A DNA stretch of 64,000 nt from Noviherbaspirillum massiliense JC206 (lineage in GTDB: Bacteria > Pseudomonadota > Gammaproteobacteria > Burkholderiales > Burkholderiaceae_D). The DNA lies in NCBI RefSeq assembly GCF_000312045.1, contig NZ_HE978634.1, positions 1,916,098 through 1,980,097 on the forward strand, in the 5' to 3' direction. Under the pieces are notes generated by a model. It was not told the origin of the DNA and searched no databases. It saw nothing but the letters and a program-made list of their open reading frames with translations. Position 1 is the first letter of the stretch. Every line of letters starts with the position of its first letter. Shown here piece by piece: positions 1 to 64,000 of this stretch. The position numbers and the translations under genes are program-made.

Positions 1-1716
1 TATGACCCCGTCGACTTGAATGCGACGCATATCCTTGCCCAGGACGGTCTCCCGCCGTCGCAGGGCAATCCACAGTTTCACCAACAAATGGTCTATGCCG
101 TGGCTATGAACACGATTTCAAATTTTCAACGTGCACTTGGGCGGCAAGTCATGTGGTCATCGCGCGACGTCCCTGCATCAAAAGCCACGGGGGCCCAGCG
201 CGATCAATATGTGCCAACTCTGCGTATCTATCCCCATGCATTGCGCGCAGCTAATGCCTATTACAGCCCGAAAAAGAAAGCCTTGCTCTTTGGTTATTTC
301 CAGGGCCCGACCGGCACCGTATTTTCATGTTTATCACAGGATATTGTCGTACATGAGACGACGCATGCTCTGCTTGATGGAATGCATCGAAGGTACGTGG
401 AGGACAATCACCCCGATACGTTGGCCTTCCATGAGGCGTTTGCAGATCTGGTCGCCCTGTTCCAGCATTTCACGCTGCCTGAAGTCCTTAAGCATCAGCT
501 GGAACGGACACGCGGCAACCTCGAGGCGCATACATTGTTAGGCGAGCTTGCTCAGGAATTCGGGGAAGCGACGGGTCGCTACGGGGCCCTGCGCAGTGCT
601 ATTGGAGAAATTGGGCCTGATGGCGAGTGGCACCTTATCAAACCGAATCCCAGGCGCCTGCATGAGGCCGCAGCTCCGCATGAGCGGGGCTCAATTTTAG
701 TGGCCGCCGTGTTCTCGGCCTTCCTAGCCATTTACAAGGCACGGACGAAAGGCCTACTTGCTATTGCAAGCGCGGGGTCCGGGAAATTACCTGAGGGCAT
801 ACTTCATCCTAGCCTGATCGAAGCCCTTGCCCTCCAGGCTACGAAAACGGCAAGGCACTTTTTATATATGTCGATTCGCGCGCTAGATTATTGCCCGCCG
901 TTCGACATTACATTTGGTGACTATCTGCGCGCACTGATCACTGCAGACTATGACATGGTTCCCAATGACAAATACGGGTACCGGGTGGCCTTGATTGAAT
1001 CGTTTCGCCGTTGGGGCATTGTGCCGGAAGGGCTCAAAACGCTGTCAGAAGAGCAGTTGCGCTGGCCCTACGCCAAGCTCGAGTATGAACATGGTTGGAA
1101 TGCGCTCGCGGCGGTGGCCGACAATTTAAAAGAACTCATAAGTAATGCGCTGTATGTCGACGAACGCAAAAATGTATTCGACTACTTGAAAGATGCGCGA
1201 ATAAAAACGCATGAGTTTTTGCGTGGCGCGCTGACGAGAAAGGAAGAACAAGCTCAACGCGAAGCGTTCATGAAAGTGACAGGACTAAATTTGTCGCCTG
1301 AGATAAAAGAGGTCGCAAGCCAACTCTATCGTCGACCAGAAAAAGCTGTGGAGCTACCTTCTTTTGAAGTGCATTCAGTATTGCCTACGCTGCGCGTTAC
1401 CCCTGACGGGGAGATTAAAAAACAATTGATCATTTCGGTAACCCAGAGGGTCGCCGCGGACATTAATCGTGATGATCCAAGCTGCGGGACATTCGATTTC
1501 CGCGGTGGAAGCACGCTTATCTTTGATATGGACGGCGATCCGACCCTGCGGTATGCCATCACCCGTCCGATTGGCGATCAAAAGCGCCTGGAGGCGATTC
1601 AAGCCTATAAAAGTGCCCGCAGCGAAAAGCGCTTTTCACTGCGGGAGACCTACTTCAGCGGTCTTTCGCTGTCATTGGAAGAAGAACCATTTTGTTTCTT
1701 GCATGACGAGTACTAG
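1..1716 (+). CDS. M4-like zinc metallopeptidase family protein, 5' end missing
   Basis: The reading frame is already open at base 1 (reads YDPVDLNATHI), so the true start lies upstream; a TTG at 16 is only the first possible start in view. Bases 352-366 encode HETTH, a HExxH zinc site, followed about 25 residues later by HEAFADLVALFQHF, which supplies the third-ligand Glu of gluzincins. Just before it is AYYSPKKKALLFGYF, the strand that precedes the active-site helix in thermolysin-like (M4) enzymes. The roughly 350-residue C-terminal part is not recognised. No signal peptide can be judged because the N-terminus is missing. The stop is 9 nt before the next gene, so the two are probably cotranscribed. 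Codon use (TTA, ATA, AAA) is more A/T-rich than in the hopanoid genes downstream, which suggests acquired DNA. Enzyme class is fairly certain; biological role is unknown. Confidence 0.75.
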   Translation, partial: YDPVDLNATHILAQDGLPPSQGNPQFHQQMVYAVAMNTISNFQRALGRQVMWSSRDVPASKATGAQRDQYVPTLRIYPHALRAANAYYSPKKKALLFGYFQGPTGTVFSCLSQDIVVHETTHALLDGMHRRYVEDNHPDTLAFHEAFADLVALFQHFTLPEVLKHQLERTRGNLEAHTLLGELAQEFGEATGRYGALRSAIGEIGPDGEWHLIKPNPRRLHEAAAPHERGSILVAAVFSAFLAIYKARTKGLLAIASAGSGKLPEGILHPSLIEALALQATKTARHFLYMSIRALDYCPPFDITFGDYLRALITADYDMVPNDKYGYRVALIESFRRWGIVPEGLKTLSEEQLRWPYAKLEYEHGWNALAAVADNLKELISNALYVDERKNVFDYLKDARIKTHEFLRGALTRKEEQAQREAFMKVTGLNLSPEIKEVASQLYRRPEKAVELPSFEVHSVLPTLRVTPDGEIKKQLIISVTQRVAADINRDDPSCGTFDFRGGSTLIFDMDGDPTLRYAITRPIGDQKRLEAIQAYKSARSEKRFSLRETYFSGLSLSLEEEPFCFLHDEY

Positions 1717-1725
1717 GAGATCGAA

Positions 1726-3327
1726 ATGGCTCCAAGGACAAGAAATGCGCCAGGGAAAAAACCATTGGAACATCAAACCGTTTCCGGTCGCCGCAGCACA
1801 GACCAGAAAGGTGATAACCCAATCGCGGAAACTCCACGCTTGCGTATCCGCATGTACCGACATGGCTTGGGAGATTGTCTCCTGCTCCGCTTTGCGCAAT
1901 CTTCCGACCGCACATTCAATATCGTCATTGACTGCGGCTTAATCGGCGTCGCACGAAACCCGAAAGAGACAATGGCAAGGGTAGTGCAAGATATATCAAC
2001 CGCTTGCGACAAGCACATCGACGTCGTGGTGATGACGCACGAGCACTGGGACCATGCTTCCGGATTCTCGGCTCAGCAAGCTAGAGAGATATTTAGCCAG
2101 ATCACGATCGGCGAAGTTTGGTATAGCTGGACGGAAGATCCATTGAACGCCCTCGGCATCAAGTTGCGTCAGGAGCGTGCTGATAAAGTAGCCGCATTGG
2201 CACAAGCAGTGCGTTCTCTCTCGGAACTGACTGGGGAGGAAATTGCTGCCGAGCGATCAAGAGACTTGACTGCGATGCTCGGTTTTTTTGGAGTGGAATC
2301 GCCAGAAGATTTAGATGAAATGCTAGATGCGCCCGACGGCGGGTTCGGTCTGGCAGGACGTCCTAAGGCAATCGGCAAGACTCGGGATGCGTTCGAATAT
2401 CTGAAGAACAGCAAGACGGTCAAGACACGGTTTTGCTACCCGGAACAGCCGCCTTTCTCACTCTCAGGTGTGAAAGGCGTTCGTGTGTATGTCCTTGGAC
2501 CACCACAGGATGAAGCATTGATTAAAAAAAGTGCGCCAACGAAAACGGGACGTGAAGTATACGAAATGGCATCTGAGTGCAACTATGCATGCAACCTTGC
2601 CACCGCCTTTTCGCGATTAGGCGCGGATAGCGCCATACAAATGAGTAACAGTGATGACTGCCCATTCGATGTCATCCATCGACGAATACCAGGATGCAAT
2701 GACCATGACTCTCCGGAACTCGGCGAACTGATTCACGACACCTGGGCGGATTCGGAGCAGGAGTGGCGCAAGATTGAGTACGATTGGACCCAGGCGGCCG
2801 AGACATTAGCACTCAACTTGGACACCCATACCAACAATTCTTGTTTAGTACTTGCATTCGAATTCATCGATACCGGAGACGTGTTTTTATTCCCCGCAGA
2901 CGCGCAAATCGGTAATTGGATGTCATGGCAAAACCTGCAGTGGGAGATCCGAACCTCATCAGGACCATCAATAGTGACCGGCCCTGACCTTCTGAGACGA
3001 ACGGTGTTTTATAAAGTCAGTCACCATGGAAGCCACAATGCGACGTTACGTGCTTTAGGCCTTGAACAAATGACGAGTGACGATCTAGTTGCCTTTATTC
3101 CTGTAGTCAGGGAAGACGCGCAAAAAAACCGATGGATGGGCATGCCGTTTGAACCTCTCGTCAAACGGCTCAAAGAAAAGACGGGCGGACGGCTACTACG
3201 TTCCGACGACGCGGAACCACCGAACGCGGAAGACTTGGCGAAGCTCCCGTCAAGGGCACAAGATACTTTCCTTAAAGCGATAGAAATCGGCCCTGATAAA
3301 CTTTATTTTGAATACCGCTATCAATGA
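1726..3327 (+). CDS. ComEC/Rec2-like metallo-beta-lactamase-fold hydrolase
   Basis: A 533-residue cytoplasmic protein with a metallo-beta-lactamase core. The glycine-rich opening strand is RHGLGDCLLLRF, the second strand is IVIDCG, the metal motif is MTHEHWDHASGF (HxHxDH), then a later Asp in LFPADAQ and a final His motif KVSHHGSHNA. The SHHGS motif and the GLGD opening are typical of the ComEC-type branch. There are no membrane segments, so it is not a DNA-uptake channel. A charged, low-complexity stretch of about 40 residues precedes the domain, and an insert of about 150 residues separates the metal motifs. The start follows AGGAGA at 1715-1720. It sits 9 nt behind the metallopeptidase gene. 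Likely a phosphodiesterase or nuclease; substrate not predictable. Confidence 0.8.
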   Translation: MAPRTRNAPGKKPLEHQTVSGRRSTDQKGDNPIAETPRLRIRMYRHGLGDCLLLRFAQSSDRTFNIVIDCGLIGVARNPKETMARVVQDISTACDKHIDVVVMTHEHWDHASGFSAQQAREIFSQITIGEVWYSWTEDPLNALGIKLRQERADKVAALAQAVRSLSELTGEEIAAERSRDLTAMLGFFGVESPEDLDEMLDAPDGGFGLAGRPKAIGKTRDAFEYLKNSKTVKTRFCYPEQPPFSLSGVKGVRVYVLGPPQDEALIKKSAPTKTGREVYEMASECNYACNLATAFSRLGADSAIQMSNSDDCPFDVIHRRIPGCNDHDSPELGELIHDTWADSEQEWRKIEYDWTQAAETLALNLDTHTNNSCLVLAFEFIDTGDVFLFPADAQIGNWMSWQNLQWEIRTSSGPSIVTGPDLLRRTVFYKVSHHGSHNATLRALGLEQMTSDDLVAFIPVVREDAQKNRWMGMPFEPLVKRLKEKTGGRLLRSDDAEPPNAEDLAKLPSRAQDTFLKAIEIGPDKLYFEYRYQ

Positions 3328-3788
3328 ATCCGAACAGGATCGAGAGTGATGCTAACCGAGCACTGCCATTTCCAGTTCGTGCAGCCGTAGCTTGGTGCGG
3401 GCGAGGACTGCGCTCCGTCATTTCTCTCTATCAGAGAATGCGATCGTCGCCCGCTGTTTCCGTATCCGTTATAGCTCGTTGCGTCTACCGATCACTCACA
3501 ATCATTCACAGAGAAATGGCGAGTAAACAAACGGCCTGATTTACTCGTCAAATTGACCGAAAGGACATACTAGACGACTTCTAAGCGTACTCACCAGAGA
3601 GTCTACGCAATTTCTCCGCCCAATTACAAAGTGCGGTTTCTACTATAAAAACGGGTTCGAGGGTGCTATCGCCTCGTGAACATCTCCGATATCCGACAAA
3701 CGTGGCACGATGCATGGGAATGTTGGATGTATGGCACGCCATCACAATGCTCCTGTTGCACTACTCCTCAATCAAGGAATAAAGAACC
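3328..3788. other. Intergenic region between the accessory pair and the hopanoid locus
   Basis: About 460 bases with no gene I can support. A short frame at 3324-3539 overlaps the previous stop but has a low-complexity arginine-rich translation and no independent ribosome site. The stretch marks the change from A/T-leaning codon use to the GC-rich backbone, so it may contain the island border, but I see no integrase, tRNA fragment or direct repeats. The hpnB ribosome site AAGGAA lies near 3775. Confidence 0.4.
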
Positions 3789-4967
3789 ATGTTCGAAGGA
3801 ATAGTCTTTGCGCTGGCCTCCGCTTCCCTACTGGCCTGGATAGTCCTGACGTTGTGGCACGGCAGTTTCTGGCGGATTCGCTTCCCTCGACCATGTGCCG
3901 AGCCGCGCCGCTGGCCCACCGTCGTCGCAATCGTGCCGGCACGAGACGAGGCCGACGTGATCGACGCAACTCTGGAAGGCCTGTTGCAACAGGAATATCC
4001 GGGCGCCTTCCATGTCATCCTTGTCGACGACCATAGCACCGATGGGACGGCATCGGTCGCTGCGGCCGCTGCTAAAAAACTGTCCCAGGAAGCGCGCCTG
4101 ACGATCGTCACCGCACGAGACTTGCCTGCCGGATGGGTTGGCAAAGTCTGGGCGCAGTCCGAAGGTCTGGCGGTACAGCAACAGAATTTTCCCGAAGCCC
4201 GCTATGTGCTGCTAACCGATGCCGATATCGGCCACGACCGGCAGGCGCTGAGGCGTCTGGTTGCGCGCGCCGAAGCCGAGCAGCGTGTATTGACCTCGCT
4301 GATGGTGCGTCTGCAATGCGCATCGCCGGCGGAAAAGGCATTGATTCCCGCGTTCGTATTCTTCTTTACGATGCTGTACCCATTTTCCCGCGTGAACGAT
4401 CCATGTAGCCGTGTGGCAGCTGCCGCGGGCGGCTGCATGCTGGCGCGAGTCGACACATTGATGGAAATCGGAGGCTTTGCCGCAATCAAAGATGCGCTGA
4501 TCGACGATTGCGCATTGGCCAGGCACATGAAGCGCCATGGTCCGATCCGACTCGACCTTGCACAGGATAGCTATTCACTGCGCTCATACGGCTCCTGGTC
4601 CGGCGTATGGAACATGATTGCCCGCAGCGCTTACACGCAGTTGCGTTATTCGCCTTGGCTGCTGGCCGGCACGGCGCTGGGCATGCTCCTCATGTACATG
4701 GTCCCGCCTGCGCTCACTCTGGGATTGACATTCACCGGTAGTTACCCCGTCTGGCCGGCACTCCTCGCTTGGCTGATCATGTCCGTGATCTATACACCGA
4801 TGCTGCGTTACTACCGGCAATCGCTATTGTGGGCGCCGGCATTGCCCCTGGTCGCCATGTTCTATCTGGGTGCCACTGTTGCCTCCGCCTGGCGATACTG
4901 GCGGGGCCGAGGGGGTCAATGGAAGCAGCGCTCACAGGCGATCCGGCAACCGCCCTACCTGAGATAA
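3789..4967 (+). CDS. hpnB: Hopene-associated glycosyltransferase HpnB
   Basis: Family 2 glycosyltransferase, 392 residues. It has an N-terminal membrane segment (residues 4-24), a GT-A nucleotide-sugar domain beginning VAIVPARDEADVIDATL, the acceptor loop ILVDDHSTDGTA, the metal site LLTDADIGHD (DxD), and DALIDDCALARHMK in the acceptor region. At least two membrane spans lie at the C-terminus. This layout and the hopanoid neighbours match HpnB. The family is conserved in hopanoid clusters, but its exact acceptor has not been firmly established to my knowledge. The 3' end overlaps the convergent hpnA end by 13 bases. Confidence 0.85.
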   Translation: MFEGIVFALASASLLAWIVLTLWHGSFWRIRFPRPCAEPRRWPTVVAIVPARDEADVIDATLEGLLQQEYPGAFHVILVDDHSTDGTASVAAAAAKKLSQEARLTIVTARDLPAGWVGKVWAQSEGLAVQQQNFPEARYVLLTDADIGHDRQALRRLVARAEAEQRVLTSLMVRLQCASPAEKALIPAFVFFFTMLYPFSRVNDPCSRVAAAAGGCMLARVDTLMEIGGFAAIKDALIDDCALARHMKRHGPIRLDLAQDSYSLRSYGSWSGVWNMIARSAYTQLRYSPWLLAGTALGMLLMYMVPPALTLGLTFTGSYPVWPALLAWLIMSVIYTPMLRYYRQSLLWAPALPLVAMFYLGATVASAWRYWRGRGGQWKQRSQAIRQPPYLR

Positions 4968-5956
4968 CCCTCGCGGCCGAACCACTCGAGCGCGGCGCGC
5001 AGGGCCGGCAGGTGCGGTCCTGGCCGATAACCCAGATCGCGCTCGGCTTTGGCCGACGAGAAAAACATCCGGTTCTCCGACATCTTCAGGCCATCCACCG
5101 TTACGAAAGGCTCCTTGCCGGTCAGGCGAGCCACGGCTTCGGCGGTTCGTGCAAGCGGATACAAGGGCCATACCGGCAATTTCATGCGAGGCGCGCGCCG
5201 CCCCGTCATCTCGGCGATTTCGCCGAGCAAATGCTGCAGGGTGACATTGTCGCCGCCGAGGATATAGCGCTCTCCGATCCGCCCATGCTCCAGTGCCAGA
5301 AGATGGCCTAGCGCCACATCTTCCACATTGACCAGGTTCAAACCGGTATCCACGAAGGCGGGCATCTTGCCGGTCGCTGCTTCGATAATGATGCGTCCGG
5401 TCGGCGTCGGTCGGATATCTCGGACGCCGATCGGCGTAGATGGATTGACGATGACCGCCGGCAGTCCGCAACGAGTGGCCATCTGTTCAACCAACCGCTC
5501 GGCCAGGACCTTGCTGCGCTTGTAGGCGCCAATCGCCTCGTGCACTGCTACCGGCTCATCTTCGGTTGCCGCAATAGTGCTCGGGCCGACTCGCAGCGTG
5601 GCAACACTGCTGGTATATACCACGCGTTCGACGTGATGCGCGAGCGCCGCCCGCATGACAGCGCCCGTGCCCTCGAGATTGTTGCGTTCGATTTCGCCAG
5701 GGTCGCGTGCCCACAGCCGATAATCTGCTGCCACATGGAACAGGTAGCGCACGCCTTCGAGCGCGCGGCTGACGCATGCCTGGTCTCGCATGTCGCCTTC
5801 CACAATCTCCGCATCCAGTCCGTCCAGGTTGCGTCGGGGACTGCTGGGGCGAACCAATATGCGCACGTGGTAGCCGCGCTGTTGCACTGCCCGCGCCACT
5901 GCTGACCCGACAAAGCCGGACGCGCCTGTAATGAGTACCCGGTCTGGCATAGACAT
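4955..5956 (-). CDS. hpnA: Hopanoid-associated sugar epimerase HpnA (extended SDR)
   Basis: NAD(P)-dependent epimerase/dehydratase, 333 residues. The Rossmann motif TGASGFVGSAVARA lies near the N-terminus, VEGDMRD is the adenine-binding acid, YTSSVATL the Ser strand, and YKRSKVLAE the catalytic YxxxK. PSTPIGVRDIRPTPTGRII is characteristic of the HpnA subfamily. The start could be 5950 rather than 5956: a GAGG element sits 7 nt before the second ATG and only 1 nt before the first. It converges on hpnB and diverges from ispH. The family is assigned to hopanoid head-group formation; the exact substrate is unclear. Confidence 0.85.
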   Translation of the reverse strand: MSMPDRVLITGASGFVGSAVARAVQQRGYHVRILVRPSSPRRNLDGLDAEIVEGDMRDQACVSRALEGVRYLFHVAADYRLWARDPGEIERNNLEGTGAVMRAALAHHVERVVYTSSVATLRVGPSTIAATEDEPVAVHEAIGAYKRSKVLAERLVEQMATRCGLPAVIVNPSTPIGVRDIRPTPTGRIIIEAATGKMPAFVDTGLNLVNVEDVALGHLLALEHGRIGERYILGGDNVTLQHLLGEIAEMTGRRAPRMKLPVWPLYPLARTAEAVARLTGKEPFVTVDGLKMSENRMFFSSAKAERDLGYRPGPHLPALRAALEWFGREGYLR

Positions 5957-6249
5957 GCCTCATCTCTGTGTTTGCAAATAATCCGAAACACCCTCAAGAA
6001 CATATTCCGCCAAGCCTTAAAGTTCGGCCTTGATCGGTTTCGCAACATGTGTCCAGATTGGCGCAACACGTGTTGCGCAACAAAAACTCCGTGCCGCCGG
6101 GCCAGATGATTGCGCCGGCATATCACCACTATTCAGTACGGCAACCAGGTGCAACACCGTGCTGCTGTCTTCATCTCGGTAGCGCAGGAACAGAACGAAC
6201 CTGATCCGATCGAATCAATCTAATTTGTTTTTCATGCAAGGGGAAGGCC
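5957..6249. promoter_or_regulatory. Divergent hpnA / ispH promoter region
   Basis: About 290 bases between the divergent starts of hpnA and ispH. It contains an 18-bp perfect palindrome at 6061-6078 (listed separately), a degenerate half-site GCAACATGTG about 6043-6052, and a looser copy near 6150. No clear -35/-10 pair stands out. The ispH ribosome site AAGGGGA is about 5 nt before its ATG. Confidence 0.45.
6061..6078. promoter_or_regulatory. 18-bp perfect palindrome, candidate operator
   Basis: The sequence gcgcaacacgtgttgcgc is its own reverse complement and centres on CACGTG. It lies about 105 bp upstream of hpnA and 170 bp upstream of ispH. Position and symmetry suggest a dimeric repressor site controlling both directions; the regulator is unknown. 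Confidence 0.45.
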
Positions 6250-7245
6250 ATGTCACCCCAGGAAGCCAAGGACGTTGCCAAGGCCAAGGTCCCGCTGCGG
6301 GTCATTCTTGCCCAGCCGCGCGGATTCTGCGCCGGCGTCGTTCGTGCCATCGAAATTGTCGAAAGATCGCTGCGAAGGCATGGCACTCCCGTGTATGTCC
6401 GCCACGAAATCGTTCACAACAAGGCGGTGGTCAACGACCTCAAGGACAAGGGCGCCATATTTGTCGAGGAACTGGATGAAATCCCGAAGGATGCAGTAGC
6501 CATCTTCAGCGCCCATGGCGTAGCCCGAACGGTCGAAGCCAACGCCAAAGACAGAGGCTTGCATGTCCTCAACGCCACCTGCCCGCTGGTAACAAAGGTC
6601 CATATCCAGGGCCGGCAATATGCTACCCAAGGGCGGGTCGTGATCCTGATCGGGCATGCCGGCCATCCGGAAGTCGAAGGCACGATGGGCCAGATCGACG
6701 GCCGGGTGCTACTGGTGCAGAACGAGCGCGAAGCCGAACTGCTGGACCTGCCCGCCGATACGCCGCTGGCCTACGTAACCCAAACCACGCTGAGCGTGGA
6801 TGACACCCGCGGAGTCATTGCCGTACTGCACCGGCGTTTTTCCAATCTCGTCGGCCCGGACACCCGCGACATTTGCTATGCCACGCAAAACCGCCAAAGC
6901 GCGGTGCGCGATTTATGCAAGCAAGTGGATGTGCTGCTGGTCGTCGGTGCCAAGAACAGTTCGAACTCGAATCGCCTGCGCGAGATTGGTACCGAAGCCG
7001 GGATCCCCAGCCATCTGCTAGCAGATGGCAGTGAACTCGACCCGGCCTGGGTACGTGATGCCCGTGCAGTCGGCATCACTGCCGGCGCATCGGCGCCGGA
7101 AGCAATGGTCGCGGATGTGATCAATGCCTTGCGCAAGCTGGGAGATGTCGAAGTTTCGACGATGGATGGGCATGAGGAACATGTCGAATTCCGTCTGCCT
7201 TCCGAGCTATCGGAAGAAGTGTCTACCGCGCCCGGTGCGCCCTGA
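6250..7245 (+). CDS. ispH: 4-hydroxy-3-methylbut-2-enyl diphosphate reductase (IspH), hopanoid-cluster copy
   Basis: Last enzyme of the MEP isoprenoid pathway; it reduces HMBPP to IPP and DMAPP using a 4Fe-4S cluster. The three cluster cysteines are visible in [25 protein letters not shown] and [10 protein letters not shown]. Substrate motifs [30 protein letters not shown] and KNSSNSNRL are intact. Length 331 fits the family. It leads the ispH-hpnH-I-J-K-L run, so it probably boosts C5 precursor supply for squalene. Many betaproteobacteria also carry a housekeeping ispH; whether this genome does cannot be seen here. Confidence 0.95.
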
Positions 7246-7261
7246 TGACGAGGAGCTTGAT

Positions 7262-8416
7262 TTGGCTATTCCCATATTGCAAAAAGCGGTGGTAGGTGCG
7301 TATATCCTTCGCAAGCATGTGTCCGGGCAGAAGCGCTATCCGCTCGCCATGATGCTCGAGCCCCTGTTTCGCTGCAACCTCGCGTGCTCCGGTTGCGGCA
7401 AGATCGATTATCCGGACGACATTCTGAATGAGCGCCTGTCCTTGCAGGAATGTCTGGAGTCGGTCGATGAATGCAATGCACCAGTCGTGTCGATCGCAGG
7501 CGGGGAACCACTCCTGCACAGGGAAATGCCGCAAATCGTGCAAGGCATTATTGCCCGCCGCAAGTTCGTCTACCTGTGCACCAATGCTCTGCTCATGGAG
7601 AAGAAGCTCGATCAATACAAGCCGAGTCCCTTTTTCGTCTGGTCGGTCCATCTCGACGGCGACAGGCAGATGCATGACCGCTCGGTCTGCCAGGAAGGCG
7701 TGTATGACCGCGCGGTCGCGGCAATCAAGCTGGCAAAGGATCGCGGCTTTCGCGTCAATATCAATTGCACCTTGTTCAACGATGCGCAGCCGGAGAAAGT
7801 CGCCGCATTCTTCGACACCGCCAAGGACATGGGCATTGACGGCATCACGGTTTCGCCCGGCTATGCCTATGAGCGCGCGCCGGAGCAGCAGCACTTCCTG
7901 ACGCGCAGCATGACCAGGCAATTATTCCGCGACATACTGAAGCTCGGCAAGGGCGGCCGGAATTGGGCCTTCAGTCAATCCAGCCTGTTTCTCGATTTTC
8001 TCGCCGGGAACCAGACTTACCACTGCACTCCCTGGGGCAATCCGACGCGCACCGTGTTCGGCTGGCAGCGGCCGTGCTATCTGCTTGGCGAAGGGTATGC
8101 CAGGACTTTCAGGGAATTGATGGAAGAAACCGATTGGGATGCATACGGCACGGGCAACTACGAAAAATGTGCCAACTGCATGGTCCATAGCGGCTACGAA
8201 GCGACCGCCGTCATGGATACGGTGAAGCGCCCCCTTGCCGCACTCAAAGTCGGCTTGAAGGGCGTGCGCACCGAAGGCGCAATGGCGCCGGATATTCCGC
8301 TTGATAAGCAGCGGCCGGCGCAGTATGTCTATTCACGTCAGGTGGAGATCAAGCTGACTGAGATTAAAGGACGCAAGGCGACCGCAACTGAAATCAAGGC
8401 CGCCAGAACGCATTAA
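7262..8416 (+). CDS. hpnH: Adenosyl-hopene transferase HpnH (radical SAM)
   Basis: Radical-SAM protein that joins a 5'-deoxyadenosyl group to diploptene, giving adenosylhopane, the first C35 hopanoid. The cluster motif is CNLACSGC at residues 38-45 (CxxxCxxC), followed by the SAM-binding GGEPLLH. I place the start at the TTG at 7262: it gives the family N-terminus (L/M)AIPILQKAVVGAYIL, and AGGAG at 7251-7255 is 6 nt upstream. An in-frame extension to 7124 would overlap ispH and has no family resemblance. Product 384 residues. A C-terminal cysteine group, YEKCANCMVHSGYE, matches HpnH. Confidence 0.93.
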   Translation: MAIPILQKAVVGAYILRKHVSGQKRYPLAMMLEPLFRCNLACSGCGKIDYPDDILNERLSLQECLESVDECNAPVVSIAGGEPLLHREMPQIVQGIIARRKFVYLCTNALLMEKKLDQYKPSPFFVWSVHLDGDRQMHDRSVCQEGVYDRAVAAIKLAKDRGFRVNINCTLFNDAQPEKVAAFFDTAKDMGIDGITVSPGYAYERAPEQQHFLTRSMTRQLFRDILKLGKGGRNWAFSQSSLFLDFLAGNQTYHCTPWGNPTRTVFGWQRPCYLLGEGYARTFRELMEETDWDAYGTGNYEKCANCMVHSGYEATAVMDTVKRPLAALKVGLKGVRTEGAMAPDIPLDKQRPAQYVYSRQVEIKLTEIKGRKATATEIKAARTH

Positions 8417-8489
8417 CAACAATTGCGGGATATGAGGAATCGCAGCATGGCAGTCATGGCAGCTCGAACTTGAACCGCTGATTCCGTGG

Positions 8490-9653
8490 ATGTCCCATCT
8501 TCTTGCCGGTGGGCTTATGTCGACATTATTGACAGGCGCGGGATACGCCCTGACACTTCTCGCTTCGCTTTATGCGTTCGTCGCGCTGTTCTGTCACGCG
8601 CGTACCTATCGCATCGACGCAGCCGGCCGCCGTGACCTGTCTCCTTCCCGCTTGCCGGTTACCGTACTCAAGCCATTGTGCGGCCTGGAACCCCGGCTGG
8701 AAGAGAACCTCGCCACACTGTGCGAGCAAACCTATCCTGTCTATCAATTGCTGTTCGGTGTGCGCGATCCGCAGGATCCGGCGATCGCAGTGATAGAACG
8801 CCTCAAGGTCCGCTTTCCGATGCAGGACATCCAGCTGGTCCTGGACACACGCATACATGGAAGCAACCTCAAGGTCAGCAACCTGATCAACATGATGCAG
8901 GCCGCGCGCCATCCCTGGCTGGTGATTGCCGACAGCGATATCGCGGTACGGCCTGACTACCTGGAAAAAGTCGCGGCGCCGCTGGCCGACCCTGCCGTCG
9001 GCATCGTCACCTGCCTGTACCGCGGGCGTTCGCTCGATACCTTCTGGAGCCGGCTGGGCGCGCTGTTCATCGACACCTGGTTCACGCCTTCGGTGCGCGT
9101 GGCCAGCGCTTTCGGCAGCAGCTCCTTCGGCTTCGGCGCGACCATCGCGATGCGCGCCAGCATGTTGAGCGCGATAGGCGGCTTCCATGCCATCCGCAAT
9201 CGCCTCGCCGATGATTACTGGCTCGGCCAGCTGAGCCGCGATCTCGGCCATAAGACGGTCGTATCCGAGGTGTGCGTGACGACCGATGTGACGGAAAGCG
9301 ACTTCCCGACGCTGTGGTCGCGGGAGCGGCGCTGGATGCAAACCATACGGGCGATCAACCCGATGGGTTATGCGTTCACCTTCGTGACATTCACCTTCCC
9401 GATGCTTGCAGTCGGTTTGTATCTGGCACCTACCGCATGGAACTGGGCCTTTTCCCTGTCTGGCGTGGCAGCCAGATTAGGTTTGCATCTTCGCAAACCC
9501 GCTCCCGATCTTCCCGCGGCTGGCCTTGCTCATTACGCGCCCCTGCGCGATGGCTTGCTGTTCCTGACCTGGGTGAGCGCATTCTTTGGTGACACCGCGC
9601 AGTGGCGCAAACAAACGGTGCCGATCGACGATCCCGCGGAACCGGCAGCCTAG
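8490..9653 (+). CDS. hpnI: Hopanoid glycosyltransferase HpnI (ceramide-glucosyltransferase-like)
   Basis: GT2/GT21-type membrane glycosyltransferase, 387 residues. It has an N-terminal membrane segment, then PVTVLKPLCGLEPRLEENL, the metal motif VIADSDIAVRPDYL (DSD), and the QxxRW-type motif as RERRWMQTIRAI, with hydrophobic C-terminal segments. HpnI adds N-acetylglucosamine to bacteriohopanetetrol on the way to BHT cyclitol ether. An alternative start at 8517 (MSTLLTGAGY) would begin directly at the membrane segment. It follows hpnH by 73 nt and precedes hpnJ. Confidence 0.9.
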   Translation: MSHLLAGGLMSTLLTGAGYALTLLASLYAFVALFCHARTYRIDAAGRRDLSPSRLPVTVLKPLCGLEPRLEENLATLCEQTYPVYQLLFGVRDPQDPAIAVIERLKVRFPMQDIQLVLDTRIHGSNLKVSNLINMMQAARHPWLVIADSDIAVRPDYLEKVAAPLADPAVGIVTCLYRGRSLDTFWSRLGALFIDTWFTPSVRVASAFGSSSFGFGATIAMRASMLSAIGGFHAIRNRLADDYWLGQLSRDLGHKTVVSEVCVTTDVTESDFPTLWSRERRWMQTIRAINPMGYAFTFVTFTFPMLAVGLYLAPTAWNWAFSLSGVAARLGLHLRKPAPDLPAAGLAHYAPLRDGLLFLTWVSAFFGDTAQWRKQTVPIDDPAEPAA

Positions 9654-9734
9654 GAGGCTATTCCGGAGTCCGGCACGGCGAGCGATTTGGCGGAAATTTG
9701 AATGGTTTGAATTTCATTTAGACGGCAGATACCA

Positions 9735-11156
9735 ATGAAAACTCTATTCCTGCAAGCGCCCTCTTTCGAGGGCTTCGATGGCGGTGCCGGCTCCCGGTAC
9801 CAGGCCAAGCGCGAAATCAAGTCCTTCTGGTATCCCACCTGGCTGGCGCAGCCGGCCGCGCTGGTGCCGGGCAGCCGATTGCTGGATGCTCCTGCCGACG
9901 ATCTGAACGTCGAACAGACGCTCGCGATCGCGCAGGATTATGAACTGGTGATCATGCACACCAGCACGCCATCCTTCCCGACCGATGCGAAATTTGCCGA
10001 ATTGCTCAAGGAGCGCAAGCCCGGAATCATGATCGGCATGGTGGGTGCCAAGGTTGCAGTCGATGCCGAAGAGTCCTTGCTGGCCAGCGATGCCATCGAT
10101 TTCGTGGCTCGGGAGGAATTCGACTACACCTGCAAGGAAATTGCCGAAGGCATGCCGCTCGACCAGGTGCTGGGCATCAGCTACAGGCAAGCCGACGGCA
10201 GGATCGTGCACAATCCTGCACGGCCGATGATCGAAGACATGGATGCGCTTCCGTTTGTCGCGCCGATCTACAAGCGAGACCTCAACATCAGGAATTACTT
10301 CATCGGCTACCTGAACTACCCGTACGTATCGATCTACACCGGGCGCGGCTGCCGTTCGCGATGCACCTTCTGCCTGTGGCCGCAGACCGTGGGCGGACAC
10401 CGTTACCGTACCCGATCCCCCGAGAGCGTGCTCGCCGAAGTGAAATGGATCAAGGAGAACATGCCCGAGGTCAAGGAAATCATGTTCGATGACGATACCT
10501 TTACCGATTTCCGGCCGCGTGCTGAAGAAATCGCCCGAGGCCTCGGAAAACTCGGCGTGACCTGGTCGTGCAATGCGAAGGCCAATGTACCGTACTCGAC
10601 CCTGAAGATCATGAAGGAAAACGGCCTGCGACTGCTGCTCGTCGGCTATGAATCCGGCGATGACCAGATCCTGCTGAATATCAAGAAGGGTTTGCGTACC
10701 GATATCGCGCGCCGCTTTTCCGACGATTGCCGCAAGCTCGGCATCATGGTGCATGGCACCTTCATCCTCGGGTTGCCAGGTGAAACACATGAAACGATTG
10801 CAAAGACCATCGCCTTTGCGAAGGAGATCAATCCCCATACGATCCAGGTGTCGCTCGCCGCACCCTACCCTGGCACGCGACTGTATGAACAGGCGGTGGA
10901 GAACAACTGGATTCCTCCGAACAAGACTATCCACCTCGTGAATGAAAGCGGCGTGCAACTGGCCGCCATCAGTTATCCCCATTTATCCAGCGAAGAGATT
11001 TACCACGGCGTCGAAGCTTTCTACAAAAGCTTCTACTTCCGGCCCAGCAAGATCTGGGAAATCGTCCGTGAAATGCTAGGCAGCTGGGACATGACGAAGC
11101 GCCGGTTGCGCGAAGGCGTGGAGTTTTTCCGCTTCCTGCGGGCGCACGGTGCCTGA
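9735..11156 (+). CDS. hpnJ: Hopanoid radical SAM protein HpnJ (B12-binding type)
   Basis: 473 residues with an N-terminal cobalamin-binding-like Rossmann region and a radical-SAM core. The 4Fe-4S motif is C206-RSR-C210-TF-C213 (CxxxCxxC), preceded by YTGRG and followed by FDDDTFTDF and HGTFILGLPGETHETI. HpnJ is proposed to contract the glucosamine ring to the cyclitol in BHT cyclitol ether. It sits between hpnI and hpnK, the two other enzymes of that branch. The ribosome site before the ATG is weak. Confidence 0.92.
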   Translation: MKTLFLQAPSFEGFDGGAGSRYQAKREIKSFWYPTWLAQPAALVPGSRLLDAPADDLNVEQTLAIAQDYELVIMHTSTPSFPTDAKFAELLKERKPGIMIGMVGAKVAVDAEESLLASDAIDFVAREEFDYTCKEIAEGMPLDQVLGISYRQADGRIVHNPARPMIEDMDALPFVAPIYKRDLNIRNYFIGYLNYPYVSIYTGRGCRSRCTFCLWPQTVGGHRYRTRSPESVLAEVKWIKENMPEVKEIMFDDDTFTDFRPRAEEIARGLGKLGVTWSCNAKANVPYSTLKIMKENGLRLLLVGYESGDDQILLNIKKGLRTDIARRFSDDCRKLGIMVHGTFILGLPGETHETIAKTIAFAKEINPHTIQVSLAAPYPGTRLYEQAVENNWIPPNKTIHLVNESGVQLAAISYPHLSSEEIYHGVEAFYKSFYFRPSKIWEIVREMLGSWDMTKRRLREGVEFFRFLRAHGA

Positions 11157-11241
11157 TGTTGAAAATTGGTCATCACAACAGGGAGTGGCACGCCAGCCGC
11201 GCTCGAGTGATTGCCGATTCCAGATCGGGCAAGGAAGCAGC

Positions 11242-12081
11242 GTGACGAAGCGCGCACCGGGCCTGATCATCACAGCCGACGATTTTGGTCTGCATGCGAG
11301 CGTCAACCTGGCGGTCGAACGCGCTCACCGCGAAGGCGTGCTCAGTGCCGCCAGCCTGATGGTGGCAGCGCCCGCAGCCGCCGATGCAATTGCACGGGCG
11401 CATGCCTGCCCCAAGCTGCGCGTCGGCTTGCACCTGGTACTGGCCGACGGTCACGCGATATTGCCGCCCCATCTGATCCCGGACCTCGTCGATGCCCATG
11501 GCCGCTTTGGCGACCGCATGGCCTATGACGGCGCGCGGTTTTTCTGCATGCCTTGGGTGCGGCGCCAGCTTGCCGCCGAAATCCGCGCGCAGTTCGAAGC
11601 CTTTGCCGCCACCGGATTGGCGTTGGATCACGTCAACGCCCATAAGCACTTTCACCTGCATCCCACCATCCTCTCGCTGATCATCGCCATCGGACGGCCC
11701 TTCGGCTTGCGCGCGGTGCGCCTGCCGCGCGAAGCGGGCACGCCTCTGTTGCTCAGACCCTGGCTGGCACTGCTGCGGCGCAGGCTGGCTGCAGCCGGCA
11801 TCGCGCACAACGACTACATGGTAGGCATCCGGCACTCCGGAAAATTCGATGAGGCAGCCTTGCTCGACACGCTGGCCCGGCTGCCGGGACAAGGCGTGGT
11901 GGAAATCTACCTGCACCCGGCGCTGGAATCCGGCGCCGCGATCGGCGCATCGATGCCGGATTACCGGCATGCGGATGAGTTTGCCGCCCTGATTTCACCG
12001 CGCGTGCGCCAGGCGCTGGAGCAACTGGGCCGGCACGGTGTGCGCCTGGGTGGTTTCACGGACCTGCTTGCGTCGACATGA
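11242..12081 (+). CDS. hpnK: Hopanoid-associated deacetylase HpnK (YdjC family)
   Basis: YdjC/ChbG-type carbohydrate deacetylase, 279 residues. The metal site is ITADDFGLHASVN (DD), HVNAHKHFHLHP supplies the paired His ligands, and EIYLHPAL a later His. HpnK removes the acetyl group of the GlcNAc put on by HpnI. I take the GTG at 11242 because AAGGAAG ends 4 nt before it and the protein then begins right at the domain; the frame stays open to 11149 but that part is unlike the family. The stop overlaps the hpnL start (ATGA). Confidence 0.88.
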   Translation: MTKRAPGLIITADDFGLHASVNLAVERAHREGVLSAASLMVAAPAAADAIARAHACPKLRVGLHLVLADGHAILPPHLIPDLVDAHGRFGDRMAYDGARFFCMPWVRRQLAAEIRAQFEAFAATGLALDHVNAHKHFHLHPTILSLIIAIGRPFGLRAVRLPREAGTPLLLRPWLALLRRRLAAAGIAHNDYMVGIRHSGKFDEAALLDTLARLPGQGVVEIYLHPALESGAAIGASMPDYRHADEFAALISPRVRQALEQLGRHGVRLGGFTDLLAST

Positions 12082-13094
12082 AACGGCTTGCCTACCTGAG
12101 CGGTCTGGCTGGCCTGTTGCTGCTGATCATACTGGTCGTCCGCGAGGGATGGCCGGAAATGCTGGCAGCCTTCAGGCGCGCGGGCTGGCCCTTGCTGCTG
12201 CTGCTGCCGGCGCATCTCGTGCCGCTGGTCTTCGACACGCAGGCTTGGCGCGTGCTGCTGGAGCCGGTGGATCCGAAAAGAATTGCCGGATTTCCCTTTC
12301 TGCTGTGGGTCGCCGCTATCCGCGAGGCGGTCAACCGCTTGCTGCCGGTGGCAAACATCGGCGGGGAAATCGTGGGCGTGCGCCTTGGCCTCCTGCGCAT
12401 GTCTGATACAAATGCAGTCACCGCGACCGTAATCGTCGAGGTGCTCGTGACTATCGTGGTGCAATACCTGTTCTGCGGCTTGGGCATCGTGCTGATGATG
12501 CATATCGCTGCCGGCATGAACCAGGTCTGGACAATAGCCGCCGGCCTGCTGCTGTCATTGCCGCTGCCCGTGCTGATCTACCTGCTGCTGCGCCATGGCG
12601 CGGTGTTTGAACGCCTGGAAGCCTGGGCCGACCGCCTGCTAGGCGAATACAACCGTTTTTCCCTGGGCCTGGACGGCGTGAAGCTGGATGCGGATATCCA
12701 TCGCCTCTTTGCCGATCCGTGGCGCCTGATACGTGCATTGGCCTGGCAATTGGCCGGCTATCTGGTCAGCACGTTTGAAACCTGGTTTGCACTGACCTTG
12801 CTCGGCCATCCGGTGAGCCTGAGCACTGCCCTCGCCATCGAAGCGCTGACCCAGGCGACCCGTCATGCCGTCTTTATCGTCCCGGCCGGGCTCGGCATAC
12901 AGGAAGCAGCGGTGATGCTGTTTGGCCATCTGGCCGGTGTCGGCAGTGACGTGTCTCTGTCGCTGGCGCTGATCAAGCGGGCACGGGAGATTCTGTTCGG
13001 CGTGCCGGTGCTGCTGTGGTGGCAGTGGGTGGAGGCACGCCAATTGCGCAAATCGAAATCGCCTCCTGATACCGGGATTTCCGATTCAGCATGA
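12078..13094 (+). CDS. hpnL: Hopanoid-associated membrane protein HpnL
   Basis: 338 residues, polytopic inner-membrane protein of the lysylphosphatidylglycerol-synthase membrane-domain (YbhN/AglD) superfamily. There are about seven hydrophobic segments, the first at residues 10-20. The motif REAVNRLLPVANIGGEIVGVR and the late VPAGLGIQEAA are the signatures of this superfamily. The gene overlaps hpnK by 4 bases and closes the ispH-hpnL operon. The role in hopanoid assembly is not known; a transport or flipping role is only inferred from its fold. Confidence 0.87.
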   Translation: MKRLAYLSGLAGLLLLIILVVREGWPEMLAAFRRAGWPLLLLLPAHLVPLVFDTQAWRVLLEPVDPKRIAGFPFLLWVAAIREAVNRLLPVANIGGEIVGVRLGLLRMSDTNAVTATVIVEVLVTIVVQYLFCGLGIVLMMHIAAGMNQVWTIAAGLLLSLPLPVLIYLLLRHGAVFERLEAWADRLLGEYNRFSLGLDGVKLDADIHRLFADPWRLIRALAWQLAGYLVSTFETWFALTLLGHPVSLSTALAIEALTQATRHAVFIVPAGLGIQEAAVMLFGHLAGVGSDVSLSLALIKRAREILFGVPVLLWWQWVEARQLRKSKSPPDTGISDSA

Positions 13095-13175
13095 CCATCG
13101 ATCCTGTTCGATGGAGCGAGCCTTGGCCAAGGCTACGATCGGGCGACATGGACCGGATGAAGCACCAGTTCCCCG
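13095..13175. terminator. Convergent hpnL / hpnM spacer with inverted repeats
   Basis: A perfect 16-bp palindrome agccttggccaaggct occupies 13119-13134, with a smaller 6-bp pair at 13097-13113. There is no U-run, so termination at this point is only a guess based on the convergent gene ends. Confidence 0.3.
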
Positions 13176-13787
13176 CTATCGTTCATTGTGCGCCTGCAGG
13201 AATTTGATCAGCCCGTTGATGCCGCCCTTGGCAATCTGGTCGGCGAACTGCTGGCGATAAATTCCGATCATCCAGGCGCCCATCATGTTGATGTCATAGA
13301 TCTTCCAGCCCGCATCGCTCCTGTTGAGCCGGTAATCGATATTCATCGTGTCGCCGTTGTTGTTGACGATGGTCTTGACCACGGCATCCGTCGCATTGGA
13401 AGGCAGCGACGCCGTCGGCTGGAACTTGAATTGCATGTTCTGGCCGCTAACCTGGGCGAGCTGGGTTGCATAGGTATGTACCATCAGGGTCTGGAATTGC
13501 TTGAACAATTCATCCTGCTGGGCCGGCGTGGCCTTGGACCAGGCATTGCCGACCGCGAAGCGGGTGGAGCGCCGGAAGTCGGTGTGCGGCAGGAATTTCT
13601 GCACGACCACGCGATTAAGCGCATCCGGGTCGCCTGCGCTTGCAGCGGGATCGGTCTTGATGGACGACATCACGTCTTCGATCGCGCGCTTGACCACCGT
13701 GTCCGGGCTCTGGCTGTTGGCTTGTTGTGCATAAACATAGGGCGCGGCAGTCAGCACGATCAATGGCGCCCAGAAAGATGGATTCAT
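13176..13787 (-). CDS. hpnM: Periplasmic MlaC/Ttg2D-family lipid-binding protein HpnM
   Basis: 203-residue secreted protein of the toluene-tolerance Ttg2/MlaC family, which ferries lipids across the periplasm. A signal peptide ends at YVYAQ. The domain shows FLPHTDFRRSTRFAVG, a long helix LFKQFQTLMVHTYATQL, and YRLNRSDAGWKIYDINMMGAWMIGIYRQQF, the typical MlaC C-terminal signature. The start at 13787 is preferred because AAGGA lies 8 nt upstream; a second ATG 6 bases earlier has too short a spacing. In hopanoid clusters this protein is called HpnM and is thought to work with HpnN. It converges on hpnL. Confidence 0.85.
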   Translation of the reverse strand: MNPSFWAPLIVLTAAPYVYAQQANSQSPDTVVKRAIEDVMSSIKTDPAASAGDPDALNRVVVQKFLPHTDFRRSTRFAVGNAWSKATPAQQDELFKQFQTLMVHTYATQLAQVSGQNMQFKFQPTASLPSNATDAVVKTIVNNNGDTMNIDYRLNRSDAGWKIYDINMMGAWMIGIYRQQFADQIAKGGINGLIKFLQAHNER

Positions 13788-14005
13788 TTGCATTTTCCTT
13801 TGCAAACGGCTGGTTGACAGAAATCGACGGCCGAATCGGCAAATCACTTTCGTCAGAAAAGAGTCGGGAACGTCATGGACAGAAAAGCAATCAACACTAG
13901 CGTCTCGTCCGCACGTCCTTTTGCCGGAAGGAAAATGCGTGTTGCCGACGCTGGCCTGTCCTGCATCCGTAAACGATATACATGAGATAGTAAACCACGT
14001 AACGC

Positions 14006-16618
14006 ATGCTCACTGCCGCCATCGCCAAGACCGTCGATTTTTCAGTTCGCCACGCATGGCGGGTGATCGGCGTGTCGGTGTTGCTGGTGCTGGTCTGCGC
14101 CGTGTATGCCGGCCGTCATTTCGCAATCAATACCGATGTCGGCCGGCTGCTCGACACGGACGCGCCCTGGGCACAACGCGAAGAGGCGCTCAGCAAGGCG
14201 TTTCCACAGCGCGGCGACGTGACGCTCGTCGTCGTGCACGCTCCGGCACCCGAGTTCGCCGCGGAAGCCGCCCGCGAACTTGCGGCCCGCCTGCAGCAGC
14301 AATCCGGTTTCTTCCATTCGGTGACGCTCGCCGACGCCGGTGATTTCTTCACGCGCAACGGCTTGCTCTTCCTCGACCTGAAGGACGTCAGCGACCTTGG
14401 CAATAAATTGACCGAGGCGCGCCCCCTGCTGAACTCGCTCGCGCGGGATCCCTCCTTGCGCGGTCTGTCGAATTTGCTCGCGGTGACATTGCTCGTGCCC
14501 CTGCAAACCGGCCAATTGCATCTACCCGACATGGCACCCTTGCTGGCCCACAGCGCCGACGCGGTAGATGCCGCATTGGCCGGCCGCCCGGGGGCTTTAT
14601 CATGGCGCACGCTTGTCGACCCGGGCGAAACGGGCAACGGGAAAGGCCGCAGCTTCATCGAGGTCAGGCCGGTTCTGAATTACAACGATCTCGAACCCGG
14701 CGCAGCATCGGCGGATGCCATCCGTGCGACAGCGGCGGATTTGCAACTGGCCCGGCGCTACGGCGCCAGCGTCGCACTGACCGGCGCTGTCCCCTTGTCG
14801 GATGAAGAGTTCTCTTCGGTGCAAGAGGGAGCCGTGCTCAGCGGGATTGTTACGCTGATACTGGTCCTGCTGATCCTGTGGTTCGCCCTGCGTTCAATGA
14901 AGCTGGTGGCCGCGGTATTCCTGACCATGATCGGCGGGCTCGTGGTGACGGCAGCGCTCGGCCTCCTGATGGTCGGCGCGCTCAACATCATTTCCGTCGC
15001 GTTTGCAGTGATGTTCGTGGGAATAGGCGTCGACTTCGGCATACAGTTCGGCGTGCGCTTCCGCGAGAAGCGCTACCACGAACAGAATGTGCGGGATGCG
15101 CTGGTGGAAGCCGCGCACTCGATCGCTTTTCCGCTGACGCTCGCGGCCACTGCCACGGCGGTCGGTTTTCTGGCGTTCCTGCCCACCGATTATCGCGGCG
15201 TGTCGGAGCTTGGCCAAATCGCGGGCGTCGGCATTTTGTTCGTGGCCTTCCCCTCATGCATGACCTTGTTGCCGGCCTTGATCGCCGTCCTGCATCCGAA
15301 AGGCCGCGAGGTCATGCCGGGCTATGCCTGGCTGGGGCCGGTCGACCACCTGTTCCAGGCGCACCGCAAGCCTCTGCTGTTCGGCACGATCGCGGTGATT
15401 CTCGCCGGACTACCCTTGCTGCGGCATTTGCATTTCGACTTCAATCCCCTGCATTTGAAGGACCCCAACAGCGAGTCGATGGCCACCCTGCTCTCGCTGG
15501 CCGACTCCCCGCAAGCCGGGATGGACAATCTGAATGTGCTGAGCCCGTCGCTGGCCGCCGCGCAGACGCTTGCCGCCAGGCTGGAACAGCTTCCGCAAGT
15601 GGCCAAGGTCATGACCCTCGCCAGCTTCGTGCCGGACCGGCAGCCGGAAAAACTGCAACACATCGCGAAAGCGGCGGGCAGCTTGCTGCCGGTGTTGCAG
15701 CAAAAACCTGCCGCCGACGCCAGCGATGTGCAACGGGTAGCGGCGCTGCGCCGTGCCGCCCGTGCCTTGCGCAACGCCGCCCTGGACCACGAAGGCCCGG
15801 GTGCGCCCGAAGCGCGCCGCCTGTCTGCAAGCCTGACGGCACTGGCGCAAGCCGATGCTGCTGCGCGCGACCGCGCGGAAACGGCGGTTGCGCTGCCGCT
15901 CAAACTGGCGCTGGCCGATTTGCAGAAAGCCTTGCAGCCCCAGACAATTACTCTGAACAATCTTCCTCCCGAATTGATCCGCAACTGGATCACGTCCGAC
16001 GGCCGGGCGCTGGTCGAGATTGCACCGAAAAAAGCCGCCGCTACGGAGTCGAGGGATGGTGCGCAACTGCGGGATTTCACGCAGGCAGTATTGAAGGTTG
16101 CGCCGGACGCGGCCGGCGGACCGATTACCGCCCAGGGATCCGCCGACCTCATCATTCGCGCCTTCATCCATGCAGCCGCACTGGCGCTGGTCGCGATCAC
16201 CCTGTTGCTCTGGGCCGCCTTGCGGCGTTTCGACGACGTATTGTTCACCGTGGTCCCGCTGCTGGTGTCCGGACTGGTCACGCTGGAACTTTGCGTGGTG
16301 TTCGGCATTTCCCTGAATTTCGCCAATATCATCGCGCTGCCCTTGCTGCTGGGTATAGGCGTGGCGTTCAAGATTTACTACGTCATGGCCTGGCGCAGCG
16401 GCGAGGGAGAGCTGCTGAAGTCCGGCCTGACGCAGGCGATCATTCTGAGTGCGACAACGACCGGCACTGCCTTCGGCAGCTTGTGGCTGTCGGCGCACCC
16501 GGGCACATCCAGCATGGGCAGGCTGCTGGTCTTGTCCCTGGTGTGCACCTTGATCGGCGCAGTATTTTTTCAGCCCATCCTGATGGGCAAGCCGCGCCAC
16601 GCTGCGGGATCGGCATAA
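14006..16618 (+). CDS. hpnN: Hopanoid RND transporter HpnN
   Basis: 870-residue inner-membrane RND (MMPL-type) transporter. It shows the family duplication: a membrane segment near residue 15-32, a periplasmic loop, a membrane bundle at about 275-430, then a second loop and a bundle at about 720-865. The signature VMFVGIGVDFGIQFGVRFRE lies in the first bundle. HpnN is known to be needed for moving hopanoids to the outer membrane in Rhodopseudomonas. It is followed 67 nt later by the mlaA-like lipoprotein, a linked lipid-trafficking role. The start has only a weak ribosome site. Confidence 0.92.
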   Translation: MLTAAIAKTVDFSVRHAWRVIGVSVLLVLVCAVYAGRHFAINTDVGRLLDTDAPWAQREEALSKAFPQRGDVTLVVVHAPAPEFAAEAARELAARLQQQSGFFHSVTLADAGDFFTRNGLLFLDLKDVSDLGNKLTEARPLLNSLARDPSLRGLSNLLAVTLLVPLQTGQLHLPDMAPLLAHSADAVDAALAGRPGALSWRTLVDPGETGNGKGRSFIEVRPVLNYNDLEPGAASADAIRATAADLQLARRYGASVALTGAVPLSDEEFSSVQEGAVLSGIVTLILVLLILWFALRSMKLVAAVFLTMIGGLVVTAALGLLMVGALNIISVAFAVMFVGIGVDFGIQFGVRFREKRYHEQNVRDALVEAAHSIAFPLTLAATATAVGFLAFLPTDYRGVSELGQIAGVGILFVAFPSCMTLLPALIAVLHPKGREVMPGYAWLGPVDHLFQAHRKPLLFGTIAVILAGLPLLRHLHFDFNPLHLKDPNSESMATLLSLADSPQAGMDNLNVLSPSLAAAQTLAARLEQLPQVAKVMTLASFVPDRQPEKLQHIAKAAGSLLPVLQQKPAADASDVQRVAALRRAARALRNAALDHEGPGAPEARRLSASLTALAQADAAARDRAETAVALPLKLALADLQKALQPQTITLNNLPPELIRNWITSDGRALVEIAPKKAAATESRDGAQLRDFTQAVLKVAPDAAGGPITAQGSADLIIRAFIHAAALALVAITLLLWAALRRFDDVLFTVVPLLVSGLVTLELCVVFGISLNFANIIALPLLLGIGVAFKIYYVMAWRSGEGELLKSGLTQAIILSATTTGTAFGSLWLSAHPGTSSMGRLLVLSLVCTLIGAVFFQPILMGKPRHAAGSA

Positions 16619-16685
16619 GCGAATGCCGGATTCGGAACGGAACCCGGTATCGCGCATTCATCACAAGAACATCGCGGAGATGACC

Positions 16686-17519
16686 ATGTATCGAACACAG
16701 CGTCCGAGAACAACGAAGAGCATTCCGGCCCTGGCAATGTCGATCGCCGTGCTGAGCGCCGTCAGCGGCTGCGCCACCGGCCCTGACAGCAACCCCAATG
16801 ATCCGCTGGAACTTCTCAACCGCAAGACATTTCAGTTCAACGACGCGGTCGACCAACGGGTGGCAATACCGATTGCAAAACGATACAACGAGTACGTCCC
16901 GGGGCCGGCCCGAACCGCGGTCAGCAACTTTTTTTCGAACATCGGCGACGTGACGGTGATGGCGAATAACTTTGCACAAGGGCGTGGTGCCGACGGCCTT
17001 TCCGACATGATGCGCATCCTGACCAACACATTCTTCGGAATCGGCGGCCTGATCGATATCGCCACCCCCGCCGGCCTGCCGAAGCACGACCAGGATTTCG
17101 GCTTGACGCTTGGGCACTGGGGGGTGCCGGCCGGCCCCTACCTGGTATTGCCGCTGTTCGGGCCGAGCAGCTTCCGCGATTCAGCCGGTTTTGCAGCGGA
17201 CCAGCAGATCAATCCGACCAACTATGTCGAGGGGGGCCCACGCTATGGTTTATGGGGAACGAATTTTGTCAGCACGCGCGCGCGCTATCTTGGCGTGACC
17301 AACCTGCTGGAGGCGGCTGCGCTCGACAAGTATTCCTTCGTCCGCGATGCCTATCTGGCGCGGCGAAAATCCCGGGTGAACGAGGGAAAGGAGGAATCCT
17401 TGCCGAACTACGACGGCGAGGAGGTGCCGGCCGATAAGGGCACGGACGAAAAAAATCCGGCCGGCGAAGCCGGGACGAAGGGCGCTCCGCCGCAACTGGG
17501 ACCAGCCACTGGACAGTGA
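16686..17519 (+). CDS. MlaA/VacJ-family outer-membrane lipoprotein
   Basis: 277 residues with a lipoprotein signal peptide ending in VSGC (lipobox), then the MlaA domain: NDPLELLNRKTFQFND, RILTNTFFGIGGLIDIA, DFGLTLGHWGVPAGPYLVLP and FGPSSFRDSAG. MlaA sits with porins in the outer membrane and removes misplaced phospholipids. The start at 16686 follows GGAGA with 5-nt spacing; the frame is open to 16623 but the extension precedes the signal peptide. A hydrophilic Gly/Lys/Glu tail of about 40 residues follows the domain. Being directly behind hpnN, it may serve hopanoid or lipid exchange with HpnM and HpnN (inference). Confidence 0.9.
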   Translation: MYRTQRPRTTKSIPALAMSIAVLSAVSGCATGPDSNPNDPLELLNRKTFQFNDAVDQRVAIPIAKRYNEYVPGPARTAVSNFFSNIGDVTVMANNFAQGRGADGLSDMMRILTNTFFGIGGLIDIATPAGLPKHDQDFGLTLGHWGVPAGPYLVLPLFGPSSFRDSAGFAADQQINPTNYVEGGPRYGLWGTNFVSTRARYLGVTNLLEAAALDKYSFVRDAYLARRKSRVNEGKEESLPNYDGEEVPADKGTDEKNPAGEAGTKGAPPQLGPATGQ

Positions 17520-17565
17520 TCGCGAACAACCGGCACGCCACGAAAACCGGATGCGCGGCCCGGCG

Positions 17566-18654
17566 CTATCCGCCGAACTGCTTCATCACCCCAATTCGGA
17601 ACAGATCCCGGTCATTCTTTTCCCTGAACGTCTGGACGCGGCTGAAGCTCGCATAGACCTTCACACTGTGGGAGAGAAGCCGCTCGGCCTGGAACGTCAG
17701 CAGCCCATCCACACGGAAATTATCATCCGATGCGCGTTCATTCCTTGCAAGATAAGGTCCTACCCCGGCGCTGACGCTCCATTTATCGGTGAGCGACTGG
17801 ACATACCATCCTTGCGCCGCGATACCGTACCGGTTCACACGGGAACCGTCGTCGCCCTCGGCCAGTGCGGAAACGGATGCGGCCCATTGCCCCCAATACC
17901 GCTTGCCTTCGAGCGAAATTCCGTACGTCATGTCGGTCATTGTTTGGTTGGTTTTCGAACTGCCGGTGGCTACACCGAGCCAGAACGGATGTGGCCCGGA
18001 GCCCTCGTCGGGATAGGCCGGCGCTGCGTCGAAATACTTGCCGATTCCCGCCATCAATGCGGTGGATGAATGCGCATCATGCACGACCGCATGATTGATG
18101 CCGATGCGCAGGTGCAGGCCGGGAGAATACTGGTCCAGTCCTACCCTCAGCGCAGCGGAAATCAGGCCGCCCCAGTGGGATTCGTCGATCTCACGGCCAT
18201 CTATCGTAGTGGTATTCATGTTCAGATACGGCCCGATGCCGAATTCCACGGCGAGATTCCTGCGGAAGCGGTTGGCGTAGACCAGCTGTGCGGCGAAGCC
18301 GTCCCGGTGATTGTTGTTCGGGTGGCCCTCGTTGTAATACACCATGTCTGCACGCAGCTTCTCCCGGTCGGACAAGAGTGACGCTGGGTAAAAGAACGAG
18401 GGAGAGAGATCTCTGCCGAAACGCACATCCATTGCTCGCCAATGCACGGTCGTGTCGCTGCCCACATTTTTCCCGTAGGCTTTGCCATTCCCGAAAATGG
18501 CCGACACATAAGCTCCGTTCCCGTCGGCTAGCGCTGCCTGGACGGAAGTGCCCTCGTCTGCAACGAAATGCGAACGGGAGGATTCAGCAGTGCCGGCCAG
18601 AGCATCGAACGTCCAAGGCAGGCAAGCGAAAAGACACAACACGGACAATTTCAT
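17566..18654 (-). CDS. Predicted outer-membrane beta-barrel protein with internal duplication
   Basis: 362 residues after the MKLSVLCLF signal peptide (likely cut after DALA). The rest alternates polar and hydrophobic residues with many aromatic strands. The protein repeats itself: residues about 45-200 and 210-362 align, sharing GIGPYLNMN / GVGPYLARN, a GGLI / DGLL strand and the ends GIGKYF / GVMKQF. Each half is the size of an eight-stranded barrel such as the lipid A deacylase PagL, and the first half has HDAHSS in a late strand, but I cannot confirm a catalytic site. A start at 18666 is also possible. It lies between mlaA and hpnG on the opposite strand to mlaA. No family name assigned. 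Confidence 0.6.
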   Translation of the reverse strand: MKLSVLCLFACLPWTFDALAGTAESSRSHFVADEGTSVQAALADGNGAYVSAIFGNGKAYGKNVGSDTTVHWRAMDVRFGRDLSPSFFYPASLLSDREKLRADMVYYNEGHPNNNHRDGFAAQLVYANRFRRNLAVEFGIGPYLNMNTTTIDGREIDESHWGGLISAALRVGLDQYSPGLHLRIGINHAVVHDAHSSTALMAGIGKYFDAAPAYPDEGSGPHPFWLGVATGSSKTNQTMTDMTYGISLEGKRYWGQWAASVSALAEGDDGSRVNRYGIAAQGWYVQSLTDKWSVSAGVGPYLARNERASDDNFRVDGLLTFQAERLLSHSVKVYASFSRVQTFREKNDRDLFRIGVMKQFGG

Positions 18655-18825
18655 GGCTCGCGGCAAAATGAAATTCGGCAGGCCGTGTTGCCGCTGCGCC
18701 GGCCCTGAAATGACAGACTAGCTTACGCATTGCGAAACACAATGATGCGCCTGCGATTTTTCCTGCCGCCCCTGATCACGCACAGCATGTGATGCCGTGA
18801 TCCAGAATGACAGCGCCGCAATGCG

Positions 18826-19554
18826 TCAACAGGACTTACGTTGCTGTAACGGCATGGCAAACGCCAGGCCGGTGCGCAAGCGGACGGTCCGCAATGTCCG
18901 TTTGGCCGCACCGGCATCGGCCGTCAGCTGCATCAGTTTCGGCAATTGCCCCGGATGGCGGATCAGGGACCGCAGAATGCGCATGAGCGCAATCCTGCCG
19001 TCGTCGCGCAAACCAGCCACGGCAGCGGGCGGCAGGCTGCGCTGTGCCGGGTCGACAATCACCCGGCACGCGGCAAACGGCAGCCCAAACCGTTGCGCAA
19101 TGCGTGCCGAGTGATGGGATTCCATATCCACTGCGCAGGCGCCGCTGCTTGCACGCAGACGAGCCTTGTCGGCTGCATCCAGCACAGGTCGGTCCGTGCC
19201 GGCAAGCGTACCCCGAATCGCCTGCGGCAGGCAGGCATGCAAGGCACTCTGCCAGGTGGACTCGACAGGAAAGCGCCGATCCGGTGCCGCGATTGCGTCG
19301 GCAACCACGCAGGTGCCCGACGGCAGCGCAGGATCGAGGCCGCCGGCCGTGCCGAAACTGATAATGCCTCGGCACCGCTTGCCTTCCCGCATGACCAGCT
19401 CTTCCAGTCGCATTGCAAGCCGACCCGAGCCGAGCCCGCACAGCGTCACGACGCCGGCTCCCGAGGCGATTGCCGCTTCGGACGCCATGCCGCATACCGC
19501 GATCACACACGATGCGCCAGTGCCTTCACTCGAGGGTTGCAGGGGGCGAGGCAT
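18826..19554 (-). CDS. hpnG: Hopanoid nucleoside phosphorylase HpnG
   Basis: Purine-nucleoside-phosphorylase/MTAN-fold enzyme, 242 residues, which removes adenine from adenosylhopane to give (phospho)ribosylhopane. Visible are CVIAVCGMASEA, GIISFGTAGGLDP (phosphate/nucleoside loop) and the substrate motif VDMESHHSARIAQR. The ATG overlaps the shc stop codon as TAATG, which sets the start at 19554; the frame is open further upstream inside shc but that part is out of frame with shc and spurious. Translation is probably coupled to shc. Together with HpnH this completes the early C35 steps. Confidence 0.88.
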   Translation of the reverse strand: MPRPLQPSSEGTGASCVIAVCGMASEAAIASGAGVVTLCGLGSGRLAMRLEELVMREGKRCRGIISFGTAGGLDPALPSGTCVVADAIAAPDRRFPVESTWQSALHACLPQAIRGTLAGTDRPVLDAADKARLRASSGACAVDMESHHSARIAQRFGLPFAACRVIVDPAQRSLPPAAVAGLRDDGRIALMRILRSLIRHPGQLPKLMQLTADAGAAKRTLRTVRLRTGLAFAMPLQQRKSC

Positions 19555-21554
19555 TACATCCCTACGTCTACCTTGCGTCGGCCCTGCTGATTCAGGTTGC
19601 GATAGCGCGCCAGTGCCCACAAGGGAAAATACCTGCAGTAACCGTAATAGCGCAGGTAAAACACGCGGGGAAAGCCTGTCGCGGTGTAGTGCGGTTCGCA
19701 CCACAGGCCGTTGCTGTCCTGCTGGTCGACCAGCCAGGCGATGCCGCGCGCGACTGCGGGATGCTCCACCGCCCCGGCAGCCATGAGACCCAGCAAAGCC
19801 CATGCCGTCTGCGATGCGGTGCTTGGCGCCGGTTCATAGCCCTGGTAGTCGAGTTTGTAGCTCATGCCATCCTCGCCCCAGCCGCCGTCCGCGTTCTGGA
19901 TTGTCGCCAGCCAGTCGGCGGCGCGTCGCATCACGGGCGAGTCGTGCTTGAGACCCGCCGCATTGAGTGCGCACAAGACAGTCCAGGTGCCGTAAATGTA
20001 GTTCATGCCCCAGCGCCCATACCAGCTGCCATCCTTTTCCTGGCCGGCCAGAACATAGACCAGCGCGCGAGCCGCCGGAGAACCATCATCCGGCACGACC
20101 GGCCTGCCCGACAACTGCGCCAGCATCGAGAGGCAGCGCGCCGAGACATCGACGGTCGGCGGATCCAGCAAGGCGCCGTGGTCCGCAAACGGGATATTGT
20201 TCAGATACAGCTGCGTGTTTTCCGGCTCGAATGCCCCCCACCCTCCGTCACTGCTCTGCATGCCAATGATCCATTCGGTGGCGCGGGAAATCGCTTCCCG
20301 GTAGTCCAGTTTCGGATCCTGGGCACTGGCGCGATGCATGGCCATGACTACCACCGCGGTGTCATCGACATCGGGATAATGCGGGTTGGCGTACTGGAAG
20401 GCCCAGCCGCCCGGTCGCACGCCGGCCCGGCGCACCGTCCAGTCGCCGTACGTGTCGAGAATCTGCAGCGGGCGCAACCATTCAAGCGCACGTTGCGCAG
20501 CCTGAACAGCCGCCGCATCGCCGGTCTCCAGCAAAGCGTGGCTCATCAGGGCCGTATCCCAGACCGGGGACAGGCAGGGTTGGCAAAATGCCTCATCGTC
20601 GTTCACCACCAGCAGCTTGTCGATTGCCCTGCGAGCGGTTACGAACTCCGGGCTGTCATGTGGTAAGCCAAGTGCGTCGAACATCAGGACCGCATTCGCC
20701 ATCGCCGGGAAAATCCCGCCGAGTCCGTCCTCGCCATTGAGCCGTGCACGGACGAACTCGACCACGGAACCGATGGCGCGCGTACGCAGAGATGCAGGGG
20801 AATATGGTTCAACGGTGCGAAGCACGGTATCGGCACCACGGAAGAATGAGAACCAGGCGAAACTCTGGTGCGGCGATTTCGGAAGCATGCCGGTTTCGGA
20901 CGGCGGCCGGATGAACAGCTCGTCGATACCGACACCCTGGGGATTGCGTGCACGCGGCTTCAACGCGCCGAGCACCAGCAGAGGTGCAACCACCGTGCGC
21001 GACCAGTATGAAACCTTGGACAAATGGAACGGAGACCATTCTGGCAGCAAGGCAATTTCGACCGGCATGGCCGGGACCGCCCGCCAGGAGACAATGCCAA
21101 ATAGCGCCAGCAGTATCCGGGTGAACACATTGCAGGTCTCGGCACCTCCGCGCGCGCGTATCGCTTCGCGGGCTTTCAGCATGTGCGGCGCGTCTGGTGA
21201 ATCGCCTGTCATTTTCAGTGCGAAATAAGCTTTCACGCTGGCACTGACGTCGGACGCTCCTGTATGGAAAAGCGGCCATCCCCCGTCCTCGTTCTGGATG
21301 CGCCGCAGGTATCTCGCGATCTTGGATTCCAGCAAGGGATTCGGTGGCTCGGCGAGATGATGCACCAACAGCACGTATTCAGCCGAAATGGTTGCATCCG
21401 CTTCGAGCGGATAGATCCAATGACCATCCGGTTTCTGGTCCGCCAGCAAGGTGTTCGTGGCACGGGTGATTGCTTCATGCAGTTCAGCAAGCGTTACCGT
21501 TGGCATGTTTGCAGCGGCATCGGATGACGCAAATGAATAAGCGGAATATTGCAT
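19554..21554 (-). CDS. shc: Squalene-hopene cyclase
   Basis: 666-residue class II triterpene cyclase (also called HpnF) that converts squalene to hopene/hopanol on the inner membrane. The catalytic acid motif is D395-VDD-TA, and many QW repeats are present, for example QNEDGGWPLF, QSSDGGWGAFEPEN, QEKDGSWYGRWG and QNADGGWGEDG. The C-terminal TGFPRVFYLRYYGYCRYFPLWAL is typical. Length fits the family. It is first in a two-gene operon with hpnG, with a decayed hpnD just upstream on the same strand. The ribosome site is weak. Confidence 0.96.
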   Translation of the reverse strand: MQYSAYSFASSDAAANMPTVTLAELHEAITRATNTLLADQKPDGHWIYPLEADATISAEYVLLVHHLAEPPNPLLESKIARYLRRIQNEDGGWPLFHTGASDVSASVKAYFALKMTGDSPDAPHMLKAREAIRARGGAETCNVFTRILLALFGIVSWRAVPAMPVEIALLPEWSPFHLSKVSYWSRTVVAPLLVLGALKPRARNPQGVGIDELFIRPPSETGMLPKSPHQSFAWFSFFRGADTVLRTVEPYSPASLRTRAIGSVVEFVRARLNGEDGLGGIFPAMANAVLMFDALGLPHDSPEFVTARRAIDKLLVVNDDEAFCQPCLSPVWDTALMSHALLETGDAAAVQAAQRALEWLRPLQILDTYGDWTVRRAGVRPGGWAFQYANPHYPDVDDTAVVVMAMHRASAQDPKLDYREAISRATEWIIGMQSSDGGWGAFEPENTQLYLNNIPFADHGALLDPPTVDVSARCLSMLAQLSGRPVVPDDGSPAARALVYVLAGQEKDGSWYGRWGMNYIYGTWTVLCALNAAGLKHDSPVMRRAADWLATIQNADGGWGEDGMSYKLDYQGYEPAPSTASQTAWALLGLMAAGAVEHPAVARGIAWLVDQQDSNGLWCEPHYTATGFPRVFYLRYYGYCRYFPLWALARYRNLNQQGRRKVDVGM

Positions 21555-21660
21555 ATCGATTTAACGTATCTCTTTGTCCGGTACTCGGTAGCGTGTAGCT
21601 ATGCCTGGGGCTTGTCTATCGATTGAATCAATATGCATCGCAGTAGGATGCCGATGCGTT

Positions 21661-21910
21661 GCAGCCTGGGGGCTTTCACCGGATATCACCGCATGAAAAT
21701 CGACACGTTCCAATGCGAATGCAAGGACTTGCCGATGTAGCCCAATTAAATGCGGCGGCGGATTGCCGCCATAGCAGGCGCCGGCGCGCCAATCTTCCGC
21801 TGGGCATCACAGTCAGCAATATCATCCACCGCACGGCCAGACGTATAAATTTCAAACATGGCTTGCCGCTGCATGGCAGGCAGGATGCAAATGGCTGTTT
21901 GGAACGAGCC
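21661..21910 (-). pseudogene. hpnD: Decayed hpnD (squalene/presqualene synthase family) fragment
   Basis: The minus strand from 21910 reads GSFQTAICILPAMQRQAMFE then IYTSGRAVDDIAD, the substrate-binding helix of HpnD with its DDxxD-like aspartates. After about eight more residues the frame must shift, and it then reads CYGGNPPPHLIGLHRQVLAF and ALERVDFHAVISGE, matching the next HpnD helices (family form: Y-x-G-x-PPP, then a DFLAVIDG-type strand). About 15 residues are missing at the join, the Cys of the FCRAVDD motif is gone, and nothing after SGES is recognisable. It lies just upstream of shc in the same orientation, the normal hpnD-E-F place. The resemblance is by eye. Confidence 0.7.
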
Positions 21911-22266
21911 GCGATCTGCGGGTGGCGCAGCCTCGCTTTCGACGTGTGAAATGGATGCAGAAATGGGCACGGATCCTCGCATTGCACATGGCGCTGCTCG
22001 ACCAAAGAGCAAGTCGCGTACCAGACGCGAGGAGAAGGAGCTCCCCGAATGCGGCCCTTCTGCATGCATGCTGCTCGGGAAGACCCGCGATTGCCGAATA
22101 AACCAATCTGCCGTTAAGGCGGTCATAACGAAAGGTCGGTTGCATCTGAAACCGTGCCGTTTCCAGATGCGATGACTGCCTGCGGGACATGAGAGCATGA
22201 AGCGCGATGCTTTCAATCACGCATGATGCGGCGGCTTCAAGCAATTATCGACAAGCAGGAACAAGA
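21911..22266. other. Rest of the shc / diiron-protein divergent region
   Basis: No intact gene. Minus-strand frames here (for example SGSSF around 22040) might be further hpnD debris, since HpnD N-termini often have GSSF, but the match is too short to claim. An AGGA ribosome site for the next gene is at 22257-22260. No clear promoter stands out. Confidence 0.3.
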
Positions 22267-23277
22267 ATGCGTGAACAGGCAATGGATGCGTTTGACATCG
22301 AAGAAATGATTCCCGGCTTCAGCGCGCCACGCTTGCGAACTTGGGGAGAAGCCCGTCTGGCGATGATTGAGGCTGCCGAACAGCGGAGCCGCCAATGGCA
22401 CAGCCGGATCGAGGGGCCGATTGTGCCTGGCTCCGATGTTCATAAACGCGAAGTGTGCCGGATGTTTCACGAGACATTCAATCCCTACCGTCCGTCCGTG
22501 CTCGACTGGCCAGTACTTGATCCGGAAGCACGCCAGCGCATTCTCTCTCTGCCGATCTGGGACATCGCGGTGCAGACGGAAGGCAAGGCGCGCTTGCGCA
22601 TGGCGGCATATGCAAAGACGGTATCCGATCCTGACATGCGCAGTGCCCTGGCCTTGAATGCCTGGGAAGAAAACCGTCACAAGGAAGTGCTTTCCAAAAT
22701 GGTAGAGGCTTACGGCATCCCTCTTGCCGCCGAAGCTCCATACAAGTTCCCGAGAGACGCGGAATGGGCGTATCTCGTCACTGGCTACAGCGAATGCATC
22801 GACAGCTTCTTCGCGTTTGGCCTGTTTGAATTGGCGCGGCGCTCAGGCATTTTTCCACCGGACCTGGTGGATACCTTCGAACCCGTCATGCAGGAGGAAT
22901 GCCGCCATATCTTGCTGTTCGCCAATTGGGTTGCATGGCATCGCGCCAATCTTTCCTGGTGGCGGCGCATCTGGTTTGAAGCAAAGGTGATGGCGGTATG
23001 GGGATACCTTGGCTGGGAACGCATCGGTCTTGCGCGCACGCTCGATGCGGACGGCAACAAACAGCAGCAGGACCACAATTTCACCGTAAGCGGGGCGCAG
23101 TCGGTCTCAAGCGATGACATCAGCGTGCACGAACTCATGGTGCTGTGTCTGCACGAAAACGACCGTCGATTTTCAGGCTATGATCCGCGTCTGCTCCGCC
23201 CGACGACCATGCCGCGAATCGTCAGGTTCGTGCTGCGATTCATGGGCGCGCGCGGAAATCCACAGAAAGCTGCATAA
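22267..23277 (+). CDS. Ferritin-like diiron protein of unknown function
   Basis: 336 residues, mostly helical, soluble. Two ExxH metal motifs are spaced as in ferritin-like four-helix diiron proteins: NAWEENRHKEVL and MQEECRHILLF. Other acids lie in MFHETFNPYRP and SECIDSFFAFGLFELA. A late LCLHENDRRFSGYDPRLL is charged and conserved-looking. The start at 22267 follows AGGA with 6-nt spacing; the frame is open to 22207. It faces away from shc and directly borders the hopanoid cluster, so a role in hopanoid or lipid oxidation is possible but only inferred. I do not recognise a named family. Confidence 0.7.
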   Translation: MREQAMDAFDIEEMIPGFSAPRLRTWGEARLAMIEAAEQRSRQWHSRIEGPIVPGSDVHKREVCRMFHETFNPYRPSVLDWPVLDPEARQRILSLPIWDIAVQTEGKARLRMAAYAKTVSDPDMRSALALNAWEENRHKEVLSKMVEAYGIPLAAEAPYKFPRDAEWAYLVTGYSECIDSFFAFGLFELARRSGIFPPDLVDTFEPVMQEECRHILLFANWVAWHRANLSWWRRIWFEAKVMAVWGYLGWERIGLARTLDADGNKQQQDHNFTVSGAQSVSSDDISVHELMVLCLHENDRRFSGYDPRLLRPTTMPRIVRFVLRFMGARGNPQKAA

Positions 23278-23304
23278 GTTTTCCCCACGAATAATGATGC
23301 GCGT

Positions 23305-23329
23305 CGCACGAGCAACACATGCTCGTGCG
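23305..23329. terminator. Hairpin between convergent genes
   Basis: A perfect 10-bp stem (23305-23314 with 23320-23329, loop acaca) sits between the convergent ends of the diiron protein and garD. U-runs are weak on both strands, so factor-independent termination is plausible but not assured. Confidence 0.5.
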
Positions 23330-23351
23330 CCGGGTTTGCCGCCCCTTTTGT

Positions 23352-24935
23352 TCAGGTAATCGGCGCCGGGTTGAACAAGGCGAGCGAGTTGTGCAGCTTC
23401 CAGTGCTCTGCCCAGGTTTTCTTCCGTCCGCTGGCGACGTCGAGCATCAGGTGGAACAATTCCCAGCCCACGTCCTCGATGCTGGCTTCGCCGGTGGCGA
23501 TGCGGCCGGCGTTCACGTCCATCAGGTCGTGCCATCGGCGCGCCAGGTCACTGCGTGTGGCGACCTTGATTACGGGAACGGAGGCAAGACCGTAGGGCGT
23601 GCCGCGTCCTGTCGTGAATACATGCATGTTGATGCCGGAAGCAACCTGCAGGGTGCCGCAAATGAAGTCGCTCGCTGGCGTGGCAGCATAGAGCAAGCCT
23701 TTCTGCTTCGCCTTTTCACCCGGAGCAAGCACGCCCGAGATGGGGCTGGTGCCGGACTTGACGATGGAACCCATCGCCTTCTCGACGATGTTCGACAAGC
23801 CGCCCTTCTTGTTGCCCGGCGAGGTGTTCGCACTACGGTCCACGCCGCCTTTGCGCAGGTAGTTGTCGTACCACTCCATCTCGCGCACCATGGCTGCAGC
23901 AACCTCAGGGTCCGCCGCCCTTGCCGTCAGCTGGTCGATGCCGTCCCGGACTTCGGTCACTTCCGAAAACATCACCGTCGCGCCGGCACGCACCAGCAGG
24001 TCGCTTGCAAAGCCCACTGCAGGATTGGCCGTCACGCCGGAAAATGCATCGCTGCCACCGCACTGCACGCCCACCACGAGATCCGACGCAGGACACTCTT
24101 CACGCTGGCGCCGGTTCAATCGGGCGAGCTGCCTTTCCGCGACGCGCATGATGGACTGGATCATGGATTCGAATCCGACATGCTCGGCATCCTGGAGAAT
24201 GACGAGGTTGGACTCGCTATCCTGGATCGGAATGCTGCCGGGAGGGAATAGCCGCACAGGCTGCAGCTTTTCGCATCCGAGGCTGACAACCATCGGCTGC
24301 CCGCCGAAATTCGGATTCATGCTGATATTGCGCAGGGTCCGTATCGGTATCTCCGCGCCGGGAGCGTCAATCGCAACGCCGCAGCCATAGCTGTGCTCGA
24401 TGCCGATGACGTCGTCCACGTTCGGATACCTGGGCAGCAACTCTTCCTTGATACGCTTGACGGCAAAGTCGACGACGCCTGATACGCATTGCACCGTCGT
24501 GCTGATGGCGAGGATGTTACGGGTGCCGACGCTGCCATCCGGGTTGCGGTAGCCCATGAAGGTATAACCTTCCAGCGGTTCCTGCTTCGGTACTGCACGC
24601 GTGGCCACCGGCAGGTTGGAGAGTTCGCGCGCGGGCGGCAGGCGTACCAGGGATTCGTCGATCCAGCTGCCCTTCGGGATGTCGCGCATGGCGTAACCGA
24701 TCGTGACGTCATAGCGCACGATAGGATCGCCTTCCGCAAAATCCTTGAGTGCGATCTTGTGCCCTTGCGGTACCCGGTCATGCAGGGTCAGCCCGCATGG
24801 AAACACGGTTCCCGCAGGCAGTCCGCCATCATTGACGACGATCGCGACGTTGTCATTGCGGTTCATTAGGATGTAGCGCGGGGCTGCGGCGTCCCCTGCG
24901 GATGCGAGTTCCGCGGATGTGCATTCCGTATTCAT
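23352..24935 (-). CDS. garD: Galactarate dehydratase
   Basis: 527-residue UxaA/GarD-family dehydratase that turns galactarate into 5-dehydro-4-deoxy-D-glucarate. It has an N-terminal SAF domain (residues about 15-95) and the main domain beginning [20 protein letters not shown]. It also has [40 protein letters not shown] and a late [17 protein letters not shown]. These match GarD more closely than altronate dehydratase. An AAGGAA ribosome site precedes the ATG by 8 nt. It follows the thiamine-diphosphate enzyme by 36 nt and is likely cotranscribed with it. Confidence 0.9.
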
Positions 24936-24971
24936 TGGCGTTTTCCTTTCTTCTGCAAGCTGCTAGTTCCG

Positions 24972-26699
24972 TCATTGCTGCGCCGGATCCGCGAGCCGGA
25001 GCTGCGGCGTGATCTGTCTCGGATCGACACGCAGTTCCAGCAATGCCGGCCGACCCGCCTCCCGTGCCCGCGCGAAGGCTGCCGGGAATGCTTCCGTCGC
25101 TTCGACCAGTTCGGCATGCGCGCCGAAGGATTGTGCCATGCCCACGAAGTCCGGCGTCGTCAGCTCGGTCGCACTGATGCGGCCGGGGAAGCGCTTTTCC
25201 TGGTGCATGCGGATCGTCCCGTACATGCCGTTGTTGACCACGATGACGATCACCGGAACTTGGTATTGCAGCGCCGTCGCCAGTTCCTGCGGATACATCA
25301 GGAAGCAGCCGTCGCCTGCGAAGCAGACTACGGTGCGCTCCGGATGCCGCAGCTTGGCCGCGAGCGCCGCCGGCATGCCGTACCCCATTGCCCCGCAGGT
25401 TGGCGCCAGCTCGGTTCGCGGGCGGCGGTACCGGTAAAAGCGATGGACCCAGACGGTGTAGTTGCCGGCGCCGTTGGTCAGGATCGCGTCTTCGGGCAGG
25501 ATCCGATCGAGATGGGACACGACTTCTCCCATGTCCACCCCCTGGTGCCGGGAATGCAGTACAGGGATGGCGGAAAACTCCAGCAGGTCGCGATGAGCAC
25601 TGGCTGTCCATGCATCCCATGGCCGATCCGCCGGTGCCGGCAGCGATTTGAGCAGCGCCGCTCCGGATGCCGCGCCGGCATGGATCGCCAGGTCAGGCTG
25701 GTACACGCGCCCGAGTTCGGCGGCGTCGGCGTGCATGTGTACCAGTCGTTGACGGCTGCGCGGCGGCTTCAGGAGCGTATAGCCGTCGGTGCTGATGTCA
25801 CCGAGCCGGGTGCCTACGGCAAGGATCAGGTCGGCATCGCGCACCCGCTGTGCCAGTTTCGGATTCATGCCGAGACTCAGGTGGCCGGCATACTGTTCAC
25901 GCCGATTGTCGAACAGGTCCTGGCGCCGGAACGATGCGGCGACGGGTAGGTTCCAGGTGGCGACGAAGCCGGCAAAATCTGCGCATGCCTGATCGTTCCA
26001 GCCCGCTCCGCCGACGATGACCAGCGGCTGGCTGGCCTGCTGCAGTTCTTGCATCAGGGCTTCCCGATCCGCCTGCGAGGGCGATGCGGCCACAGGACGA
26101 TATGCCTGGCTATCTTCCGTTGCGCACATCGCACCCAGTATGTCTTCTGGCAGGGACAGCACCACCGGGCCGGGACGGCCGGAGGTCGCGCATTGAAATG
26201 CGCGCGCAACCAGTTCGGGAATCCGTGCCGGGTCGTCGATTTCCGCCACCCATTTGGCGATGGAACCGAACATCGATACATAGTCGACTTCCTGGAAGGC
26301 TTCCCGGCCGCGATGCTCGCGTGCGATCTGCCCGATGAAGAGAATCATCGGTGACGAATCCTGGGCGGCGATATGCACGCCGATGCTGGCATGGGTGGCG
26401 CCCGGTCCGCGCGTGACGAAACAGATGCCGGGGCGACCGGTGAGCTTGCCGTCTGCTTCTGCCATGTTCGCGGCAGCGCCTTCATGCTTGGTAACGACGA
26501 CCTGGATTTCCGGATGATCATGCAGGGCGTCGAGCACGTCGAGATAACTTTCTCCGGGAACGCAGAATATGCGGTCCGCTCCATGCACGCGCAGCGCATC
26601 GACCAGGATGCGGCCGCCGGAACGCATGACAGTCGAAGAAGCGGATGAGGAATCGGCGGCACCGAAGGCCGGCACGGGCTGGTTCATGAGGATATCCAT
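24972..26699 (-). CDS. Thiamine-diphosphate-dependent enzyme, acetolactate-synthase-like
   Basis: 575 residues with the three-domain layout of the acetolactate synthase / benzoylformate decarboxylase family. The catalytic Glu is in TKHEGAAANMAEADGK, and the ThDP/Mg motif is VVCFAGDGCFLMYPQELATA through VVNNGMYGTIRMHQ (GDG...NN). FAD-type loops are not obvious. Because the catalytic Glu is present it is not glyoxylate carboligase, which has Val there. Context (garD behind, aldolase and dehydrogenases nearby) suggests it handles a 2-keto acid from sugar-acid breakdown. Substrate unknown. Confidence 0.8.
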   Translation of the reverse strand: MDILMNQPVPAFGAADSSSASSTVMRSGGRILVDALRVHGADRIFCVPGESYLDVLDALHDHPEIQVVVTKHEGAAANMAEADGKLTGRPGICFVTRGPGATHASIGVHIAAQDSSPMILFIGQIAREHRGREAFQEVDYVSMFGSIAKWVAEIDDPARIPELVARAFQCATSGRPGPVVLSLPEDILGAMCATEDSQAYRPVAASPSQADREALMQELQQASQPLVIVGGAGWNDQACADFAGFVATWNLPVAASFRRQDLFDNRREQYAGHLSLGMNPKLAQRVRDADLILAVGTRLGDISTDGYTLLKPPRSRQRLVHMHADAAELGRVYQPDLAIHAGAASGAALLKSLPAPADRPWDAWTASAHRDLLEFSAIPVLHSRHQGVDMGEVVSHLDRILPEDAILTNGAGNYTVWVHRFYRYRRPRTELAPTCGAMGYGMPAALAAKLRHPERTVVCFAGDGCFLMYPQELATALQYQVPVIVIVVNNGMYGTIRMHQEKRFPGRISATELTTPDFVGMAQSFGAHAELVEATEAFPAAFARAREAGRPALLELRVDPRQITPQLRLADPAQQ

Positions 26700-26758
26700 C
26701 GGAATATGGGGAATGCAGGCATTGTCGCAAAGCGCACCGTGCCCGCTTCAAGGTTTTT

Positions 26759-26775
26759 CGCATTTCTGCTATGCC
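26759..26775. promoter_or_regulatory. 17-bp shared motif, copy 1 (candidate operator)
   Basis: cgcatttctgctatgcc, with the internal inverted repeat GCAT-N7-ATGC, lies in the divergent region between the ThDP enzyme and the first Ldh2 gene. An identical copy is at 28931-28947 in the next divergent promoter region. The LysR regulator at 31310 is the natural candidate to bind it. Confidence 0.55.
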
Positions 26776-26854
26776 AAAGTTCGATAACACCTGCCTTGAA
26801 GGGACGCTAGAGTTCATATCCGCCATCCTCCGGCAATGATTCCAGGAGAACAGC

Positions 26855-27946
26855 ATGCACACCCTTGAGACTCCCGTTTCCGACATCCATATTGCCGCTC
26901 CGGAACTGCATCGCTTCGTCAGGAAACTCTGGCAGCAGGCAGGCAGCAGCGAAACCGAAGCAGCGCTGGTCGCCGACCATCTCGTGATGTCCAACCTGAC
27001 TGGGCACGACTCCCACGGCGTCGGCATGATCCCGCGCTACGTCCGGGCTCTGAACGAAGGCTTGCTGAAACTGAACCGGCATGCCGAAATCGCGCGCGAC
27101 GCCGGCGCCGTGCTGACGGTGGAAGGCGGACTCGGATTCGGCCAGGTGATTGCGCACGAAGCGATGGAACTTGGCATTGCACGCGCGAAGAAGATTGGCA
27201 TTTGCGCGGTCGGGCTGCGCAATGCCCACCATATTGGCCGCATCGGGCACTGGGCGGAACAATGCGCCGCTGCGGGCCTGGTTTCTTTTCACTTCGTCAA
27301 TGTCGCAGGTTTTGCGCAGGTTGCTCCCTTCGGCGGCTTTGGCGGGCGCTTCGGCACCAATCCGTTCTGCGCCGCCTTCCCGCGTAGCGGCAGGCCGCCG
27401 CTGGTGCTTGATTTCGCGACCAGCAGCATCGCGGTCAACAAGACGCGCGTCGCTTACAACAAGGGCGTGCCGGTCCCCCAAGACTGCCTGATGGACCATG
27501 AAGGGAGGCCGACCACCGATCCGAAAGTCATGCACGAAGCACCCTTCGGGTCTCTGCGCACCTTTGGCGGACACAAGGGTTACGGCATGGCGGCGATGTG
27601 CGAAATATTCGCCGGTGCCCTCACCGGCGGCTACACGACGCACGAAGAGACGAAGGTCAAGGGCAGTGCCATCGTCAACTGCATGCTCTCGGTCATCCTC
27701 GATCCGCAGGCATTCGATGCGGCCGATGCCGAAGTCGAAGCCGACGCTTTCGTGGAATGGGTCAAGGCCTCGCCCCGGCTGGCGGGGCATGGCGAAATTT
27801 ACGTACCGGGCGAGCCGGAACGCCTGCGCAAGGCCGAGCGCAGCGAATCCGGCATCCCTATCGACAGCACGAGCTGGAGGCAGATCACCGAAGCGGCGCT
27901 GGCGGTGGGCATGCGCCCCGGGGAGATCGAGTCAGTCGTGCGGTAA
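26855..27946 (+). CDS. Ldh2/malate-lactate dehydrogenase family oxidoreductase (first copy)
   Basis: 363-residue NAD(P)-dependent 2-hydroxyacid dehydrogenase of the sulfolactate / ureidoglycolate / malate (MDH2) fold. Typical features are LTGHDSHGVGMIPRYV, GLRNAHHIGRIGHWAEQCAA, GRFGTNPFCAAFP, VLDFATSSIAVNK and FGGHKGYGMAAMCEIFAGAL. AGGAG stands 7 nt before the ATG. Within a galactarate locus it could reduce tartronate semialdehyde or oxidise a sugar-acid product; the fold does not tell. A paralogue lies at 30146, and the two share most motifs. Confidence 0.85.
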   Translation: MHTLETPVSDIHIAAPELHRFVRKLWQQAGSSETEAALVADHLVMSNLTGHDSHGVGMIPRYVRALNEGLLKLNRHAEIARDAGAVLTVEGGLGFGQVIAHEAMELGIARAKKIGICAVGLRNAHHIGRIGHWAEQCAAAGLVSFHFVNVAGFAQVAPFGGFGGRFGTNPFCAAFPRSGRPPLVLDFATSSIAVNKTRVAYNKGVPVPQDCLMDHEGRPTTDPKVMHEAPFGSLRTFGGHKGYGMAAMCEIFAGALTGGYTTHEETKVKGSAIVNCMLSVILDPQAFDAADAEVEADAFVEWVKASPRLAGHGEIYVPGEPERLRKAERSESGIPIDSTSWRQITEAALAVGMRPGEIESVVR

Positions 27947-27988
27947 GGAGTTGCGAACTGCGCCGACGCCGTCCGCAACTGCCCTGCC

Positions 27989-28765
27989 CTACTTCTTGAA
28001 CCGTGCGCAAAGCGCGCTGCTCGCATTTTTCAGGAGGCCGATGTCGCTGCCTACTGCGGTGACATGAATGCCCATGCCGAGATAACGCTGCGCGTCGGCT
28101 TCCACCGGGGCAAGGATGCCGACCTGCTTGCCCTTGGACCTGGCGGTCTCGGCCACGTGGCGGATCGCTTCCTGCACCTCCGGATGCTGCGGCTGCCCGA
28201 AATGGCCGAGTGCGGCCGACAGGTCGGAGGGGCCGATGAACAGGCAATCGATCCCGTCCACCATCGCGATCTCGGCGCAGGCGTCAACTCCCTTGCGGCT
28301 TTCGATCTGGGCCATGACGCAGATGTTGTCGTTGATCGTCGCAAAATAATCCGGCTCGTAGCCGAAGCGGTTGCCGCGGTTGGCCACCGATACGCCCCGT
28401 ATCCCCTGCGGAGGATAACGGGTGGCGGAAACCGCCGCCTGCGCCTGCTCCGCGGATTCGACGAACGGGATCAGGAAATTGAAGAAACCGATGTCGAGCA
28501 GGCGCTTGATGCGGACTGGTTCATTCCAGTCCGGCCGCACTACCGGCGCGCTGCTGCTGTCCTTGAGCGCCTGCAGCTGGGCAACCAGTGAGTTGAGATC
28601 GTTCGGCGCATGCTCACCATCCAGCAGCAGCCAGTCGAAGCCTGCGTAGCCGACCACTTCGCTTACCAGGTTGTCAGCCAGCCCGAGCCAGCAGCCGATC
28701 AGCCGCTCGCCGGCCAGCACGCGCTGCCGGAACCTGTTTGGCAGACGGTTGTGTGCATTGTTCAT
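27989..28765 (-). CDS. garL: 2-dehydro-3-deoxyglucarate aldolase (HpcH/HpaI family)
   Basis: 258-residue class II pyruvate aldolase that splits 5-dehydro-4-deoxyglucarate into pyruvate and tartronate semialdehyde. Motifs are GCWLGLADNLVSEVVGYAGF, LLLDGEHAPND, the substrate Arg in PVVRPDWNEP, IPFVESAEQAQAAV, the metal site MAQIESRKGVDACAEI (Glu) and IGPSDLSAALGH (Asp). A strong ribosome site, GGAGGAGGAAGG, precedes the ATG. It supplies the step after GarD. HpcH-type aldolases with other substrates look similar, so the name rests partly on the garD neighbour. Confidence 0.85.
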   Translation of the reverse strand: MNNAHNRLPNRFRQRVLAGERLIGCWLGLADNLVSEVVGYAGFDWLLLDGEHAPNDLNSLVAQLQALKDSSSAPVVRPDWNEPVRIKRLLDIGFFNFLIPFVESAEQAQAAVSATRYPPQGIRGVSVANRGNRFGYEPDYFATINDNICVMAQIESRKGVDACAEIAMVDGIDCLFIGPSDLSAALGHFGQPQHPEVQEAIRHVAETARSKGKQVGILAPVEADAQRYLGMGIHVTAVGSDIGLLKNASSALCARFKK

Positions 28766-29062
28766 CCTTCCTCCTCCATTTTCTTAGCATGCTGAATTTT
28801 CACCTGCCGGAACGCCCACAGCCCACCGGTGGCAGGAAATGCGATGGCGACAGTCATCAAGGTACTGTTGGCCGTTTCATGGCATACCGGGAGATTATCG
28901 TCGAAGCCAGGTTGCGGGTTCCGGCATTTGCGCATTTCTGCTATGCCTCCTGCGCAAGATCGTGCCTGCGGGACGAGTGTACATTTTGAAGCACCGTTCT
29001 GGGCATGCGCCGCTCCCGCGCAAAACCAGGGCGCAGATTAAAACTACACGAAGGAGACAATC
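28766..29062. promoter_or_regulatory. Divergent garL / Bug-protein promoter region
   Basis: About 300 bases between the divergent starts of garL and the binding-protein gene. It carries the second copy of the shared 17-bp motif (28931-28947). The AAGGAG ribosome site for the + gene is 7 nt before its ATG. No gene is supported inside. Confidence 0.5.
28931..28947. promoter_or_regulatory. 17-bp shared motif, copy 2 (candidate operator)
   Basis: Identical in all 17 bases to 26759-26775 and also placed between divergent catabolic genes. It is 116 bp upstream of the binding-protein start and about 165 bp upstream of garL. Exact repetition only in these two regulatory regions points to a common transcription factor. 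Confidence 0.55.
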
Positions 29063-30037
29063 ATGCAATTCAGCAAGTATCTTGCTGCGCTTTCCTGTGC
29101 CGCAGCAGTCATCGCAGCAGGCTCCGTCCAGGCACAGGACAAGTGGCCGAGCAAGCCGATCACTTACGTGGTACCTTTTGCGGCCGGCGGCACCACTGAC
29201 GTACTTGCGCGACTGATCGGAAACAAGCTCGGCCCCGTGCTCGGCACGACGGTCATTGTGGAAAACAAGCCGGGCGCCGGCGGCAACATCGGATCAGACT
29301 ACGTCGCCAAGGCAGCGCCGGACGGCTACACCATCCTCGGCGGCACGATCAGCTCGCATGCGATCAATGTCAGCCTGTACTCGAAAATGCCGTATGACCC
29401 GGTCAAGAATTTTCAGCCGGTCACGCTGATCGGCACGCTTCCCAATGTCCTGGTCGTCAGAGCCGACAGCCCCTTCCACTCGGTCAAGGATGTCATCGCT
29501 GCCGCCAAGGCCAAGCCGGATGCGGTGACCTACGCTTCATCGGGCAACGGCACTTCGCAACATCTCTCCGGCGAATTGTTCCAATCCCTTTCCGGCACGA
29601 AGATGCTGCACGTGCCGTACAAGGGCAGCGCCCCAGCCATGCAGGCCCTGCTCGGCGGTGAAGTCAATCTCGTCTTTGAAAACATCCTCGCCGCCGTGCC
29701 TCATATTCAGGCCGGCAAACTGCGCGCGCTCGGCGTGACCTCGGCCAAGCGCGCGACCGGACTGCCCGACGTGCCTCCGCTGGCGGATTTCCTGCCGGGC
29801 TATGAAATCGTGTCATGGCAAGCCGTCTTCGCACCGGCCGGGACGCCCCAGCCTATCGTGGACCGCCTCGCGAAGGAAATCGGAAAGATCATTCATGACC
29901 CCGAACTCACCAGCCGCCTGATGGCCCTCGGTGTGGAACCGTCCGGTGCCGGCCCGAACGAACTGGGCAGCTTCCAGAAGGCCGAAGTCGCCAAATGGGC
30001 GCAACTGATCAAGTCTGCGAAGATCACGATGGAGTAA
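29063..30037 (+). CDS. Bug/TctC-family periplasmic solute-binding protein
   Basis: 324 residues with a signal peptide ending SVQA, then the tripartite tricarboxylate transporter binding domain: WPSKPITYVVPFAAGGTTDV, VENKPGAGGNIGSDYVAKA, PDGYTILGG and SSGNGTSQHLSGELF. Such proteins are hugely expanded in Burkholderiales and usually stand alone, as here: no TctA/TctB membrane genes are in view. Context suggests an aldaric acid such as galactarate or glucarate as ligand, an inference only. Confidence 0.9.
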   Translation: MQFSKYLAALSCAAAVIAAGSVQAQDKWPSKPITYVVPFAAGGTTDVLARLIGNKLGPVLGTTVIVENKPGAGGNIGSDYVAKAAPDGYTILGGTISSHAINVSLYSKMPYDPVKNFQPVTLIGTLPNVLVVRADSPFHSVKDVIAAAKAKPDAVTYASSGNGTSQHLSGELFQSLSGTKMLHVPYKGSAPAMQALLGGEVNLVFENILAAVPHIQAGKLRALGVTSAKRATGLPDVPPLADFLPGYEIVSWQAVFAPAGTPQPIVDRLAKEIGKIIHDPELTSRLMALGVEPSGAGPNELGSFQKAEVAKWAQLIKSAKITME

Positions 30038-30145
30038 GAAGCCCGGACGGACCGATCGCGCTCGGAGACCCGGTGCGATCGGTCCGTCTTCGAGCGAACC
30101 GGATCGCACAACAGGCTTTTCCTTCAACCCAAATCACTTTCGACT

Positions 30146-31264
30146 GTGGCTCAACATCTCATCCCCACTTCTGCCCTGCACCGCTGGGTTACCGATCTCT
30201 GGCTGGCGGCAGGCAGCGAACACCGTGAAGCCATCCTGACCGCGGACCACCTGGTCGGCGCCAATCTCGCCGGCCACGACTCGCATGGCGTAGGCATGGT
30301 GCCGCGCTATGTCAATTCATGGCTGGCGGACGAGCTGCAGCTGAACCGGCATGCGCACGTGATGCAGGATTCGGGCAGCATGCTCACTCTCGACGGGCAG
30401 CGCGGCATGGGTCAGGCAGTCACGCATGAAGCGATGGAGCTCGCAATTGCGCGGGCCCGCGAGCATGGAGTGTGCGTGATGGGGCTGAGGCACTCGCATC
30501 ACCTCGGCCGCGTCGGCCACTGGGCGGAACAGGCGGTTGCCGCCGGCATGGTGTCGGTGCACTTCGTCAATGCGGTCAGCAAGCCGATCGTCGCTCCGCA
30601 TGGAGGAAAGCAGGGGCGCTTCCTGACCAATCCGTTCACGGTCGGCATTCCGGTTCCCGGACGGGAACCGGTATTGCTCGATTTCGCGACCAGCGCCATT
30701 GCACTCGGCAAGGTGCGCGTGGCCTACAACAGCAAATCCAGGGTGCCGCCCGGTTCGCTGCTCGACCATGAAGGAAGCTTCACCGACGACCCGGGCGTCA
30801 TGTTTCCGCCGCCCGGTTCTGCCCCAGGTGCGCTGGTGCCGTTTGCCGGACACAAGGGCTATGCACTGGCAATGGTGTGCGAATTGCTCGGCGCCGCACT
30901 CATCGGCGGCGATACCACGCGTCCGCCGAATGCCCAGATGAAGCATGCAATCTGGAACAACATGCTGACCATCGTGTTCGACCCGCAGCGGATGGGAGCG
31001 ACTGAGGTTTTCGGCAGCGAATTCAGTGCCTTTGTCGAATGGGTGCAATCGGCGCCTCTGCAGGAAGGCAGCCCGGGCGTGCTGCTGCCGGGAGATCCCG
31101 AGCGCGCAACCAGAAAGGCGCGGGCGCAAGCAGTGCCGATCGACAGCGGGACGCTGGCGCAGATGGATGAAGCCGCGGCTGCGGTTGAGCGTGCGAAAGG
31201 AAATTCGCCCGGGCCTCTGTCGCGACTGGAAATCGCGGCACATCGGGGGAACATGGAGAGATAA
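30146..31264 (+). CDS. Ldh2/malate-lactate dehydrogenase family oxidoreductase (second copy)
   Basis: 372 residues, starting at a GTG with no strong ribosome site. It repeats the motifs of the gene at 26855: LAGHDSHGVGMVPRYV, GLRHSHHLGRVGHWAEQAVA, FLTNPFTVGIPVP, LLDFATSAIALGK and FAGHKGYALAMVCELLGAAL. Two paralogues in one catabolic locus suggest different hydroxyacid substrates or enantiomers. It lies 108 nt behind the Bug protein on the same strand and converges on the LysR gene. Confidence 0.85.
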   Translation: MAQHLIPTSALHRWVTDLWLAAGSEHREAILTADHLVGANLAGHDSHGVGMVPRYVNSWLADELQLNRHAHVMQDSGSMLTLDGQRGMGQAVTHEAMELAIARAREHGVCVMGLRHSHHLGRVGHWAEQAVAAGMVSVHFVNAVSKPIVAPHGGKQGRFLTNPFTVGIPVPGREPVLLDFATSAIALGKVRVAYNSKSRVPPGSLLDHEGSFTDDPGVMFPPPGSAPGALVPFAGHKGYALAMVCELLGAALIGGDTTRPPNAQMKHAIWNNMLTIVFDPQRMGATEVFGSEFSAFVEWVQSAPLQEGSPGVLLPGDPERATRKARAQAVPIDSGTLAQMDEAAAAVERAKGNSPGPLSRLEIAAHRGNMER

Positions 31265-31309
31265 GGCTGCCGCCTTTATCCACCCTATGGGCAAAGCCGC
31301 CGGCTGGTG

Positions 31310-32239
31310 CTATTCAAGCAGTTGCGCGTCCGGCCAATTGCCTTCGGCGACGATCTGAGTCACTTCCTGCCGTATGGTTTGCATCACGCCCCACAGCTGC
31401 GTGACCGGGGGGCGATTTCTGGCGGTGGCGATGGCCACCTCGCGCATCACCTCGGGGCCGGTCAGGCGTGCAGTGCGCAGGCTTCCCTTCGCCACTTCAT
31501 CCATCACCGATGCCAGCGGCAGCAAGGTGCATCCGCAGCCCTCCTCCACCAGCCGGCGCGTGACGTTCGTCGAAGCGTCGCACTCCATGGCAATATCCAG
31601 GGACACGCCCGCCTTTTGCGCCAGCGACTCGGCAAGCAGCCGCAATCCGTGCGGCGTGCTCGGCAGGATCAGCGGTACCTGGCCAAGCTGCCTCACATTG
31701 AACTCCGCACCGATGTGCGAATAACCGGCCGGGACCACCAGCCGGATCGGTTCGCGCAACAAGGGGTCGACCTTCAGGCCCCCGGTGTGCATCGGCACGT
31801 AGAGAATCGCAATGTCCACCTCGCCGGTTGCAAGCCACTCCACCATATGCATGCCGAGGCCTTCGACGAAGCGCAACCGGGTCTTGGGGAATTTCTTCTT
31901 GAGCGCCTTTCCGACCGCGCCATATGCCATGCGCGCGATAGTCGGCTGCGCCGCAATGACAACCCGCGCCGGCCCCTGTTCCGAGAAGCTGTGGATGGCT
32001 TGTTTCGCTTCCTCCAGCGCAGCCATGACCTTGCGCGCCTGCTCGAACAGGGCAAGGCCGGCATCCGTCAGCACCACGCCGCGGCCGCTGCGGTGAAACA
32101 GCCGGGTCTCTGAAGCTGCCTCCAGCCGCGCCATCTGCCGGCTTACCGTCGACTGGTCGGTGCCGAGCTCCATGGCTGCACGGGAAATGCTGCCGCAATT
32201 GGCGACACGGATGAAGCATTCAAGATCGTCTGAATTCAT
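31310..32239 (-). CDS. LysR-family transcriptional regulator
   Basis: 309 residues. The N-terminal winged helix-turn-helix is clear: DLECFIRVANCGSISRAAME and LGTDQSTVSRQMARLEAASE, followed by a linker helix and an effector domain of the periplasmic-binding type from about residue 90. I start at 32239, where the HTH domain normally begins; an in-frame extension of 50 residues to 32389 runs through the terminator hairpin and is unlike the family. It closes the sugar-acid locus and probably controls it, perhaps through the repeated 17-bp motif. Confidence 0.88.
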   Translation of the reverse strand: MNSDDLECFIRVANCGSISRAAMELGTDQSTVSRQMARLEAASETRLFHRSGRGVVLTDAGLALFEQARKVMAALEEAKQAIHSFSEQGPARVVIAAQPTIARMAYGAVGKALKKKFPKTRLRFVEGLGMHMVEWLATGEVDIAILYVPMHTGGLKVDPLLREPIRLVVPAGYSHIGAEFNVRQLGQVPLILPSTPHGLRLLAESLAQKAGVSLDIAMECDASTNVTRRLVEEGCGCTLLPLASVMDEVAKGSLRTARLTGPEVMREVAIATARNRPPVTQLWGVMQTIRQEVTQIVAEGNWPDAQLLE

Positions 32240-32372
32240 GGTAAGCCAGGTACAAACGCGAGCCGGACGGCTGAAGCGGGTAATAGTACCTCCAATCAAT
32301 TCCCTCATGTAACGAAGCTGCGGCGCCGGCGAAAGCGCCGGGACGATGCACGGATCGCTGCACACCATGAAA

Positions 32373-32400
32373 AAGCCCCGGGCTTGCAAACCCGGGGCTT
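32373..32400 (-). terminator. Strong terminator hairpin
   Basis: A perfect 10-bp inverted repeat (32373-32382 with 32391-32400, 8-nt loop) ends in a run of U on the minus-strand transcript (AAAAA at 32370-32374 on the plus strand). It lies downstream of the hypothetical gene at 32455-33018 and should end its transcript before lysR. Confidence 0.8.
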
Positions 32401-32454
32401 TCCGCCTTCCACGTCATGCCGCATACCCCGCGCCCCGGGGTATGTGAGCATTCC

Positions 32455-33018
32455 TCACTTCTTGGTCGTCCGGATCCTCACCACGGTGCCTCCGATCTCG
32501 ACGTTCCGGATGGTTACGTCACCGAAACTGGGGCCACCCGAGCCGCGCACATGGATGTGCCTGAATCTCAGCTCTTCGATCGAGCTTGGCAGGCGAACGA
32601 GCGCAGTGCCGTTTCTGTCGACGATGGTGGCTGGATTGTTCGGATTGTAGATGGCATTTCTGAAGCTCGTTTCCGCGTCCACCAAATCCCATACGGGGTT
32701 CAACAAGCTCGCTATTCCACTCCATACGTCGACCGCATTCCCGCCCGGCGACGAATATCTGGAAACATTTCCAAACAGGCGTTCGGGATAGCGATCCGTG
32801 AATCCCTGGGCTGAAACGCGCCTTAGGTCTTCCTCGGCCATCCGGCGCCAGCCGCTCCCGGATGCAAATGCCTGCGGCGCATCGCTTGCCAGTGATCCCG
32901 GCTCGAACGCATGGACGTGTATGGGATTAAACAGGATTGTTCCGATAAACACTGCCAAACCGAGGCAGCCTTGCCTGCTGCCGCGCTGATGCTCTTGGCG
33001 TTGCCCTAGCCATTCCAT
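32455..33018 (-). CDS. Hypothetical secreted protein
   Basis: 187 residues. A long N-terminal region with basic residues and the hydrophobic run GLAVFIGTILF, ending near HVHAF, looks like a signal peptide. The mature part is polar; its last 70 residues (from about NPNNPATIVDRNG) alternate in beta-strand fashion, ending GGTVVRIRTTKK. A good ribosome site, GGAGAGA, precedes the ATG, and a strong terminator follows, so this is a self-contained transcription unit. I do not recognise a family. Confidence 0.65.
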   Translation of the reverse strand: MEWLGQRQEHQRGSRQGCLGLAVFIGTILFNPIHVHAFEPGSLASDAPQAFASGSGWRRMAEEDLRRVSAQGFTDRYPERLFGNVSRYSSPGGNAVDVWSGIASLLNPVWDLVDAETSFRNAIYNPNNPATIVDRNGTALVRLPSSIEELRFRHIHVRGSGGPSFGDVTIRNVEIGGTVVRIRTTKK

Positions 33019-33527
33019 AATCTCTCCATAGGTGAAGAATCATGATCGCGCTCTGACGTCGCTGTCCGCCCCCTGCCAGATGCGGTTATCCTTTGCCATT
33101 CGGGCCGGCTGACTGCCATGATGGCAATCCAAACGAAAGCGCCATTTGTCCAACCGCATAATTTTGGACATGAAAAAATGGAAATAAATCCGCTTCATAA
33201 GAACCTATGGAAGCGGGATCCAAAAAATCACGCAAACTGAAATATTCTGAGAATACTTCACGGAATCAAGAATAGAGAAAAGACGAATTCCGAAAGATAG
33301 TGCGTCTTGTCTTCAATAAGCGATACTTTAAAAACAGAAAAGACGTTTGTTTATTTAGAGCAACATTCAAAAAGAATAATTGTGCGGGGATGAGGGCTGG
33401 CGCAGCTAATATATTTCTTTCGTGCAATAATTGGTAAATTGTTTTGACATGGCGCCGGCCCGAGCGAGGCAAACATCCTTGCTGGAGTTGTGCGAACCCT
33501 CATGCATTGCCTGTGCACGACGTAGTT
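33019..33527. other. A/T-rich intergenic region
   Basis: About 500 bases without a supportable gene. From about 33130 to 33440 the sequence is strikingly A/T-rich against the GC-rich surroundings. It holds a 7-bp inverted repeat tgtccaa / ttggaca (33147-33153 and 33164-33170) that could be an operator. It may be the promoter and silencer-protein binding area of the diguanylate cyclase, or old inserted DNA. Confidence 0.4.
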
Positions 33528-34748
33528 ATGCATAAACTTTCTCCAGACACCGTCGACGCGCTGCTGGCCCATCCTTCCCGGTTCCTTACCTTTCCCGCGG
33601 AAATCGAGAGCTATTTCCAGCAAAAGATCAAAAAGGAGCGCACGCGCCACGTCGTATATGCCTCCTGCGTCGGCATTCTGGTCTACCTGCTGTTCGCACT
33701 TTGCGACCGGGTGCTGCTGCCGGACGTTTACCTCAGCGTTTGGAAAATCCGGCTGTTCGTGGGATTTCCCCTCCTCGTCTTCGCCTGCGCCCTGTTTCCC
33801 TTCATTGAAAGTTATCAGCTGCGCGAGTCGTTTGTCGCAGGCGTCGCCTGGTTCGTTGGGGGCATTACTTGCTGGATGATGCTGAAAAGTACGGCACCGC
33901 TGGTAGTGCAGGAAGTCGTCGGCTTCATTCTCTTCATTGTGTATGGAAATGTCGTCATCAGATTCCGCTTTACCCTCGCCCTACGGTCTTCCATCATCTT
34001 CCTCGCGTTTTTTGCGCTCATTTCGTTCACTGCAAACCATATCCCCACAGCCTCGCACGTCAACAACTTTGTTCTGTTCCTTGCCACCACGGTACTGACG
34101 CTGATCAGCAATTATCGGCAGGAACTGGACGAAAGGCGCAACTTCCTGCTGGTTGAACGCGACGCCGCGCGCAAGGAAGAGCTTCAGAATGCGAACGCGA
34201 CCCTCGCCGACCTGTCCTATCGCGACGGCCTCACTTCCGCCTACAACAAGCGCTATTTCGACATCCGCTTTCCGCTCCTGCTCAGCAGCGCCCAGCAGGC
34301 AGGAACGCCCCTGTGCGTCATGTTCATCGACGTCGACCACTTCAAGGCGTTTAACGACAGCTACGGACATGTCGCCGGCGACAAGGCACTGATCTCGGTT
34401 GCAGCCCTGCTGAATGCGAGCTTCCGACGCAGGGATGAAATACTGGCGCGCACTGGTGGCGAAGAATTTGTCGGCCTGGTTCCCGGCATATCGCCCGAGC
34501 AAGGCCGCGAAATGGCAGAAATGATACGCGAGCAAGTCCAGCAACTTGGCATCCCGCACGAACGTTCTTCCGCCGCCAAGGTTGTCACCGTCAGCATCGG
34601 CGTGGCCTTCGCCATGCCAGGGCTCGGGCGCTCCACCCAAGATCTGCTCACCGCCGCCGATGTTGCCCTCTACAAGGCCAAGCAGCGGGGGCGAAACCAG
34701 GTAGTGGTTCACGAACAGCATGCTGCACTGGAACCGCCAGGCGAGTAA
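33528..34748 (+). CDS. Membrane-bound diguanylate cyclase (GGDEF)
   Basis: 406 residues from MHKLSPDTVDAL; an in-frame extension to 33444 is unlikely. Five to six membrane segments occupy residues about 45-210, followed by a linker helix and a GGDEF domain. The domain starts LSYRDGLTSAYNKRYFD, with substrate loop FIDVDHFKAFNDSYGH and the active site GGEEF. The product should be cyclic di-GMP made from two GTP. The usual inhibitory RxxD site, nine residues before GGEEF, reads RRDE, so the acid is Glu and feedback inhibition is doubtful. Monocistronic, preceded by the A/T-rich region. Confidence 0.92.
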   Translation: MHKLSPDTVDALLAHPSRFLTFPAEIESYFQQKIKKERTRHVVYASCVGILVYLLFALCDRVLLPDVYLSVWKIRLFVGFPLLVFACALFPFIESYQLRESFVAGVAWFVGGITCWMMLKSTAPLVVQEVVGFILFIVYGNVVIRFRFTLALRSSIIFLAFFALISFTANHIPTASHVNNFVLFLATTVLTLISNYRQELDERRNFLLVERDAARKEELQNANATLADLSYRDGLTSAYNKRYFDIRFPLLLSSAQQAGTPLCVMFIDVDHFKAFNDSYGHVAGDKALISVAALLNASFRRRDEILARTGGEEFVGLVPGISPEQGREMAEMIREQVQQLGIPHERSSAAKVVTVSIGVAFAMPGLGRSTQDLLTAADVALYKAKQRGRNQVVVHEQHAALEPPGE

Positions 34749-34919
34749 CTCGATGGTTTCGCCTGCCGCCTTGCCTGTTCCCTTCATCTGCGCAAGCCGC
34801 GCAGCATCTTTTCAAGTCCGCGCCTCTCAGCATCATTTCCATTCCGCTTGAGCCGCTCCCCCGCGCATCATGGCAGGCATCTTGCTTTAGATATTTCATG
34901 CTATGCCAGGGAGATGGCA

Positions 34920-35579
34920 ATGGGATCCTTGTCCAAGCGCGTCGATGAAGTCCGGATCGGGCCGAGCAAGCTTCCCGGCCTGCTTGGGCTTGTCGATGAA
35001 CCCAAAGGCATTGTGCTCTTCGCCCATGGAAGCGGTAGCGGCCGGTTCAGCCCGCGCAATAACTTCGTCGCTTCCGGCCTGCGCGAAGCCGGATTGGCCA
35101 CCCTGCTGCTCGATTTGCTGCAACCGGAGGAAGAAGACAACCGGAGCAAGGTCTTCGACATCGAATTGCTCGCATCACGCCTGCAGGAAGCAAGCCTTTG
35201 GAGCAGACAACATGCTCCGACCGCGCAACTGCCCATCGGCTATTTCGGCGCGAGTACCGGTGCGGCGGCGGCACTGGTCGCGGCAGCAAGGCTCGGCACT
35301 GAAATCGCAGCCATCGTCTCGCGCGGCGGGCGGCCCGATCTTGCCGGCGCCATGCTGGAGCAGGTGCAAGCACCTACCCTGCTGATCGTGGGCAGCCTGG
35401 ATGCCGCCGTGCTCGATCTCAATAGGCAGGCACTGGAACACATCCCCGCGCATAAGCAGCTATCTATCGTGCCCGGCGCAACGCATCTCTTCGAGGAACC
35501 CGGCACCCTGAACCAGGTTCTTACATTGGCTGCCAACTGGTTCATCCAGCATTTGCCGGGCAAGTACAGCGGGAGGTAG
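34920..35579 (+). CDS. Dienelactone-hydrolase-like alpha/beta hydrolase
   Basis: 219 residues. It shows the oxyanion strand GIVLFAHGSGSGR, the nucleophile elbow IGYFGASTGAAAAL (GxSxG), the Asp strand TLLIVGSLDAAVLDLN and the His in IVPGATHLFEEPG, so the triad is complete. Start at 34920 is favoured by AGGGAG 6 nt upstream; the frame is open to 34848. The phosphoribosyltransferase gene follows after 3 nt. This pair, often even fused, is common in many bacteria, but its substrate is unknown to me. Confidence 0.82.
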   Translation: MGSLSKRVDEVRIGPSKLPGLLGLVDEPKGIVLFAHGSGSGRFSPRNNFVASGLREAGLATLLLDLLQPEEEDNRSKVFDIELLASRLQEASLWSRQHAPTAQLPIGYFGASTGAAAALVAAARLGTEIAAIVSRGGRPDLAGAMLEQVQAPTLLIVGSLDAAVLDLNRQALEHIPAHKQLSIVPGATHLFEEPGTLNQVLTLAANWFIQHLPGKYSGR

Positions 35580-35582
35580 AAA

Positions 35583-36350
35583 GTGGACTTCAGCCATGCT
35601 CCTTTTAAAGACAGGCGCGATGCCGGACGCCAGCTTGCGGCCGCCCTCATGCATTTGAAGGACAGCCATCCGGTCGTGCTTGGCCTGCCGCGCGGCGGTG
35701 TGCCGGTCGCTTATGAAGTGGCGCGAGCGCTCGAGGCGCCGCTGGATGTCCTGCTGGTGCGCAAGATCGGCGCCCCCTATTTTCCGGAGCTGGGCCTGGG
35801 TGCAGTCGCGGATGGCGCGCATCCCCAGCTGATCCTCAATGAAAACGTGGTCCGGCAGGTCAACCCGCCTCAAGGCTATATCGAGGAAGAAAAGCAGCGC
35901 CAGCTTGCGGAAATCGAGCGCCGTAGAAAACTCTATTGCGGCGATCGTCCGCCGGTTCCGCTGCAGGGGCGCACGGTTCTTATCGTCGATGATGGAATTG
36001 CAACCGGCGGCACCATGAAAACGGCCCTGGCGGCAGTGGCCAAGGCAGGCGCACGCGAAGTGATCTTTGCCGTGCCGGTAGCGGCAAGAGAAGTGCTCGA
36101 TACGCTCTGCGACTCCGCGAATGACGGCATCTGCCTGCTTGTTCCGCGCGACTTCCGCGCAGTCAGTCCCTATTACGCGGAATTCGATCAGACCAGCGAT
36201 GAAGAAGTCATTGCACGGCTCCACGATGCAGCGCAGGAACACAATGGCAGTGCGCAAGCCGAGGGAAACGACATGCACGCGTCGTCCGGCATCATGACCT
36301 TGCCGCCATCGAACCCTGCGACACCATCGGACATGCCGCGCAAGCGATGA
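35583..36350 (+). CDS. Phosphoribosyltransferase family protein
   Basis: 255 residues starting at a GTG with GGGAGG 6 nt upstream. The PRPP loop is VLIVDDGIATGGTMKTAL, preceded by the family's LGLPRGGVPVAYEVAR near the N-terminus and KIGAPYFPELGLGAVAD. The last 35 residues are polar and probably disordered. It is translationally close-coupled to the hydrolase upstream. Type I PRTases of this kind are usually annotated only as 'phosphoribosyltransferase'; the base acceptor is unknown. Confidence 0.87.
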   Translation: MDFSHAPFKDRRDAGRQLAAALMHLKDSHPVVLGLPRGGVPVAYEVARALEAPLDVLLVRKIGAPYFPELGLGAVADGAHPQLILNENVVRQVNPPQGYIEEEKQRQLAEIERRRKLYCGDRPPVPLQGRTVLIVDDGIATGGTMKTALAAVAKAGAREVIFAVPVAAREVLDTLCDSANDGICLLVPRDFRAVSPYYAEFDQTSDEEVIARLHDAAQEHNGSAQAEGNDMHASSGIMTLPPSNPATPSDMPRKR

Positions 36351-36502
36351 ATGACACGCAGCTGGATGCGATGGCGTCGCTTCCCGGTATCGCAACGCGG
36401 GACAACGCAGACGTGGACAGCAGACGGGAGAACGTCTCCACGCCAGCAGAGCCCGGCTGCCCGACACAAAACGGGAAGCCTGCGCGGTCGACCTGCCTTT
36501 AA
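36347..36502 (+). CDS. Possible 51-residue protein coupled to the phosphoribosyltransferase
   Basis: An ATG overlapping the preceding stop (ATGA) opens a 51-codon frame beginning MNDTQLDAMASLPGIATRD, with mostly G/C third positions as in neighbouring genes. There is no recognisable domain and no independent ribosome site. It may be a real small protein or chance; another frame at 36351-36536 is less convincing. Confidence 0.25.
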   Translation: MNDTQLDAMASLPGIATRDNADVDSRRENVSTPAEPGCPTQNGKPARSTCL

Positions 36503-36632
36503 GAAGAAGGTGGCAAATTGGCTCGTCGGCGGCTGAATGTCGGCGCAGGCAGACAATGAACCAATCTGCGCCGGGCCTGCGCTGCCAAAGGCATACGCAG
36601 GCAGTTCAGCGCAAAGCCTTCGCTGCCGGCAA

Positions 36633-37079
36633 TCAGGAGTTGAGGGGCGGCCGATCGGGCGTGGAGGGCTTCGAAATGTCTTCCAGCGTCCAGTCCACTT
36701 CGGCCGAATGCTTGGTCGCGAGGTCGCCGAGGGAGACAATGCCGATCAGGCTGTGCGTAGTGTGATCCATGACGGGTATGCGCCGGATCTGCACGTCGCG
36801 CATCTGCTCCATCACTTCATCGACGGGCTGATCGTCGAAGCAGGTTCGCACGTCGCTGCTCATGACCTGTTCGACCCGGGTGTTCTCCGGCATGGCCCCC
36901 GTGGAGGTGGCCCGCACCGTGATGTCGCGGTCCGTCACCATGCCTACCAGTTTTCCTCCGTCGCATACCGGAAGCGCACCCACGTTCATCTCATCCATCA
37001 TCTGCGCTGCCCGCTTGATCGTTTCCTGGGGCGATACGCTCATTACATCGCGCGTCATGATGTCGGCAATTCTCTGCAT
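36633..37079 (-). CDS. CBS-domain pair protein
   Basis: 148 residues made of two CBS motifs: MTRDVMSVSPQETIKRAAQM with GALPVCDGGKLVGMVTDRDI, and MSSDVRTCFDDQPVDEVMEQ with RRIPVMDHTTHSLIGIVSLG. Such stand-alone pairs bind adenine nucleotides and act as energy or stress sensors. AGGAG lies 7 nt before the ATG. It is transcribed away from the erythromycin-esterase-family gene and converges on the phosphoribosyltransferase unit. Confidence 0.92.
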   Translation of the reverse strand: MQRIADIMTRDVMSVSPQETIKRAAQMMDEMNVGALPVCDGGKLVGMVTDRDITVRATSTGAMPENTRVEQVMSSDVRTCFDDQPVDEVMEQMRDVQIRRIPVMDHTTHSLIGIVSLGDLATKHSAEVDWTLEDISKPSTPDRPPLNS

Positions 37080-37432
37080 CGCATGCTCCTTGTCTAGGCA
37101 ATTTGCATTCTTCGTTCCATTTAATCCGCTGCCGTTTCAACTGCCGGCACGCGTAACCAGTCTAGTACAAACTTCTTCCATGAAAAGACACGGACAGGAA
37201 TTGGACTGCACGAACTGCATCCTGATTCCCATGCCTCTCGTTATTGCCTTCTTTCAAGGAAACGTTGGCACTGCTGGCTATTGGATGCACGGCTGAAAAA
37301 TGCAGGAAATCGGTTGAACTATTGCGGCCCGGTACGGCCGAAAGGCTTATCAGGAATACAGCGCGGCGGCCGATGCAAGGGCAGAACACTTTGCCTCGTC
37401 CTTGACCGCCGTGCGGCACGGAGGAACAGGCC
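37080..37432. promoter_or_regulatory. Divergent CBS / esterase-family promoter region
   Basis: About 350 bases between divergent starts, with ribosome sites at both ends (AGGAG for the CBS gene, GGAGGAA for the + gene). I see no gene, repeat or clear operator in it. Confidence 0.35.
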
Positions 37433-38818
37433 ATGTCCCGACAACCAATCGTCGAGGATCTACGGCGTGAAGCGCATGCCTGGGGCCACAATGAAGGCTT
37501 CAATCCGCTCATTGAACAAATCGGCGACGCGTCGGTTGTTCTGCTTGGCGAAGCAACACACGGTTCTCACGAGTTCTACCGGGCCCGGGCAGAAATCAGC
37601 AAGCGGCTCATCTACAGCAAGGGTTTCGACGCCATTGCAGTGGAAGCCGACTGGCCGGATGCATTGTGCATCAGCAGATATGTCCAGTCCTCGGACCAGA
37701 ACGATGGAACAAGCAATCCGGCTTCGGACAGCACCATTGCTCGCGACAAGATTGCCGATGAAGCGCTGCAGGGATTCACCCGCTTTCCGCGCTGGATGTG
37801 GCGCAATACCGAAATCGTCGAACTGATCGGCTGGCTGCGTTCGCACAACATGCGGATCGCGGCTCCGGACAGGCGCATCGGCTTTTTTGGCCTCGATCTG
37901 TACAGTCTGCGCAAGTCGATGGATGCAGTCGTGCGCTACCTTGACCAAGTCGATCCGGCAGCGGCCAGGAATGCGCGCTACCGCTACAGCTGCTTCGATC
38001 ATCTTGCGGAAGATCCTCAGCGTTACGGCTATGCGGCCACATTCGGCACGAAGAAGAACTGTGAAGAAGAGGTGGTTCAGCAGCTGGTCGCATTGACTTC
38101 GGAAGCCGGCAAATATCTCGCGCATGATGGACGAGCCGCATCGGACGAGCTGTTCTATGCGCAGCAGAATGCCCGGGTGGCACAGAATGCCGAAGCCTAT
38201 TACCGCTCCATGTTTCATGGGCGCGATGAGTCATGGAATCTGCGCGACACGCACATGATGGAAACCCTGTACGCCTTGCGCGAGCACATCGGCCAGCGCA
38301 AAGGCAGTCCCGCGAAGATCATCGTGTGGGCACACAATTCCCACATCGGCGATGCGCGTGCGACCGAAATGGGTGATCACGGACAGCTCAACCTCGGACA
38401 ACTGGTGCGGGAGCGCTTCGGAGCGGAAGAGACTTTCCTGCTCGGCTTTTCCACCCACGCCGGAACAGTAACAGCGGCCTCGGACTGGGACAGCCCGGCG
38501 ATATTGAAGACCATCATCCCGTCGCGCCAGGACAGCTTCGAACGCCTGTTCCACAACACCGGTCTGGGCAACTTCATGCTGCCGATCCGCGGCAATGAAG
38601 TCGTCTCAGCTCTGCTGGACGAGCGCCGCCTGGAGCGAGCCATCGGAGTCATTTACCTGCCGGAGACCGAGCGCCTCAGCCATTATTTTCATGCATCGAT
38701 GGCGCGGCAGTTTGACGCGGTAATCCACTTGGATCACACCAGCGCGCTCAGACCGCTTGATCCTTCCCCTTACTGGAAACACGAAGAAGTGCCGGAAACC
38801 TACCCGTCCGGAATCTGA
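37433..38818 (+). CDS. Erythromycin-esterase family protein
   Basis: 461 residues of the EreA/TraB-like ChaN-related fold. It shows SVVLLGEATHGSHEFYRARA (the active-site His/Glu motif), AIAVEADWPDAL, KIIVWAHNSHIGDARATEMG (second His) and a late VIHLDHTSALRPLDP. Strong GGAGGAA ribosome site. Chromosomal members next to phosphoribosyltransferase and dienelactone-hydrolase genes are common and are not known to give macrolide resistance, so I do not call this a resistance gene. Possibly part of a stress cassette with the CBS and hydrolase genes. Confidence 0.88.
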   Translation: MSRQPIVEDLRREAHAWGHNEGFNPLIEQIGDASVVLLGEATHGSHEFYRARAEISKRLIYSKGFDAIAVEADWPDALCISRYVQSSDQNDGTSNPASDSTIARDKIADEALQGFTRFPRWMWRNTEIVELIGWLRSHNMRIAAPDRRIGFFGLDLYSLRKSMDAVVRYLDQVDPAAARNARYRYSCFDHLAEDPQRYGYAATFGTKKNCEEEVVQQLVALTSEAGKYLAHDGRAASDELFYAQQNARVAQNAEAYYRSMFHGRDESWNLRDTHMMETLYALREHIGQRKGSPAKIIVWAHNSHIGDARATEMGDHGQLNLGQLVRERFGAEETFLLGFSTHAGTVTAASDWDSPAILKTIIPSRQDSFERLFHNTGLGNFMLPIRGNEVVSALLDERRLERAIGVIYLPETERLSHYFHASMARQFDAVIHLDHTSALRPLDPSPYWKHEEVPETYPSGI

Positions 38819-38860
38819 CAATGCCTCATTCTTGCGTCATGCAAATGAAAGGAGCCAGCC

Positions 38861-39058
38861 ATGAGCAGCGGCAATCGAAACAGGAATGAAATCTCCAGCC
38901 TGCACCAGCATCAGAACAAGAAATCCGGCGATCAGCATATCGAACCCATGGATGAACCGATGGAAGCGCCACACAGGCCGCATCGCGTGAACCGGGAAGA
39001 CATGCAAAAGGTCGAGTCCGGCAGCTCCCCCAACCCGGAAGGCCGCCAGCCTGACTGA
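38861..39058 (+). CDS. Small hydrophilic hypothetical protein
   Basis: 65 residues, rich in Asn, Gln, His, Pro and Glu, with no membrane segment and no cysteine; probably disordered. The excellent ribosome site AAAGGAG, 6 nt before the ATG, is the best evidence that it is translated. It follows the esterase-family gene by 42 nt and could be the last gene of that unit. No family recognised. Confidence 0.55.
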   Translation: MSSGNRNRNEISSLHQHQNKKSGDQHIEPMDEPMEAPHRPHRVNREDMQKVESGSSPNPEGRQPD

Positions 39059-39238
39059 GGAAGGACCACATTTGCGCAGGCATCCGGCTTCGAGCTTCAC
39101 GAACCCGCCTGCGGGTATGCTGCACCTTGTTTTTTCGCTTGCCCGGGTGCCGCTGGAAGAAAGCGGCAAGTGCAGCCGTGCAGGCAATGGCATGAAGCCA
39201 GCGCTGCACGGCGACGCATGACGCCTAATGCATGAAGC

Positions 39239-41371
39239 TTAGTCGGGAATAAGCAATGTGTTGCGAACAAAGGAGATCGCATTTCCCGGGGACGGCACAT
39301 CCGCGATGGGCGGGACGTTCGCCCGGGTGATCGCAGGCGCCGCACCGGGCACGCCTCCGCGTGGCACCGTGCGCACCACCTGGCTCTGGGGAAGCGTGGC
39401 GCCGGCCGTTAGGTGCGCCCACATGCGATCCAGCGCCTGGATCATGTAGTAATGCATCGGGATCAGCCTGGAGTCGTAGCCGCCGAGGAGCGGATTGTCG
39501 ATGAAGGCATCGAAGTGATTGCCGTTCTCGACCTCGATGAAGCGGGTGCTGGCGCCTGAGCCGGATAGCTGCGCCTTGCCGTAATAGGCGCGCGAGTTGT
39601 GATTCAGCGGCAGCAGGGTATCGCTCCGCCCGGCCACGATGATGGTCGGTTTGCCGCGCAGCTTGCCTGTGAGCTGAACTTCGGACACGCCCTTGCGCAC
39701 CCGGCGGGACTGGGCCGCCAGTTCGCCGGTCAGTGGTCTTCCGCTCACCGGATCGACGCCGGTTGCAAGCGCGCGCTGGCAAAGGGCACCGTCAAGTGCG
39801 AAATCGGCCGTCCCGCTGCTCGGGGACATGCTCAGCAAATCCAGCCGCGGGCCGCCCACCGAATCGTTATAGACGATATTCACGCCGCTGGTCGGCGGAA
39901 CGCCATTGCCGCTGCCGAACAGCCCTGCCTGGACCACGGCATCCTGCGGTATGACTTCGCCTGTGGCATTGGTATTGGCCAGGCTGAAGCCACACAGGTT
40001 GTCAGTCACACCAAACCGTCCCAATGCATTGGCATAGGTGAAGGCGATGGAAGGCGTGGCGAGGCGCCAGTGTGAAAGCTGCAAGACGTCCTGCTCCGAT
40101 TCCCACCCGTATTCATGCAGCCTGGCCAGGGCGTCGGCCGCCTGCTCTGCAGTCGTGCCGCCGTTGACCAGTCCCTTGCTTGCCAGAGCCGCGCAGCGGT
40201 TGGCCGCATTCGCCGTCGAAAAGAGCAGCGCGCCCGGGCTGCCCGGAACGGCAAGCGCGGCACAGGGCTGATAAATGTTGGCGAAGGTGAAGTAGTCGAT
40301 CAGCGGCTTGCTGTGCGTGGTCACCACCCGGTTGCCGCGCTTGATCACCAGTCCGTTGTTGGCGTCCGGCTGCGCATTCGGCTCCGATACCACGACCGCG
40401 TCGATCAGGCCGTCCTTGTCCTGCTCTGCCGCGGCCAGCGCAGCGCCGCCGCCGTTGGAGACGCTGGAAGCGATCACCAGGGTATTGGATGGGACGATGG
40501 TGCGCAGCTTGTAGCCGCCGACCGTGGTGCCATATTGCTCATTCAGGATGTAGAAAGCGAATTCGATGGCCTGCAGGGTATTCTTGCCCCAGTCGCTTTC
40601 CGGATTTTGCCGGGAATGGGCATGCTTGTAGGCGACCCGGTTCGGGAAACGGGCGTTGTAGGCCGCACGCTCCGCGTCGCTCAGGCTGGCGCGGAAGTGG
40701 ATCGCCGCGCCAGCCATGTCCGCATCGGCAATGGTCCCGTCGATCAGCGTTGCCTTGTTCGTTTCCAGGTCATGGAAGCCATTGCCGGTGCCCTTGTCGG
40801 TATAGGCCACTGCACAGCCGCGCTTGAGCCCCCATTCGCCCGACGTGCCGATCGCGCCGTAAATCCCGCGCGAACCGGACGAAGTCGCGGTCACGATGCA
40901 AGGTCTTCTCGCGTCGAAGCTGTCGGGAACCTGGACCATCAGGACGACATTCTGCCGTCCGCTGCCGTCGTCGGCATACGCAATATATTCCTTCCCGGGG
41001 ATCTTGCCCGACCCGCTCGTGGCCACGCCATCGATCGTGATGTTCGGTCCGTAGAGCGTTCCGTAGCCGCCATTCGGGACGACATCGACCAAGGCACGGT
41101 AATTGTTATAGATTGCCGAGCGGCGCAATTCGCTTGCGGTGGGACGAGCCGGATTGGCGAAGAAGGCCGGCGCGGGCCCCGCTAGCCCGCTCGCGCCCAA
41201 GCCGGCAGTCAACAGGTCGTCGCTGTTGCCGTCGTAAGTCTTGGCGCTGATGCTCCCCTTGATGAACTCGGGCAGTCTGTTGATTTCAAACCGGTTTGCG
41301 GCCTGCCCATGACCGGCCAGCATGCCTGCTGCCAGCATCGATGCGACCCCGATTCTTTTACTTGTTTTCAT
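39239..41371 (-). CDS. D-(-)-3-hydroxybutyrate oligomer hydrolase
   Basis: 710 residues with a signal peptide ending GQAANRF, matching the 3-hydroxybutyrate-oligomer hydrolase family of Ralstonia-like bacteria. The nucleophile region is VIASSVSNGGGAALAAAEQD, and a later GRSDTLLPLNHNSRAYY and VENGNHFDAF supply the Asp and His of a serine hydrolase triad. It cuts oligomers released from polyhydroxybutyrate into 3-hydroxybutyrate monomers, feeding the dehydrogenase and CoA transferase encoded at 53845-57394. Transcribed alone. Confidence 0.88.
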   Translation of the reverse strand: MKTSKRIGVASMLAAGMLAGHGQAANRFEINRLPEFIKGSISAKTYDGNSDDLLTAGLGASGLAGPAPAFFANPARPTASELRRSAIYNNYRALVDVVPNGGYGTLYGPNITIDGVATSGSGKIPGKEYIAYADDGSGRQNVVLMVQVPDSFDARRPCIVTATSSGSRGIYGAIGTSGEWGLKRGCAVAYTDKGTGNGFHDLETNKATLIDGTIADADMAGAAIHFRASLSDAERAAYNARFPNRVAYKHAHSRQNPESDWGKNTLQAIEFAFYILNEQYGTTVGGYKLRTIVPSNTLVIASSVSNGGGAALAAAEQDKDGLIDAVVVSEPNAQPDANNGLVIKRGNRVVTTHSKPLIDYFTFANIYQPCAALAVPGSPGALLFSTANAANRCAALASKGLVNGGTTAEQAADALARLHEYGWESEQDVLQLSHWRLATPSIAFTYANALGRFGVTDNLCGFSLANTNATGEVIPQDAVVQAGLFGSGNGVPPTSGVNIVYNDSVGGPRLDLLSMSPSSGTADFALDGALCQRALATGVDPVSGRPLTGELAAQSRRVRKGVSEVQLTGKLRGKPTIIVAGRSDTLLPLNHNSRAYYGKAQLSGSGASTRFIEVENGNHFDAFIDNPLLGGYDSRLIPMHYYMIQALDRMWAHLTAGATLPQSQVVRTVPRGGVPGAAPAITRANVPPIADVPSPGNAISFVRNTLLIPD

Positions 41372-41863
41372 GTTGTCTCACTCCATAAAGTTGCCATTAC
41401 ACTGCATCGGAAAGCGGCTTTTCTTTTGGTAACTACGTGCTGCTAATGCTTGTGAACGAGGAAACATTCCTGTGCCGGCATCGACGCTTCCGTCGTTGAC
41501 GCGACCGGCCTCATCCGGAATGCATCCGTAAAAATGGCTGCAATGTCTTCTGACTTTTCCTCTCTGCCAGTTGCAATTTGTTCTTTTTATCTTGCAAGGG
41601 GTTTTTGCTTTCGTGAGGCAGGACGGGTTCCCTGTTGCCGGAGCGCACGGCAAGGGACGCCGGCCAATATTGGCATGCCGGAAATCAAACATTATGAGAT
41701 AGCGCAATTGAACGGTTCCGGCCAGCACTTCAGTGGCGACGGATGGAACGGCAGAGATGAAATGACATGCAGATAGAATCGCGAATGCGGGACAATCCGG
41801 GCCGCGAGAATGCAACCCACATCCGAAACGTGCATTCAGGATGTCGTAGAACTCGGGTGATGC
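41372..41863. other. Intergenic region upstream of the oligomer hydrolase and downstream of merR
   Basis: About 490 bases without a supported gene. Many Burkholderiales carry a proline tRNA just after this merR gene; I looked for one here and found no cloverleaf. A T-rich stretch around 41570-41610 may be part of the promoter for the minus-strand hydrolase. Confidence 0.35.
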
Positions 41864-42250
41864 TTATTTCTTGAGCAGATCGAGGATTTCGGACAACTCG
41901 TTTCGAATGGCAATCGTGTCCATCTCGAGTGCAGGCAATCCGGCGGAGAGAGTGGCCACCTCGTCGGCGATCACGCGGTTGTCCAGGCGGTTGCGTGCGC
42001 CGCTGATCGTAAAACCCTGTTCATACAGGAGTTCGCGGATACGGCGGATCAGCAAGACTTCATGATGCTGGTAATAGCGCCGGTTGCCGCGGCGCTTGAC
42101 CGGCTTCAGCTGCGTGAATTCCTGTTCCCAGTAGCGCAGCACGTGCGGCTTCACGCCGCACAGGTCACTCACTTCGCCGATGGTGAAATAACGCTTCGCC
42201 GGAATTGGCGGCAGGACGACAGACTCCGGCTTGCTCGCGCGGTCGTTCAT
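41864..42250 (-). CDS. MerR-family transcriptional regulator
   Basis: 128 residues. The winged helix is YFTIGEVSDLCGVKPHVLRY followed by WEQEFTQLKPVKRRGNRRYY, then a dimerising helix RIRELLYEQGFTISGARNRL. No metal-binding cysteines follow, so it is of the small ihfA-linked type found next to pheST-ihfA in many proteobacteria. Its targets are unknown. It lies 8 nt behind ihfA. Confidence 0.9.
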   Translation of the reverse strand: MNDRASKPESVVLPPIPAKRYFTIGEVSDLCGVKPHVLRYWEQEFTQLKPVKRRGNRRYYQHHEVLLIRRIRELLYEQGFTISGARNRLDNRVIADEVATLSAGLPALEMDTIAIRNELSEILDLLKK

Positions 42251-42258
42251 TGCTCAGT

Positions 42259-42675
42259 TCAGGCCAGTCGCGCTGCGGCCGCTGCGCGGGTAGAGTTTTC
42301 AACCATGCCCTTCAGTTTTTGACTTGCATGGAAAGTCACCACCCGACGAGCAGTAATCGGGATTTCCTCCCCGGTTTTCGGATTGCGGCCTGGGCGTTGC
42401 GGCTTGTCGCGCAACTGGAAATTCCCAAAACCGGAAAGTTTGACGGCTTCACCGCGTTCCAAGGCATTGCGGATTTCATCGAAAAAGGTTTCCACCATGT
42501 CCTTGGCTTCACGCTTGTTCAGGCCGACTTGCTCGAACAACAATTCCGCCAGTTCCGCCTTCGTCAGCGTCGGCAGATCCTTTTCTGCTTGGGAACGCGC
42601 CCGGGCTTCCAGTACTGCCCGATTGAGGTCGGCGGCTAAAACGGATTGGAGTTCGGCTGAGTTCACGTCATTCAT
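42259..42675 (-). CDS. ihfA: Integration host factor subunit alpha
   Basis: DNA-bending subunit of IHF. The HU/IHF fold runs from [20 protein letters not shown] through [20 protein letters not shown] to [20 protein letters not shown]. The gene reads 138 residues, about 35 more than the E. coli protein, because of a helical N-terminal stretch (residues 1-36). A later start inside this stretch cannot be excluded, as the ribosome site is about 11 nt from the ATG. Located after pheT as in most proteobacteria. Confidence 0.93.
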
Positions 42676-42709
42676 ATGTAGTGGTCCCTACCTCGCTTGT
42701 GTTTCGTCT

Positions 42710-45136
42710 TCAGGAGCGCAGTTTTGCGCCGAATTTTTTCTCGACAGCGTCGACGAATGCGCCGATTGCGGCATCCACCTTGTCGTCTTGTAGGGTTGTT
42801 TGAGTATCTTGCAAGGTGAACCGGAAAGCAAGGCTTTTTTCGTCATTTTCCAGCCCTTTGCCACGATATTCATCAAATAAAACAACGGCTTGCATGATGT
42901 TGCACAGCGGATTCGCCTGCTTTTCGGCAATAAAGGAATTTATCAGATCCTGGGCCGAAATGCTCTGCTTGACCACGAGCGCAATATCTCTTTTAACCGG
43001 CGGAAACTTGGAGATTTCCCGGTAAAGCGGAATTGGCCGTTCCTGCAACGCGTCGGCCGCGACCTCGAAGACAACCGGTGCCAAGGGCAACTCGTATTTC
43101 TGCTGCCAACGCGGATGCAATTCCCCGATTACGCCCACTGGTTTGCCATTCAAGAGAACTTGTGCCGCCCTGCCCGGATGCAGCGCGGGATGGTCGATCC
43201 TGGCGAAAGTCAGAGCCCGGGGCGCAAACAGCGCTTCCAGGTCGGCTTTCACATCGAAAAAGTCGACATTGCGTGTCGGCTGACCCCACTGCTCATCGGC
43301 GACCGGGCCGTAGGCGATCGCGGCAATCCGCTTGGGCTGGTCGAAGCCCGCAACCGACAAGGGGCCGTCCTGAGCTGCGGCATTGCGCAGGAATACCGCG
43401 CCCACTTCGAAGACGCGCACCCGGCTGGCCTTGCGGTTCAGGTTGTAGCGCACGTTCGCCACCAGGCCGGCCAGCAGCGAGGAGCGCATGACGCTCATCT
43501 GGCTGGCGATCGGATTGAGCAATTGGATGGGATGGGCATTGCCTGCGAAATCGGCTTCCCAATCCTTTTCGACGAAGCTGAAGTTCACGACCTCCTGGTA
43601 GTCGAGATCCGCCAGCTGGCGCCGGATGGTGAACAGGGAGCGCCGGTTTTCGGGCTCGATGCGCATGGTATTCGGTTCCACGGGCGGCAACGCCGGGATG
43701 TTTTCGAAACCGTAGACGCGCGCGATTTCCTCGATCAAGTCCTCTTCGATTTCGATATCGAAGCGATACGATGGCGGCGTGACGGCAAAGCCGCCCGCCT
43801 CCTGAGTAAATTGCAGCCCCAGACGGGTAAATATGTCGGCAATCTGCGCCTCACTGATCTGGACACCGATGATTCTTTCGGCGCGTGCGGTACGCACCCG
43901 GACCGGATTGCGTTGCGGCAGATTGATGATCTGGTCATCGATGGGACCGATCGCGGTTTCCTTGCCGCCGCAGATTTCGACGATCAGTGCCGTGATGCGC
44001 TCGATGTGTTCGACTGTAGTGGCGTAGTCCACGCCGCGCTCGAAGCGATGGGCGGCGTCCGTCGAAAAATTGTAGCGGCGCGCACGGCCCTGGATCGCCT
44101 GCGGCCACCAGAATGCGGCTTCGAGGTAGATATTCTTCGTATCGAGCGAAACCGCGGTCGCATCGCCACCCATGATGCCCGCCAGCGACTCGACTTGGCG
44201 CTCGTCGGCAATGATGCCGACCCAGCTGTCGACTTCCACGGTATTGCCGTTCAGGAGCTTGAGCGATTCCCCCGGCTTACCCCAGCGCACCTCCAGTCCG
44301 CCATGAATCTTGTCGAGGTCGAAGACGTGGGTTGGCCGTCCGAGCTCCAGCATGACGTAATTGGAGATATCGACCAGGGCGGAAACCGGGCGCTGGCCGC
44401 TGCGCTCAAGGCGCCTCTTCATCCACTCCGGAGTCCTGGCGCGGGCGTTGACGCCGCGGATGATGCGGCCCGAAAAACGGCCGCACAGATCAGGCGCCGA
44501 GATCCTCACAGGCAGCTTGTCGGTCAAATTTGCAGCGACCGGCTTCCAGGAGGGCTCCTTCAGCGCGACTCCGGTCAGGGCCGACACTTCACGGGCGATG
44601 CCCAGCACGGACAGACAATCCGCCCGGTTCGGCGTCAGCTTGATGGTGAACTTCAGGTCGTTCAGCTGGTAATAGTCCCGGAAATTCTGGCCAACCGACG
44701 CATCCTCCGGCAGCTCCAGCAAGCCTGCGTGATCCTCCGAAAGCTTGAGCTCGCGCGCGGAGCAAAGCATGCCCTGCGATTCGACGCCGCGCAGCTGGCC
44801 GACCTTGATCTCGAAGGGTTTGCCATCTTCGCCGGGAGGCAGCTTCGCGCCCGCGAGCGCGCACGGCACCTTCATGCCAGCCCGTACATTGGGCGCACCG
44901 CACACGATGCTCAGCAAGGTGCCGGTGCCGGCATCGACCTGACATACATTCAGGCGATCGGCATTCGGGTGCTTGGCGACTTCAACGACTTGCGCGACGA
45001 CGACATTGGAAAACGGAGGCGCAACCGGATCGATGTCTTCGACTTCCAGGCCGGACATGGTCAGTAGATGCGCCAGTTCGTCCGACGTCATCTTTGGATC
45101 GGCCAGAGTGCGGAGCCAGCTCTCGGAAAATTGCAT
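42710..45136 (-). CDS. pheT: Phenylalanine-tRNA ligase beta subunit
   Basis: 808 residues, the usual size. The N-terminal EMAP-like tRNA-binding domain ([20 protein letters not shown]), the B3/B4 editing region, the B5 domain and the catalytic-like core with [20 protein letters not shown] are present. The C-terminal anticodon-binding (FDX-ACB) domain, [20 protein letters not shown], completes it. It forms the alpha2-beta2 enzyme with PheS, encoded 137 nt upstream. An AGGG ribosome site is 8 nt before the ATG. Confidence 0.97.
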
Positions 45137-45273
45137 AGTAAAACCCTTACTTGCTCTGATCGGAGTCGCTCACTTCGGAAACGGGCCAGGCCAGGGATGG
45201 GGGATGGATTGCGCTGCCATCCCGTCCCATCCGTACCTGTCCGCCTGAAGGGAGCAATCGGATCGATTGATGA

Positions 45274-46771
<1,498 letters not shown>

Positions 46772-46790
46772 GATTGCTCCTTATGTGAGG

Positions 46791-46988
46791 TTAGGCGAAC
46801 GGCATCATCGCGCGCACGGAAACCATGTTCGTGTCATGGACATCCACTGCACCGCGCAACTGGCGCTTGTTCTTGGTGGTTTTCTTGGTGAGAATGTGGC
46901 GCTTGAAGGCTTGACCTCGCTTGACGGTACCGCCCGGACGCACGCGAAAGCGCTTTTTGGCGCTGCTCTTCGTCTTCATTTTAGGCAT
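46791..46988 (-). CDS. rpmI: 50S ribosomal protein L35
   Basis: 65 residues, beginning [20 protein letters not shown], with [19 protein letters not shown]; standard L35. Ribosome site AAAGGA lies about 12 nt before the ATG, longer than usual, which would allow control by an upstream RNA structure. Confidence 0.97.
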
Positions 46989-47077
46989 AGCAAACTCTGT
47001 CCTTTGGACAGCTCCATTTCATATGATTGCAGGTGGTAACACTACGTTACTCTTGGATGCCTGCTCTCACTTGTTTT

Positions 47078-47099
47078 GCAGCGGCATTGATGCCGCTGC
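47078..47099 (-). promoter_or_regulatory. Hairpin in the infC-rpmI leader, candidate L20 control site
   Basis: A perfect 10-bp stem (47078-47087 with 47090-47099) lies in the 151-bp gap between infC and rpmI. No U-run follows, so it is not a simple terminator. In E. coli, L20 binds structures upstream of rpmI to repress rpmI-rplT; this hairpin is a candidate for the same function. Confidence 0.4.
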
Positions 47100-47139
47100 C
47101 ATTACGCCAACCGCCCATTGCTGCGCGGCTGCGCAAATC

Positions 47140-47661
47140 CTACTTTTTCTTTTTAGGCGCGATGACCATGACCATCTGACGCCCTTCCATCTTCGGAAAC
47201 TGCTCGACCTGGCCGTAGGGATCCAAGTCAGCTTTCAATCGCTCCAACATACGCATGCCAATATCCTGGTGCGCCATTTCGCGCCCACGGAAACGCAGGG
47301 TGATCTTGGTCTTGTCGCCCTCGTCCAGGAATTTGACGAGATTGCGCAGCTTGATGTTGTAATCGCCTTCATCGGTGCCGGGACGGAATTTGACTTCCTT
47401 GACCTGAATGACCTTTTGCTTCAGCTTGGCTTCGTGAGCTCGCTTCTGTTCCTGATACTTGAACTTGCCGTAATCCATCAGGCGGCAGACCGGCGGTTGC
47501 GCATTCGGCGCGATTTCCACCAGATCCACGTTTGCCTCTTCCGCCATGCGGAAGGCTTCAGTCAGGCTGACGATGCCAAGAGGTTCGTTGTCGACCCCGG
47601 ATAAACGCACTTGCGGTGCTGAAATTTCACCGTTGATGCGATGCGACTTATCTGTAGCTAT
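47140..47661 (-). CDS. infC: Translation initiation factor IF-3, with AUA start
   Basis: 173 residues when read from an ATA codon at 47661-47659, giving the family N-terminus [20 protein letters not shown]. The ribosome site AAAGGAAA (47674-47667) stands 5 nt before this ATA; no ATG, GTG or TTG in a suitable place gives the full N-domain (the GTG at 47610 would lose 17 residues). IF-3 discriminates against unusual start codons and so limits its own synthesis; E. coli infC uses AUU for this. Motifs [19 protein letters not shown] and [19 protein letters not shown]-like [18 protein letters not shown] are intact. Confidence 0.93.
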
Positions 47662-47720
47662 TGCAGTTTCCTTTAAAAATTAAATAATTTAGCCGTGCTT
47701 TTGCGCATCGGATTTACCGG

Positions 47721-49628
47721 TCAGGCTTTGGTTTCCGCCTCGTTCTTCAGGCGCTCCACCAGTACATCGACGGGCATCACACCCAGATCGACATTGCCCC
47801 GCGCACGCACGGCCACTGTGTTCGCATCCCGCTCCTTGTCGCCCACAACGACGATATAAGGCAGCTTTTGTATCGAATGCTCCCGTATTTTATAGGTTAT
47901 TTTCTCATTGCGCAAATCGAGGTGCGCCCTAAACCCTTGTTTTTTCAGGTTTTGTGCGACGGCTTGCGCATAATCAGACTGGGCATCCGAGATGTTCAAT
48001 ACAGCAACCTGCACTGGCGCCAACCACAGCGGCAATGCACCGGCATGGTTTTCGATCAGGATGCCGACAAAGCGTTCAAGCGAACCGACGATTGCCCGAT
48101 GCAGCATAACCGGTACCTTGCGGGTATTGTCATCCGCGACATATTCGGCACCCAGGCGGCCCGGCATCGAGAAGTCAACTTGCATAGTTCCGACCTGCCA
48201 GGAACGGCCAAGTGAATCCTTCAGGTGGTACTCGATCTTGGGCCCGTAGAAGGCGCCCTCGCCCGGCAATTCTTCCCAGCTAACGTCGCAGGCACGCAAG
48301 GCCGCACGCAGAGTGCTCTCCGCACGATCCCAGGTTTCATCCGATCCAATGCGGTTTTCCGGGCGCAGTGCAATCTTGATCGCGATTTCCGAGAAACCGA
48401 AATCCTGATAAACCTTCATCGCCTGCTGATGGAAAGCCTTGCACTCGTCCTGAATCTGGTCGTCCGTGCAGAAGATATGGCCGTCGTCCTGGGTAAAGCC
48501 GCGTACCCGCATCAGGCCATGCAAAGCGCCTGACGGTTCGTTGCGGTGGCACTGCCCGAACTCGCCAAAACGTAACGGCAGATCGCGATAGCTGCGCAGT
48601 CCGGCATTGTAAATCTGCACATGCCCCGGGCAATTCATCGGCTTCAGCGCATAGTTGCGGTTTTCCGATTCGGTCACGAACATGTTTTCGCGGTAGTTCT
48701 GCCAGTGCCCGGTCTTTTCCCACAGGCTGCGGTCGAGAATCTGCGGCGCCTTCACTTCCTGATAACCGCTGTCGCGGTAGACCTGACGCATGTACTGTTC
48801 AACCTGCTGCCAGAGCGTCCAGCCCTTCGGATGCCAGAACACCAGGCCCGGCGCCTCATCCTGGAAATGGAACAGGTCGAGCAGCTTGCCGAGTTTGCGA
48901 TGGTCGCGCTTTTCCGCCTCTTCCAGCATGTGCAGATAGGCTTCCTGGTCTTCCTTCTTCGCCCAGGCTGTGCCGTAGACTCGTTGCAGCATCTCGTTCT
49001 TCGAATCTCCGCGCCAGTAGGCGCCGGCGAGCTTCATCAGCTTGAAAACCTTAAGCTTGCCAGTGGACGGCACGTGCGGGCCGCGGCACAGATCAGTGAA
49101 ATTGCCCTCGCTGTAGAGCGACACGTCCTCGTTCTGCGGGATCGATTCGATGATCTCCGCCTTGTACTGCTCGCCGATCGACTTGAAATAGGCTACGGCC
49201 TCATCGCGTGGCAGGACTTTGCGTATGACCGGCTCATCCTTCTTCGCCAGCTCGGCCATCTTCTTTTCGATCGCCTGCAAGTCTTCCGGCGTGAATGGCC
49301 GCTTGTAGGAGAAGTCGTAATAGAAACCGTTGTCGATGACCGGACCAATGGTTACCTGGGCATCCGGGAACAGTTCCTTCACTGCATAGGCAAGCAGGTG
49401 CGCCGTCGAGTGGCGGATCACATCCAGGCCTTCTGCATCCTTGTCAGTCACGATGGCAAGATCGGCATCCCGCTCAATGACATAGGAAGTATCGACCAGC
49501 TTGCCATCCACCTTGCCAGCCAGTGCCGCCTTGGCAAGGCCGGCACCGATACTGCTTGCAACCTGGGCAACCGTGACTGGCGCGTCGAATTGGCGTTGCG
49601 AACCATCTGGAAGTCGGACTGAAACCAT
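47721..49628 (-). CDS. thrS: Threonine-tRNA ligase
   Basis: 635 residues: N-terminal TGS domain ([20 protein letters not shown]), editing domain with [20 protein letters not shown], the class II core with [13 protein letters not shown] and [20 protein letters not shown], and the anticodon-binding domain at the end. The start at 49628 follows GGAG with 6-nt spacing; four upstream codons to 49640 are probably not translated. First gene of the thrS-infC-rpmI-rplT-pheST-ihfA-merR block. Confidence 0.96.
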
Positions 49629-49695
49629 GTTGAGCTCCATGTAAGGGCAGGATGCCTGCTGCCAGAATTCAGAATTAATGCGAAAAGTGCAGACG

Positions 49696-49724
49696 AAAAA
49701 AAACGCGGGCTAGCCGCGCTTTTT
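49696..49724 (-). terminator. Terminator between tRNA-Val and thrS
   Basis: On the minus strand a G/C-rich stem (49714-49718 with 49704-49708, extended by A-U pairs) is followed by eight U (49703-49696). It would end the tRNA transcript before thrS or attenuate read-through into it. Confidence 0.65.
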
Positions 49725-49838
49725 CAAAAAATGTAATGCAGAAAAAGACCCCGACTAGCGTCGACCCAAAACCTTTGCGGTTGTAGTTCGCGGTGTCATA
49801 ACCGGGACTGCCTTTCTCGTTCTTACAATAATATTCGT

Positions 49839-49915
49839 TGGTAGGCTCGATTGGACTCGAACCAACGACCCCTACCATGTCAAGGTAGTGCTCTAACCAG
49901 CTGAGCTACGAGCCT
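49839..49915 (-). tRNA. tRNA-Val (anticodon GAC)
   Basis: Complete cloverleaf on the minus strand: 7-bp acceptor stem AGGCTCG/CGAGCCT, D-arm TAGCTCAGCTGGTTAGAGCA, anticodon loop CTTGACAT with GAC, T-arm GGTTCGAGTCC, discriminator A and an encoded CCA. It closely follows the E. coli tRNA-Val(GAC) pattern. Confidence 0.96.
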
Positions 49916-49926
49916 AAAGAAGGGAA

Positions 49927-49932
49927 ATTATA
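49927..49932 (-). promoter_or_regulatory. -10 box of the tRNA-Val promoter
   Basis: A consensus TATAAT on the minus strand, 11 bases before the tRNA 5' end, in an A/T-rich stretch. No good -35 hexamer is visible 17 bp upstream, so the exact promoter is uncertain. Confidence 0.5.
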
Positions 49933-50044
49933 ACGGCAATTTTTTATTTCCGCTAGTACCCACCCAAACCATTCGATTGAGCAGGACCACAAATATGTCG
50001 GAAAGGCCGCAAACTGAAGTTGCGATCTGTCAAACCAACGGTGA

Positions 50045-52312
50045 TCAGTGACGCATGGCGGTAATTACACCGCCAACGTCGCGAATGATCATCAACGCTT
50101 TCTGCAACTGGGCGGTGGATGCAATCTCCGCCGTGAAGGCCATGCGCGCCTGCCCTCTCGAACTCTGCGTACTGACACCGACGACATTGATTTTTTCACG
50201 CGAGAAAATTTCGGAAATGTCGCGCAACAGGCCCTGCCGGTCGTTTGCCAGAATGAATATATCTACGGGATACACTGTCTCGCCACCCAGCGCCCCCCAA
50301 GTCGTCTGGATCACACGCTCATGGGCCTTGAGCCGCATCTGGGCAAGATTCTTGCAGCCGACCCGGTGGATCGACACGCCCTTTCCGCGCGTGACGAAGC
50401 CGACGATTTCGTCCGGCGGCGCGGGCTTGCAGCAGCGCGCGAGCTGCGTCAGCAAGCCCTCCGTGCCCACGACCAGCACGCCCGGCCGTGCACCATGCGT
50501 CACGCTGGAGGCGCGACTCTTGTTGGTAATGAGTTCTTCATCAATCGGCGCAGCTTTGGCTGCCCCTTTCACTTCGTCGTCGCTGTGCAGAGCTTGCTCG
50601 ACCTGGCGCAAGCTGAAAGTTTCCTTGCCCAGGGCCAGCAACAATTCGTCGAGCTTGGGAAAGCCCAGTTTGTGCGCGAGCTCTTCCAGGTTGACCGCCG
50701 TCTTTCCTTCACGCTGCAGAGTCTTGTCCAGCAAGGCGCGGCCGTGGGAAAGCGTTTCGCGCTGTTCAATGGCATTGAACCACGCACGCACTTTCGCCCG
50801 CGTGCGCGGACTGGCCACATACCCCGGACTGAGCCAGTCGCGCGAAGGCCCGACAGCTACCGACGCGCCACTGCCCCTTGCGGTGATGATTTCTACCGTC
50901 TGCCCGTTCTTGAGGACAGTATTGAGCGGCACCATCACGCCATCGACGCGGGCGCCACGGCAGCGGTGACCAATATCGGTGTGGAGGTAGTAAGCGAAAT
51001 CGATGGGCGTGGCGCCCGCCGGCAATTCAATCACGCGCGCTTGCGGCGTCAGGACATAGATGCGGTCATCCAGAGCAGCGGACTTGAGCTTTTCCACCCA
51101 TTCCCGCTGGATGTCTTCCTGGCCCACGACCGCATCTGCGATCTCGCTGCGCCAGGCAAGCAGTTGCCGCAACCAGGCGATCTTTTCATCGTATTTTTGC
51201 GCGGCGAAATTCGAACCGCCCGTTTCCTTGTAGCGCCAGTGTGCCGCCACGCCGTATTCGGCGAAGCGGTGCATTTCCTGGGTACGGATCTGCACTTCGA
51301 GCGCCTTGCCGTCCTCCGCCACCACCACCGTATGCAGCGACTGGTAGCCGTTCGGCTTCGGCCGCGAAATGTAATCGTCGAGCTCTTCCGGCACCGGGGT
51401 CCAGATGTCGTGCACCAGGCCGAGTACGGTGTAGCAGGTCTTGATGTCATCGACGATCACGCGAAAGGCGCGCACATCGTACAATTCGGAGAAATCGAGC
51501 GACTTGCCGCGCATCTTGTTCCAGATGCTGTAGATGTGCTTCGGCCTGCCGGTCACCTCAGCTTTGATTCCCGCAGCCGCAAGTTCCGACTTCAGGCGCG
51601 CAATCGCGGCTTCGACGAAGCCTTCGCGCTCCACCCGCTTTTCCTCGAGCATCTTCGCGATCCGCTTGTAGGTTGGCGGATCGATGAAGCGGAAGGCGAG
51701 GTCCTCCAGCTCCCATTTCAGCTGCCACATGCCGAGCCGATTCGCCAGCGGCGCATACAAGTCGAGCGTGATCTTTCCGTACTGGTAGGTGCGCTCGTTT
51801 TCCAGCCGCAGCTCCGCGAAATAGCGCAGCGTCGTGATGCGCGACGCGAGCCGGACCAGCACGACGCGCATGTCGGTAGCCATGGCCAGCAGCATCTTGC
51901 GCAGCGTCTCGAGCTGTTCCGCCGCCTGTTGCGACGCATTCTTGCCGCGAGCCACTTCCTTCTGCCCGAAGGCCTGCTCATGCAGTCGCATCAACTGGCG
52001 AATGCCTATGACCAGGTCGGCAATCTCCTTGCCAAAACGAGCCTCCATGTTTTCGCCGGCCTTGGGGTCGAGCACCGGCAGTTCGACCAGCAGGCCGGCG
52101 ATGCGGGTATCAGCATCGACATTGAGCTGGGCAAGGACGGTCGCCGTGCCTTTCGCATATTCGAAGGCATCCTGACCGTTGCCGGCCGGCCGGCCTTCGT
52201 AAATCGGCTTGATGTATGCAAGCGCATCGATCACCCGCGTGCCGTCCTCGGCGCTCAGGCCGGAGGACAGTTGCGTATGCGTTTCAGTTTGCGCTGTAGC
52301 CGTTGAAACCAT
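50045..52312 (-). CDS. relA: (p)ppGpp synthetase RelA
   Basis: 755 residues from MVSTATAQTET. Long RelA/SpoT layout: an inactive hydrolase-like domain (the HD motif is replaced by LLVELPVLDPKAG), the synthetase domain with FRVIVDDIKTCYTVLGLVHD, RPKPNGYQSLHTVV and EVQIRTQEMHRFAEYGVAAH, then TGS (VIELPAGATPIDFAYYLHTD), helical/zinc-finger-like and ACT domains. The lost HD motif marks it as RelA, not SpoT: it makes the alarmone on ribosomes when amino acids run out. The frame extends 38 codons upstream into ridA and is not family-like. It starts 7 nt after the ridA stop. Confidence 0.95.
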   Translation of the reverse strand: MVSTATAQTETHTQLSSGLSAEDGTRVIDALAYIKPIYEGRPAGNGQDAFEYAKGTATVLAQLNVDADTRIAGLLVELPVLDPKAGENMEARFGKEIADLVIGIRQLMRLHEQAFGQKEVARGKNASQQAAEQLETLRKMLLAMATDMRVVLVRLASRITTLRYFAELRLENERTYQYGKITLDLYAPLANRLGMWQLKWELEDLAFRFIDPPTYKRIAKMLEEKRVEREGFVEAAIARLKSELAAAGIKAEVTGRPKHIYSIWNKMRGKSLDFSELYDVRAFRVIVDDIKTCYTVLGLVHDIWTPVPEELDDYISRPKPNGYQSLHTVVVAEDGKALEVQIRTQEMHRFAEYGVAAHWRYKETGGSNFAAQKYDEKIAWLRQLLAWRSEIADAVVGQEDIQREWVEKLKSAALDDRIYVLTPQARVIELPAGATPIDFAYYLHTDIGHRCRGARVDGVMVPLNTVLKNGQTVEIITARGSGASVAVGPSRDWLSPGYVASPRTRAKVRAWFNAIEQRETLSHGRALLDKTLQREGKTAVNLEELAHKLGFPKLDELLLALGKETFSLRQVEQALHSDDEVKGAAKAAPIDEELITNKSRASSVTHGARPGVLVVGTEGLLTQLARCCKPAPPDEIVGFVTRGKGVSIHRVGCKNLAQMRLKAHERVIQTTWGALGGETVYPVDIFILANDRQGLLRDISEIFSREKINVVGVSTQSSRGQARMAFTAEIASTAQLQKALMIIRDVGGVITAMRH

Positions 52313-52319
52313 GAATTTC

Positions 52320-52685
52320 TTATTTCTGGGCTGCGGTAACGACCATCTCAACCAGCCATTCCGGCTTAGCGAGCTTCGCTTCGACGGTTGCACGAGGCGG
52401 CGCATTGCCGTCTGCCACCCATTCATTCCATACCGCGTTCATCGCGGGGAAGTCCTTCATGTCCGCCAGGTAGATCTGGCACATCAGGATGCAGCTCTTG
52501 TCACTGCCTGCCTCTGTCAGCAGGCGGTCGATATGTCCGAGCACCTCCCGCGTCTGGCCGGCGATATCCTGCTTCGCGTCTTCGGCAATCTGCCCCGCAA
52601 GATAGACGACTCCATTGTGGATCGCCACTTCGGACAGCGTTTTCCCCACATGCAAGCGCCGAATATTCTTCATCTTCAGATCCAT
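52320..52685 (-). CDS. RidA-family protein
   Basis: 121 residues of the YjgF/YER057c/UK114 family: RRLHVGKTLSEVAIHNGVVY, AGQIAEDAKQDIAGQTREVL and NAPPRATVEAKLAKPEWLVE. The Arg in PPRA that binds the carboxylate of imine substrates is present, so 2-aminoacrylate deaminase activity is plausible. It is cotranscribed with relA (7 nt apart). Confidence 0.92.
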   Translation of the reverse strand: MDLKMKNIRRLHVGKTLSEVAIHNGVVYLAGQIAEDAKQDIAGQTREVLGHIDRLLTEAGSDKSCILMCQIYLADMKDFPAMNAVWNEWVADGNAPPRATVEAKLAKPEWLVEMVVTAAQK

Positions 52686-52709
52686 AAACCCCAGCTATCG
52701 ATCAATCCA

Positions 52710-53606
52710 TCAACCAAGCAAAAAATCCCGCGCGAGCGCAATCTGGTCGGCATGCATGAATGTCGGCGCATGCCCCACGTCAGGAATTTCCACCAGCTTC
52801 GCTTTCGGCCCTCGCCGCGTCATCTCCTGCGCGGCTTCATGCGTCAGCAGGTCCGACGCCGCACCGCGCACCACCAGCGTCGGACAGGCAATCGCATCAT
52901 AAGTCGCCCACAGCGCAGCTTCCGACTGCCGCGCCATCTCTGGCGTCACCGACTTGAAGGGCACGGCAAGCCCGAGGTCGTAATGCTTGATCCACTTCCC
53001 GTCCTTATCCTGGCGCAACACGTCCCGTGCCAGCTTGTGCCATTCTTCCTCAGTGTGTCTGCCGAAGGGCCGCGAAATTTCCCGGATGTACTGCAATCCT
53101 TCATCGAAGCTTGCGAACCGCACTTCCTGGCCGATGTAGTCGCCGATGCGTGCCAGCGCGCCGGGATTCAATGCCGGTCCGACGTCATTGAGGACCAGCT
53201 TCTTCACCGGCGTATCGGGCAGCGCGGCCAGCCCCATTCCGATCAAGCCACCCATCGAGGTACCGAACCAGTGGACAGTGTCTGCCTCCAGCCGCGCCAG
53301 CAAGGTCACCATGTCGCTCACATACTGCGGCACCTGGTAATGGCGCGGGTCGCGCAACCGGCCGGAGCGCCCTCGTCCGACGACGTCGGGACAGACTACC
53401 CGGTAGTCACGGCACAATTCCTGCGCCAGGCTGTCGAAATCATCCGAAACCCGTGTCACGCCATGCACGCACATCAGCACCTTCGAATTGCGCGGATCGC
53501 CCCACTGCTTGTACACCATGGTATGCAGCCCGGCCGGAGAAAGGCATTGAACGGACTTGGTCTGGACTTCGCTCATTTCCTGGTTTCCCGCTTTCGGAAG
53601 TGACAT
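52710..53606 (-). CDS. Alpha/beta hydrolase
   Basis: 298 residues from MSLPKAGNQEMSEVQ, or 288 from the second Met at 53576; ribosome sites are poor for both. The domain shows VLMCVHGVTRVSDDFDSLAQ (oxyanion), CPDVVGRGRSG, the nucleophile elbow WFGTSMGGLIGMGL (GxSxG), the Asp strand CPTLVVRGAASDLL and the His in IPDVGHAPTFMH. Substrate unknown; it is divergent from the 3-hydroxybutyrate dehydrogenase gene across a palindromic element. Possibly an esterase or ketone-body-linked hydrolase. Confidence 0.88.
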   Translation of the reverse strand: MSLPKAGNQEMSEVQTKSVQCLSPAGLHTMVYKQWGDPRNSKVLMCVHGVTRVSDDFDSLAQELCRDYRVVCPDVVGRGRSGRLRDPRHYQVPQYVSDMVTLLARLEADTVHWFGTSMGGLIGMGLAALPDTPVKKLVLNDVGPALNPGALARIGDYIGQEVRFASFDEGLQYIREISRPFGRHTEEEWHKLARDVLRQDKDGKWIKHYDLGLAVPFKSVTPEMARQSEAALWATYDAIACPTLVVRGAASDLLTHEAAQEMTRRGPKAKLVEIPDVGHAPTFMHADQIALARDFLLG

Positions 53607-53664
53607 TTTACTGTTCGTTACGCTTAAAATCCCGTGCAGGCAAAAATCGCCTTCAGGAAACCCA

Positions 53665-53825
53665 GAGCGTCTAACAAAATGTGCAAGCCAACAGGTTTGC
53701 GGTCGCTGCAAGCGTAATGCGGAGGTTCCGCAGGATGCACGTCACAAGTCAAATGTGCCACCGCGACCAGTAAGCCCGACAGGCAAAGAGATGCAACGCC
53801 GCCAGCAACATTTTGTTAGACGCTC
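53665..53825. repeat. 161-bp palindromic element with attC-like ends
   Basis: The two ends are perfect 18-bp inverted repeats: gagcgtctaacaaaatgt at 53665-53682 and its complement at 53808-53825. They contain GTCTAAC and GTTAGAC, the RYYYAAC / GTTRRRY core boxes of integron attC sites. A small 5-bp hairpin (GCGGA-TCCGC) lies in the middle, and GGTCGC / GCGACC can pair inside. The right end is 20 nt before the dehydrogenase ATG. A related shorter element is at 57420-57493. No integrase is present in the window. Confidence 0.75.
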
Positions 53826-53844
53826 TTAACTCGCAGAGGACATC

Positions 53845-54639
53845 ATGCAAGCTACTACGCTCAAAGGCAAGACGGCATTGGTGACGGGCTCGACTTCCGG
53901 CATCGGCTTGGGCATGGCGAAAGCGTTCGCGGCCCAAGGCAGCAACCTGATCTTCAACGGCTTCGGCGACGCCCGGGAAATCGAAGCGCTGCAAACCAGC
54001 GTCAAACAAGAATATGGTGTTCAGGTGGCATATCACAATGCCGATATGTCCAAACCATCTGAAATCGAAGCGATGATGCGTTTTGCCGAAGAAAAATTCG
54101 GAGGCGTTGACATTCTCGTCAACAATGCCGGCATTCAGTATGTAGCCAACGTCGAGGATTTTCCCGTCGAAAAATGGGATGCGATCATCGCCATCAACCT
54201 GAGCTCGGCCTTCCATACCACCCGACTTGCCTTGCCCTCGATGAAGCGGAAGAACTGGGGCCGCATCATCAACATTGCGTCGGCCCACGGACTTGTAGGT
54301 TCAGTGCAGAAATCAGCCTATGTTGCCGCCAAGCACGGCATTGTCGGCTTGACCAAAGTCACGGCGCTGGAAAACGCTCACACCGGCATCACCTGCAATG
54401 CGATCTGCCCCGGCTGGGTCCTCACACCCCTGGTGCAGAAGCAGGTAGATGCGCGCGCCGCCCAGCAAGGCATTTCCGTGGAAGAGGCGAAGAAAGGCCT
54501 GGTCGCGGAAAAGCAGCCTTCCGGCGAATTCGTCACCCCCGAGCAGCTGGCGGGACTAGCTGTGTTTCTCTGCAGCGATGCCGCTAGTCAGGTGCGTGGC
54601 GCAGCGTGGAGCATGGACGGAGGCTGGACTGCACAATGA
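53845..54639 (+). CDS. bdhA: 3-hydroxybutyrate dehydrogenase
   Basis: 264-residue classical SDR: NAD site TGSTSGIGLGMAKAF, NNAGIQYV, catalytic Ser in INIASAHGLVGS and YVAAKHG (YxxxK). The sequence VGSVQKSAYVAAKHG, NAICPGWVLTPLVQKQ and the WSMDGGWTAQ end match 3-hydroxybutyrate dehydrogenases. It oxidises (R)-3-hydroxybutyrate to acetoacetate, the substrate of the ScoAB transferase encoded nearby. AGAGGA ribosome site. The last bases overlap the next gene. Confidence 0.95.
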   Translation: MQATTLKGKTALVTGSTSGIGLGMAKAFAAQGSNLIFNGFGDAREIEALQTSVKQEYGVQVAYHNADMSKPSEIEAMMRFAEEKFGGVDILVNNAGIQYVANVEDFPVEKWDAIIAINLSSAFHTTRLALPSMKRKNWGRIINIASAHGLVGSVQKSAYVAAKHGIVGLTKVTALENAHTGITCNAICPGWVLTPLVQKQVDARAAQQGISVEEAKKGLVAEKQPSGEFVTPEQLAGLAVFLCSDAASQVRGAAWSMDGGWTAQ

Positions 54640-55970
54640 TCGGCCGCAGCCCGACGTTGAAGATGCTGGTGCGGTCCGTGCTGTTTTCGACGGCCGCACT
54701 GCTGTTCCATGCTCCGCTCCTCGCGACCGGGCTGGGATCGCCTAAGTCCGTCCCGGTGACCGTTCCGGCCGACATGAAAGCGAAGCCTTTCAACGTCCCG
54801 CGGTCACTCAAGATACCGCAAGGGGCAAGCATCCGGGTGTTTGCCCGGGTCCCGGGAGCACGCTTCATGGCGCTTGCTCCCAACGGCGACTTGCTTGTAT
54901 CGAATCCAGGCGCCGGCACGGTGACCCTTTTGCGCCCCGGAGACAAGGGCACTCCCCAGCGCCACACCTTCGCCTCCGGCCTGGATCATCCTCATGACAT
55001 CGTCTTCCATGTGCTGGGCGACACGACTTATGTCTATACCGCAGAATCGAACCGCATCGTTCGCGCGCCTTACCAGCCAGGCCAGACCAGAATCGGAAAG
55101 CTGCAGGTGGTGGTCGACCATCTTCCCGATTCCTCCAGTCCGGGGCTGAAAGGCAGCTATGGCCATCAGCTCAAGAACATCGCCCTGCGCGGCAATAAGC
55201 TGTATTTGTCGATCGCTTCCAGCTGCAATGCCTGCCTGTCCGATACCGAATCAGATCCTATTCGCAATGCGATTTATGAATACGACGCCAATGGCGGCAA
55301 CCGGCGGCTGTTCGCGCGCGGCTTGCGCAATGCGGAAGGCCTGGCATTCAAGCCGGGAACCGATGAGCTCTGGGCGGTGGTGAACAATCGGGACAACATT
55401 GCCTATCCGTTTCATAAGGACTGGGATGGCGATGGCAGCGACGACTATGGCAAGGTCATGCAGAGCTATGTCGACGGGCACCCGCCGGATTTGCTCGTCA
55501 AGGTAAAAGATGGCGGCAATTACGGCTGGCCCTTCTGCAACTCCAATCCGGACAAGGGCGTGGACCACATGCCGTATGACCGGGATGTGCAATTCAATGC
55601 GGATGGCAACAGGCTGGATTGCGACAAGATCGATCGCGCAACGAAAGGCATTGAGCCGCATTCGGCGCCGCTCGGCCTGAGCTTCCTGCAGGATTCCGGC
55701 CTGCCTGCTCCCTACCGCAATGCGCTTGCCACCGCGCTGCATGGATGCTGGAACTGCAGCAAGCTCAACGGCCACAAGGTGGTGCTGTATCCGTTCAAGG
55801 GCGACGGCAGCCTGGGCGCGGCGGTCGATCTGGTCTCCGGCTGGGTCACTGACGAGAAGAACAGGGAGCGCTGGGGCCGCCCGGTCGACGTCATCCCGGA
55901 TGGCAAAGGCGGCCTGTACATCTCGGATGATTATTCCGGAACAATCTACCTGCTGAACGGCCTTCAATGA
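54636..55970 (+). CDS. Sorbosone/glucose-dehydrogenase-like beta-propeller protein, secreted
   Basis: 444 residues starting at an ATG that overlaps the previous stop (ATGA). A signal peptide ends about LLATGLG. The rest is a six-bladed propeller of the soluble glucose / L-sorbosone dehydrogenase family: FMALAPNGDLLVSNPGAGTV, YGHQLKNIALRGNKLYLSIA, NAEGLAFKPGTDELWAVVNN, GGNYGWPFCNS. PQQ ligands cannot be confirmed by eye. Four Cys in CNACLSD and CWNCSKL may form disulfides. Its link to the dehydrogenase upstream is unusual and unexplained. Confidence 0.8.
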   Translation: MIGRSPTLKMLVRSVLFSTAALLFHAPLLATGLGSPKSVPVTVPADMKAKPFNVPRSLKIPQGASIRVFARVPGARFMALAPNGDLLVSNPGAGTVTLLRPGDKGTPQRHTFASGLDHPHDIVFHVLGDTTYVYTAESNRIVRAPYQPGQTRIGKLQVVVDHLPDSSSPGLKGSYGHQLKNIALRGNKLYLSIASSCNACLSDTESDPIRNAIYEYDANGGNRRLFARGLRNAEGLAFKPGTDELWAVVNNRDNIAYPFHKDWDGDGSDDYGKVMQSYVDGHPPDLLVKVKDGGNYGWPFCNSNPDKGVDHMPYDRDVQFNADGNRLDCDKIDRATKGIEPHSAPLGLSFLQDSGLPAPYRNALATALHGCWNCSKLNGHKVVLYPFKGDGSLGAAVDLVSGWVTDEKNRERWGRPVDVIPDGKGGLYISDDYSGTIYLLNGLQ

Positions 55971-55974
55971 AAAA

Positions 55975-55999
55975 CGGCGCCTGTCATTGACAGGCGCCG
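55975..55999 (-). terminator. Terminator between the propeller gene and scoB
   Basis: A perfect 25-nt palindrome (12-bp arms, centre T) between convergent genes. The minus-strand transcript ends with a U-run (A at 55971-55974 on plus), so it terminates scoAB; the plus strand lacks a good U-run. Confidence 0.75.
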
Positions 56000-56027
56000 C
56001 TCGGCTTGCGTATGACGCGATGCGGTC

Positions 56028-56681
56028 TTACTGTACGCCGCTCATGTCAAGCTCGACGCCGGTTTTTTCCGCAATTTCCTGCTTGCTCACGCCGGGCGCC
56101 AGTTCCACCAGCTTCAATCCCTTCTGCGTGACATCGATCACGCCGAGATCGGTGATGATGCGGTTGACCACGCCCACGCCCGTCAGGGGCAGGTTGCACT
56201 CCTTCAGGATCTTGTGCGAAGTGGTGCCATCCTTGGCCTTCGCCACATGCTCCATCAGGACCACAACACGGCCGACGCCAGCCACCAGGTCCATCGCGCC
56301 ACCCATGCCCTTCACCATTTTCCCCGGGATCATCCAGTTCGCCAGGTCGCCCTTCTCGCTGACCTGCATGGCGCCGAGGATGGCGATATTGATTTTGCCA
56401 CCGCGGATCATCGCAAAGGAATCCGCCGAGCTGAAGAACGAGGAGCCGGGCTGCGCCGTCACGGTCTGCTTGCCGGCGTTGATCAGGTCGGGATCCACTT
56501 CATCGTCGGTCGGGAAAGGTCCGATGCCGAGTAAGCCGTTCTCCGACTGCAGCCATACCTTGATATCCTTCGGCACATAGTTGGCCACCAGCGTGGGCAA
56601 GCCGATGCCGAGGTTCACATAGAAACCGTCCTGCAGTTCCTTCGCCGCGCGCGCGGCCATTTCATCACGAGTCCATGCCAT
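56028..56681 (-). CDS. scoB: 3-oxoacid CoA-transferase subunit B
   Basis: 217 residues. Catalytic Glu in [12 protein letters not shown], with [18 protein letters not shown] and [20 protein letters not shown] typical of SCOT beta subunits. With ScoA it transfers CoA from succinyl-CoA to acetoacetate. Located 14 nt after scoA. Confidence 0.95.
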
Positions 56682-56695
56682 GTCGGTTCTCCGCT

Positions 56696-57394
56696 TTATT
56701 TGGCGCGCGTGGTGCGCTGTTCGATGCGTTTTTCAGGCGTCGGGTTGACCACGATGCGGTGCACGAAAATGCCGGGCGTATGCACATCGTCGGGATCGAT
56801 TTCGCCGATTTCCACCAGCTTTTCGACTTCGGCGATCGTGACCTTGCCGGCCATCGCCACGTTCGGATTGAAGTTGCGCGCGGTCTTGCGGAAGACCAGG
56901 TTGCCGGACTTGTCGGCCATGTAAGCCTTGACCAGCGCCACATCGGCTACGATCGAGCGCTCCATGACGTATTTTTCACCGTCGAATTCGCGCACTTCCT
57001 TGCCTTCGGCGACGATCGTGCCGACACCGGTCTTGGTAAAGAAGGCCGGGATGCCGGCACCGCCGGCGCGCAGCTTTTCCGCCAGCGTGCCCTGCGGCGT
57101 GAATTCCAGTTCCAGTTCACCCGCCAGGTACTGGCGCTCGAATTCCTTGTTTTCGCCGACGTAGGACGCGATCATTTTCTTGATCTGGCGCGTCGTCAGC
57201 AATTGGCCCAGGCCGAAGCCGTCGATGCCTGCATTGTTGGAAATCGCAGTCAGGTTTTTGACGCCGGAGTCGCGCAATGCGGCGATCAGCGCCTCCGGAA
57301 TGCCGCACAGGCCGAATCCGCCGACTGCGATCTTTTGCCCGTCCTTGACCACGTCGGCCAGGGCGGTCGCGGCGTCAGGATACACTTTGTTCAT
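56696..57394 (-). CDS. scoA: 3-oxoacid CoA-transferase subunit A
   Basis: 232 residues starting [20 protein letters not shown]. The CoA-binding glycine loop is [15 protein letters not shown], followed by [15 protein letters not shown]. The start at 57394 follows GAGGGG with about 7-nt spacing. The frame stays open 33 codons further, through the palindromic element at 57420-57493, but that part is not family-like. First gene of the scoAB operon; its promoter must lie in or beside the palindrome. Confidence 0.95.
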
Positions 57395-57419
57395 ATCAGT
57401 CCCCTCTTGTCCCAGAAGT

Positions 57420-57493
57420 TTGGAACGCCTAACAGAATGCCGCTGGCAGCGGTCGCGAACCTGACGGTCAGCGCATTTCGTTGGACGCTCCAA
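57420..57493. repeat. 74-bp palindromic element with attC-like ends
   Basis: Imperfect outer arms 57420-57440 and 57473-57493 carry CGCCTAAC and GTTGGACGC, which fit the RYYYAAC / GTTRRRY boxes. Inside are two short hairpins (57440-57452 and 57461-57471), giving a cross-shaped fold. The 16-base cores of its arms match those of the element at 53665-53825 at 12/16 and 13/16 positions. It lies 25 nt from scoA and 26 nt from the LuxR gene. Confidence 0.7.
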
Positions 57494-57519
57494 GTTTTTG
57501 ATACACCACCTGTCAGCAT

Positions 57520-58149
57520 ATGATGGTGGACTGCGGCATGCAATACGGTAAAAATACGCACATGATTCCTGATTCAGTGCCTGAGCCGATGGGCGAAGTC
57601 CCGGCTATCAATTTCGAGACCATCTTCCGGCATGCGCCGGTGGGTATGTGCGTATCGCGGCAGCGCGTCATTATCGCCTGCAACGAGGTACTCGCAAAAA
57701 TGTTCGGATACCGGGCAAGCGAACTGGTCGGACAGTCCTTCCGCATTCTCTACCCGACGCTCGACGAATTCGAACGTACCGGCGCCCGCATTGTTCCGAT
57801 CATGAGTGCTACCGGGCAATATTCAGACGAGCGGATCATGAAGCGGGCCAGTCAGGAGATGTTCTGGTGTCATGTCAGCGGACGGGCACTGGTGCACGAC
57901 GAGCCTCATGCCCTTGGCATCTGGACATTCGAGGACTTGAGCGAAAAGCGTCCGGTGACGGCGCAGCTTACCGCACGCGAGCGGGAAATCGCCGCCCTGC
58001 TCGTCGAGGGCAAAACCAGCAAGTTGATCGCCCGCGAGATCGGACTGAGCCCGCGTACCGTCGAAATGCATCGGGCGCGCCTGATGCGGAAGTTTTCTGC
58101 CGCCACTTCCGGCGAGCTGGTGCATCGACTGGTGGCAGGTGCCGCCTGA
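57520..58149 (+). CDS. PAS-LuxR transcriptional regulator
   Basis: 209 residues: a PAS domain at about 30-130 (FETIFRHAPVGMCVSRQRVI, CNEVLAKMFGYRASELVGQS) and a C-terminal LuxR helix-turn-helix (LTAREREIAALLVEGKTSKL, IAREIGLSPRTVEMHRARLM). There is no receiver domain, so it is a one-component sensor. Earlier or later Met starts (for example 57562) are possible. Divergent from scoAB across the palindromic element, so it could regulate it. Confidence 0.9.
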   Translation: MMVDCGMQYGKNTHMIPDSVPEPMGEVPAINFETIFRHAPVGMCVSRQRVIIACNEVLAKMFGYRASELVGQSFRILYPTLDEFERTGARIVPIMSATGQYSDERIMKRASQEMFWCHVSGRALVHDEPHALGIWTFEDLSEKRPVTAQLTAREREIAALLVEGKTSKLIAREIGLSPRTVEMHRARLMRKFSAATSGELVHRLVAGAA

Positions 58150-58174
58150 GCAAAGACGGCAGGAAAGGCTGGTT

Positions 58175-58639
58175 CTACTCCTGCGGTTCGGCCAGCAGCT
58201 TGCGTATCCTGTCTGGCAGAGGCGCCGACTTTTCTTTCGGGAAATTAACCCATACCACCTTGGCTCCGCCAGACGCGGCGAGAATGTGCGGCTCATCTAT
58301 GCGCCGGATTTCCTGGATCGTTTCGAAGCTGGATCTGCCGGGTGGTCCGGCATAGGTCAACACCTCGATCTCTCCGGGGTATTTCAACTGCTTGATGAAA
58401 GTGCAATGGGTGTTGATGATGACCGGCCCTTCGCCAGACGGATCCGGGGCGCAGCCGACCTCGCAAAACCATTCGACACGGGCAGTTTCGAGATAGCGGA
58501 AATAGACGGTGTTGTTGACATGGCCCATTGCATCCATGTCGCCCCAACGGATAGGGATGCGGATGGAATGAACCAGTCTCCTGCCGGCAGCTTGATTGTC
58601 CACGCTGTGTTCGGCCGGCGTGGCGGAGAACGCTCTCAT
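58175..58639 (-). CDS. Acyl-CoA thioesterase, hot-dog fold (4HBT family)
   Basis: 154 residues with IRIPIRWGDMDAMGHVNNTV and YFRYLETARVEWF, the active-site Asp and helix of the YbgC/4-hydroxybenzoyl-CoA thioesterase group. Its ATG overlaps the stop of the SDR gene (ATGA), so the two are translationally coupled. Hydrolyses a CoA thioester; substrate unknown. Confidence 0.9.
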   Translation of the reverse strand: MRAFSATPAEHSVDNQAAGRRLVHSIRIPIRWGDMDAMGHVNNTVYFRYLETARVEWFCEVGCAPDPSGEGPVIINTHCTFIKQLKYPGEIEVLTYAGPPGRSSFETIQEIRRIDEPHILAASGGAKVVWVNFPKEKSAPLPDRIRKLLAEPQE

Positions 58640-59412
58640 TGGGCCGCCATGCCATCGTCCGCACTGACAATGGCGCCGTTGATGAAGCGCGACTCATCCG
58701 ATGCAAGCAAGAGCAGCAAGCCGTCGAGATCTTCCGGTTTGCCAAGGCGCTGGCGTGGCAGCATGTTGATCAGGGCCTGGCCGCGTTCGCTTTCGAAATA
58801 ATCGGCATTGATTTCCGTCCTGATATAGCCGGGGCAGATAGCATTGACATTGATGCCGTAACGCCCCCATTCCGCCGCCATGGCTTTGGTCATGTGGATG
58901 ACCGCTGCCTTGCTCACGCAGTAGATGCCGATCTGCGGCAGCACGCGCAAGCCAGCGGTGGAGGCGATATTGATGATACGGTGCTGCTTTGACGGATCGC
59001 CCTTGGCGCGCGCAATCATGCGCTTGGCTGCCTCCTGGGCAACGAAGAACGCGCCGCGCTGGTTGGTGTCGATCACATAGGCGTAATCTTCGGGCGTCAC
59101 ATCGACGAGGCGCTGGGTTGTGGACACGCCCGAATTGTTGACCAGGATATCGATCGGCCCTGCCTCGGTTTCGGCGTGGGCAATTGCCGACTTGATGCTG
59201 CCGTAGTCGGTCACGTCAAGCGCGACGACATGCGCTGCGCCGCCTTCGGCTTCGATTTCGGCACGCAACTCCTTGAGGCGCTCGGCCCGGCGTGCCGCCA
59301 GGACGACCTGCGCCCCGGCCTGTGCCAGCACCTTGGCAAAACGAGCACCGAGGCCACTGGATGCGCCGGTAATCAGCGCGGTCTTTCCATCAAAATTGAA
59401 TTCGATCCCCAC
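58636..59412 (-). CDS. SDR-family oxidoreductase
   Basis: 258 residues from a GTG with GGAGG about 5 nt upstream. NAD(P) motif TGASSGLGARFAKVLA, VNNSGVSTTQRLVDV, INIASTAGLRVLPQIG, and YCVSKAAVIH (YxxxK). The C-terminus FINGAIVSADDGMAAQ is typical of classical SDRs. Coupled to the thioesterase, so it likely works on a CoA ester or fatty acid derivative. Confidence 0.9.
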   Translation of the reverse strand: MGIEFNFDGKTALITGASSGLGARFAKVLAQAGAQVVLAARRAERLKELRAEIEAEGGAAHVVALDVTDYGSIKSAIAHAETEAGPIDILVNNSGVSTTQRLVDVTPEDYAYVIDTNQRGAFFVAQEAAKRMIARAKGDPSKQHRIINIASTAGLRVLPQIGIYCVSKAAVIHMTKAMAAEWGRYGINVNAICPGYIRTEINADYFESERGQALINMLPRQRLGKPEDLDGLLLLLASDESRFINGAIVSADDGMAAQ

Positions 59413-59573
59413 AACATCCTCCTCACCGATGGACTGTCACTGATGATGCCTTCACTTCACGAACTTATCATTAATCGGAACAGCCCGGATTGCATAATGT
59501 GGCTAGTATTCTTGAGCAAAATCCACGACAATTAGCACACTCGTTCGATATTATCATTTTATCTGGTGAAACC

Positions 59574-61250
59574 ATGACGCAGACCTCAAGCATCCTAGAA
59601 CAATACGGGCCGCGCGAAGCGATGGAATATGATGTTGTCATCGTGGGCGGCGGACCTGCCGGCCTCGCCGCGGCGATTCGTCTCAAGCAGCTGGCCGCGG
59701 AAAAAGGCAATGACGTGTCCGTCTGCGTCCTGGAAAAAGGCGGAGAACTGGGCGCGCATATCCTCTCCGGCGCGGTGATGGACCCGATCGCGATCTCGGA
59801 ACTGTTCCCGAACTGGAAGGAACTCGGTGCGCCGCTCAATACGCCCGTGAGCGAGGACCGCTTCCTGTTCCTCACTGAAAACAAGGCTTACAAGACGCCG
59901 AACTGGATGCTGCCCGGCTGCTTCCAGAACCATGGCAACTATGTCATTTCACTGGCCAATGTGGTGCGCTGGCTCGGCCAGCAGGCGGAATCGCTCGGCG
60001 TCGAAATCTTCCCGGGCTTCCCGGCGGCCGAAGTGCTGTACAACGACGATGGCTCGGTCAAGGGTGTCGCCACCGGCAACATGGGCGTTGACCGGCACGG
60101 CAATCCGACCGACGCTTTCCAGCTCGGCATGGAACTGCATGCGAAATACACCATGTTTGCCGAAGGCGCACGCGGCCATCTCGGCAAGCAGCTCATCGCC
60201 AAATTCGATCTGAACAAGGGCAAGGATCCGCAGACTTACGGTATCGGCATCAAGGAATTGTGGGAAATCGATCCGAAGATGCACCAGCCGGGATTGGTGA
60301 TCCATACGGCCGGCTGGCCGCTTGATACCTCAACCTATGGCGGCTCCTTCCTCTACCACCTGGAAAACAACCAGGTTGCCGTTGGCTATGTGGTCGGCCT
60401 CGCCTATGAAAACCCCTACCTCTCGCCCTACGAGGAATTCCAGCGCTACAAGACGCATCCGGAAATCCGCAAGTTCTTCGAGGGCGGCAAACGCATTTCC
60501 TACGGCGCGCGTGCCATCGTCGCCGGCGGGCTGCAGTCGCTGCCCAAGCTGACCTTCCCGGGCGGTGCCCTCATCGGCTGCGATGCCGGCTTCCTGAATG
60601 CGAGCCGCATCAAGGGCAGCCATGCCGCGATCAAGTCCGGCATGCTGGCTGCGGACGCGGCCTTCGAAGCGGTGGGCAGCAACCGCCAGCACGACGAGCT
60701 GGCGGCCTATTCCCTAGCGTTCGAGCAGTCCTGGCTGCATGAAGAACTTTACAAGGCGCGTAACTTCAAGCCGTGGATGAGCAAGGGCCTGTACACCGGC
60801 ACCCTCATGGTGGGCATCGACCAGGTGCTCTTCCGCGGCAAGGCGCCGTGGACCCTGCACCACCAGCACGCGGACCATGAATGCCTGCGCCCTGCTTCCG
60901 AGTTCAAGCCGATCCAGTATCCCAAGCCAGACGGCAAGCTTACCTTCGACCGCCTGTCATCAGTGTTCATTTCGAACACCAATCATGCGGAAGACCAGCC
61001 GGTGCATTTGACCCTGAAAGACCCGACCATTCCGGTCAAGGTCAACCTCGAGAAATATGCCGGCCCGGAACAACGCTACTGCCCGGCCGGCGTGTATGAA
61101 TTCGTTAAAACCGACAGTGGTGACGAGCGCCTGCAGATCAATGCGCAGAACTGCGTGCATTGCAAGACCTGCGACATCAAGGATCCAACCCAGAACATCG
61201 TCTGGGTCACCCCGGAAGGCGGTGGTGGGCCGAATTATCCCAATATGTAA
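59574..61250 (+). CDS. Electron transfer flavoprotein-ubiquinone oxidoreductase
   Basis: 558 residues from [20 protein letters not shown] (an extension to 59490 is not family-like). FAD site [20 protein letters not shown], the ubiquinone region and the C-terminal 4Fe-4S motif CPAGVYEF ... [13 protein letters not shown] are complete. It passes electrons from ETF, reduced by acyl-CoA and other dehydrogenases, into the quinone pool at the inner membrane. Monocistronic, followed by a strong terminator. Confidence 0.96.
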
Positions 61251-61292
61251 GGAAAGTCACGAGAGCGGCCACTCGAGGGCCGCAAGAACACA

Positions 61293-61325
61293 AAAGGCGC
61301 CGCAAAACATTGCGGCGCCTTTTTT
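61293..61325 (+). terminator. Terminator after the ETF-QO gene
   Basis: An 11-bp perfect stem (61293-61303 with 61312-61322), 8-nt loop, followed by a U-run (61320-61325). The A-run on the left side also makes it usable from the minus strand for the Nudix gene. Confidence 0.85.
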
Positions 61326-61393
61326 GTTTTGACGGAAAACCGGAGCTTTCTTCTTGCGTGCGGGGTTCGGAACGCGTGTAGCCTGCACGAGCA

Positions 61394-61948
61394 CTACGGC
61401 CGCCATTGCCCCCCCAGGATCTTTTCCAGCCAGAAGGCGCCGATAATGGTTTTTACGTCGGTGATCTTCCCTGTCCGTATCCACTCCAGCATTTCGGGCA
61501 AATCGAGCTTGAAGGTATCCAGGAACTCACCGTCATCCAGCTGCCTTTCGCCATCAACCAGTCCGCGCGCGAGAAAAATGTCGAGATGCTCGTCCGAATA
61601 GGCGATTGCATTGTGAATGGTGCAGACGTAAGTCCACTCGCTCGCGGTATAGCCGGTTTCTTCCTGCAACTCGCGCTTTGCGCATGCCAGCGGATCTTCC
61701 TGCGGATCGATTTTCCCCGCCGGGAATTCGATGAATACCGAATGGTGTGGATAACGGAACTGGCGCTCGAGCAGGATCGAGCCATCATCGAACACCGGCA
61801 GGATCACGACCGCGCCGGGATGCCTGATGAATTCCCGCGTCGACTCCTTCCCATCGGGCAGTTGCACCTTGTCACGTTGCACCTTCAGGAAATGGCCATC
61901 GTAGGCGAGCTCAGTGTCGAGCTGGGTTTCGGTCAAATGGGCATCCAT
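61394..61948 (-). CDS. Nudix hydrolase, ADP-ribose pyrophosphatase type
   Basis: 184 residues. The Nudix box runs GKIDPQEDPLACAKRELQEE then TGYTASEW (Gx5Ex7REUxEExGU), preceded by VVILPVFDDGSILLERQFRY as in NudF/ADP-ribose pyrophosphatases. It splits ADP-ribose to AMP and ribose 5-phosphate. Transcribed toward the ETF-QO terminator. Confidence 0.9.
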   Translation of the reverse strand: MDAHLTETQLDTELAYDGHFLKVQRDKVQLPDGKESTREFIRHPGAVVILPVFDDGSILLERQFRYPHHSVFIEFPAGKIDPQEDPLACAKRELQEETGYTASEWTYVCTIHNAIAYSDEHLDIFLARGLVDGERQLDDGEFLDTFKLDLPEMLEWIRTGKITDVKTIIGAFWLEKILGGQWRP

Positions 61949-62017
61949 GCAGGAACTCCGGGAGGGGAATCAAGCTATCCACTATAGCAGTGCCCTGCCT
62001 GGTGGTTTTACATGACA

Positions 62018-62323
62018 TCAAGCATGCTGCTTGCGCAGGTAGCGATAGACAAAGCCAGGATAGCCGAGCACGAGGAAAAGGCAGGCAGTTACCGCGTAAA
62101 ACTCCCACTTCTGCTCGAAGGCGTTGCCCATGCGAGATTCGATCATGCGGGCAAAAAGGATCACGAGCGCGTACAGAATGACCAGTTCGCATAGGCGCAG
62201 CCACGCCGACTTGCGTGGCATACGCAGCGGAACCACGGCGAACAGGCGCTCATTCGCAAACGGCAGATTGGCGGCGAGCGCCGCCAGCAGAATCACGAAC
62301 CAGCTAGAAAGAGAAACGTCCAC
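62018..62323 (-). CDS. DUF2818-type small membrane protein
   Basis: 101 residues with three predicted membrane segments (about 5-20, 45-60, 75-92). Starts MDVSLSSWFVILLAALAANL. In betaproteobacteria this family sits directly behind nuoN, as here (33 nt after the nuoN stop). It may help complex I assembly, but no function is established to my knowledge. Confidence 0.85.
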   Translation of the reverse strand: MDVSLSSWFVILLAALAANLPFANERLFAVVPLRMPRKSAWLRLCELVILYALVILFARMIESRMGNAFEQKWEFYAVTACLFLVLGYPGFVYRYLRKQHA

Positions 62324-62356
62324 CGGAATTCAGCAAGCGCTCGCAGCGGTACTTGA

Positions 62357-63841
62357 TCAGGAAGCGAGCGTCTTGACGATGGCGTTCGCGCAAGCCGTCA
62401 TCAAGGGGCCGGGCAACAGGCCCAGCACCAGGATGGCGAGACCGTTCACGCTCAAGGCGAAGCTCATGTCCTTGTTGACCACGATGCTGCTCTTGTCGGC
62501 CGGCTCGTCGAAATACATCATCTTGACGACACGCAGGTAATAGAATGCACCGATCAGGGAGAACAGCACCGAGACCACCGCCAGCCACACCTGGCCGGTT
62601 GCCAGCACAGACTGGATCACGGCCACTTTCGCATAGAAACCAACAGCGGGCGGGATACCGACCAGCGAGAACATCAGAATCAGCATGACGAAGGCAAACC
62701 ACGGGCTGCGCTGATTGAGGCCCTTGAAGTCCTCGATGTTCTCGGCTTCGAAGCCGCTACGCGCAAGCAAGAGAATCATGCCGAAGGTCGCCAGTGTGGT
62801 CAGCACATAAGTGATTGCATAGAACATTGCCGAGCTGTAGGCATTCGCGGCGGAAAACACGTTCCCGTTGACCACTCCGGATAGCAGGCCCAGCAGCATG
62901 AAACCCATTTGCGCAATGGTCGAATAAGCCAGCATGCGCTTGAGATTGGTTTGCACGATGGCGGTGATGTTGCCGATCGCCATGGACAGAACGGCCAGGA
63001 AGGTCAGCATCTGCTGCCAGTCGATTGCAAGCGGCAGCAAACCTTCGACCAGCAGGCGGATACAGATCGCAAAGGTTGCCAGTTTCGGTGCTCCCCCAAC
63101 CAGCAGGGTAACCGGGGTCGGTGCGCCCTGATACACATCCGGTGCCCACATGTGGAACGGCGCTGCACCGAGTTTGAATGCAAGGCCCGCCACAATGAAC
63201 ACAACCCCGAACACAAGCACCGTCTTGTTCACGGTTCCGGATGCGGTCACCTTCGCCACTTCGAGCAGGTCGAGCGATCCGGTTGCGCCGTACAGCATCG
63301 AGATGCCGTACAGGAGGAAACCGGAAGACAGTGCACCAAGCACGAAATACTTCATCGCGGCTTCGGTGGAAACCATGTGCTCGCGACGCAATGCGACCAG
63401 CGCGTACAGGGACAAAGACATCAGTTCGAGGCCGAGATAAATGGCCAGGAAGTTGTTCCCTGAGATCATCACCATCTGCCCGAGCAGGGAGAACAGCGCC
63501 AAGGCGTAATATTCTCCACCCAGCATGCCGCTGACCATGCCGCGATCACCTACGTAGCGGCGTGAATAAATCAGGGACAAGCCGACAGCGAGATACGAAA
63601 ACAGCTTCAGCAGGCTCGACATCGGGTCTGACACGAACATGTTGTGGAAGGTGTAGACCGTCGTCCCGCTGTTGAAGTCGACGAAGCTCAACGCGCCGCA
63701 AACCACGAGCGTCAGGAGCGTCAGCGCATAGGTGATGTTGCGCTTTGCATCCGACAGGAACATGTCGATCAGCAAAATCGCCGATGTCGCAATCAGCAGG
63801 AATATTTCGGGATAAAGCGGAGTCAGGTTTGTGGTATTCAT
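62357..63841 (-). CDS. nuoN: NADH-quinone oxidoreductase subunit N
   Basis: 494 residues with about 14 membrane helices, one of the three antiporter-like proton-pumping subunits of complex I. Motifs [18 protein letters not shown], the Lys-bearing [20 protein letters not shown] and [20 protein letters not shown] are typical. It follows nuoM by 36 nt. Confidence 0.97.
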
Positions 63842-63877
63842 TTCATCGTCGCCAAATTGCGCTCACTTGGTCGTTTC

Positions 63878-64000
63878 TTACTGCAGTTTTGAGACTGCGA
63901 CATGCTTGAGCAGATCCGCCACCGATGTCTGCATGGCATCGGTAAACGGTGCGGGGTAGACACCCATTGCGATGACTGCGATCGCCATCAGGCCAAGCAT
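63878..64000 (-). CDS. nuoM: NADH-quinone oxidoreductase subunit M, C-terminal fragment
   Basis: The last 40 codons of a minus-strand gene that continues beyond the window. They read MAIAVIAMGVYPAPFTDAMQ and end VSKLQ. The hydrophobic helix followed by the YPAPFTDAM turn and an amphipathic tail match the NuoM C-terminus, and position before nuoN confirms it. Confidence 0.9.
   Translation of the reverse strand: MLGLMAIAVIAMGVYPAPFTDAMQTSVADLLKHVAVSKLQ

Follow-up and report, generated by a model that had tools for sequence, protein, structure and literature searches.

Correia elements (CREE, also called nemis) influence gene expression in Neisseria. They carry a 26-bp Correia repeat at both ends and a directional conserved core, and their features include RNase III processing, an IHF site and promoters at the ends. 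In a 2009 paper, the Correia repeat has the pattern TATAG[CT]GGATTAA... and the way in which CREE move is given as undetermined (PMC2649163). These elements are called unique to Neisseria in a 2016 paper (PMC5039591). The BOX repeats of Streptococcus pneumoniae are described as having a modular boxA-B-C layout and ends that resemble ISSpn2 (PMC3049150).

The palindrome analysed here lies upstream of bdhA in Noviherbaspirillum massiliense JC206, within a stretch of 64,000 nucleotides (the window). An earlier note had offered three readings: an orphan integron attC site, one copy of a palindromic repeat family with dispersed members, or an mRNA control hairpin. The attC sites are defined by RYYYAAC and GTTRRRY boxes and by a bottom-strand hairpin with extrahelical bases and an unpaired spacer near the boxes. 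The window palindrome is very probably a non-autonomous MITE with ends of IS5-family type, belonging to a structured repeat family related to Correia elements.

The palindrome upstream of bdhA

The palindrome is a perfect inverted repeat formed by positions 53664-53682 (AGAGCGTCTAACAAAATGT) and 53808-53826. The two arms are 19 nt long, one base more at each end than the 18 earlier claimed, 100% complementary and 125 nt apart. The element sits between a divergent hydrolase-like gene and bdhA, both neighbours being chromosomal genes, and ends 18 nt before the ATG of bdhA. The dehydrogenase named there by the earlier note is confirmed by two models. The features of the window are:

52710..53575, minus strand: divergent alpha/beta-hydrolase-like gene, end set at CAT (the listed ORF extends to 53711); only below-cut-off matches
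53604..53631, strand unassigned: block CATTTTACTGTTCGTTACGCTTAAAATC, which is conserved ahead of bdhA in the congeners and may be a promoter/operator
53664..53826, plus strand: whole MITE, copy A, 163 bp; from arms, genome copies and covariance model R1 (E=0.006, 27.2 bits, a weak score)
53664..53682, plus strand: left terminal inverted repeat; first 18 nt equal the left end of the IS in L348
53683..53700, plus strand: small subterminal hairpin GCAAGCC-AACA-GGTTTGC, common to genomic copies B, D and E
53709..53781, plus strand: non-family segment in place of the 5' half of the core and the apical hairpin, from the alignment of copies
53782..53807, plus strand: surviving 3' half of the conserved core (GGCAAAGAGATGCAACGCCGCCAGCA), from the comparison of copies
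53808..53826, minus strand: right terminal inverted repeat, from arm pairing and IS-end comparison
53845..54639, plus strand: bdhA, 3-hydroxybutyrate dehydrogenase gene; NF009093 and TIGR01963 over cut-offs
57422..57491, minus strand: second, short derivative (copy I) of 70 nt, with degenerate arms and the core deleted; matches query positions 1-48 at E=3e-6

Folded as RNA, the palindrome reaches -68.4 kcal/mol (z -5.93) and its bottom strand, folded as DNA, -40.1 kcal/mol (z -5.73); 0 of 200 shuffles equalled either value. A promoter/terminator consensus scan was empty, with no sigma-70-like site in 53560-53870.

The bdhA gene is matched at E<=1e-80 in 14 of the 15 genomes of the genus, i.e. 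in 13 congeners, a second and more distant match in G013 (L366) being excluded. The element is absent at bdhA in all 13 congeners, where the best upstream match to the arm has 6-9 mismatches of 18. The block CATTTTACTGTTCGTTCCGCTTAAAATC was found by its pattern in 10 of the 13 and is visible in the alignment of the remaining ones. It lies 42-53 nt ahead of the gene match in these 10 congeners and 214 nt in the window genome, and thus the element entered between the block and the ribosome-binding region. The block may be a promoter, and an effect of the hairpin on the bdhA mRNA is a candidate consequence.

Copies in the window genome

A search with the window stretch found related places on contig C1, several with identical arms. 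Copies B, D and E are complete, with about 120-125 bp, copies C and G keep the arms around other interiors, and copies F and H are decayed. Copy D is flanked by TTA/TTA. The site that the earlier note had hinted at (57420) is real and corresponds to copy I. A 3-oxoacid CoA-transferase subunit A gene lies near it; both window copies adjoin ketone-body genes. In copy A, the left half of the core is replaced by 73 unrelated bases and the arms are still perfect.

The covariance model R1 was built from the family of the window only, without Neisseria. It gave 13 matches at E<=1 in the window genome; one being the reverse strand of copy B, they represent 12 places, six of these at E<=0.001, and copy C is absent from them. 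The window element has no transposase of its own and has multiple dispersed copies, as expected for a MITE. Among the readings of the earlier note, the dispersed palindromic repeat family was the right one; copies occur in the same genome, in congeners and in the order.

The structured core

With copy B as query, matches were obtained in 9 of the 15 genomes of the genus (the window genome included) and in 53 of 195 genomes of the family. The alignment A3 contains 34 copies with usable ends, picked from 56 loci; incomplete copies were left out, so that it favours good structures. On it a structure of 37 pairs was drawn by hand from the RNAalifold fold and the GTAC apical hairpin. Double-sided changes occur in 28 of the 37 pairs. 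The cells are paired in 88.0% of cases (72.9% when shuffled), those with double changes number 163, against 47.6 in shuffled and 21-49 in slid controls, and the covariation score is 0.402, against 0.053-0.078 for the slid structure. The outer arms vary between lineages yet remain complementary.

The motifs of the core are arranged as GGCAAGGCG..GACGCAGACAGTAC-loop-GTACGGCAAGG..GCAACGCCG. Its unpaired conserved stretches (CGCAGACA and GGCAAGG) suggest that the folded strand may be recognised. In the inner stems, G-U cells outnumber A-C cells (49 vs 24 in A3, 179 vs 72 in A4, 148 vs 56 in A5), and the outer stem shows no G-U excess (18 vs 20). This suggests that one strand folds; the cells are non-independent and mutation bias could also explain the excess.

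The model R1 matched 119 of 300 sampled genomes, in 67 of 135 genera, of the order (Burkholderiales in the sense that includes Neisseriaceae, judging by named records that carry identical arms). Copy numbers per genome are lower bounds, because at most 13 candidates were scored in each. In 10 chosen genomes, 8 to 67 matches were counted at E<=0.01. A sample of the phylum gave matches in 39 of 398 genomes, of which 15 belong to the order, 15 to the rest of the class and 9 to the rest of the phylum. Rfam yielded only chance-level matches in window positions 52000-59000 and none at E<=1 in 15 loci with family copies.

Some copies have particular arrangements. A different class of the phylum has a variant of its own, ..GGCAAGGCGCGTCC..CAATGG.. 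(L369, L370 and L377, in the small genomes G715, G673 and G786), and each genome contains several copies of it. In the genus g6, L094, L097 and others have GCGGGCCTGAAAAAT arms and stand in tandem at a spacing of about 128 bp. One copy (L047, G010) is enclosed by an inverted repeat of greater length, GCGGTCCCGAACAGTATTT, which may be an older palindrome or a terminator.

Probable partner insertion sequences and target duplications

The congener G001 carries an IS5-family IS of 902 bp (L348), with two overlapping frames and TAA on both sides. The ends of this IS are AGAGCGTCTAACAAAATGG and AGAGCGTCTAACTAAATGG, and the window arm is identical to one of them at 18 of 18 bp and to the other at 17 of 18. 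The IS of the L348 type (NF033580, IS5 family) have the terminal repeat and the TNA target in common with the MITE. They measure 860-930 bp with their transposase, and the interior of the MITE is unrelated to them.

Searches with DDE_Tnp_1 in 10 genomes returned 30 loci, only one of which, L283 of genome G269, had matching ends. This IS of 870 bp has the ends of the MITE L114 of the same genome. Its frames match PF13340, PF01609 and the IS5-family model NF033580, the latter below the full-length cut-off because the gene is split. Among 399 genomes of the order, 12 contain homologues at E<=1e-20, several with GAG..CTAACA ends. Ends of this type delimit L283/L305, L306, L307, L308, L309 and L310, L336 having one weaker end, and L315 and L316 end in GAG..TTTCAAAA. 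Among 17 homologue loci, both ends were located in L305-L310, L315 and L316 and, imperfectly, in L311, one end in L312, L313, L314 and L320, and none in L317, L318, L319 and L321. In the last set of 30 transposase loci, both ends fit in L348 and in L336/L351 (one IS) and one end in L326 and L332/L341; L344 has the other end type and the remainder misfit. Matching ends are a minority of this set, the other IS5-type elements of the genus ending differently.

Identical TNA trinucleotides flank 7 of the 10 IS with both ends resolved (L307-L310, L315, L316 and L348; not L305, L306 and L336). The MITE were evaluated with 201 non-redundant elements, 104 of them GAG-like, of which 27 have TNA on both sides and 77 do not. 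Matching TNA duplications occur in 22 of these 27, against a shuffle mean of 10.4, and 0 of 10,000 shuffles gave as many. The window copy has CCA and TTA as flanks, without target duplication.

In the window genome, NF033580 is not matched at E<=1e-10, nor is PF01609 at E<=0.001, and for this reason the partner transposase is inferred from the relative. In plasmids, megablast with the L283 IS gave just 3 partial matches, covered to 39% at most.

A second end type of the genus, AGAGCGTGTTATGAACT, pairs the IS L344 with composite MITE of about 270 bp (L059, L061 and L067). These are the 3 of 12 loci with GCAGCCCC-type composite repeats in which both ends agree with the repeat of L344 but for 1 mismatch at most. 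L102, in the window genome, is within 3-4 mismatches, L103 matches at one end only and 7 loci at none; the control gave 1 match in 40,800 positions, over two strands. L102 (G000:C1:2806336-2806436), L059, L061 and L067 present the composite layout of about 270 bp, with two opposite core modules between AGAG..TGTTATGAACT ends.

A mechanism can be proposed on these comparisons. The 18-19-bp ends would serve as terminal inverted repeats for an IS5-family transposase (NCBIfam NF033580 type), whose two overlapping frames contain DUF4096 and DDE domains. Acting in trans, the transposase would cut such elements and paste them into TNA targets. The window copy would have been inserted between the conserved block and the start of bdhA after the species split from the sequenced congeners, and part of its core would have been lost later. 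No such transposase was found in the window genome, and the window element is therefore presumably immobile at present.

Alternative explanations

The reading as an orphan attC site draws on real features. The boxes GTCTAAC and GTTAGAC, pointed out by the earlier note, are both inside the 19-bp arms, at the ends of the folded element, and agree with RYYYAAC and GTTRRRY; two integron integrases of the genome (L025, G000:C1:1047-1991, and L024, G000:C2:288667-289608) score over the TIGR02249 cut-off. Yet this origin is highly improbable. The pairing extends 5 bp past the boxes (AGAGC/GCTCT), which has no reason in an attC, and the arms of many relatives lack the two boxes. The best DNA fold of the bottom strand, a check that the earlier note had proposed, has an outer stem of 18 uninterrupted bp without extrahelical bases, the bulges being internal. 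The arms coincide with the end of an IS5-family IS, related copies show TNA duplications, and no cassette lies beside the element, which is some 1.97 Mb distant from the integrase of its contig. On these grounds the attC reading was rejected, the boxes being part of the transposon end. The earlier note had also made the question depend on further copies and on an integrase; both exist in the genome, but neither makes the palindrome an attC site and the test does not discriminate. As far as the evidence goes, the integrases are a coincidence of the window genome. A crude scan of the genome for attC sites was empty, even beside the integrases; its criteria do not admit elements as long as the window palindrome, and it speaks for neither side. 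A third, partial integron integrase with internal stops is located at G000:C2:271905-272588 (L026), and small ORFs, possibly cassettes, adjoin L025 right at the beginning of contig C1. Perfect arms that contain RYYYAAC/GTTRRRY boxes can mimic attC sites.

If the element were not a transposon but a cis-acting RNA leader under selection for the control of bdhA and of the CoA-transferase gene by the second copy, this would account for the location of both window copies by ketone-body genes, for the strong hairpin placed between the conserved upstream block and the start codon, and for the predominance of G-U over A-C in the inner stems of relatives. Such a leader is nevertheless unlikely as the origin of the element, which is missing at bdhA in all the congeners compared, has copies elsewhere in the genome and in the order, ends as an IS does and matched no Rfam family; the G-U excess comes from non-independent cells, does not extend to the outer stem and may reflect mutation bias. 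A co-opted regulatory role of the window element is possible. Dispersed intergenic palindromes with conserved bulges also recall REP/BIME-type repeats, which depend on a RAYT (Y1) transposase for their movement. Against this stand the terminal repeats with their TNA duplications and the IS5 partner, which are non-REP features, and the size of 70-163 bp; this origin is very improbable too. The evidence favours the MITE with IS5-family-type ends.

Relation to Correia elements and possible link to BOX repeats

The core of this MITE family is homologous to that of Correia elements. R1 matches canonical CREE of genome G240 over the full length (e.g. L371, E=4.7e-13), and the ends of the L371-type copies fit the published Correia pattern TATAG[CT]GGATTAAATTTAAATCAGGAC. 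Independently of the core pattern, blastn of an Oxalobacteraceae-type copy (L076) against plasmid records matched two N. gonorrhoeae records (85% covered, 77.8% identity, E=1e-4), at 13 places per record; phage records gave no match to L076. The exact core pattern occurs in at least 111 stretches of public genomes, about two being expected by chance. Among the matches listed are N. gonorrhoeae, N. sicca, N. bergeri and other Neisseria, as well as Chromobacterium, Vogesella, Cupriavidus, Janthinobacterium, Accumulibacter, Thiobacillus, Avibacterium and three Streptococcus records.

The family of the window shares with CREE a non-coding palindrome of 100-160 bp, short derivatives of about 70 bp, a TA-containing target and a directional structured core. 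On the other hand, its terminal repeat is GAGCGTCTAACAAAATG and not the Correia TATAG[CT]GGATTAA, and it duplicates TNA, whereas CREE duplicate TA. In the window copy, the core has lost its 5' half and only the 3' half is left (R1 match at E=0.006). The window arms do not carry the 26-bp Correia repeat as given in PMC2649163, where the mobiliser of CREE is left undetermined, whereas the family of the window has a probable IS5-type partner. In the Neisseriaceae-like genome G481, an IS5-type element ends in CTGTCGACATTCAAATTT and not in Correia repeats, and a Correia mobiliser was not found there. Searches of the open-access literature, which leaves out most subscription papers, produced no description of Correia-like elements in genera other than Neisseria. 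As far as the searches show, these elements are new, and so is an IS5-type transposase as the likely mobiliser of the branch of the window.

The BOX repeats of S. pneumoniae are also similar, in that the primer BOXA1R (CTACGGCAAGGCGACGCTGACG) resembles the core of the window's family. Over 193 elements, the mean local score is 11.6 (6.9 when shuffled), and 35 of the 193 score >=14, against 0 of the shuffled ones. Streptococcus copies match R1 (L236, E=4e-8; L193, E=6e-6), scores that are partly selected, since the loci were fetched by the core pattern. L240, which we take to be the most BOX-like locus for its resemblance to the pneumococcal repeat, did not reach E=0.001 with R1. Core-bearing palindromes were observed in Avibacterium, Streptococcus and a Clostridia MAG (L188, L193, L236, L240 and L169). 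The link to BOX, suggested by primer similarity and by pattern-chosen Streptococcus loci, is the least secure.

At least two IS-matched end types, AGAGCGTCTAACAAAATG and AGAGCGTGTTATGAACT, exist in the genus of the window. It is conceivable, at somewhat short of an even chance, that Correia elements, the Burkholderiales MITE and BOX all go back to a single structured core, about 70 nt long, which outlives any one transposase. With the same tentativeness, this core may ride between the terminal repeats of different IS, the folded core being the conserved part. In that case, IS5-type transposases would be the place to look for the Correia mobiliser, and the shared core may be part of the reason why BOX-PCR works so broadly. 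Dozens of other genera have a homologous core, and one branch has ends that match a named transposase family; this provides a concrete candidate mechanism for the movement of Correia elements, and non-pathogenic hosts are available for testing it.
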